Of a stretch of DNA of 32,941 nucleotides, positions 1 to 32,941 are shown in pieces. This DNA is from Sulfitobacter sp. (GTDB lineage Bacteria; Pseudomonadota; Alphaproteobacteria; Rhodobacterales; Rhodobacteraceae): positions 1 to 32,941 of the forward strand of contig JAGXHE010000074.1 of the NCBI GenBank assembly GCA_024636445.1, given 5' to 3'. Position 1 is the stretch's first letter. Each line of letters starts with the position of its first letter. The translations under genes were made by a program, and so were the position numbers. Under the pieces are notes generated by a model. It was not told where the DNA came from, searched no databases, and saw nothing but the letters and a program-made list of their open reading frames with translations.

Positions 1-287
1 CCTGCGACCTGTTGCTGCAACTCGGCAAAGCTGGTCTTGGATTTGCGGCCGGTGATCGGGCTGTCATAGATGATCGCGATCCGCGTGCCGTGGCCAGCCT
101 CGACGTGCCGATCGACCGCGTTGTAGCAGGTGTTGACCTTTGCGTCGGCAAACCATTCGTAGCGATTGTCGCCACGGTCAAACAGCGCCTGCGTCGGTGC
201 CACGTCCCAGTCGATGGCCTGCGCTGCCTCCAGCCAATAGCCTTCGGGGTCGTTCTGCCAGCGTGTATAGGTCTCGCGATATCCCAT
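1..287 (-). CDS. prpE: Propionyl-CoA synthetase (propionate--CoA ligase), N-terminal part
   Basis: This is the first 95 codons of an acyl-adenylating enzyme; the rest lies beyond the left edge. Translation from the ATG at 285-287 gives MGYRETYTRWQNDPEGYW, then WFADAKVNTCYNAVDRHV and IAIIYDSPITGRK. These match the N-terminal pattern of the PrpE branch of AMP-forming acetyl/propionyl-CoA synthetases (an NTCYNAxDRHV block followed by a YDSP(V/I)T block). The enzyme activates propionate, which can then enter the methylmalonyl-CoA or methylcitrate route. A GGGAGAA ribosome site sits just upstream of the ATG. It lies 117 bases downstream of maeB on the same strand. An acetyl-CoA synthetase paralogue is the alternative, but the YDSP block favours PrpE. 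The catalytic and C-terminal domains cannot be seen. Confidence 0.85.
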   Translation of the reverse strand, partial: MGYRETYTRWQNDPEGYWLEAAQAIDWDVAPTQALFDRGDNRYEWFADAKVNTCYNAVDRHVEAGHGTRIAIIYDSPITGRKSKTSFAELQQQVA

Positions 288-314
288 GATGTCTTCTCCC
301 TCTCTTGGGATCAG

Positions 315-344
315 TCATAGGCCGCAGCAGATAGTCTTGTCCAA
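315..344 (-). promoter_or_regulatory. Candidate promoter for prpE
   Basis: On the minus strand, TTGGAC (339-344) and CTATGA (315-320) are separated by 18 bases, placing a start of transcription about 20 bases before the prpE ATG. The match to a sigma-70 promoter is partial, so prpE could instead be read through from maeB. Confidence 0.3.
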
Positions 345-404
345 CGCAACGCGCAGGCCCATGCGGTAATTCAGCGCGCGACCCGCAAGTCCACCCGCAT
401 GCGC

Positions 405-2678
405 CTACTCGTATTGCGTGACCGGCGTGCCCGCGATGGCCGACATGTTCAGCAATCCGCGCGCAGTGATCGAGGGGCTGACGATGTGTGCGCGGTTGCC
501 CATGCCCATCAGGATTGGCCCGACCTCAAGCCCGCCGCCCTTCATCTTGAGAATATTGCGCACGCCGGATGCTGCATCGGCGTTGGCAAAGACCAGCCCG
601 TTGGCTGCACCCTTCATCCGCCCGCCGGGCAACAGCCGGTCGCGCAGTTCGGGGTCAAGTGCCGCATCGAGGTTCATCTCGCCTTCGTAGCAGAAATCAC
701 GCGGCTTGGAGTCGAGGATATCCAGAGCGGCCCGCATGTGCACGCCCGACCCGCTGCTTTGGCTGCCGAACTGCGATTGCGAACACAGCGCGATGCGCGG
801 CTCGATGCCAAAGCGGCGCATGTGGCGCGCGGCACCGATCACGATCTGCGCGATGTCCTGCGGCGTCGGCACCATATGGACATGCGGGTCGGAGATGAAC
901 AGCGGCCCGTCTTCGAGGATCATCAGTGACAGGGCTCCGACGGGTTGCAGTTGCTTGGTGCCCAGAACCTGCTGGATATAGTTCATGTGCCATTTGAATT
1001 CGCCGAAGGTGCCGCAGATCAGGCTGTCGGCTTCGCCACGGTGCACCATGACGGCACCAATCGCCGTGGTGTTTGTGCGCATGATGGCGCGCGCGAGGTC
1101 GGGGGTGACGCCCTGACGGGCCATGATCTCGTGGTAGGTGCCCCAGTAATCGCGGTAGCGCGGATCGTTTTCGGGGTTCACCAGATCGACGTGTTCGCCC
1201 AGCTTGATGGTCATGCCTGCGCGGGCGATCCGTGCCTCGATGACTTCGGGGCGACCGATCAGGATCGGGCGTTCGGTGGTTTCCTCTACCATCGCCTGTG
1301 CTGCACGCAGCACGCGCTCGTCCTCGCCTTCGGCAAAGACGATGCGGCGCGCCACCGTGCGGGCGGCGTCGAAGACGGGGCGCATCAGCAAGGCGGATTT
1401 GAAAACCGAGCCGTCCAGCTTGGTCTTGTAGGCCTCAAGATCCTCGATCGGTCGCAGCGCCACACCACTGTCCATCGCCGCTTTGGCAACGGCGCTGGAC
1501 ACGATGCCGACAAGGCGCGGGTCGAAGGGTTTGGGGATCAGATAATCCGGGCCGAATGTCATCTGTTCGCCCTGATAGGCCGCCGCCGCTTCGGCGCTGG
1601 TGGTCGCGCGGGCAAGGGCTGCAATGCCGTCGATGCAGGCCAGCTGCATTTCGTCGTTGATGGTGGTCGCACCCACATCCAGCGCCCCGCGAAAGATGAA
1701 CGGAAAGCACAGCACGTTGTTGACCTGATTGGGAAAGTCGCTGCGCCCCGTGGCGATGATCGCGTCGGGGGCGATCTCGCGGGCCAGATCGGGCAGGATT
1801 TCCGGCGTCGGGTTGGCCAGCGCGAAGATGATCGGGCGTTTCGTCATGCGGGCGACGTGATCTTGGGTCATCACGCCGGGACCGGACAGTCCCAGAAACA
1901 GATCGGCCCCGTCCATCACGTCGTCCAGCGTGCGCAGATCGGTCTTTTGTGCATAGGCGGCCTTGGCGGGGTTCATATCCTCGGTGCGCCCCTCGTAGAC
2001 CAGTCCGTGAATGTCGCACAGCCAGATGTTCGCGCGCTTGACCCCCAGCTTCAGCAGCATGTTCAGGCAGGCGATGCCGGCCGCACCGCCCCCCGTCGAG
2101 ACGATCTTGATGTCTTCGAAGGATTTTCCCGCCACATAAAGCGCATTGGTCGCCGCAGCGCCCACGACGATGGCGGTGCCGTGCTGGTCGTCGTGAAAGA
2201 CCGGGATGTTCATCCGCTCGCGGCAGATCCGCTCGACGGTAAAGCAATCGGGGGCCTTGATGTCCTCAAGGTTGATCGCACCGAAGGTGGGCTCGAGTGC
2301 ACAGACGATAGCGGCCAGCTTTTCGGGGTCGGTCTCGTTCACTTCGATGTCGAAACAGTCGATGCCTGCGAATTTCTTGAACAGGACCGCCTTGCCCTCC
2401 ATCACCGGTTTCGAGGCCAGCGCACCGATGTTGCCCAGACCCAGAACGGCGGTGCCGTTGGTGACCACGGCCACCAGATTTCCGCGTGCCGTATAGCGTG
2501 CGGCGGTGGTGGGGTCTGCCTTGATCTCAAGACAGGCCTCGGCGACGCCGGGCGAATAGGCGCGGCTGAGATCGCGACCGTTGGCCAGAGGCTTGGTCGC
2601 ACGGATTTCCAGTTTCCCCGGTTTGGGGAATTCGTGATAATCAAGTGCGGCCTGACGCAACGAGGGGGTATCGGTCAT
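405..2678 (-). CDS. maeB: NADP-type malic enzyme with C-terminal phosphotransacetylase-like domain
   Basis: It decarboxylates malate to pyruvate with reduction of NAD(P), linking the TCA cycle to pyruvate and NADPH supply in the cytoplasm. The 757 residues split into a malic enzyme half (about 1-430) and a phosphotransacetylase-like half (about 435-757). Visible motifs are [60 protein letters not shown] and the Rossmann loop [10 protein letters not shown]. The second half starts near [17 protein letters not shown]. The length is typical of the chimeric MaeB/Dme/Tme family. In rhizobial members the C-terminal domain is known to lack transacetylase activity and to mediate acetyl-CoA control; that this applies here is inference. 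GGAG lies upstream of the chosen ATG. The gene is divergent from the VOC/cupin gene across the repeat array, with prpE downstream. Confidence 0.95.
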
Positions 2679-2760
2679 CTTGGTGGCTCCGGGTTGGGTC
2701 GGGTTGGTTTAGCGTTAAGCTATTTCACCCGGCACGCCAACAGGTGCTGACGCGGGCTTG

Positions 2761-2902
2761 TGCGAGGGTCTGCCCCGCGCTGGAGAGATATGCGAGGCTC
2801 TGCCTCGCGCTGGAGAGATATGCGAGGCTCTGCCTCGCGCTGGAGAGATATGCGAGGCTCTGCCTCGCGCTGGAGGGCATATGCGAGGCTCTGCCTCGCG
2901 CT
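2761..2902. repeat. Tandem array of five 30-base hairpin units
   Basis: Units start at 2761, 2791, 2821, 2851 and 2882. The core TGCGAGGCTCTGCCTCGCGC is followed by TGGAGAGATA. Units 2 and 3 are identical, unit 1 differs by two bases (GGGTC, CCCC), unit 4 ends differently and unit 5 is shifted by one base. Each core holds a perfect 7-base inverted repeat, GCGAGGC-TCT-GCCTCGC, so the transcript or single strand could fold into a string of five hairpins. There is no spacer between units. The array lies in the 304-base divergent gap between maeB (start 2678) and the VOC/cupin gene (start 2983), where both promoters must be. The last unit runs directly into a dispersed box at 2905-2926, suggesting that the stem half of that element was locally amplified. 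Confidence 0.9.
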
Positions 2903-2904
2903 CC

Positions 2905-2926
2905 GGGATATTTATGGCCAAAAGAA
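2905..2926 (+). repeat. Dispersed intergenic box, type 1, copy A
   Basis: The copy reads GGGATATTT, AT, then GGCCAAAAGAA. It has the same layout as the boxes at 11442-11463 (reverse) and 26342-26363, which differ only in the two central bases. It sits immediately after the fifth hairpin unit and 57 bases before the VOC/cupin start codon. Its role is unknown. Confidence 0.8.
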
Positions 2927-2982
2927 GTGGGTCTCTTGTCAATCTGGTGCGGGCGGGACAATTTGGGGCTTCGGAGGGATTT

Positions 2983-4074
2983 ATGGGCGACACGCTGGCA
3001 GAAGTAATATTGCCGACGCAGGATTTGCGCGGCGATATCGGGTTTTTCACCAAGCGGCTGGGGATGCGGATGGACATGATCTATCCTGCGGACGATCCGG
3101 CTGTGGCGGTGTTTTCTGGGCACGGGTTGGCAGTGCGGTTGGATGCCGGGCTGGACGCGCCTGCGGGGCGGGTTCTGATCCGGTGCGAGGAGCCTGCGGA
3201 ATTTGCCGATGGGGTGCTGGAGTTGACGGCACCCGGTGGGACGCAGGTGACGGTCGAGGCGTTGCAGCAGCCCGTCGTGATGCCCGAGACGGTGCATTCG
3301 TTCGTGGTGCGGCGGCTGAAGGATCAGGCCCCATGGGTGATCGGGCGCGCGGGCATGCATTACCGCGATCTTATTCCCGACCGTCTGGGCGGGTCGATCA
3401 TCGCCAGCCACATCCGTATTCCCGATGGCGGCCCGGTGCCTGATATGGTGCATTACCACACGGTCGGGTTTCAGCTGATCTTTTGTTATCGCGGCTGGGT
3501 CGATCTGGTCTACGAGGATCAGGGCGAGCCGTTCCGTTTGCATGCGGGCAACTGCGTGATCCAGCCGCCTGAAATTCGCCACCGTGTGCTGTTTGCCAGC
3601 GACAATATAGAGGTGATCGAGATCGGCGTACCGGCCGAGCATGTGACCACCATTGATCACGATATGGAACTGCCCAACGGTCCTGCCAATCCGGCCCGTG
3701 TGTTTCAGGGCCAGCGGTTCGTGCATCACAAGGCTCAGGAGGCGACCTGGCAGCCGTTTCGCATCGGCGGCTTTCAGTCGCGCGACACCACGATTGCGGC
3801 GCATACCGACAATGTGGCGGGTGTGCATGTGGTGCGGCGTGGAACGGGCGTTCCGGAATGGGCATCGCATGACAGCGACATCCTGTTCACCTTCGTGATG
3901 GACGGCACGATGGTACTGCAGGGCGAAGGCCGCGATCCATATGCCCTTGAGGCAGGCGACGCTTTTGTCGTCCCACCGGGGATGAAGGTGCGCTATGGCG
4001 ATCCTTCGGATGATCTGGAACTGCTTGAAGTGTCCTTGCCCGGTGCGTTCACCACACAATCAGGAGAAAGTTGA
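2983..4074 (+). CDS. VOC/glyoxalase-like plus double-cupin protein, function unknown
   Basis: The 363-residue protein begins with a VOC-like half (residues about 1-75: a VILPTQDLRGDIGFFTKRLG strand-helix pattern), followed by two cupin barrels. Cupin 1 (about 120-215) keeps metal-type histidines: H157-Y-H159 and a later PPEIRHRV. Cupin 2 (about 260-355) has GDAFVVPPGMKVRYGD but lacks the matching histidine set, so it probably binds no metal. The ATG at 2983 is chosen because GGAGGG precedes it. The open frame extends upstream to 2758, but only through the tandem repeat. The stop codon shares one base with the cdd start (TGATG), so it is the first gene of a coupled nucleoside-salvage chain. 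A role as sugar/nucleoside isomerase, dioxygenase or binding protein is possible, but the sequence does not decide. Confidence 0.8.
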   Translation: MGDTLAEVILPTQDLRGDIGFFTKRLGMRMDMIYPADDPAVAVFSGHGLAVRLDAGLDAPAGRVLIRCEEPAEFADGVLELTAPGGTQVTVEALQQPVVMPETVHSFVVRRLKDQAPWVIGRAGMHYRDLIPDRLGGSIIASHIRIPDGGPVPDMVHYHTVGFQLIFCYRGWVDLVYEDQGEPFRLHAGNCVIQPPEIRHRVLFASDNIEVIEIGVPAEHVTTIDHDMELPNGPANPARVFQGQRFVHHKAQEATWQPFRIGGFQSRDTTIAAHTDNVAGVHVVRRGTGVPEWASHDSDILFTFVMDGTMVLQGEGRDPYALEAGDAFVVPPGMKVRYGDPSDDLELLEVSLPGAFTTQSGES

Positions 4075-4460
4075 TGAATTTGAAAGAAGCAGCGACCGCC
4101 GTGCGCGAGAAAGCCTATGCGCCCTATTCACAGTTCAAGGTGGGGGCTGCGATCACCGGTGCGTCTGGCACCGTCTATTCCGGCTGCAACGTCGAGAATG
4201 TCGCCTATCCCGAGGGCACATGCGCCGAAGCCGGGGCCATTGCCGCGATGGTGGCCGCGGGCGAGACGAAGCTGACCGAGGTCTTTGTGATCGCGGGCAG
4301 CCCGATGCCGGTGACGCCTTGTGGTGGCTGCCGTCAGAAGCTGGCCGAGTTCGGTGCAGGCGATGTCCGCGTGACGATGGCGACCACGGGCGGGGCGGAA
4401 CAGGTGATGACGCTGGCTGAACTGCTACCCGGTGCCTTTACGCCTGATCACATGAAATGA
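4074..4460 (+). CDS. cdd: Cytidine deaminase
   Basis: It deaminates cytidine and deoxycytidine to uridine and deoxyuridine in pyrimidine salvage. The 128 residues are the normal size of the small, homotetrameric, zinc-dependent type. The zinc and catalytic residues are visible: C50-A-E52 (in GTCAEAGAI) and C83-G-G-C86 (in TPCGGCRQK). The substrate loop CNVENVAYPEGTC is also present. AGGAGA (4062-4067) serves the ATG at 4074, which overlaps the upstream stop by one base. The gene ends in an ATGA overlap with deoA, so the deaminase and phosphorylase steps are translationally coupled. Confidence 0.96.
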   Translation: MNLKEAATAVREKAYAPYSQFKVGAAITGASGTVYSGCNVENVAYPEGTCAEAGAIAAMVAAGETKLTEVFVIAGSPMPVTPCGGCRQKLAEFGAGDVRVTMATTGGAEQVMTLAELLPGAFTPDHMK

Positions 4461-5773
4461 GCGACTTTTCGGCCCGCGATATTATTGCTGGCTTGCGTGC
4501 GGGCGAGATGCCGTCGCGCGATGCCTTGGCGTGGTTCGCCCAAGGGCTGGCCGATGGTGCGGTCAGCGACGCGCAGGCGGGGGCCTTTGCGATGGCGGTC
4601 TGCCTGAACGGCTTGGGCGATGAGGGCCGCGTGGCGCTGACGCTGGGCATGCGGGACAGCGGGCAGGTGCTGGGCTGGGATCTGGACGGCCCGGTGCTGG
4701 ACAAGCATTCGACGGGGGGCGTGGGCGATTGCGTGTCGCTGGTGCTTGCCCCTGCGCTGGCGGTCTGCGGGGCTTACGTTCCGATGATCTCGGGTCGCGG
4801 CCTGGGGCATACCGGTGGCACGCTGGACAAGCTTGAGGCGATACCGGGGCTCAACGTCGATCTGGACGCGGCGCAATTTCATGACGTGGTTGCCGGCACC
4901 GGCTGCGCTATCGTCAGTGCCACGGCCCACATCGCCCCCGCGGACAAGCGGCTTTATGCGATCCGCGATGTGACGGCGACGGTGGAAAGTCTGGACCTGA
5001 TCACCGCGTCGATCCTGTCGAAAAAGCTGGCGGGTGGGCTCGAGGGGCTGGTGCTGGACGTCAAGGTCGGCTCGGGTGCGTTCATGAAGGATATGGACGC
5101 GGCGCGGGCCCTGGCCGAGGCGCTGACCGGCACCGCGAATGCCGCCGGATGCCGGACCTCGGCGCTGATCACGGATATGAACCAGCCGCTGGCCCCGTCG
5201 CTGGGCAATGCGCTGGAGGTGGCGCAGGTGATGCGTGTGTTGACCGAAGGGGATACCGATGCGCCGCTGTCGCAGATCAGTGCGGCGCTGGGCGGGGTGC
5301 TGTTGGCGGGGGCCGGGCTGGCTGCGGACGCGGAAACAGGGGCGGTGATGATCGCGAAGGCCATCCAGAGCGGGGCGGCAGCCGAGCGGTTCGGCAAGAT
5401 GATCGCGGCGATGGGTGGGCCGGTGCATTTCGTCGAGAACCACGCGCGTTTTCTGCCCGAGGCGACGGTGATCCGCGAAGTCGCAGCCAAAGATGCAGGC
5501 GTGGTGCAGGCCATTGACGGCGAAGCCTTGGGGCGCATCGTGGTGGCATTGGGCGGCGGGCGCGCGGTGGAAAGCGATGTGGTCGATCCGGCCGTCGGGC
5601 TGTCTGGTGTGCTGCGGCTGGGCGACAGCGTGGCCAAGGGCCAACCGCTGGCGGTGATCCACGCCTCGCACCCCGATCAGGCGGACCGCGCCGAGGCCTC
5701 TGTGCGGTCGGCGTTCACCTTGGGCGCGCGGGCGGTAAAAGCCCCCCCTCTGATCCACGCGCAGGTGTCGTGA
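4457..5773 (+). CDS. deoA: Thymidine phosphorylase
   Basis: It splits thymidine or deoxyuridine with phosphate to the free base and deoxyribose-1-phosphate. The 438 residues match the family length. Visible motifs are the phosphate-binding KHSTGGVGD (83-91) and the family signature SGRGLGHTGGTLDKLE (112-127), followed by ILSKKLAGGLEGLVLDVKVG around residues 177-200. The ATG overlaps the cdd stop by four bases. The gene ends in a one-base overlap with deoB. Cytidine deaminase supplies its deoxyuridine, and deoB takes the deoxyribose-1-phosphate it releases. Confidence 0.96.
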   Translation: MSDFSARDIIAGLRAGEMPSRDALAWFAQGLADGAVSDAQAGAFAMAVCLNGLGDEGRVALTLGMRDSGQVLGWDLDGPVLDKHSTGGVGDCVSLVLAPALAVCGAYVPMISGRGLGHTGGTLDKLEAIPGLNVDLDAAQFHDVVAGTGCAIVSATAHIAPADKRLYAIRDVTATVESLDLITASILSKKLAGGLEGLVLDVKVGSGAFMKDMDAARALAEALTGTANAAGCRTSALITDMNQPLAPSLGNALEVAQVMRVLTEGDTDAPLSQISAALGGVLLAGAGLAADAETGAVMIAKAIQSGAAAERFGKMIAAMGGPVHFVENHARFLPEATVIREVAAKDAGVVQAIDGEALGRIVVALGGGRAVESDVVDPAVGLSGVLRLGDSVAKGQPLAVIHASHPDQADRAEASVRSAFTLGARAVKAPPLIHAQVS

Positions 5774-6951
5774 TGGCGCGGGCGTTTCTGGTGGTCATCG
5801 ACAGCGTCGGCATTGGCGGTGCACCCGATGCCGATACGTTTTTCAATGGTGCCCTGCCCGATACGGGGGCCAACACACTGGGCCATATCATCGACGCCTG
5901 TGCTGCGGGACAGGCCGAAGACAGGCGATCCGGCCCCTTGCAGGTGCCGCATATGATGGCGCTGGGGCTGGGGGCTGCGGTCACACTGGCCAGCGGGCAG
6001 GCGGTTGATACGCCCGAACCTGCCGGCACCTGGGGGGCCGCCACCGAAGTGTCGCGTGGCAAGGATACGCCGTCGGGCCATTGGGAACTGGCCGGGCTGC
6101 CGGTGCCGTGGGAGTGGCATTACTTCCCCGACGAAACCCCCGCCTTTCCCGACAATGTGGTGGCGGCGGTCTGCAAGGCGGCGGGCACGTCCGGTATCTT
6201 GGGCAATTGCCACGCTTCGGGCACCACGGTGATTGCCGATCTGGGGGCCGCGCATCTGCGCACTGGCTGGCCGATTTGCTATACCAGTGCCGACAGCGTG
6301 TTCCAGATCGCGGCACACGAGGAACATTTCGGGCTGGAACGCTTGCTGCGGCTTTGCGCCGATGTCGCGCCGCTCTTGCACCAGATGAAAGTGGGGCGGG
6401 TGATCGCGCGGCCTTTCGTGGGGGATGCGGGATACTTCCGGCGCACTGGCAACCGCAAGGACTTTGCCATCCTGCCCCCCGCCCCGATGCTGACCAACCA
6501 CGTGCAGGATGCAGGGCGCGCAGTTTACGCCGTGGGCAAGATCGGCGACATCTTTTCGATGCAAGGCATCGACGAGGTGCGCAAAGGCGATGACCATACT
6601 CTGATGCGGCACTTGGGCGATCTGGTGCGCGAGGCGCAGGATGGTTCGCTGACCTTTGCCAACCTCGTCGAGTTCGACAGCCTTTATGGTCACCGCCGCG
6701 ATGTGTCGGGCTATGCGCGCCATCTGGAGTGGTTCGACGCCGAACTGGGCAAGCTGCTGCCACAGCTCCGTGAGGGCGATATGCTGGTCGTCACCGCCGA
6801 TCACGGCAATGATCCCACATGGACCGGCACCGATCACACCCGCGAACGGGTTCCGGTGATTGTCGCGGGCATCGGCGCTGGAAAGTTGGGCCAGATCGCC
6901 TTTACCGATGTGGCGGCGCTGGTCCTGCGCCACCTCGGTATCACCGTTTAG
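5773..6951 (+). CDS. deoB: Phosphopentomutase
   Basis: It converts (deoxy)ribose-1-phosphate to the 5-phosphate, feeding nucleoside-derived sugar into central metabolism. The protein is 392 residues, in the alkaline-phosphatase superfamily. Metal-site motifs visible are FLVVIDSVGIGGAPDAD near the N-terminus, KDTPSGHWELAG around residue 98, and ADHGNDPTWTGTDHTRE near residue 340. The ATG at 5773 shares one base with the deoA stop; an in-frame GTG three bases earlier is a possible alternative start. No deoC aldolase, the usual next step, is present in this window. Confidence 0.96.
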   Translation: MARAFLVVIDSVGIGGAPDADTFFNGALPDTGANTLGHIIDACAAGQAEDRRSGPLQVPHMMALGLGAAVTLASGQAVDTPEPAGTWGAATEVSRGKDTPSGHWELAGLPVPWEWHYFPDETPAFPDNVVAAVCKAAGTSGILGNCHASGTTVIADLGAAHLRTGWPICYTSADSVFQIAAHEEHFGLERLLRLCADVAPLLHQMKVGRVIARPFVGDAGYFRRTGNRKDFAILPPAPMLTNHVQDAGRAVYAVGKIGDIFSMQGIDEVRKGDDHTLMRHLGDLVREAQDGSLTFANLVEFDSLYGHRRDVSGYARHLEWFDAELGKLLPQLREGDMLVVTADHGNDPTWTGTDHTRERVPVIVAGIGAGKLGQIAFTDVAALVLRHLGITV

Positions 6952-7017
6952 GCAGGTCGCAGGTTGTCTAAGCGCGCCCCGCTTGGCACATAGGGGCAGT
7001 CAAATTTGGAGAGCGCC

Positions 7018-7650
7018 ATGAGCGAGCATGTCACCGTTGTCGATCATCCCCTTGTACAGCACAAGCTGACCATCATGCGCGACCGCGACACGCCGACGGC
7101 TGTGTTCCGGCAATTGCTACGCGAAATCAGCCAGTTGCTTGCCTACGAGGTGACGCGCGGCCTGCCGATGACGACCAAGCGGATCGACACGCCGATGCAG
7201 CCGATGGATGCGCCGACTCTGGATGGCAAAAAGCTGGCACTGATCTCGATTCTGCGGGCGGGCAACGGGTTGCTCGACGGCGTGCTGGAACTGATCCCTT
7301 CGGCGCGGGTCGGATTTGTCGGTCTGTACCGGGACGAAAAGACGCTGAAACCGGTGCAATACTACTTCAAGGTGCCCGAAGGGCTGGACGACCGTCTGGT
7401 GATCGCGGTCGATCCGATGCTGGCCACCGGCAATTCTTCGGTGGCTGCGGTCGATCTGCTGAAACAGGCAGGGGCCACCAACATCCGGTTCCTGTGCCTG
7501 CTCGCCGCTCCCGAAGGCATCGCCACCATGCGTGCCGCACACCCCGACGTGCCGATCGTGACAGCGGCCATTGACGAAAAACTGAACGAACACGGCTATA
7601 TCGTTCCGGGGCTGGGTGATGCGGGAGACCGCATGTTCGGCACAAAATAG
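7018..7650 (+). CDS. upp: Uracil phosphoribosyltransferase
   Basis: It makes UMP from uracil and PRPP and so recovers the base released by DeoA. The 210 residues are the family length. The PRPP loop [11 protein letters not shown] lies at 131-141, with the uracil-binding segment near the C-terminus ([19 protein letters not shown]). The ATG at 7018 is preceded by GGAGAG; a TTG twelve bases upstream is open but less likely. A 66-base gap separates it from deoB. A weak TTGTCT element in the gap could be a promoter, but read-through from the deo chain is as likely. Confidence 0.95.
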
Positions 7651-7708
7651 CCCACATGAAGGCCTTTGGGCGCTTGCCTCGCCCCTAGTTCTGATGCATC
7701 GTGTTTGC

Positions 7709-7722
7709 TACTATATATAGTA
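7709..7722. promoter_or_regulatory. AT-rich palindrome upstream of the SPOR-domain gene
   Basis: TACTATATATAGTA is a perfect 14-base palindrome in the 97-base gap between upp and the SPOR-domain gene, 25 bases before that start codon. It is the most AT-rich spot nearby and contains TATATA/TATAGT, so it may include a -10 element, an operator, or both. No convincing -35 can be paired with it. A weak hairpin, GGGCG/CGCCC (7668-7684), lies between it and the upp stop. Confidence 0.4.
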
Positions 7723-7747
7723 ACGACCAAAACCTGTGGGGGCGCAG

Positions 7748-9097
7748 ATGAATGTTACCAAAGCAGTTGCCATTGCTGTAATCGCCATGTCGGCCAGTGT
7801 CGGCACCGGTCAGGCGCAAAACCTGTCCAGCGGCCAAGTCACGCCGGCCGAATTTCCGTCGGCCAGCTACAAAGGCAATCAGTACATCGACAGCAAAGGC
7901 TGCGTGTTCATTCGGGCGGGCATAGACGGAAACGTCACATGGGTGCCGCAGGTCAACCGGTCGCGCAAAGTCATCTGTGGCCAGACGCCGACCCAAGGCG
8001 CGCGTGTCGCTACGGGTGATGCGCCTGCCGCGCAACAGGCGCCAGAGCAGATCACAATTGCGCCCGCGCCGGCACCGGCACCGCGCCAAGTCGCCACCAC
8101 GCCTGCACCCAGACCAGCACCTCAGGCCACCGTGCGCCGCGTGCCTGCTGCGGCATCTGCGTCCAATCGTGTGGTCGTCGCACCCGCTGCGAAACCTGTG
8201 GTGAAAGCGGCACCTGCCGCCATACCGGCGGCACCGGAGCCCCGCTCGGCCCAAGCCACTCCGCGCAAGCCTGCGTGTCCGGGCGCATCGCCGATCAGCG
8301 CGCGCTATATCAATTCAGGCGTTCGCGGCCCCATCCGCTGTGGTCCGCAAGCCGAACCGATCATCGCCAGTCCAACCGTTGTAAATCGCGGTGTGGCGTC
8401 GACAGCTCCGATCACCGGCCAGACCCGCGTGGTGCCCAAGCATGTCTACGTCGATCGTTTGAACACGCGTGATATCGCGGTTCCCGAAGGGTATCGCAGT
8501 GCATGGGACGATGATCGCCTGAACCCCAACCGCGCCGAGCAGACATTGAATGGCCATGCGCGCATGTTGCTGATCTGGACCTCGACCGTACCCCGCCGCC
8601 TGATCAACCAGACCAGCGGCGCCGATGTCACGGCAAGCGTCCCGCTGGTCTATCCCTATACGGATATCGCCACGCAGCAGCGCGAACTTGGCACCGTCAC
8701 AATCGAGCGCCGACAGGGTCTGGTCGTCAAACGTGTTCAGCGCAACCCCGGCACCTACCGCGCGCCAACGGTCTCCAGCCGCTCGGCGCCCGCCCAAGCC
8801 GCACCTGCACCTGTGGCCACTCAGGCTCGTGCAACGCCCAAGGCGCAGCAGCCCAAAGGCGAGCGGATCTCCGGCAAGGGCTACGTTCAGCTGGGCTATT
8901 ACAACGGTGCCGACAGCGCGCAACAGGCAGCCCAGCGCGCCATGCGCATGGGCGTGCCTGCCCGCATTGGCAAGTTCACCCGCAGTGGCCAGGAAATGCG
9001 CATGGTGCTGGTCGGTCCGTTCAGCACCCCAGCCGCGCAGAAAAGCGCGCTGGCGAAAATGCGCGGCGCCGGTTTCTCGGCTGCTGTGCTGCGGTAA
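7748..9097 (+). CDS. Secreted SPOR-domain protein with Ala/Pro-rich linker
   Basis: Probably an exported cell-envelope protein that binds septal, stem-peptide-free peptidoglycan through its C-terminal SPOR domain. The 449 residues start with a signal peptide (MNVTKAVAIAVIAMSASV, likely cut after GQA at about 23). A small N-terminal module contains C52 and C77 (KGCVFIRAG ... VICGQT). An Ala/Pro-rich low-complexity stretch covers about 95-170, a second cysteine pair is C177/C198, and the SPOR domain (about 375-449) begins GKGYVQLGYYNGADSA and includes VLVGPFSTPAAQKSAL. The ATG is preceded by GGGGGCGCAG; a GTG twelve bases earlier is also open. SPOR proteins act in division or envelope remodelling. 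Which partner this one serves cannot be told. Confidence 0.85.
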   Translation: MNVTKAVAIAVIAMSASVGTGQAQNLSSGQVTPAEFPSASYKGNQYIDSKGCVFIRAGIDGNVTWVPQVNRSRKVICGQTPTQGARVATGDAPAAQQAPEQITIAPAPAPAPRQVATTPAPRPAPQATVRRVPAAASASNRVVVAPAAKPVVKAAPAAIPAAPEPRSAQATPRKPACPGASPISARYINSGVRGPIRCGPQAEPIIASPTVVNRGVASTAPITGQTRVVPKHVYVDRLNTRDIAVPEGYRSAWDDDRLNPNRAEQTLNGHARMLLIWTSTVPRRLINQTSGADVTASVPLVYPYTDIATQQRELGTVTIERRQGLVVKRVQRNPGTYRAPTVSSRSAPAQAAPAPVATQARATPKAQQPKGERISGKGYVQLGYYNGADSAQQAAQRAMRMGVPARIGKFTRSGQEMRMVLVGPFSTPAAQKSALAKMRGAGFSAAVLR

Positions 9098-9104
9098 CTG
9101 GATC

Positions 9105-9135
9105 GCGGCGGCTGCGGGGTATCCTCAGCCGCCGC
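9105..9135. terminator. Hairpin between convergent genes (intrinsic terminator without clear U-tract)
   Basis: GCGGCGGCTG (9105-9114) and CAGCCGCCGC (9126-9135) are perfect 10-base complements around an 11-base loop. The hairpin begins 8 bases after the SPOR gene stop and overlaps the last codons of the opposite gene. Neither side has a T-run, so it may act as a transcript 3'-end stabiliser rather than a classic terminator. Confidence 0.55.
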
Positions 9136-10141
9136 AAATCACCTGAAGCCGCAACCAGTCGGCATCTTTCATGATCGGCGCAGGGCTTTGCCCCGCCATC
9201 GGGTCCCCCTCGATCAACGCCAGCGTTCTCTCGCCAGAAATGTCCTTGGCATAGGCATAGGGTGTGCTGCGCAACTGTGCATTCGCAAAGGCGGCAAGCA
9301 GGTCCTGATCCGACACGGCAGGGCGCGCCGCCGCCACGACAGTTTCCGCATACCGGTCAAGCGCGCGCTCGGGCAACTCGCCCGTGGTCAGCAATGTGAT
9401 GCTGGCGCGCAGGCCTGCGGACGACAACAGATCGCGCAGGCCAGACTGGTTGCCGCGGCGCACCTCTTCGGCGAGAATATAGCCCGCGACCACGTCCGGT
9501 TCTTCATAGTCCTCGACCAGGGCGCGGTTCAGCAGCACCTTGCCGCCGGGCAGGGCCAGACTGGTCCGCACGCCCTCACGCAGTATCGCGATGCCGCCCG
9601 TCGCACCCGTCCGCGCCGCCAGTTGCGCCAGCGGGCGGACGGTTTCGGGGGTCTGGCAGGGTGGCCCCGCGACCCGTTCGATCCGTGCCAGCAACTCGTT
9701 GCCGATTGCAGTACGGGTCACGTGGGGAACCACCCGCATCGCATGGTTGACCAGTGCCCCCGGCAACCAGAAGATCAGCAAGGCGACGACCGCCGTGGTC
9801 GACAGCGTCGCCCCCAGCCAGCGCAGCCTGCCGGGACGTGGCCGCGATTTGGTGACCGCACGGCGCAGCGTCTCGATGGCCTCGATCATCTGGACCTCGT
9901 CGCTTTGCAGCTGCAACGTCTCGCCGGGATCACCGTCCGGGTAGAAAGTGGCTGGATCATCGCCTGTTCCCGCCCGCTCGATGGCGGCCAGCGACCAATG
10001 CGTCAGCGCGGTATCATTCGTGCTGGAAATGACAAGCGTGGCATCGCCGATGGACACAACCACCTCGCGGCGTTGATCATCGGGCGTCGGACGCCACAGG
10101 CCCGTCGCTTCGAGACGGGCGTATTTCTTGAGGGCGGTCAT
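9125..10141 (-). CDS. Single-pass membrane protein resembling a catalytically dead M48-type peptidase
   Basis: I do not recognise a named family. The 338 residues show a cytoplasmic-looking N-terminal region (1-105) with beta-rich charged sequence. One transmembrane segment lies at about 110-130 (LGATLSTTAVVALLIFWLPG), followed by a large C-terminal domain. In that domain ALPGGKVLLNRALVEDYEEP, then VVAGYILAEEVRRGN (217-231), matches the layout of M48 metallopeptidases. There the segment GG-x-hydrophobic...L precedes an AHE-x-x-H helix. Here the helix reads YILAEEV, so the zinc ligands HExxH are missing. This suggests a non-catalytic relative that may bind partners or substrates outside the membrane. 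The start follows MTALKKYARLEATGLW. The gene converges on the SPOR-domain gene. Confidence 0.7.
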   Translation of the reverse strand: MTALKKYARLEATGLWRPTPDDQRREVVVSIGDATLVISSTNDTALTHWSLAAIERAGTGDDPATFYPDGDPGETLQLQSDEVQMIEAIETLRRAVTKSRPRPGRLRWLGATLSTTAVVALLIFWLPGALVNHAMRVVPHVTRTAIGNELLARIERVAGPPCQTPETVRPLAQLAARTGATGGIAILREGVRTSLALPGGKVLLNRALVEDYEEPDVVAGYILAEEVRRGNQSGLRDLLSSAGLRASITLLTTGELPERALDRYAETVVAAARPAVSDQDLLAAFANAQLRSTPYAYAKDISGERTLALIEGDPMAGQSPAPIMKDADWLRLQVICGG

Positions 10142-10465
10142 GGTCTGCTCGGACGGCCTTATGTGTTTGGATCAGCCTAGCACGTTGAAAAGCGGGCGCA
10201 AAGGCACAGCAGAGATCGGGAACCGACGTCAGCCCCGGCGTTTTTGCTGTCTTCGGGCAAGATCAAGCCGATCCTTCGAGCAGGATGGCCTGTTTGTGAA
10301 ATTTGAGGCGAAATGCGCCACGGCTTGCGCGGGCAGGTTGAGTGGCAGGGCTCGCCCCCCCGATATGGCCTGATGTGACGCCCATCCGGTCGCGGCATCT
10401 CCCTATTGCCGTGCCCCACGCATTCGTGCGTTGTATGAAATCAACGATCGCAGAGGGGCAAAGCG
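10142..10465. other. Divergent intergenic region of 324 bases
   Basis: It separates the minus-strand pseudo-peptidase gene from the plus-strand EamA transporter gene, so both promoters should be here. A possible minus-strand promoter is TTGCGC (10196-10201) and TAGGCT (10174-10179), 16 bases apart. I see no tRNA, no box repeat and no convincing small gene. A minus-strand open frame at 10177-10419 has an arginine/proline-rich composition typical of chance frames. Confidence 0.5.
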
Positions 10466-11434
10466 TTGCAAAAGACCGATAACCTGATGTCAGGACCCGC
10501 CGTGCGAACCCTGCCTGCCGCCGGAGCGGCTGCCGGGCCGGTGACGCGCCCGTGGATGGCGGCGCTGTCGATGCTGATCGCGATGGTGCTGCTGGGCTTT
10601 GTCGACAATTACGTGGCGCTCATCGCGATCGAGGTCAGCATCTGGCAGTTTCTCGCGGTACGCTCGGTCATGGCGCTGGCTCTGGTGGCGGGGCTGTCGC
10701 TGGCAGGGCTCGGCACCTTGCGCCCGAAACGCTGGTGGGCCGTGGCGGTGCGCAGCCTGCTGATTGCAATCGGCATGATGTGCTACTTCGGATCACTTGC
10801 CTTCATGCCCATCGCACAATCGCTGGCGGGGCTCTTCACCTCTCCCATTTTTGTGCTGCTTTTCACAGTTCTGGTTCTGCGCCAGAAGATCGGTCCATGG
10901 CGGGTGATCGCGGTCGCCGTGGGGTTCAGCGGCATATTGGTGGTATTGGGCATTCAGAACGGGCTGCCGGGGGCCATCATGCTGCTGCCGGTCGCGGGCG
11001 GATTTTTCTATGCGATGGGCTCGCTCGTCACCCGTATCCTGTGCGCCGAGGAAAGTACAATTTCGATGCTCGCAGGGATCATGGGCCTGCAGGGGCTCAT
11101 CGGCCTGTGTGTTCTGACAGCACTCGCGCTGATTGACCCGACCATTCCCGAAGGTGCCGCAGGCTTTTTGTTGCGCGGATGGGTCTGGCCGATCCCCACG
11201 ATCTTTCCGCTGATCGTGTTGCAAGCCGTGGTTTCGGTCGCCGGCGTGTTCTTTTTGATCCGCGCCTATCAGTGGGGCGAGGCAAGCCAGGTCAGCGTGC
11301 TCGAATATACCATCATGATCTTCGGCCCCGCCTTTGGCTGGCTGCTGATGGGGCAGGTGGTCACCCCCTCGATGTTCCTTGGCATCGTGCTGATCATGGT
11401 CGCAGGCCTGATCATCGCGGTCAGGTCCAAATGA
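10466..11434 (+). CDS. EamA/DMT-family inner-membrane transporter
   Basis: A 322-residue integral membrane protein with about ten hydrophobic segments in two EamA-type halves. Examples are WMAALSMLIAMVLLGFVDNY at the start of the first half and VVTPSMFLGIVLIMVAGLII at the end of the second. DMT proteins export or import small metabolites; the substrate cannot be predicted. The TTG at 10466 is taken as start because GAGGGG lies seven bases before it. The ATG at 10487 has no ribosome site, but either is possible. The gene is followed by a box repeat eight bases after its stop, then a sulfotransferase-family gene. Confidence 0.88.
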   Translation: MQKTDNLMSGPAVRTLPAAGAAAGPVTRPWMAALSMLIAMVLLGFVDNYVALIAIEVSIWQFLAVRSVMALALVAGLSLAGLGTLRPKRWWAVAVRSLLIAIGMMCYFGSLAFMPIAQSLAGLFTSPIFVLLFTVLVLRQKIGPWRVIAVAVGFSGILVVLGIQNGLPGAIMLLPVAGGFFYAMGSLVTRILCAEESTISMLAGIMGLQGLIGLCVLTALALIDPTIPEGAAGFLLRGWVWPIPTIFPLIVLQAVVSVAGVFFLIRAYQWGEASQVSVLEYTIMIFGPAFGWLLMGQVVTPSMFLGIVLIMVAGLIIAVRSK

Positions 11435-11441
11435 GCCTGCT

Positions 11442-11463
11442 TTCTTTTGGCCTCAAATATCCC
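11442..11463 (-). repeat. Dispersed intergenic box, type 1, copy B
   Basis: On the minus strand it reads GGGATATTT, GA, then GGCCAAAAGAA, the same as copies A and C apart from the two central bases. It starts eight bases after the EamA gene stop and points back towards it. It abuts the palindrome at 11466-11494. Confidence 0.8.
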
Positions 11464-11465
11464 CG

Positions 11466-11494
11466 CCGGAGGCATAAAATTTTATGCACTCCGG
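11466..11494. terminator. Long near-perfect palindrome, possible terminator or REP-like element
   Basis: CCGGAG (11466-11471), then the 16-base perfect palindrome GCATAAAATTTTATGC (11472-11487), one extra A, then CTCCGG (11489-11494). Together this gives 14-base arms with one bulged base. Position between the EamA stop and the next gene fits transcription termination or mRNA end protection, but there is no T-run after the stem. It may be one part of the same mobile box element as copy B. Confidence 0.5.
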
Positions 11495-11516
11495 CCTGAT
11501 CCGCTAAACACCCCTT

Positions 11517-12173
11517 ATGATCCTGTCCACCGGCCGCCGATATCTGTTCATTCATGCCCCCAAGACGGGCGGAACCTCGATGGCATTGGCGCTCGAGGCG
11601 CGGGCGATGAAGGATGACGTCATGCTGGGCGACACGCCCAAGGCCGCGCAGCGCCGCAAGCGTCTCAAGAACACCCGGACGCGCGGCAGGCTTTGGAAAC
11701 ACGCGACGCTGGCCGATCTTGACGGGCTGGTGACACCTCAGATGCTGGCGGGGCTGTTCGTCTTTACTCTCGTCCGAAATCCGTGGGACCGTGTGGTCAG
11801 CTATTACCACTGGCTGCGCGACCAGAATTTTGACCACCCCGCAGTCACCCATGCGCAAAGCCTCGGCTTTCACGACTTTGTCGTGCACCCGCACACACAG
11901 GTCAGCCTGCGCAGCAGTCCGGCACGTCATTATGTCACTGACGCCACCGGGGCCGAGCGGTGCGATCTGTACATGCGGCTGGAACACATGGCGCAGGACG
12001 CAGCCCCGCTTGAGGCGCATCTGGGGTTTGCGCTGGATCTGCCCCATGCAAACCGGTCACGGCGCGATACCGACTATCGCGCTTATTACGCAGCCGACAG
12101 TCGCGCGGCAGTCGCCGAGGCTTGCGCCGAAGACATCGCACGATTCGGCTACACATTTGACCCGTCAGCCTGA
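11517..12173 (+). CDS. Sulfotransferase-family protein
   Basis: A 218-residue soluble protein with both PAPS-binding motifs of the sulfotransferase fold. The 5'-phosphosulfate loop is HAPKTGGTS (13-21) and the 3'-phosphate segment is LVRNPWDRVVSYY (85-97). This short type is related to the sulfotransferase-2/carbohydrate sulfotransferase-like proteins. The acceptor is unknown; surface polysaccharide or lipid are possibilities. No clear ribosome site precedes the ATG. Neighbours (EamA transporter, SLC13 permease) do not form an obvious pathway, though an SLC13 carrier that moves sulfate could supply sulfur. Confidence 0.82.
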   Translation: MILSTGRRYLFIHAPKTGGTSMALALEARAMKDDVMLGDTPKAAQRRKRLKNTRTRGRLWKHATLADLDGLVTPQMLAGLFVFTLVRNPWDRVVSYYHWLRDQNFDHPAVTHAQSLGFHDFVVHPHTQVSLRSSPARHYVTDATGAERCDLYMRLEHMAQDAAPLEAHLGFALDLPHANRSRRDTDYRAYYAADSRAAVAEACAEDIARFGYTFDPSA

Positions 12174-12317
12174 TCGCATCCGCAGGAAAGCACAGCGCAC
12201 AGCGTCCTCTTTTGTCTGAATTTATATCTTAGGTCAGGAACTTGCCGTTATTCGGCGTGCAATCGCCGGATTTCATCCAGCCCGCAACAGTCGCAGTTGA
12301 ATGCCGCCTCGGACTGG

Positions 12318-12332
12318 CACACACAGTGTGTG
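12318..12332. promoter_or_regulatory. Inverted repeat upstream of the SLC13 permease gene
   Basis: CACACAC-A-GTGTGTG is a perfect 7-base inverted repeat around one base, 50 bases before the permease start, in a 208-base gap. It could be an operator or simple low-complexity sequence. No regulator gene is adjacent, and the rest of the gap shows nothing recognisable. Confidence 0.3.
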
Positions 12333-12381
12333 TTCGGGTCGCCTTTCGCTTTGCGCAAGGTGTTTTAGGAGAGCACATCCC

Positions 12382-14166
12382 ATGTCCGATGCCATTGCGG
12401 CTAACGCGCCGGTGATCGCGATTGTTATTCTTGTCGGCCTGTTCATAGCGTTCGCGCTGGAGAAATATCCCCCCGAAGTCACTGCGACCGTAGCTGCCGC
12501 ACTGTTTATCGTCTTGGGTCTGGTGCCGAACGACCGGGTAATGGCGGCATTCTCGAACTCGGCGCCGATCACCATCGGGGCGATGTTCGTCATTTCAGGT
12601 GCGCTGGTGCGCACCGGAGTGCTGGAAGCGATGGCCAATCTGGTGATCGGCCGGGCCCAAAGCAGGCCGATCGCGGCCATTGCCATCTTTCTCTTGGCGA
12701 CGGTTGCGGCGTCTGCGTTCATGAACAACACCCCCGTCGTACTGGTGTTGATCCCCGTGGTTATCCGGCTGGCACACAGTCTGGGCTTTGCGCCCACGCG
12801 CCTGCTGATCCCGTTGTCCTATGCAGCAATCCTGGGCGGTACCTGTACGCTGATCGGCACCTCGACGAACATTCTTGTGGACGGCATCGCGCGCGAAGGC
12901 GGGCTCGCGCCGTTCTCTATCTTTGAAATTGCACCGGTTGGTATCAGTGTCGCCATCGTGGGTGGTATCGTCATGATGGTTCTGGGCCGCTACCTGCTGC
13001 CCGATCGTGGCCAGAAGGGCATCGAGGCGGATAGTAACGAGACCATCTTCCTGTCGGAAATCACGATTCTGCCCACGTTTCACGGCATTAACGAAACCTT
13101 GGGCGAACTGGTCGAATTTCAGCGGCCCGGCGTGCGCATCACCGGTGTGCGCAAGGCGGGTTTCATTGATCGCAGCAAGCTCAAAGACCACATCTTGCTG
13201 AAAGGCGAGGTGGTGATTGTGCAGGCCACCACGTCGGAGCTGCTGACGCTGTCCGAGATCAAGGGCTTGCGTGTCGGCTTGCGCCGCTCGGTCGAGCTTG
13301 AACCCGGCGCGGATGTGAAGATCGTCGAAGCGATCCTTGCGCCGTCGCGCTGGCACACGGGCGCGCGCATTTCCGATCTGGCACTGGGGCGTCGGGCGGG
13401 GGTGCGCGTTCTGGGGGCGTACCGTCACGGGCATATTGCGGGCTCTGACCTCAGCAGCGTGCGGTTGCGCCCCTCGGACAAGTTGTTGCTTGAAGGCAGC
13501 GCCGAGGGCTTTGCCGAACTGGCCCGTTCGGGCGACGCCGTGTCGATCACCGAACCCAGCGCGCGCGCCTTCCGGCGGCGGCAGGCACCCGTCGCGATCG
13601 CCGCTTTGGTGGCAATCGTGGTGCTTGCGGCGTTTGATGTCATGCCCATCGGGCTGCTGGCGCTGGTTGGGGTGGCGGGCATCTTGTTGTTGCGCTGCAT
13701 TGACGGAGACGAGGCCTGGGCATCCATCGACGGGTCGATTCTTGTGCTGATCTTTGCGATGCTGATCGTCGGCGCAGGGCTGGAGGCCACGGGCGCGGTC
13801 CAGCTGATCGTTTCGGTTCTCGAGCCTTACCTGTCTGGATTGCCGCCTCTGGCGACACTCTTCGCGGTCTACTTTATCGCGTCGGTACTGACCGAAGTGG
13901 TGACCAACAACGCGGTGGCCGTGGTGTTTACCCCTATCGTGATTTCATTGGCCACGCAGTTGGGCCTTGATCCGCGACCCTTTGTCGTCGCGGTGATGTT
14001 TGCCGCCAGCGCCAGTTTCGCCACACCCATAGGCTATCAGACCAACACGCTGGTCTACGGGGCAGGTAACTATAAATTTACGGACTTTTTGAAAATAGGG
14101 GTTCCGATGAACCTGATTGTAGGTATTACGTCTGTCTTGGCGATTAGCGTTTTCTTTCCGCTATAG
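12382..14166 (+). CDS. SLC13/DASS-type permease with two TrkA-C (RCK-C) domains
   Basis: An inner-membrane anion permease of 594 residues. Two membrane halves (about 1-210 and 400-594) flank a cytoplasmic loop with two RCK-C-like domains (about 225-290 and 310-385). Hairpin motifs typical of the family occur twice: FMNNTPVVLVLIP (113-125) and, in the second half, TNNAVAVVFTPIV. Proteins with this layout are annotated as SLC13 permeases and are linked to sulfate or dicarboxylate uptake; the substrate here is not determined. The ATG at 12382 is chosen because TTAGGAGAG lies just before it. The frame is open to 12301, but that stretch is arginine/cysteine-rich and unlike the family. Confidence 0.92.
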   Translation: MSDAIAANAPVIAIVILVGLFIAFALEKYPPEVTATVAAALFIVLGLVPNDRVMAAFSNSAPITIGAMFVISGALVRTGVLEAMANLVIGRAQSRPIAAIAIFLLATVAASAFMNNTPVVLVLIPVVIRLAHSLGFAPTRLLIPLSYAAILGGTCTLIGTSTNILVDGIAREGGLAPFSIFEIAPVGISVAIVGGIVMMVLGRYLLPDRGQKGIEADSNETIFLSEITILPTFHGINETLGELVEFQRPGVRITGVRKAGFIDRSKLKDHILLKGEVVIVQATTSELLTLSEIKGLRVGLRRSVELEPGADVKIVEAILAPSRWHTGARISDLALGRRAGVRVLGAYRHGHIAGSDLSSVRLRPSDKLLLEGSAEGFAELARSGDAVSITEPSARAFRRRQAPVAIAALVAIVVLAAFDVMPIGLLALVGVAGILLLRCIDGDEAWASIDGSILVLIFAMLIVGAGLEATGAVQLIVSVLEPYLSGLPPLATLFAVYFIASVLTEVVTNNAVAVVFTPIVISLATQLGLDPRPFVVAVMFAASASFATPIGYQTNTLVYGAGNYKFTDFLKIGVPMNLIVGITSVLAISVFFPL

Positions 14167-14252
14167 AGCTTGGACGACGCACGCCCGAAGCGGGAGCCCT
14201 TGGAAAGAAGGTTATTCACCGCAGTTTTCCGCCAGTTTGGCCAACGCGACGT

Positions 14253-14280
14253 TTGCAAAGCAGCAGTGATGCTCTATGCA
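14253..14280 (+). promoter_or_regulatory. Candidate promoter for the desaturase gene
   Basis: TTGCAA (14253-14258) and TATGCA (14275-14280) are 16 bases apart, which would place the transcript start about 20 bases before the chosen ATG at 14307. The match is partial. Confidence 0.3.
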
Positions 14281-14306
14281 GTCAAACAACAAGAAAAAGC
14301 AGGCAC

Positions 14307-15341
14307 ATGCCCCAACATCCAGATACTTCTCAGCAGCAGACTGAAACACGCCCGGCGCGCGAATGGGTCAAGATACTTTCCCAGTACCGCGAGCCCAACG
14401 TCACGCGCAGTCTTTACGAGCTTGCGATTACCGTGGGGCCGTTCCTGACCCTTTGGGTTTTGGCGTGGTGGGCGATGTCCGTCAGCTACTGGCTGACCCT
14501 GACGCTGTCGCTTTGCAATGCGGCGTTCATCCTGCGTCTGTTTGCGATCCAGCACGATTGTGGCCACGGCGCATTCTTCAACAACCGCACGGCCAGCGAC
14601 TGGCTGGGCCGCGTTCTGGGCGTGCTGACGCTGACGCCCTACGACGTCTGGCGCCGGACGCACTCGATCCACCATAGCGCGTCGGGCAACCTCAGCCGTC
14701 GCGGCATTGGTGATGTCCACACTCTGACCGTCGAGGAATACCGCGCGTTGGGGCCGCTTATGCGCCTTCACTACCGTGTCTACCGGCACCCCGTGGTGCT
14801 GTTCGGTCTGGGGCCGGGATATCTGTTTTTCCTGCAGAACCGGATTCCTCTGGGGCTGATGAACAAGGCGCGGTACTGGCTGAGCGCGATGTGCACCAAT
14901 GCGGTGATCCTGATCGCGCTGAGTATCATGCTCTATTTCGGTGGCTTGATGCCGATCCTGCTGATCTTCCTGCCCTCGACGCTGCTGGCCGCAACCGCTG
15001 GCGTATGGCTGTTCTATGTACAGCATCAGTTCGAGACGACCCACTGGTCCGAAGAAGAAGACTGGCAATTGCACGACGCCGCACTGCAGGGCAGCTCCTA
15101 CTATGTCTTGCCGGGCTGGCTGCAATGGCTGACGGCCAATATCGGCATTCACCATGTTCACCACGTCCACAGTCGCATCCCGTTTTATCGACTGCCCGAA
15201 GTGCTGCGCGACCATGACGAACTGGCGATAAAGAACTGCATGACCATTCGGGAAAGCCTGCAAAACGCGCGGCTGCACCTGTGGGATGAGCAAAGCAAAC
15301 GGCTGCTGTCGTTCGCGCAGTTCCGGTCCTTGCAGGCCTGA
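14307..15341 (+). CDS. Membrane fatty acid desaturase
   Basis: A di-iron, oxygen-dependent integral-membrane desaturase of 344 residues that introduces double bonds into membrane acyl chains. All three histidine boxes are present: HDCGH (83-87), HSIHH (119-123) and HHVHHVH (282-288). Hydrophobic segments lie at about 40-80 and 195-240. Box spacing resembles the delta-12/omega-6 group of bacterial desaturases; the position of the double bond is not decided by sequence. The ATG at 14307 is chosen because it precedes the first sensible sequence. A TTG at 14253 is open but falls on the candidate promoter. A strong terminator follows. Acyl-chain breakdown genes lie convergently downstream. Confidence 0.9.
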   Translation: MPQHPDTSQQQTETRPAREWVKILSQYREPNVTRSLYELAITVGPFLTLWVLAWWAMSVSYWLTLTLSLCNAAFILRLFAIQHDCGHGAFFNNRTASDWLGRVLGVLTLTPYDVWRRTHSIHHSASGNLSRRGIGDVHTLTVEEYRALGPLMRLHYRVYRHPVVLFGLGPGYLFFLQNRIPLGLMNKARYWLSAMCTNAVILIALSIMLYFGGLMPILLIFLPSTLLAATAGVWLFYVQHQFETTHWSEEEDWQLHDAALQGSSYYVLPGWLQWLTANIGIHHVHHVHSRIPFYRLPEVLRDHDELAIKNCMTIRESLQNARLHLWDEQSKRLLSFAQFRSLQA

Positions 15342-15380
15342 TCGCACGTCCGCCTGTCTATCGCAGGTGTCACCACATAC

Positions 15381-15410
15381 AAAAAGGGCACCCCGAAGGG
15401 TGCCCTTTTT
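15381..15410. terminator. Bidirectional intrinsic terminator
   Basis: An eight-base stem, GGGCACCC and GGGTGCCC, closes on a CGAA loop and is flanked by five A on the left and five T on the right. It works in both directions for the convergent desaturase (+) and fadJ-type (-) genes. Confidence 0.95.
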
Positions 15411-15431
15411 CGTTTCAGGACAGGCGATCCG

Positions 15432-17636
15432 TCAGGCCGCCGCAGCTTGCGCCTTGGGACCGAAGCGACCGTAGAACGTCTGGTTCTTCTCGGCCATTTC
15501 TCGCAGCAGCGCGGGGCATTCGAACCGGTCGCCGAACTTGGCCTGCAGCGCGTCGCAACGTTCTGCCGCATAGGGCGTGCCGAGGATGTCCAGCCAGCTG
15601 AACGGGCCACCCGACCACGGGGCAAAACCCCAGCCCAGGATCGCGCCCACATCGCCTTCGCGGATGTCTTCCAGCACGCCCTCTTCCAGCGCACGGACCG
15701 CTTCCAGCACCTGCGCGAACATCAGACGTTCCTGAACCTCGATCAGGTCGGGCTGTTCTTCGGCCAGCGGATATTTGTCGTGAATACCTTTCCAGTATCC
15801 CAGACGCTTGCCGTTTTCGTCATAGTCGAAATAGCCTGCCTTGGACTTGCGGCCCAAGCGGCCCTCTTCTTCCATCCACACGATCAGGTTGTCGGCTTCG
15901 GACCCCGGATAGGCATTGCCCATCGCAGCTCTTGTCGCCTTCATGATGCGCACGGCCAGATCGACGGATGTCTCGTCGCCCAGTTGGATCGGTCCCACGG
16001 GGAAACCCAACTGCTGTGCAGCATGGTCGATCAACACGGGTGCCACGCCTTCGGTGACCATCCGCGTGGCTTCGTTGCCATAGGGGATGATGCAGCGGTT
16101 GGCATAGAAGAACCGCGCGTCGTTCACCACGATTGGCGTTTTGCGGATCTGGCGCACGTAGTCCAGAGATTTCGCCACGGCACGGTCACTGGTTTCAGCA
16201 CCTTTGATGATCTCGACCAGGGCCATCCGCTCGACGGGCGAGAAGAAGTGGATGCCGATGAACTGCTCGGGACGCACCGACGCCTTGGCCAGATCAGAGA
16301 TCGGCAAGGTCGAGGTGTTCGACGCAAAGATGCAGTCCTCGGGGATGATCGCCTCGACCTTCTTGGTCATCTCGGCCTTGACTGTGGGGTCTTCAAAAAC
16401 GGCTTCGATGATCAGATCGCACCCCTTGAGATGCTCCAGATCGGCGGTCGCCGTGATCTTGGCCAGCAACGCCTCTTTCTTCTCTTCGGTGGCTTTCTTG
16501 CGCGCGATGCCCTTGTCCATGTAGCTGGCGGAATAGGCTTTGCCCTTGTCCGCAGCCGCCTGGTCGCGGTCGATCAGCACGACCTCGATGCCTGCCTGCG
16601 CCGACACCAGTGCGATGCCCGCACCCATCATGCCGGCCCCCAGCACGCCCAGCTTTTTGACCCGTTGATCGGGCACGTCCTTGGGCCGCACGGCACCTTT
16701 TTCCAGCGCTTCCTTGTTCAGGAACAGCGACCGGATCATCGCACCCGACGATGGGTTCATCAGGATGTTGGTGAACCAGCGTGCCTCGATCTTCAGCGCC
16801 GTGTCGAAGGGCACCAGCGCGCCCTCGTAGACCGCCGACAGCATCGCCTTGGCCGCAGGGAATGCACCCTTGGTCTTGCCGTTGACCATCGCGTTTGCAC
16901 CGACAAAGTTCATGAAGCCCGCAGGGTGATAGGGCGCGCCGCCGGGCATCTTGTAGCCCTTGGCGTCCCAGGGTTTCAAGATATCCGCGTCCTTGGCGCT
17001 TAGCACCCAGTCGCGGGCGGCGGCGACAGGGTCATCGACCACCTCGTCGATCACACCTGCGCCCTTGGCCTTGTCGGGGGCCAGCATCTTGCCCTCCAGC
17101 AGCAGCGACGACGCACCCATCAGCCCCAGCTTGCGCACCAGACGTGTGGTGCCGCCCGCACCGGGGAAGATGCCGACCAGAATTTCGGGCAGGCCGATCT
17201 TGGCCTTGGGGTTGTTGGCCGCAAAGATGCGGTGGGTGGCCAGCGGCAGCTCCAGACCGATACCAGCGGCGGTGCCGGGCAGAGCGGCGGCGATGGGCTT
17301 GCCGCCCTTGTTGGTTTTGGCGTCCATGCCCGCACGCTCGATCTTGCGCAGAAGGCCGTGCATTTTCATCGTGCCCTCGAACAGACCCTTGGCGGGATCG
17401 TCGCCCGCGCTTTCCTTCATCTTGGCCAGCAGGTTCAGGTCCATGCCGCCGGCAAAGCTGTCCTTGCCCGAGGTAATCACGATGCCCTTGACCGCGTCAT
17501 CGGCCAGCGCGTCGTCAACCAGATCGTTCAACTGGTCGAGACCCTCGATCGACATGACGTTCATCGTCTTGTCGGCCACGTCCCATGTGATGATCGCAAC
17601 GCCGTCGGCGTCCTTCTTCATGGTGAAATCTGTCAT
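15432..17636 (-). CDS. fadJ: Bifunctional enoyl-CoA hydratase / 3-hydroxyacyl-CoA dehydrogenase
   Basis: It catalyses hydration of 2-enoyl-CoA and NAD-dependent oxidation of the 3-hydroxyacyl-CoA in beta-oxidation. The 734 residues contain an N-terminal crotonase domain (about 1-190), an NAD-binding domain starting at VKKLGVLGAGMMGAGIALV (about 330), and two C-terminal helical domains. In the crotonase part both expected glutamates are seen (GLELPLATH and KIGLPE). In the dehydrogenase part the catalytic histidine is in GIHFFSPVE. FadJ and FadB cannot be separated by sequence inspection, so the symbol is approximate. Its start overlaps the upstream NTF2-like gene by four bases, making it the last gene of a fad operon that ends at the terminator 15381-15410. 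Confidence 0.93.
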   Translation of the reverse strand: MTDFTMKKDADGVAIITWDVADKTMNVMSIEGLDQLNDLVDDALADDAVKGIVITSGKDSFAGGMDLNLLAKMKESAGDDPAKGLFEGTMKMHGLLRKIERAGMDAKTNKGGKPIAAALPGTAAGIGLELPLATHRIFAANNPKAKIGLPEILVGIFPGAGGTTRLVRKLGLMGASSLLLEGKMLAPDKAKGAGVIDEVVDDPVAAARDWVLSAKDADILKPWDAKGYKMPGGAPYHPAGFMNFVGANAMVNGKTKGAFPAAKAMLSAVYEGALVPFDTALKIEARWFTNILMNPSSGAMIRSLFLNKEALEKGAVRPKDVPDQRVKKLGVLGAGMMGAGIALVSAQAGIEVVLIDRDQAAADKGKAYSASYMDKGIARKKATEEKKEALLAKITATADLEHLKGCDLIIEAVFEDPTVKAEMTKKVEAIIPEDCIFASNTSTLPISDLAKASVRPEQFIGIHFFSPVERMALVEIIKGAETSDRAVAKSLDYVRQIRKTPIVVNDARFFYANRCIIPYGNEATRMVTEGVAPVLIDHAAQQLGFPVGPIQLGDETSVDLAVRIMKATRAAMGNAYPGSEADNLIVWMEEEGRLGRKSKAGYFDYDENGKRLGYWKGIHDKYPLAEEQPDLIEVQERLMFAQVLEAVRALEEGVLEDIREGDVGAILGWGFAPWSGGPFSWLDILGTPYAAERCDALQAKFGDRFECPALLREMAEKNQTFYGRFGPKAQAAAA

Positions 17637-18544
17637 TTCTGATCTCCCTTTTCTGGAGTGTAATCCGGTGTATTTTCCATGTCGGCGGGGCTAAGCGCCG
17701 ACCAGTTCACGTGCCCGATGGCCCGCATCACTGTGGTGACGCGCCATAGGCCGTTTTCATTGCGCAGGGTCATCGAGGCATCCCATGGGGGAACCACGTG
17801 GCTGGGGCCGCGCATCATGTGCATGCGGTAGGTTCCGGTCATCTGGTCGCCGTCGATAAGCTCGGCAGTTTTGGCCTGCCGGATCATTTCGGTCACGCCG
17901 TTTTCCTTGAACTCGCGCTGGTAGGCTTCGAAATCGTCGACAACCTGTTGGCGGGTCTCGAAGGTCTCGACACCCGCGCGCGATACCAGATGAAAGGGCA
18001 GGGACACTGCATTCAGCCAGCCCTCGACGTCGTTGCCGATAAAAGCGGCGCTGATCCGGTCAAGGATGGTCTGAAAGATTTCCAGCCTGTGCTTGGGTTC
18101 CGACTTTTCCGCGCCGGGTGTCTCGAATTCGTCATGGCCCAGCAGCGGCCAGTCGGCCGTGTGCAGGGACGAATCCGAAATGCCGACCTTCCACCCGTCA
18201 TTTTCGCGAAACAGCGCCATGCGGGTCAGATAGGGCGCCGCCACATCCTCGCCGCCCCGGCACAACCGGGTGGTGTGGTAGCCGGAAATCTGCTGCTGCG
18301 AGACGAATTTCGCCGTGTCGCAGCTGCGCAGATAGCCGTCGATACCTTGTTCTGCCATCATATCGCTGTAGGCGGAAACCCTCTGCATGATCGAGCGGGT
18401 GGACCGGTGCGTGGTGCAACCGTCCATGGTTTTCATGACCAGCGGCACGCGCGTGAGGGCGGCAAAACCTGCCGCATCCCTGTCCAGCACAGCTTTGGTC
18501 AGCTGTGCCAGCAGGTCTTGGTAGATGTCACGCGCCGAAGCCAT
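17633..18544 (-). CDS. Protein of two NTF2/SnoaL-like repeats in the fad operon
   Basis: No named family recognised. The 303 residues appear to be two copies of one fold. Each copy has a helical start, a LTRVPLVM/AVSLPFHLV strand, a helix, and a C-terminal strand pair. Copy one (about 10-130) ends RMALFRENDGWKVGISDSSL. Copy two (about 155-285) ends SMTLRNENGLWRVTTVMRAI. The shared RNENGLWRV-type ending is typical of NTF2/SnoaL-like alpha+beta barrels. The gene lies 3 bases after fadA and overlaps fadJ by 4 bases, so all three should be made in similar amounts. A scaffold, small-molecule binding or isomerase role in beta-oxidation is inference only. There is no signal peptide, so it is cytoplasmic. 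Confidence 0.8.
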   Translation of the reverse strand: MASARDIYQDLLAQLTKAVLDRDAAGFAALTRVPLVMKTMDGCTTHRSTRSIMQRVSAYSDMMAEQGIDGYLRSCDTAKFVSQQQISGYHTTRLCRGGEDVAAPYLTRMALFRENDGWKVGISDSSLHTADWPLLGHDEFETPGAEKSEPKHRLEIFQTILDRISAAFIGNDVEGWLNAVSLPFHLVSRAGVETFETRQQVVDDFEAYQREFKENGVTEMIRQAKTAELIDGDQMTGTYRMHMMRGPSHVVPPWDASMTLRNENGLWRVTTVMRAIGHVNWSALSPADMENTPDYTPEKGDQK

Positions 18545-18547
18545 GCG

Positions 18548-19759
18548 TCAGACCCGCTCGATGATCGTGGCGGCACCCATGCCCGATGCGATGCACAAGG
18601 TGGCAAGTCCGACTTCCTTGTCCTGACGCTCAAGCTCGTCGAGCAAGGTGCCGATGATCATCGCACCCGTGGCACCCAGCGGGTGACCCATCGCGATGGA
18701 ACCGCCGTTTACGTTGACCTTTTCATGCTCGACGTTGAACGTCTCCATGAACAGCATCACGACCGAGGCAAAGGCTTCGTTGACTTCGAACAGGTCGATG
18801 TCGCTGATCGACATGCCGTGGTCCGCGAGGATCTTCTTGGTGGCGGGCACCGGGCCGGTCAACATGATGGTTGGATCCGTGCCGATCTTGGTGGTGGCAC
18901 GGATGCGGGCGCGCGGCTTCAGGCCGTATTTTTCGCCGAATTCCTTGTTGCCGATCAGCACGGCAGCCGACCCGTCGACGATACCCGAAGAGTTGCCCGC
19001 GTGGTGGATGTGGTTGATCTTTTCCAGATGCGGGTACTTCAGCAGCGCCACGGCATCAAAGCCGGGCATCACTTCGCCCATCGCCTGAAACGCAGGGTTC
19101 AGCGCACCCAGCGACTGCATGTCGGTCTGCGGGCGCATGTATTCATCGTGGTCCAGAATGGCGAGGCCGTTCTGGTCGCGCACAGTAATAACCGAATTGG
19201 CAAAGCGCTTTTCGTTCCATGCCTTTTTCGCCCGTTGCTGCGAGGCCACCGCCAGCGCGTCGGCGTCGTCACGGCTGTGGCCGTATTGGGTGGCGATAAT
19301 GTCGGCGCTGATGCCTTGCGGCACGAAATAGGTGTCCATCGCAACCGACGGATCGGCGGCAATCGCGGCACCGTCGCTGCCCATCGGCACGCGGCCCATC
19401 ATTTCGACGCCACCGGCGATATAGGCCATGCCGGCCCCGCCCTTGACCTGGTTGGCGGCCAGATTGACGGCCTCCATGCCACTGGCGCAAAACCGGTTGA
19501 TGGCAAGACCGGGGATCGACTGGTCGAGATCGGACGCGAGCACGGCAGAGCGCGCAAGGCAGCCGCCCTGTTCCATCACTTGCGTGACGTTGCCCCAGAT
19601 CACGTCTTCGACGGCATGTCCGTCCAGATTGTTGCGCTCTTTCAGCGCGTTCAGCGTCAGCGCCGACAGGCGCAGCGACGTCACCTCGTGCAGCGCGCCG
19701 TCCTTGCGGCCTTTGCCACGCGGGGTGCGCAGGGCGTCGTAGATATATGCATCGGTCAT
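18548..19759 (-). CDS. fadA: Acetyl-CoA C-acyltransferase (thiolase)
   Basis: It carries out the thiolytic step of beta-oxidation, cleaving 3-ketoacyl-CoA to acetyl-CoA and a shortened acyl-CoA. The 403 residues match the thiolase family. Active-site residues are visible: nucleophilic C91 (NRFCASGMEA), H359 (GGSIAMGHPLGATGA) and C389 (LCIASGMG), with FEVNEAFA at 324-331. Its partner fadJ lies two genes downstream, the usual pairing for a trifunctional-type complex, here interrupted by the NTF2-like gene. The GST gene ends 28 bases upstream. Confidence 0.95.
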   Translation of the reverse strand: MTDAYIYDALRTPRGKGRKDGALHEVTSLRLSALTLNALKERNNLDGHAVEDVIWGNVTQVMEQGGCLARSAVLASDLDQSIPGLAINRFCASGMEAVNLAANQVKGGAGMAYIAGGVEMMGRVPMGSDGAAIAADPSVAMDTYFVPQGISADIIATQYGHSRDDADALAVASQQRAKKAWNEKRFANSVITVRDQNGLAILDHDEYMRPQTDMQSLGALNPAFQAMGEVMPGFDAVALLKYPHLEKINHIHHAGNSSGIVDGSAAVLIGNKEFGEKYGLKPRARIRATTKIGTDPTIMLTGPVPATKKILADHGMSISDIDLFEVNEAFASVVMLFMETFNVEHEKVNVNGGSIAMGHPLGATGAMIIGTLLDELERQDKEVGLATLCIASGMGAATIIERV

Positions 19760-19787
19760 CGAGATGTCCTTTCGAGTTCAGGATCGG

Positions 19788-20420
19788 TCAGGCGCGGTCA
19801 GCTGGGCTGCCGGGCATAAGGTCATAGGGGTGTTTCCAGCCGGGCAGGCCTTCGATGTTGCCCAGCCAGCGGTTGATGTTGTCATGGGCCTTGCGGTCAA
19901 AGCCGAAGGGCTCGGGGTAAAACAGGTAGCCGCAGCACGAAAAGTCGGCGTTGGTTGCCGCGTCGCCCACGATCCAGTCGCGCGACGCCAGATGATCGTC
20001 GAGCGTCTTGTAAGCGGCCTGCAAGCGACCGAGGTTGAAGTCGATCACCGCCTGAGGGCGTTTGTCCTCGGCCACGAAGTTCATCAGAAATCGGGTCAGC
20101 CCCGCCATCGAGCTGAGCTTGTGATTGTCGAACAGAACCCAGCGCAGCACGTCGTATTTCTGAGGCCCCTCACCGCCGAACTTGCCGGATTGATCAGTGA
20201 TATATTGCTGGATCGCGCCGGATTGGCTGATGTGCATGTCGCCGTCGATCAGCAGCGGCGCTTCGCCCATCGGGTTGAGACTGCGAAATTCCTGTGCGCG
20301 GGTGGCGCCGCCGAAGAAGTCGACCTTGACCGGCGTCCAGTCCAGACCTGACAGCGCCAGCGGCAGGGCCGCCTTGTAGCTGTTACCGGATTCGCCAAAG
20401 CAGTGAAGTTGCATCGTCAT
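19788..20420 (-). CDS. Glutathione S-transferase family protein
   Basis: A 210-residue soluble GST. The thioredoxin-like N-terminal domain (about 1-80) has the expected NPMGEAPLLIDGD proline turn followed by the SQSGAIQQYI glutathione contact region. The C-terminal helical domain includes WIVGDAATNADFSCCGYL, the conserved GST N-capping region. The ATG at 20420 is chosen because GGGAGGGG lies just upstream. A longer frame to 20474 would run into a dispersed repeat. It sits inside the fad operon, so it may detoxify or process electrophilic acyl intermediates; this is inferred from position only. Confidence 0.9.
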   Translation of the reverse strand: MTMQLHCFGESGNSYKAALPLALSGLDWTPVKVDFFGGATRAQEFRSLNPMGEAPLLIDGDMHISQSGAIQQYITDQSGKFGGEGPQKYDVLRWVLFDNHKLSSMAGLTRFLMNFVAEDKRPQAVIDFNLGRLQAAYKTLDDHLASRDWIVGDAATNADFSCCGYLFYPEPFGFDRKAHDNINRWLGNIEGLPGWKHPYDLMPGSPADRA

Positions 20421-20490
20421 GTGTTCAGGCCCCTCCCAAGGCGCGTGTATCTTTTGTCGGACCGGGTGTTTCACACCCCCGGACCCCCGT

Positions 20491-20513
20491 GGAGTTTATT
20501 TTGCAAGATGAAG
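20491..20513 (+). repeat. Dispersed intergenic box, type 2, copy D
   Basis: It reads GGAGTTT, five variable bases, GCAAGATGAAG. It aligns with the type 1 box (GGGATATTT..GGCCAAAAGAA), suggesting one diverged family. It faces copy E at 20678-20700; the two copies match at 20 of 23 positions and point towards each other. Confidence 0.75.
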
Positions 20514-20524
20514 GTGGGAACGAT

Positions 20525-20749
20525 TCAGTCATTTTTAACCCTGATTGCCGCAAAGTGATCCCGCGCGGCAGACTGGAGAGTTGCGCCGCGTGCAAGGTGA
20601 AGCCTCGCTGGCCGGGCCGTATGGGTCAATCCCGATTGGGTCTCGGGCAGCGGGGTGAATCTTGAGCGCGAAAGCCCCTTCATCTTGCCAGACAAACTCC
20701 CGCCGGAGGCTCCCGCAGGGGCCATGTTGTGCAAATGGTCCTGTGTCAT
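20525..20749 (-). CDS. Doubtful 74-residue open frame
   Basis: An ATG at 20747-20749 is preceded by GGGGAGG at good spacing, 24 bases after the 70-residue gene. The product starts MTQDHLHNMAPAGAS and then runs through dispersed box E into low-similarity sequence. No domain is seen. It may be a short real gene whose 3' part was overwritten by the repeat element, or a chance frame. Confidence 0.25.
   Translation of the reverse strand: MTQDHLHNMAPAGASGGSLSGKMKGLSRSRFTPLPETQSGLTHTARPARLHLARGATLQSAARDHFAAIRVKND
20678..20700 (-). repeat. Dispersed intergenic box, type 2, copy E
   Basis: On the minus strand it reads GGAGTTT, five variable bases, GCAAGATGAAG. With copy D it encloses 164 bases without a convincing gene. 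A GC-rich stem-like stretch (20701-20721) lies on its outer side, as in other copies of the family. Confidence 0.75.
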
Positions 20750-20773
20750 CGCGTCCTCCCCAAGACATCAACC

Positions 20774-20986
20774 TCAGCGCTTGCGTTCGTCGAGGTCGGA
20801 ATTGAACAGGCGCAGCCGGTGGCCCAGGTTTTCCGCATCCGTGACGCTGTCGAAATTCTCGAACAGGAAAGACAGCGCCTCGCCCTCGTCCAGCCCTGCC
20901 TCTGAGGAGAACTTCTTGAGGCGACGATAGCCGTCTTCCGTCATGGCGACGGGAAAGCGGCGGGTGAGGCGAAAGCGTTTGGGCAT
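20774..20986 (-). CDS. Small basic protein, function unknown, in the fad operon
   Basis: A 70-residue protein with an arginine/lysine-rich N-terminus (MPKRFRLTRRFPVAMTEDGY), then a helix-rich region (RRLKKFSSEAGLDEGEALSF, then LFENF). It is highly charged with no signal peptide or membrane segment. AAGGGAG lies seven bases before the ATG, which argues that it is translated. It starts 52 bases after the acyl-CoA dehydrogenase stop and points the same way, so it is likely co-transcribed. The basic N-terminus followed by an MTxDGYRRLK segment recalls small ribbon-helix-helix-like DNA-binding proteins, but this is only a resemblance. Confidence 0.7.
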   Translation of the reverse strand: MPKRFRLTRRFPVAMTEDGYRRLKKFSSEAGLDEGEALSFLFENFDSVTDAENLGHRLRLFNSDLDERKR

Positions 20987-21038
20987 GACTGGCTCCCTTG
21001 GCGAACCGGACGCGCCTCAGGCGCATCCGGCAGGTGTT

Positions 21039-22820
21039 TCAGAAGTTGGCCGCATCCAGCGCCATGACCGTGTCCGCGCCTGATTGGATGCGTGTCAGGT
21101 GCAGGGCGGTCGCGGGCAGTTGGCGTGCCATGTAGTAGCGGCCTGTCGCCAGCTTTGTCTCGTAGAACGTGGTGTCGGATGCGCCCCCGGCCAGTGCGTC
21201 CATCGACGCCTTGCCCATACGGGCCCACATCAGGCCCAGGCAGACGTGGCCGAACATGTGCATGAAGTCGTTCGATCCCGACAATGCGTGGTTGGGATTC
21301 TTCACGCCGTTCTGCATGAAATACATGCTGGCAGCCTGCAAATCCTTGGAGGCGGCTTTCAGTGGATCAAGGTAACCTTTGTCAAAGGCCTCGTCCTGAC
21401 CTGCGTTTTCCTTGATGAAGTTTTTCACCAGATCAAAGAAGGCCATGACGTGTTTGCCACCGTCCTGCGCCAGCTTGCGACCGACCAGATCCAGCGCCTG
21501 TACGCCGTTGGCGCCTTCGTAGATCTGGGCGATGCGGGCGTCGCGGGTGAACTGGGACATGCCCCATTCCTCGATATAGCCGTGGCCGCCGTAGACCTGC
21601 TGGGCCTTGATCGTCATGTCATAGCCCTGATCGGTCAGAAAACCCTTGATCACCGGCGTCATCAGCGACACCAGACCGTCGGCGTCCTTGTCGTGCGAGC
21701 GGTGTGCCGCGTCGATCAGCGAGGCGCCCCACAGGATAAAGGCGCGGGCACCTTCGACAAAGCTTTTCTGGTCCATCAGGCTGCGGCGGATGTCGGGGTG
21801 CACGATCAGCGGATCGGCGGGGCCATCGGGGTTTTCGACACCGGTCACGGCGCGGCCCTGCAGGCGGTCCTTGGCGTAGTCCAGTGCGTTCTGATAGGCC
21901 ACGTCGGCCTGTGCGAGGCCTTGCATGCCGACGCCCAGACGCGCTTCGTTCATCATGGTGAACATCGCCCGCATGCCTTTGTGCGCGTCGCCCAGCAAGT
22001 AGCCGGTGGCACCGTCGTAGTTCATCACGCAGGTCGAGTTGCCGTGAATGCCCATCTTCTCTTCGATCTTGCCGACGGTGACACCGTTGCGGTCACCAAG
22101 GCTGCCGTCTTCCTTCACGATGAACTTCGGCACGATGAACAGCGACACGCCCTTGATGCCTTCGGGGCCGCCGACGATCTTGGCCAGAACCAGATGGATG
22201 ATGTTGTCGGCCATGTCGTGCTCGCCCGACGAGATAAAGATTTTCTGGCCGGTCAGTTTATAGCTGCCATCGTCCTGCGGTTCGGCTTTGGTACGCATCA
22301 TGCCCAGATCTGTACCACAATGCGGTTCGGTCAGGTTCATCGTGCCGGTCCAGTCGCAGCTGACCATTTTCGGCAGATAGGTGTCCTTCTGCGCGTCGGT
22401 TCCGTGTGCGAGAATGGCCGAGGCCGCCCCGTGGGTCAGGCCCTGATACATGGTGAACGCCTGATTGGCCGCCGAGAACATCTCGCCCACCGCCAAGCCC
22501 ATGACAGCGGGCATGTTCTGGCCGCCGTATTGCTCGGGCATGTCCAGACCGGTCCAGCCGCCCTCCTTGACCTGCGCAAAGGCTTCCTTAAACCCTTTGG
22601 GCGTATAGACGATGCCGTTTTCCAGACGGCAGCCTTCCTTGTCGCCCACGGCATTCAGCGGGGCCAGAACCGAGGATGTCAGCTTGCCCGCTTCTTCGAG
22701 GATCGCGGAGGTGAAATCGGGTTCGAGTTCATCGTATCCCGGAATGTCGCTTTTGGTGACGTTCAGCAGGTTGTGCAGAACGAATTGCAGGTCTTTGGTG
22801 GGGGCGGTGTAGCTGGGCAT
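21039..22820 (-). CDS. DmdC/FadE-type acyl-CoA dehydrogenase
   Basis: An FAD-dependent acyl-CoA dehydrogenase of 593 residues, longer than the common 380-residue type because of an extra C-terminal domain. Visible motifs are [19 protein letters not shown] (FAD/substrate region), [11 protein letters not shown], the [20 protein letters not shown] block and [20 protein letters not shown]. The glutamate in YEGANG is residue 435, which I recall as the catalytic base position reported for DmdC (3-methylmercaptopropionyl-CoA dehydrogenase). The operon context (thiolase, hydratase-dehydrogenase) argues for ordinary fatty acyl-CoA oxidation instead. DMSP-derived substrate use cannot be excluded. It starts 49 bases after the MerR gene, with no room for a clear separate promoter. 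Confidence 0.93.
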
Positions 22821-22869
22821 ATAAAGTCTCTCTACAGGTCGTCGTTGTTGGGCTTTACCGGAATAGGTA

Positions 22870-23271
22870 TTACTGGGCGGCTTTTGGCGCGCTGTTCATC
22901 GAGGCAAGCATCTTTTCGCCCCATTTGATTTGGGTCTTCAGATCGTCGATCGCCTCGTTCAACTCGTCGCGTTGCGCGATCATGTCGTTCAGGCGTTGCT
23001 TGGCGATCTCGTAGGTGCTGGCCAGCTGCGTGTGCTGCTGGTCGCCCATGTCGTACATGTCCAGAAGCTGGCGGATTTCCTCCAGGCTGAAACCAAAGCG
23101 TTTGCCGCGCAGGATCAGCTTGAGACGGGCGCGGTCGCGTTTGGTGAACAGCCGCTTCTGGCCTTCGCGGATCGGGAACAGCAGTTCCTTGGCTTCGTAG
23201 AACCGCAGCGTGCGCGGGGTCACCTCGTAGGTGTCGCACATCTCGCGGATGGTCATTGTTTTATGGTCCAT
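22870..23271 (-). CDS. MerR-family transcriptional regulator, likely fad-operon regulator (proximal copy)
   Basis: 133 residues. The N-terminal winged helix-turn-helix begins [20 protein letters not shown], continues with [20 protein letters not shown] and [15 protein letters not shown], and ends in a long dimer coiled coil (about 78-120). No metal-binding cysteines are present, so it is not a heavy-metal sensor. It belongs with MerR regulators of acyl-CoA or amino-acid catabolism. The ATG at 23271 is chosen to match its paralogue at 23495; ATGs at 23286 and 23256 are also in frame. It lies directly upstream of the acyl-CoA dehydrogenase gene and downstream of the ACGT palindrome cluster, so autoregulation and control of the fad operon are likely. 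Confidence 0.92.
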
Positions 23272-23332
23272 TACATCATCTCGCATCAGTTTTACGTGTC
23301 GTATCTAGGGGTCAAATGGGTGGGTTGGCCGG

Positions 23333-23413
23333 ACCATACAACACTAGTTGACGTTAACGTAAGCTGGACGTCACGTCACAATATTGCCTTACCCAGGTTG
23401 ATTTTACGTCAAC
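23333..23413 (-). promoter_or_regulatory. Cluster of ACGT-type palindromes, probable MerR operator/promoter region
   Basis: Three sites lie within 66 bases. Site 1 is TTGACGTTAACGTAA (23348-23362, perfect core ACGTTAACGT). Site 2 is GACGTCACGTCA (23367-23378, two ACGT half-sites). Site 3 is GTTGATTTTACGTCAAC (23397-23413, arms GTTGA/TCAAC). A TATGGT at 23333-23338 on the minus strand lies next to site 1, as expected for MerR activators that bind near a long -35/-10 spacer. MerR regulators such as LiuR are remembered to use ACGT-half-site palindromes. No similar site lies directly before the dehydrogenase gene. Confidence 0.6.
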
Positions 23414-23494
23414 CCGTTAGCCTGCAGGGAAAATTCCCGCTACAGACGAAAAATAACGATTTTCAGGAAAGTCGGCGTGTTCCGGCGTCTTTGG

Positions 23495-23890
23495 TCAGGC
23501 GTCGTTGGCTTGTGTGGCCGGGCGGCCCAGCTCCTGGCCGATCTCGCGGCGCAATTGCTTGAGCTCGGTCAGAGCATCGTCAAGCTGCGCGCGTTGTTCG
23601 GTCAATTCCTTGATTTGCCCGTCAGCCATGTCGATCCACTTGTTCCACTGGGCATGGGTGCCCTCGCGTTCGTAGATCAGCAGCCACTGGCGGATGTCTT
23701 CAAGCTGAAAGCCGAACTTGCGACCCTTGAGAATCAGCTTCATCCGGGCACGTTCGCGCGGACCATAGTAGCGTGCACGCCCTTCGCGGTCGGGCTGCAG
23801 CAGCTCGATATATTCGTAATAGCGCAACGTGCGAGGCGTCACGTCGAACCTGGTACACATTTCTTTGAATGTCAGACGGTCGTCACTCAT
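23495..23890 (-). CDS. MerR-family transcriptional regulator (distal copy)
   Basis: 131 residues, clearly paralogous to the neighbouring MerR protein. It has LTFKEMCTRFDVTPRTLRYY, the same winged helix (RARYYGPRERARMKLILKGR), KFGFQLEDIRQWLLIYERE and a C-terminal coiled coil with repeated QL/EL heptads. AGGAAGAG precedes the ATG at 23890; an upstream extension in the frame is not supported. No cysteine ligands are visible. The two regulators share the same recognition-helix sequence VTPRTLR-Y, so they may bind the same ACGT sites or form heterodimers; this is inference. It is divergent from the thioesterase operon. Confidence 0.92.
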   Translation of the reverse strand: MSDDRLTFKEMCTRFDVTPRTLRYYEYIELLQPDREGRARYYGPRERARMKLILKGRKFGFQLEDIRQWLLIYEREGTHAQWNKWIDMADGQIKELTEQRAQLDDALTELKQLRREIGQELGRPATQANDA

Positions 23891-23963
23891 GGGGGCTCTT
23901 CCTCGCGCGTCGGGGTGCAAATTAAGGCGCGGTGCCAAGAAGCGCAACAGGCTCTCTTGTGGT

Positions 23964-23992
23964 TTGACGCGCAGGGCGTGCTCACCTTATGA
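23964..23992 (+). promoter_or_regulatory. Promoter of the thioesterase-MATE operon
   Basis: TTGACG (23964-23969), a 17-base spacer, then TTATGA (23987-23992), 27 bases before the first start codon. This is the clearest sigma-70-like promoter in the window. No ACGT-type palindrome like the fad operator overlaps it. Confidence 0.65.
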
Positions 23993-24019
23993 AGTCTTAA
24001 GGATAGCGGAGAGCAGATG

Positions 24020-24439
24020 ATGGACAAGGTCAATATCGCGCGGCAATTCATCCAGGCAATACCGCATGCGCGTGATCTGGGGCTGGAACTGTTGACGCTG
24101 GAAGACGGCGTTTCGGTGATTTCGATGCCCTACGACAAAAAGCTGGTGGGCAATCCCGCGACCGGCGTAATCCACGGCGGGGCCGTGTCGGCGTTGATGG
24201 ACACCTGCAGCGGGGCCGCGGTGATGTGCCATCCGACGGGGCCAGCCGGGACCGCGACGATTGATCTGCGCATCGACTATATGCGGTCGGCCAAGCCGGG
24301 CGATACGATCACGGCGACGGCGACCTGCTATCACATGACCCGCTCCGTGGCCTTTGTGCGCGTCACCGCAGTTGACAGCGACACGGACAATCCGGTCGCC
24401 ACCGCCACCGGCGCTTTTACGGTGGAGGGCAGTATATGA
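24020..24439 (+). CDS. PaaI-type hotdog thioesterase (first of pair)
   Basis: 139-residue hotdog-fold protein that likely hydrolyses an acyl- or aryl-CoA thioester. The family signature GNPATGVIHGGAVSALMDTC (substrate pocket with HGG) is present, as is the TIDLRIDYMRSAKPGD strand that closes the fold. Of two adjacent ATGs (24017, 24020), the second is preferred for its spacing from GGAGAG at 24008-24013. Its stop overlaps the next hotdog gene by four bases. It lies divergent from the fad regulators, so the operon may release CoA from intermediates of acid breakdown. Confidence 0.9.
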   Translation: MDKVNIARQFIQAIPHARDLGLELLTLEDGVSVISMPYDKKLVGNPATGVIHGGAVSALMDTCSGAAVMCHPTGPAGTATIDLRIDYMRSAKPGDTITATATCYHMTRSVAFVRVTAVDSDTDNPVATATGAFTVEGSI

Positions 24440-24960
24440 CATCGGCCAAACGCAAACGCGGATCGGTGCAGGAAGAGCAGGCGCTGCGCCATCGCTGGGA
24501 CGTCTCGTTGAACGCACTGGCGCTGAGCGTGCCCTACATCGCCTATCTGGGAGTCGATTTCGACCGTCGCGGTGACGAGCTGACCGCGATACTGCCGTTT
24601 CAGGAAAAGCTGATCGGCAACCCGTTTTTGCCTGCGATACATGGTGGTGTGACGGCTGCGTTTCTTGAAGTGACTGCCGTGATGACACTGTCGCGGCACT
24701 ATCTGTGGGAGCGTCTGGAAACCGGCGAGCTTGATCTGGACCGTCTGGATCAGGGCGAGGTGCCGCGTCTGCCCAAGACCATCGACTTTACCGTCGATTA
24801 CCTGCGGTCCGGCCTGCCACGTGATTCCTATGCGCGGGCGCGGATCAGCAGGGCGGGCAGGCGTTATGCGTCGGTTCATGTCGAGGCATGGCAGGACGAC
24901 CACACGCGCCTGTTTGCACAGGCGACCGGCCATTTCCTGATGCCGCAAAAGCGTGACTGA
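24436..24960 (+). CDS. Hotdog thioesterase-like protein (second of pair)
   Basis: 174 residues with a hotdog core. ILPFQEKLIGNPFLPAIHGG is the partner of the HGG motif in the neighbour, and TIDFTVDYLRSGLPRDSYAR is the closing strand. Between them is an extra, charged stretch of about 25 residues (near LWERLETGELDLDRLDQGE) that the first protein lacks. The two proteins are clearly related but distant. The ATGA overlap suggests they are produced together and may form a mixed dimer, since hotdog proteins work as dimers or larger assemblies. Its stop overlaps the MATE start by eight bases. Confidence 0.85.
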   Translation: MTSAKRKRGSVQEEQALRHRWDVSLNALALSVPYIAYLGVDFDRRGDELTAILPFQEKLIGNPFLPAIHGGVTAAFLEVTAVMTLSRHYLWERLETGELDLDRLDQGEVPRLPKTIDFTVDYLRSGLPRDSYARARISRAGRRYASVHVEAWQDDHTRLFAQATGHFLMPQKRD

Positions 24961-26299
24961 AGCCAACCTGCATGCGGCGATCGCGGACGTGCCGCAGGCG
25001 CCGATTACCCATCGTCGCGTGCTGGCCGTCGCACTTCCCATTGTTCTGAGCAACGCGACCGTGCCGATCCTGGGCGCGGTCGATGTGGGCGTCGTGGGGC
25101 AGTTGGGCGAAGCGGCCCCGATTGGCGCTGTGGCTCTGGGCGCGATCATCTTGACCACGATCTACTGGATTTTCGGGTTTCTGCGCATGGGCACCGTCGG
25201 CCTTGTCGGTCAGGCCGAAGGGGCGGGCGACAGCGCCGAAGTATCGGCCCTGCTGACCCGCGCGCTGCTGATCGCGGGCGGCGGCGGATTGGCGCTGATC
25301 GTGCTGCAACCGCTGCTGTTCTGGGGGGCATTTGCGCTCGCTCCGGCCTCGGACGAGGTCGAGGGGCTGGCGTGGACCTATCTGAGCATCCGCATCTGGT
25401 CTGCGCCTTTTGCCATCGCGGTCTTTGCGCTGACCGGCTGGCTGATCGCGATGGAGCGCACGTCGGGTGTGTTCTGGATGCAGCTGGTGATGAACGGCAC
25501 CAACATCCTGCTGGACCTGTGGTTCGTGCTGGGGCTTGGCTGGGGCGTGGGCGGCGTGGCCTTTGCCACGGTGATCGCCGAGACGATTGGCGCAGGCATG
25601 GGCCTGTACCTGTGCCGCGACGCATTTTTGCGGCCCGATTGGCGTGACTGGACGCGGGTGTTCGACCGTGTGGCGCTGATCCGCATGGCGCTGATCAACA
25701 CCGACATATTGATCCGCTCGGCGTTGTTGATGACGATTTTCACGTCCTTCGTGTTCATGGGTGCAGGGTTTGGCGACGTGACGCTGGCCGCGAACGAGGT
25801 GCTGGTGCAGTTCATGTACGTGACCGCGCATGCGATGGACGGCTTTGCCTTTGCCGCCGAGACGCTGATTGCGCGGGCCTACGGGCGGCACGCGCCCGAA
25901 CGTGTGCGCCGCTCGGCGCTGCTGACATCCGGCTGGGGGGCGGGGTCTTGCGTGGTGCTGGCACTGGCCTTTGCGCTGGCGGGGCCCTGGCTGATCGACG
26001 TGATGGCCAAGGATGAAGCAGTGCGCGAAGGGGCGCGCACCTATCTGCCGTGGATGGTGGCGGCACCCATTGTGGGCTGTGCCGCGTGGATGCTGGACGG
26101 GATATTCATCGGCGCCACGCGCGGCGCCGACATGCGCAACATGATGCTGGTGAGCTTTGCGGTCTATGTGGCTGTTGCCGTGGTGGCTGTCCCGCTGATG
26201 GGCAACCACGGGCTGTGGTTTTCGCTGCTGGTCAGCTTTGCTGCGCGGGGTGTGACGCTGGGCCTGCGGTATCCGGCGTTGGAGCGCGGGGCGGCGTAA
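24953..26299 (+). CDS. MATE-family (DinF-like) efflux transporter
   Basis: 448-residue membrane exporter with about twelve hydrophobic segments. The conserved MATE start is ALPIVLSNATVPILGAVDVG, and the second half starts around residue 240 (ALINTDILIRSALLMTIFTS). It is cation-coupled and may export organic cations or metabolites; the substrate is unknown. A GTG start at 24953 is used because it gives a normal N-terminus and an 8-base overlap with the thioesterase gene. Linkage to two thioesterases suggests export of an acid they release, but this is speculative. Confidence 0.92.
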   Translation: MTEANLHAAIADVPQAPITHRRVLAVALPIVLSNATVPILGAVDVGVVGQLGEAAPIGAVALGAIILTTIYWIFGFLRMGTVGLVGQAEGAGDSAEVSALLTRALLIAGGGGLALIVLQPLLFWGAFALAPASDEVEGLAWTYLSIRIWSAPFAIAVFALTGWLIAMERTSGVFWMQLVMNGTNILLDLWFVLGLGWGVGGVAFATVIAETIGAGMGLYLCRDAFLRPDWRDWTRVFDRVALIRMALINTDILIRSALLMTIFTSFVFMGAGFGDVTLAANEVLVQFMYVTAHAMDGFAFAAETLIARAYGRHAPERVRRSALLTSGWGAGSCVVLALAFALAGPWLIDVMAKDEAVREGARTYLPWMVAAPIVGCAAWMLDGIFIGATRGADMRNMMLVSFAVYVAVAVVAVPLMGNHGLWFSLLVSFAARGVTLGLRYPALERGAA

Positions 26300-26303
26300 G
26301 CGT

Positions 26304-26333
26304 TTGGGGGCCAGCCCCCAAGGCCTGCGGCCT
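26304..26333. terminator. Two adjacent hairpins at a convergent gene end
   Basis: TTGGGGG-CCAG-CCCCCAA (26304-26321) followed by AGGCC-TGC-GGCCT (26321-26333), four bases after the MATE stop. The stems lie between convergent MATE and pyrD and run directly into dispersed box copy C. No T-run follows the first stem. Confidence 0.5.
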
Positions 26334-26341
26334 TTCCCCCG

Positions 26342-26363
26342 GGGATATTTGGGGCCAAAAGAA
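26342..26363 (+). repeat. Dispersed intergenic box, type 1, copy C
   Basis: GGGATATTT, GG, then GGCCAAAAGAA, preceded by the GC hairpins at 26304-26333. Copy A has the same hairpin-then-box order. It ends seven bases before the pyrD stop codon. Confidence 0.8.
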
Positions 26364-26370
26364 ATCGGCG

Positions 26371-27414
26371 TCAGAGCCAGTCTTTGGTTTTGGTGCCCAC
26401 CGCTTCGGCGACCGAGCCGTGGCCGTCTTGTTGCAGCAGCACGTCGAGACCTTGGGCGATGCGCGCGGCGAGGCTGAGGCCGCCGTAGACGAGGCCGGTG
26501 TAGAGTTGCACCGCCGAGGCGCCGGCGCGGATCTTGGCATAGGCGTCGCGCGCCGAGCCGATGCCACCGACGCCGATCAGCGGGATGTCGGTCAGGCTGT
26601 GCAGGCGGGCCAGCGTACGCGTGGATTTCTCGAAGAGCGGCGCGCCGGAGAGGCCACCGGCCTCGCCTGCATGGGCGCTGCGCAATCCGGTGCGGTCAAG
26701 CGTGGTGTTGGTGGCGATGATCGCGGCAACCCCGGCGTCTTTGGCGACCTTTGCGATGTCGGCCAGATCCTGATCGGTGAGGTCGGGTGCTATTTTCAGG
26801 AACACGGGCACGGTTCCGCGCACCTGCATCACCCCGTCGAGCAGGGCGGCCAGCGCCATCGGTCCTTGCAGGTCGCGCAGCTTTTCGGTGTTGGGCGACG
26901 AGACGTTGACGGTGGCAAAGTCGATGTGGTCCCTTGCGGCTTGCAGTACGCGGGCGAAGTCGTCGGCGCGGTTGGCGCTGTCCTTGTTGGCGCCGAGGTT
27001 CAGGCCCACGGGGATCGTTCGGTGTGCACGCGCCAGACGCGTCACGATGGCCTCGGCACCATCGTTGTTGAACCCGAAGCGGTTGATCGCGGCGGCGTCT
27101 TCGGTCAGTCGGAAGAGGCGTGGTCTGGCATTGCCCGGCTGGGGCAGGGGCGTCGCGGCACCCACTTCGATAAAGCCGAAGCCCGCGCGGGTCAGCGGGC
27201 GGATTGCGGTGGCGTTCTTGTCAAAGCCCGCCGCGAGTCCGATCGGATTGTTCAGCGTCAGCCCCGCGATGTGCGTGGTCAGGCGGGGTGAAGTTACCGG
27301 ACCCGGCAGTGCTGCGAAGGGCGTGTGCAGTGCCCTTAGTGCCAGACCATGCGCCATTTCGGGGTCGATCCGGCGCAGGGCGGCAAGGCCCAGTTTCTCG
27401 ATGCTGCGTTTCAT
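26371..27414 (-). CDS. pyrD: Dihydroorotate dehydrogenase, class 2 (quinone-linked)
   Basis: It oxidises dihydroorotate to orotate in de novo pyrimidine synthesis, passing electrons to the membrane quinone pool. The 347 residues match class 2. [31 protein letters not shown] and the serine-type active site [15 protein letters not shown] are seen, with the FMN-phosphate loop [20 protein letters not shown] near residue 275. The N-terminal amphipathic helix ([17 protein letters not shown]) is the membrane anchor region of this class. The ATG overlaps the DUF1330 gene stop by four bases. Confidence 0.96.
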
Positions 27415-27863
27415 CCGAAGGTCGCGCCAACTTTGGCGGGCGATGTGCGGATCAGGCGCGATGTCAGGACCGCTGCCTGCCGGTGGATCACGGCCTGTTT
27501 GTAGTCGGGGTCGGTGACCATCGCGAGAAATGCCTTTGCGTCGGGATAGCGCGCGATAAAGCAGGCATCCCACTGCTCGTCCGCGGGGCCGATCAACGTG
27601 GTCTGGAATGTGCCGCGCCAGATTATGCTGCCGCCCAGCCGCGCCACGACGGGGCCGGAATCGCGCCCGTAGTTGGCATAGGCCTGCGCGCCGCTCAGAC
27701 CCTCGCCCGCGAGCGGATGATCGTCGGGATAGTCGGCCTTTTCGCGAAAGCGCACGAGATTGAGCATTTCGATGGGGTGATCGCGGGGAAGGTCCTTGAA
27801 AGCGTCGAACCGGGCGCGCTCGGGGTCGATGTAGGTGTCGGTGTCGGGCGTGTGCACGGTCAT
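27411..27863 (-). CDS. DUF1330-type protein
   Basis: 150-residue soluble protein with the dimeric ferredoxin-like (DUF1330) look: [40 protein letters not shown] and [19 protein letters not shown], then [20 protein letters not shown]. The family has no settled activity. It is the middle of three genes overlapped by four bases on each side (DUF952, DUF1330, pyrD), so its level should follow pyrD. Start chosen at 27863; a longer open frame reaches 27989 but lies over the DUF952 gene. Confidence 0.85.
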
Positions 27864-28198
27864 AGGATACCCGCCGGGAATTGGTGAACGCCGCCTTGCA
27901 GGGGCAGCGGTTGTGCCCATGCCACGTCGTCCAGTTTCAACGGCCGGTACAGATGCGGAAACAGCGCACCGCCGCGCGATGGCTCCCACACCAGTTTTTC
28001 GCCCAGATCATCGGCCTCGAGGCCCAGCAGCCACAGGTCTTGTTCGCCTGCGAAATGCTTGGCCGCAGTCTCGGCGGCCTGTTCGGGCGTCGAGAAATGC
28101 ACATAACCGTCAGAGACGTCGATAGGCGCGCCCGGAGTTTCACCCTGACTGCGCAGCGATTGCCATTCATCGGCACGGAATATTTTCAAGATCAGCAT
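27860..28198 (-). CDS. DUF952 family protein
   Basis: 112-residue protein matching the small DUF952 family: [59 protein letters not shown] and [13 protein letters not shown]. The conserved HFST and FPHLYRPL blocks are the family's recognisable parts. It has a ferredoxin-like or ADP-ribosyltransferase-like small fold by reputation, but no established reaction. First gene of the pyrD chain, divergent from the 5'-nucleotidase gene; the 150-base gap between them must hold both promoters. Confidence 0.85.
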
Positions 28199-28348
28199 GG
28201 TGCACTGATGCCGCGTGCCCAAGCTGTGGTCAAGCGAACATGGCTGCCTATACGTCAATCCGCCGGTTCGACGACAACGGTTTTGACTCTTATTCAGAGC
28301 AGCGCCAGAGTATTTGCAATACCAATACAACTTATAGGGGGACCTGAC

Positions 28349-29908
28349 ATGTTTATGCGTCTGACACAGACGGCGGCGGCCATCGCGCTGACCGCAGGGA
28401 CTGCAATGGCGGATTATTCGCTGACCATCCTGCACACCAACGATTTCCACGCACGGTTCGAACCGATCAGCCAATACGACAGCGGGTGCAGCGCCGAAGA
28501 CAACACGGCCGGTGAATGCTTTGGCGGCACCGCACGTCTGGTGAACGCGATCAAGGACGCCAAGGCGCGGTCGAAAAATGCCATTCTCGTCGATGGCGGT
28601 GACCAGTTTCAGGGCACGCTGTTCTACACCTATTACAAGGGCAAGCTGGCCGCCGAGATGATGAACAAGCTGGGCTATGACGCGATGACCGTGGGCAACC
28701 ACGAATTCGATGATGGTCCGGAAGTGCTGGCAGGCTTTGTCGATGCAATCAACTTTCCCATCCTGATGTCGAACGCCGACGTCTCGGCCGAACCGCTTTT
28801 GGCGGACAAGCTGGCGAAATCCACGGTGATCGAACGCGGCGGCGAAAAGATAGGTCTGATCGGTCTGACTCCTGAGGATACGCACGAACTGGCCAGCCCC
28901 GGCCCCAACGTGACCTTTTCCGATCCTTCGGAAGCGGTTCAGGGCGAAGTTGATAAGCTGACAGAGGCGGGTGTGACCAAGATCATCGTGCTGTCGCACT
29001 CGGGCTACGGGGTCGATCAGCGTGTTGCGGAAAACACCACTGGGGTCGATGTGATCGTTGGTGGCCACTCGAACACGCTGCTCAGCAATACCGACGAAAA
29101 CGCCGAAGGCCCCTATCCCACGATGGTTGGCAATACTGCGATCGTGCAGGCCTATGCCTACGGCAAATATCTGGGCGAGCTAAACGTGACCTTTGACGAC
29201 GCGGGCCGCGTGACCGAAGCCAAGGGCGAGCCGATCCTGATCGACGCCTCAGTGGCCGAAGACGAAGAGACCGTGGCGCGCATCGCCGAAGCGGCCAAGC
29301 CGCTGGAGGAAATCCGCACCCGTGTGGTGGCAGAGGCGTCTGCGCCGATCGGGGGCGACCGCGACACTTGCCGTGCGATGGAATGTTCGATGGGGTCACT
29401 GATCGCCGACGCGATGCTGGCGCGGGTCAAGGATCAGGGCGTCGAGATCGCCATTCAGAACGGCGGCGGCATCCGTGCGTCGATTGATGCAGGTCCGGTC
29501 ACCATGGGCGAAGTGCTGACAGTGCTGCCGTTCCAGAACACGCTGTCGACGTTTCAGGTGACCGGTGCCACGGTCGTCGAAGCGCTGGAAAACGGCGTGA
29601 GCCAGATCGAAGAGGGCGCAGGACGGTTTGCCCAGGTGGCGGGTCTGACCTACGCGTTTGATGCTTCGAAGCCTGTGGGCGAGCGGGTGTCAGACGTGAT
29701 GGTCGGTGGTGCTCCGATTGATCCCGGCAAGACCTATGGCGTTGTGTCCAACAACTACGTCCGCAATGGCGGTGACGGCTATCAGATGTTCGTCGATGCC
29801 GAAAATGCCTATGACTTCGGGCCCGATGTGGCGGATGTCACGGCCGAGTATCTGGCGGCTCAGGGGCCGTTCACGCCTGTCACCGACGGTCGGATCACGG
29901 TGAAATAA
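28349..29908 (+). CDS. Secreted 5'-nucleotidase / UshA-like metallophosphoesterase
   Basis: Periplasmic or secreted enzyme that removes phosphate from external nucleotides, yielding nucleosides for uptake. The 519 residues start with a signal peptide (MFMRLTQTAAAIALTAGTAMA). The two-metal calcineurin-type domain has LHTNDFHARFEP, DGGDQFQGTLF, GNHEFDDG, LSHSGYGVD and VGGHSN. The C-terminal 5'-nucleotidase domain has NGGGIRASID and the nucleobase-binding SNNYVRNGGDGYQMF. The ATG at 28349 is chosen because AGGGGGACC precedes it; the frame is open far upstream over the DUF genes but this is not coding. It would supply substrates to the salvage genes at 4074-7650. A strong terminator follows. Confidence 0.93.
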   Translation: MFMRLTQTAAAIALTAGTAMADYSLTILHTNDFHARFEPISQYDSGCSAEDNTAGECFGGTARLVNAIKDAKARSKNAILVDGGDQFQGTLFYTYYKGKLAAEMMNKLGYDAMTVGNHEFDDGPEVLAGFVDAINFPILMSNADVSAEPLLADKLAKSTVIERGGEKIGLIGLTPEDTHELASPGPNVTFSDPSEAVQGEVDKLTEAGVTKIIVLSHSGYGVDQRVAENTTGVDVIVGGHSNTLLSNTDENAEGPYPTMVGNTAIVQAYAYGKYLGELNVTFDDAGRVTEAKGEPILIDASVAEDEETVARIAEAAKPLEEIRTRVVAEASAPIGGDRDTCRAMECSMGSLIADAMLARVKDQGVEIAIQNGGGIRASIDAGPVTMGEVLTVLPFQNTLSTFQVTGATVVEALENGVSQIEEGAGRFAQVAGLTYAFDASKPVGERVSDVMVGGAPIDPGKTYGVVSNNYVRNGGDGYQMFVDAENAYDFGPDVADVTAEYLAAQGPFTPVTDGRITVK

Positions 29909-29934
29909 CGAATTTCACCATCATGCCATTCATG

Positions 29935-29965
29935 GGCGCGCGGGCAACAGCTTGCGCGCCTTTTT
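29935..29965 (+). terminator. Intrinsic terminator of the 5'-nucleotidase gene
   Basis: GGCGCGC and GCGCGCC form a 7-base stem, extended inwards by GGC/GCT with G-T pairs around an AACA loop, and followed by five T. It starts 26 bases after the stop codon. Confidence 0.88.
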
Positions 29966-29983
29966 CGTGGCGGGTCATGTCTA

Positions 29984-31252
29984 TCAAAGTGCGGCTGCGC
30001 TCTCCGCTTCGGCCTGAACTTCGGCCTCTGACGCTCCGAGTGCAGCGGTCTGCGGCGTGCTGCCCCGTCCGCCGGGTGCCGCCTGAAACGCGGTCTTGTC
30101 TGCCTCGTCCACCGCGACGCGCTGCGAGATGCGCCAGAGCGTATAGGCGATGACCAGCACGTGCGCGCCTGCCGTGACCATGAACAACGCCCGGTCCGCA
30201 AAGGCATACATCGCCCAGCCCGCGACCAGCGGCCCGATGATGCCGCCGCCGCCATACAGCAGCAGCAAACCACCCGAGATCTGGATCGACGTGCCGGGGG
30301 CCGCGTGGTCGTTGGCGTGGGCCACGATCACTGGATACATCGCAAAGATCGACCCGCCGAGAATCGCGGCGAGGATGAAGTTGGGGATGCGCCCCTGCGG
30401 TGCAATCGTGATGAACAGGATGTCGGCGATCAACGCGGCAAGGGCGATGCCCACCAGCACCTTGCGCCGGTCCATCCGGTCGCTGAGGATGCCCACGGGG
30501 ATTTGCGCCAGCGCACCGGCAAGGATCGGCAGCGAGGTAAAGAAGGCCACCGCTGCCAGCACCAGCCCCGTACGCTCGGCATAGACCGGTGCCAGCGCGC
30601 CAAAGGCCGAATTGCTGACGCCCACCCAGAAGACCGCGAACACCGCCACCGGTGAGTTGCGCCAAAGTGTGCCAAGGTCGAGCTTTGCCGCGACCAGTGG
30701 CGCGGGGTTGGAGCTTGACGACAGGGCGGTGGGGACCAGCGCGAGGCAGTAAAAGATCGCGCCGACCGCAAAGAACAGAAAGCCGGATGTATCGCCCAGT
30801 GTCAGCGTCATCTGCCCTGCGGTGACAGCGCCGAGGTTGACCATCGTATAGACGCCGAAAATGCGCCCGCGCTGATCGGGGGCGGCCTGATCGCTCAGCC
30901 AGCTTTCGACGATCATCGCAGCGCCCGCAAAACAAAAGCCGCAAACGCCGCGCAGCACGATCCACGTCCAGGGTGTGACCATGATGGCCGACCCCAGCAT
31001 CGACACCGCCGCAATCGCCGCCATTGCGCCAAAGGCGCGCACATGACCCACGTTCGCCACCAGTCGTGGTGTCTGCACGCAGCCTGCCATATAGCCCACG
31101 GCCCAGCCGGTGCCCAGCAGTCCCAGTGAAATGGCCGAGAACCCCTCGGCGCTGCCGCGCACCGGCAGGATCAGCCCGTTGATCCCCCCCGCGAACAATA
31201 GAAACGAAGACCCCAGCAGCAGGGCGAAGACAGGCAGGAAATGGCGGATCAT
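29984..31252 (-). CDS. MFS transporter
   Basis: 422-residue major facilitator protein with twelve hydrophobic segments. The family pattern is seen at the loop between segments 2 and 3 (PRLVANVGHVRAFGAMAAIA) and the repeated motif in the second half (ILSDRMDRRKVLVGIALAAL). Segment 5 region has FVGAAMIVESWLS-like sequence (FAGAAMIVESWLSDQ). It resembles the YcaD/CynX-type sugar or drug MFS; the substrate is unknown. The C-terminus is an unusual acidic alanine-rich tail (GASEAEVQAEAESAAAL). ATG at 31252 is preferred over a longer frame to 31360. It converges on the nucleotidase gene. Confidence 0.92.
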   Translation of the reverse strand: MIRHFLPVFALLLGSSFLLFAGGINGLILPVRGSAEGFSAISLGLLGTGWAVGYMAGCVQTPRLVANVGHVRAFGAMAAIAAVSMLGSAIMVTPWTWIVLRGVCGFCFAGAAMIVESWLSDQAAPDQRGRIFGVYTMVNLGAVTAGQMTLTLGDTSGFLFFAVGAIFYCLALVPTALSSSSNPAPLVAAKLDLGTLWRNSPVAVFAVFWVGVSNSAFGALAPVYAERTGLVLAAVAFFTSLPILAGALAQIPVGILSDRMDRRKVLVGIALAALIADILFITIAPQGRIPNFILAAILGGSIFAMYPVIVAHANDHAAPGTSIQISGGLLLLYGGGGIIGPLVAGWAMYAFADRALFMVTAGAHVLVIAYTLWRISQRVAVDEADKTAFQAAPGGRGSTPQTAALGASEAEVQAEAESAAAL

Positions 31253-31331
31253 GCGAGCGGGTTCCAATAGGTCAATGCTGCGTGCAGTTTGCGCGGCTTT
31301 GGGTCGAGTTGCAAACCAATGAGCGGAAAGC

Positions 31332-32941
31332 CTAGAGGGTGCCCCACAGGTCGGGATCAAGGGCGTCGGTCAAAGGCTTCAGCAGATCAGATTGCCCCTG
31401 CCACCGTCCCAGGGATTTGCTGTGAACAGGCGCTCGGACCTGATGGATGCTGGCCGTCAATACCGGGCGCACAACGTCTTGTGGTGACGTCATGGCTCTG
31501 TCCCATGCAACCCCGCAAAGATCCGCCAGACGCCGGCTGGTGCCGTCGATGTCCGCAACCAGATCGCTGTATTGCACAGAATGAATACGCCCTTCGTACC
31601 GTGCACGCCAATCTGACATGACGCGGGCATAGTGGTTCATATGCAGCGCCATTCGGGTGAAATCGTTGGAGTAGGCGTGGGCGGTCGTGGGAAACAGATT
31701 TTCCCACATCGACAGGGCCACATCGCGCGGGTCGCGCTGCATTTCAATGATCACCGCATCTGGAAATGCCCGCAGGATCGGCCCGACAAAGCGGAAGTTC
31801 TCGGGCATCTTGTCCACGAACGCGGCGGTGCCATCCGGCAGGGCTGGCAAAGCGCGCAGATAGGCCTCGGGCAGATCGGTGTCCGAGGTCTCACCATGCA
31901 AGGCCGCGCGGACAGCCTCGCCCATATGGTTCAACTCGCCCAGCCCGGCGATGGCGGGATGTGCCGACAGAACCTGTTCGCAGAGCGAGGTCCCGGACCG
32001 GATCAGGCCGACCACGAACACAGGGGTCGGCTTGCCGGTTGCACGTTCAGCAGTTTCCAGCGCATCGCTGAGCGTCAGAATCCTGTCATGCTCGGCGGCC
32101 TCTATTTTGGGGTCGTATGGCATCGCCTTGGCCGCCAGCCGATTGCCGGTGGTCAGCCGTTCTGACGCCTGCGCAGTGTTCAGTGTGCGCTCGACCCGCG
32201 CCAGTGCGAAGGTCAGCAAAATATGTGTCGGGCTGCCGCGTTTTTCGGCATCTGCCGCTGTTTTCAGCGGTTCCAGAAGGTCTGCGGCCTGCGTCGCATC
32301 CACCAGATAGGCAAGGGCGTTCAGTGCGATGGGATGTCCGTCGAAGTGATCCAGAACCCTGCGATAGGCTGCAATCGCCGCCTCGGTTTGGCCCATTGCG
32401 CTGTTCAGGCGCCCGTCTAGCAACGTCAGGCCAATGTGGTTCGGTGCGTGACGCAAACCAAGATCGAGATTGCTGCGTGCCGCGTCGAATTCGGCACGCT
32501 CCACCAACAGTTCCGCGTATTGCAGCCGAAAGTCTGCGTTATTCGGGGCAAGCTGTGTTGCCATCTCAAGATCGGTGGTGGCGTTTGCGCTATTGTCAGC
32601 GGCCAGAGCGATGCGCGCGCGCAAGGCAAACAAGGCCGCCGAAGTCGGTGACACCTTGATGGCTGCATCGACAGCGTCGCGGGCGGCTGCATAATCCGCT
32701 GCCGCAATCTGTGCGTTGACGTTCAGTTGCAGCAGCGCCGGGTGTTGCGGCCAGCTTGACAACGCCGTTGCAAGATCCGCCCGTGCGCGTTTGGTGTCGC
32801 CCATCGCCAAGAGGGTCTGGATACGGTTCTGACGTCCGGTGGGGTCATTTGGTACGGCATTGACCAGTTGGGTGAAAAACCTCAGCGCCTCGGAATTCTG
32901 CCCAAGTGCTGCACACGAAAGCCCCGCAAGGTTCAGCAAGA
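31332..32941 (-). CDS. TPR-repeat sulfotransferase (N-terminus beyond right edge)
   Basis: Partial protein of 535 or more residues. About 300 residues of TPR-type helical repeats (for example ALRFFTQLVNAVPNDP, AAIAAYRRVLDHFDGHPIAL) are followed by a sulfotransferase domain. The 5'-phosphosulfate loop is VVGLIRSGTSLCEQVLSAHP (near residue 320) and the 3'-phosphate motif is MQRDPRDVALSMWENLF. This TPR-sulfotransferase type is widespread in marine alphaproteobacteria; the acceptor is unknown, possibly a surface glycan or protein. The frame stays open to the window edge, so the true start lies outside. Confidence 0.9.
   Translation of the reverse strand, partial: LLNLAGLSCAALGQNSEALRFFTQLVNAVPNDPTGRQNRIQTLLAMGDTKRARADLATALSSWPQHPALLQLNVNAQIAAADYAAARDAVDAAIKVSPTSAALFALRARIALAADNSANATTDLEMATQLAPNNADFRLQYAELLVERAEFDAARSNLDLGLRHAPNHIGLTLLDGRLNSAMGQTEAAIAAYRRVLDHFDGHPIALNALAYLVDATQAADLLEPLKTAADAEKRGSPTHILLTFALARVERTLNTAQASERLTTGNRLAAKAMPYDPKIEAAEHDRILTLSDALETAERATGKPTPVFVVGLIRSGTSLCEQVLSAHPAIAGLGELNHMGEAVRAALHGETSDTDLPEAYLRALPALPDGTAAFVDKMPENFRFVGPILRAFPDAVIIEMQRDPRDVALSMWENLFPTTAHAYSNDFTRMALHMNHYARVMSDWRARYEGRIHSVQYSDLVADIDGTSRRLADLCGVAWDRAMTSPQDVVRPVLTASIHQVRAPVHSKSLGRWQGQSDLLKPLTDALDPDLWGTL

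Follow-up and report, generated by a model that had tools for sequence, protein, structure and literature searches.

A VOC–bicupin protein encoded beside the nucleoside salvage genes of Sulfitobacter sp.: predicted metal site, gene neighbourhoods and possible function

The window, that is, the whole stretch of DNA analysed, comprises 32,941 nucleotides of a Sulfitobacter sp. contig (JAGXHE010000074.1). It carries a gene for a VOC–bicupin protein (CUP), which is followed on the same strand by cdd, deoA, deoB and upp, and the divergent neighbour of CUP presumably encodes a maeB-like malic enzyme (Table 1). Direct reading bore out the preliminary description, according to which CUP shares stop/start bases with cdd, cdd overlaps deoA (by four bases) and deoA overlaps deoB (by the single base at 5773), while upp is separated from deoB by 66 nt. 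The starts given are a choice: in-frame alternatives lie upstream for CUP (TTG, 2758), cdd (TTG, 4071) and deoB (GTG, 5770), and the alignments of relatives begin at CUP residue 1. Scans for sigma-70 promoters (0 sites vs 0.9 expected) and for terminator-like sites (5 vs 3.1 expected) were uninformative. CUP was the sole match in the genome, with no second copy up to E 0.01, and deoC is present there besides deoB.

Table 1. Features of the CUP–deo region in the window
Feature	Position	Strand	Basis or remark
maeB-like malic enzyme (presumed), divergent neighbour of CUP	405..2678	-	ORF list; name presumed from the sequence
CUP gene, 363 aa, VOC module + bicupin	2983..4074	+	ATG 2983, TGA 4072-4074, direct reading
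VOC module, one beta-alpha-beta-beta-beta unit, residues 1-98 (predicted)	2983..3276	+	model, Foldseek, Pfam in relatives
Near-invariant segment W118..GRAGMxYRDLxPxRxGGxxIASH143, before cupin 1	3334..3411	+	158-sequence alignment
N-terminal cupin, residues 140-222, predicted metal site	3400..3648	+	Cupin_2, PDB match, model, fold comparison
H157-x-H159, predicted metal ligands	3451..3459	+	unchanged 158/158 sequences
Q164, usual position of cupin Glu	3472..3474	+	unchanged 158/158 sequences
H200, predicted third His ligand	3580..3582	+	unchanged 158/158 sequences
C-terminal cupin, residues 245-356, degenerate metal site, H296 retained	3715..4050	+	Cupin_2, alignment
CUP stop/cdd start overlap TGATG	4072..4076	+	A at 4074 = first base of cdd ATG
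cdd, cytidine deaminase	4074..4460	+	NCBIfam NF004064, 146.3 bits vs cut-off 74
deoA, thymidine phosphorylase (ATG 4457)	4457..5773	+	NCBIfam NF004490, 565.9 bits vs cut-off 269
deoB, phosphopentomutase	5773..6951	+	NCBIfam NF003766, 478 bits vs cut-off 256
upp, uracil phosphoribosyltransferase	7018..7650	+	NCBIfam NF001097, 294.2 bits vs cut-off 114

The VOC plus double-cupin architecture proposed earlier was upheld. Pfam Cupin_2 matched CUP in two stretches (58.4 bits vs cut-off 27.2), which places it in the cupin superfamily. Pfam gave no match on the VOC stretch of the window protein; the corresponding stretch passed the Glyoxalase cut-off in three of nine relatives, the predicted model of residues 1-104 has a pLDDT of 92.6, and a Foldseek search with the model of this module returned FosA, FosB, glyoxalase and bleomycin-resistance structures. 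By these three lines the N-terminal module is predicted to have the VOC fold. Residues 115-137, which lie largely in the near-invariant segment before cupin 1, were modelled with low pLDDT. In the fold comparison, the best match of CUP was a quercetin dioxygenase (Z 21.3; rmsd 3.2 over 240 residues), and salicylate dioxygenase and the gentisate dioxygenase of Silicibacter pomeroyi both scored Z 19.1, but oxalate decarboxylase and seed storage bicupins were nearly equal (Z 18-19.4). Since bicupins of diverse functions score alike, the fold search picks no enzyme class for CUP. Neither hydroxynitrile lyase nor KdgF occurred among the 50 structural matches listed, which excludes neither of them.

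The residues of the predicted metal site were followed in 158 aligned sequences spanning different gene contexts, including a distant relative from locus L153 (~32-33% identity) and Paraburkholderia copies (46-48%). Besides the putative ligands (Table 1), R122, Y127, R128, D129, R134 and H143 are invariant in this set. His157, His159, Gln164 and His200 probably bind a single divalent metal in the N-terminal cupin. The preliminary description had one cupin keep its metal histidines (H157, H159) and the other lose them; the former proved true of the whole set, while the latter has to be qualified, as most ligands of the second cupin are gone but H296, which a by-eye alignment places at the second-His position, is kept in 157 sequences. 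In the VOC module, where equivalence with VOC ligands was judged by eye, E7 is present in 148/158 sequences, and position 90 is Glu in 128/158 and Thr in the window. Residues 160-162 read TVG in most of the family vs K/R, I/V/A and R in most outside relatives.

CUP is present in 146 of the 394 sampled genera of Rhodobacteraceae, that is, in more than one third; 155 genomes had matched, from which nine with single-cupin matches only were excluded, and three of those kept are partial (G009, G022, G381). Among 398 genomes searched across the phylum, 13 matched the profile at E 1e-45, all of the same family or class as the window. The Paraburkholderia copies turned up in a plasmid search, yet not in this phylum search. 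A phage-borne origin was considered and rejected (0 matches in 50,697 phage records). Both kynU (137/146 genomes with CUP vs 183/248 others, Fisher p 2e-7) and deoA (143/146 vs 223/248, p 0.002) are enriched together with CUP, with p values uncorrected for kinship or completeness, thresholds of E 1e-50 for kynU and E 1e-80 for deoA, and genomes lacking a match deduced from numbering gaps. Among the papers listed in the literature search, no title or abstract opening names the CUP protein, and the word 'cupin' is absent from the main text of PMC9007349. The four annotated plasmid records call it only 'cupin domain-containing protein', a gene that the identity of its substrate would explain.

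Gene calls outside the window were made with a codon-score script, which missed CUP in L066, L181, L210 and L287 and called no genes in L153; in the 146-locus survey, eight short loci were swapped for longer stretches. In 107 of the 146 family loci, CUP is directly followed by cdd, so the neighbourhood is not specific to this strain and a chance arrangement confined to it was ruled out. At these 107 junctions, 27 pairs overlap, 38 lie within 20 nt and 63 have a gap >60 nt, these lengths depending on script-chosen starts, so that a few long ones (e.g., 598 nt) may reflect miscalled cdd starts. In the same loci, cdd and deoA lie within 20 nt in 106/106 and deoA and deoB in 78/79 cases. The tight CUP–cdd coupling is local, not general, unlike the coupling of the core genes, and a TGATG junction in a single strain is weak evidence of a shared pathway when the core genes stay coupled and CUP drifts. 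As in the window, maeB is the divergent neighbour at 104 of these 107 loci, and eight further family loci have CUP and maeB with no cdd or deoA seen, among them L278 with the order maeB-CUP-upp. In a FastTree tree with modest support, most cdd-linked CUP sequences fall into one group, whose sister group has no cdd link, and L037, L065, L075, L281 and, separately, L196 sit within the cdd-linked part.

All 20 CUP-less loci examined, hand-picked from those with listed deoA places (the listing ordered best first), have cdd, deoA and deoB in series, and in some CUP-less loci deoC or a purine-phosphorylase-like gene is inserted between cdd and deoA. In 11 of the 20, maeB directly faces cdd, and one further locus has a 61-aa ORF between them. 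As the window genome contains deoB and deoC, its deoxyribose branch has no evident gap. The presence of these two genes, the CUP-less operons, three genomes with CUP and no deoA match at E 1e-80, and the kynureninase-type neighbours described below all go against CUP being a pyrimidine salvage step, and CUP is probably not among the core enzymes of this pathway. The premise that coupling means common pathway use was sustained only in part: CUP recurs beside cdd-deoA-deoB and in the L153 operon, but its coupling is not conserved and the operon is intact where CUP is missing.

A neighbour was scored as kynureninase-type if kynU, a kynureninase-like PLP enzyme or a KynB-family cyclase was encoded on the same strand, adjoining CUP or within ~1.4 kb. 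Such a neighbour was found for 6 of the 14 full or nearly full CUP relatives outside the family and at 4 of the 39 family loci where cdd is not next (35 had none in the sequence stretch available), and also at five hand-picked loci (L033, L037, L049, L065, L075), the gene overlapping CUP by 4 bases in L075. Orthologues with 73% identity and the same site residues adjoin kynureninase or a kynureninase-like PLP enzyme, and two Paraburkholderia plasmids likewise have such a neighbour, a class-V PLP enzyme, next to their CUP copies. Of the 14 relatives outside the family, one had cdd or deoA nearby; orthologues there mainly adjoin unrelated pathways, as would count against the preliminary interpretation, which is not so inside the family. 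The L153 relative closes a separate cdd-punA-deoC-deoA operon, so that the link between CUP and nucleoside genes probably arose twice. Other contexts of CUP comprise efflux genes with MarR/GntR regulators, XRE-cupin regulators, and TRAP with PfkB genes. The window genome's own kynA-kynU operon contains no CUP, and no KynB match was obtained in this genome up to E 10, a weak test in which 0/14 control genomes passed the cut-off.

Since close relatives adjoin tryptophan-type breakdown genes, a helper enzyme is more likely than a missing nucleoside-salvage step. We tentatively favour the view that CUP may be an accessory, non-redox metalloenzyme serving several nitrogen-ring catabolic operons. 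Residue identity suggests that one activity might be common to the different contexts, because all 158 sequences spanning them keep the four site residues and the YRD segment. The metal would most likely act as a Lewis acid, by analogy with KdgF, in ring opening, hydrolysis or tautomerisation, while the Tyr127-Arg128-Asp129/Arg134 segment may provide groups for acid-base chemistry and anion binding. The VOC module may serve to close the site or to dimerise it, and the C-terminal cupin would be a degenerate structural half. The substrate would be a small reactive nitrogen-containing product, whose sources could differ: nucleoside phosphorolysis in the window and kynureninase-type cleavage elsewhere. 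More speculatively, the VOC–bicupin family with GRAGMxYRDL...HxHxxxxQ...H could catalyse one undescribed non-redox step common to nucleoside and kynureninase-type catabolism, for example the opening, hydrolysis or tautomerisation of a reactive nitrogen-ring product; even the formamidase step might be its work, an idea raised because the window genome has kynureninase but no KynB match. Counted against a shared non-redox step are the efflux/MarR/GntR, XRE-cupin and TRAP/PfkB contexts, which it leaves unexplained, the ability of three-His cupins to activate O2, the dioxygenases among the nearest folds, the kynA-kynU operon lacking CUP, and the large majority of cdd-unlinked family loci without a kynureninase-type match.

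It is also conceivable, if doubtful, that CUP is a passenger with no functional link to nucleosides, which came to lie between maeB and cdd in some ancestor of Rhodobacteraceae and was retained there through positional inertia, its real role being in kynureninase-type catabolism. The nearly constant divergent maeB, the CUP–maeB loci where neither cdd nor deoA was seen, the CUP-less loci with maeB facing cdd, the many long CUP–cdd gaps and the enrichment of kynU agree with this, but the separate operon in L153 and the likewise enriched deoA do not. That CUP is an Fe(II) ring-cleaving bicupin dioxygenase with an aminoaromatic or heteroaromatic ring as its substrate seems unlikely. A Gln at the Gln164 position need not be present in quercetinase-, salicylate- or gentisate-type dioxygenases. 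The top fold matches and the SDR and dienelactone hydrolase genes found 3′ of CUP in L290 would suit a dioxygenase, but Gln164 is invariant, similar Z values are reached by oxalate decarboxylase and seed storage bicupins, and no dioxygenase family is among the Pfam or NCBIfam matches listed for CUP at E up to 1. Less probable still is a pyrimidine base or modified nucleoside as substrate in the cdd-linked clade only, with other substrates for homologues elsewhere: the grouping of most cdd-linked sequences apart from their sister group and the TVG preference of the family point that way, but the kynureninase-linked L065, L075 and L281 sit inside the cdd-linked part with the same site residues. 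Finally, an action on deoxyribose(-phosphate), e.g., a KdgF-like ring opening or anomerisation, is least probable and was dropped as the leading reading, as the position of CUP in the deoA-deoB operon, the separate deoA operon in L153 and the three His plus one Gln given in the text on KdgF (PMC11381880) are opposed by deoB and deoC being already there, by the same operon in CUP-less relatives, by the CUP genomes without a deoA match and by kynureninase-type neighbours, which suggest no sugar step.

Returning to the accessory metalloenzyme that we favour, its predicted H157/H159/Q164/H200 set may parallel, by sequence, the metal ligands of KdgF, which a text passage gives as three His plus one Gln, although the figure legend prints Glu56, which softens the analogy (PMC11381880); KdgF differs in being a single domain without VOC and in its uronate substrate. 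Quercetinase YxaG and the salicylate and gentisate dioxygenases share the bicupin fold of CUP (Z 19-21 over 240-251 residues), a fold common to many functions, but are only 12-16% identical to it in the structural alignment, and in CUP, Gln164 is invariant. (S)-ureidoglycine aminohydrolase (TIGR03214, YlbA/AllE) is a bicupin as well, the YlbA structure matching with Z 18.6, but its profile gave 12.7 bits on the window CUP and 30.7 on the L153 relative vs a cut-off of 200; that of the cupin-type (R)-mandelonitrile lyase (NF049940) gave 21.4 bits vs 140 in the C-terminal cupin. CUP also recurs beside catabolic clusters of the kynureninase type (kynU, KynB-family cyclase), even though the kynA-kynU operon of the window genome is without it. 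The hypothetical protein 2o8q_A of the PDB, which matches residues 124-225 around cupin 1 with 69 bits, has 134 aa and one cupin, without VOC and second cupin, and similar single cupins of Rhodobacteraceae lie in a cluster with what are presumably carboxylase and mutase genes; this small protein and CUP have the motifs YRD, HTHTVGFQ, GW, YED and QPPxxRH in common.

CUP, the 363-aa protein with an N-terminal VOC module and two cupins, is encoded directly upstream of cdd, deoA, deoB and upp in the window (see table). The chain of shared bases described for CUP, cdd, deoA and deoB was borne out: with the starts chosen here (CUP, cdd and deoB each have further in-frame starts upstream), CUP and cdd have one base in common at a TGATG junction, cdd and deoA overlap by four bases and deoA and deoB by one. 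CUP was the sole match to itself in the window genome (E up to 0.01).

Features of the window and of two other CUP loci
Sequence	Feature	Position	Strand	Remark
window	malic-enzyme-like gene	405-2678		divergent, upstream of CUP; product presumed from its sequence
window	30-bp unit, 4.7 copies (96% match)	2761-2902		between malic-enzyme-like gene and CUP
window	CUP	2983-4074	+	direct reading
window	cdd	4074-4460	+	direct reading, profile match
window	deoA	4457-5773	+	direct reading, profile match
window	deoB	5773-6951	+	direct reading, profile match
window	deoB-upp gap	6951-7018		without the 318-347 aa gene of relatives
window	upp	7018-7650	+	66 nt after deoB
L219	kynureninase-like PLP domain fused to KynB-family cyclase domain	1964-3955		just upstream of CUP
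L240	the same fusion; cyclase domain assigned by similarity	1952-3961		just upstream of CUP

The neighbourhood survey proposed in the preliminary description was carried out on one genome per genus of Rhodobacteraceae (394 searched), of which 155 had a CUP match and 146 a complete or almost complete copy (three of these partial). In 107 of the 146 loci the next gene, no more than 1 kb away and in the same orientation, was cdd; two further loci had it slightly beyond that distance, and the malic-enzyme gene was divergent in 104 of the 107. Eight loci had CUP and the malic-enzyme gene with no cdd or deoA seen, and in 29 CUP was located elsewhere. Since the arrangement recurs across the family, the linkage is not peculiar to the window strain; the original observation is sound, and commoner than sequence alone could tell.

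The conclusion formerly drawn from this coupling, namely a common pathway, proved weak, because the core genes keep their coupling while CUP does not, and the operon also occurs without CUP. Among the 107 loci, CUP and cdd overlapped in 27 and were separated by 0-20 nt in 11, by 21-60 nt in 6 and by more than 60 nt in 63, whereas spacing was at most 20 nt for cdd-deoA in 106/106 and for deoA-deoB in 78 of the 79 measured. In 20 CUP-less genomes, chosen among those with listed deoA places, cdd, deoA and deoB always stood in a row, in some with deoC or another gene interposed between cdd and deoA; in 11 no called gene separated cdd from the malic-enzyme gene facing it, and in one more a 61-aa ORF did. 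A gene of 318-347 aa, presumably for adenosine deaminase, lies between deoB and upp in 16 of these 20 relatives. In the window genome deoC, too, scored over its cut-off, adjoining a long ORF that we take to encode an aldehyde dehydrogenase, so that no obvious step is missing from deoxyribose use. Conversely, deoA was not matched (E 1e-80) in three genomes with CUP, in one of which CUP is followed by upp, and cdd and deoA were not found in its 10.9-kb stretch.

Elsewhere, CUP was found in varied company. A search of 385 genomes of the class yielded 19 complete or almost complete copies; 14 of these came from outside the family. In one of the 14 loci, L153 (33-34% identity), CUP follows a nucleoside operon (two ABC-permease-like genes, cdd, punA, deoC, an aldehyde-dehydrogenase-like gene and deoA, which ends 8 nt before CUP). 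In 6 of the 14, kynureninase or a KynB-family cyclase is encoded no further than about 1.4 kb from CUP and in the same orientation; in a seventh, L144, kynureninase lies 6.6 kb away on the opposite strand. Two Paraburkholderia plasmids carry genes for an M20 peptidase, an MFS transporter and a class-V PLP enzyme, then CUP, and the M20-PLP pair recurs upstream of CUP in L219 and L240, with the M20 gene first and the PLP enzyme in the fused form listed in the table. The PLP enzyme near CUP is kynureninase-like, with scores (58 and 71 bits) well short of the 246 required for kynureninase; in L075 and L196 the end of one gene and the start of the other, PLP enzyme and CUP, have four bases in common. 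A kynureninase over the cut-off precedes CUP in L152, and in L049 and L065 CUP is followed by a kynureninase 70-72% identical to that of the window genome. One chief rival explanation is that CUP is a passenger with its real role in kynureninase-type catabolism. Among the 39 family loci in which cdd was not the next gene, 4 have the PLP enzyme and 35 gave no kynureninase-type match in the stretch examined. Other neighbours include efflux genes with MarR/GntR regulators, XRE-cupin regulators, TRAP and PfkB genes and, two to four called genes away in five loci (one profile-tested), an AMP nucleosidase gene. These counts and this spread speak against any single reading. The window genome has a kynA-kynU operon without a cupin on another contig, whose companions we take mostly to be salicylyl-CoA hydroxylase-like, acyl-CoA ligase, ABC transporter and RidA-like genes; no KynB match was found in that genome. 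In one locus (L140) the full-length gene is followed, about 1.3 kb on, by another CUP-like copy that is partial.

In a FastTree phylogeny of 157 proteins, which has modest support values and from which neither a root nor a direction of change was read, the cdd-linked copies fell in one 132-row group (support 82), and none of the 14 labelled rows of the adjacent 15-row group (support 99) was cdd-linked; the cdd label requires at least 16 changes. The kynureninase-linked copies of L037, L065, L075 and L281 group together inside the cdd-linked part, and that of L196 pairs with a cdd-linked row, thus close orthologues with identical site residues occur in both settings. By counts that ignore kinship and completeness, deoA was present in 143/146 CUP genomes versus 223/248 others (Fisher 0.002) and kynureninase in 137/146 versus 183/248 (Fisher 2e-7), which shows only that CUP is not bound to nucleosides alone.

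Pfam detected Cupin_2 in two stretches of CUP (58.4 bits, cut-off 27.2) and nothing in residues 1-100, where 3 of 9 other members tested passed the Glyoxalase cut-off. The model of residues 1-104 (pLDDT 92.6) gave a Foldseek list headed by the VOC-type proteins FosA, FosB, glyoxalase and bleomycin resistance. The whole-protein model (pLDDT 82; residues 99-105 and 115-137 below 50) matched the bicupins quercetin dioxygenase (Z 21.3), oxalate decarboxylase (Z 19.4), salicylate and gentisate dioxygenase (Z 19.1) and YlbA (Z 18.6). The other chief rival, a ring-cleaving dioxygenase, agrees with several of these matches, but bicupins of such varied function score alike, so the fold picks out no function. 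Five loci (L159, L160, L161, L164 and L165) have in common a cupin with one domain (132-144 aa; 42-46% identity to the first cupin of CUP, 35-36% to the second), encoded in a cluster with what we take to be genes for acyl-CoA carboxylase and mutase; the bicupin may have arisen when a cupin of this kind was duplicated.

In an alignment of 158 sequences, including the L153 protein (32% identity in a separate comparison), H157, H159, Q164 and H200 were invariant, as were R122, Y127, R128, D129, R134, H143, Q194 and E213; in the second cupin H296 was kept in 157 and the remaining ligands were not. The preliminary description, with metal histidines in one cupin and not in the other, was therefore right in essence, and Gln164 and His200 are now added to the predicted site. 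The best reading is that CUP is an accessory metalloenzyme common to several catabolic operons, in which one conserved site would serve operons that release nitrogen-containing ring products; its substrate class, metal and chemistry we infer. The chemistry is probably non-redox by analogy with KdgF, a single-domain cupin enzyme acting on uronates and catalysing the non-oxidative opening of a sugar ring: beside the invariant H157, H159, Q164 and H200 of CUP stand the three His and one Gln that PMC11381880 names in its text as the KdgF metal ligands, at odds with its figure legend, which prints Glu56.
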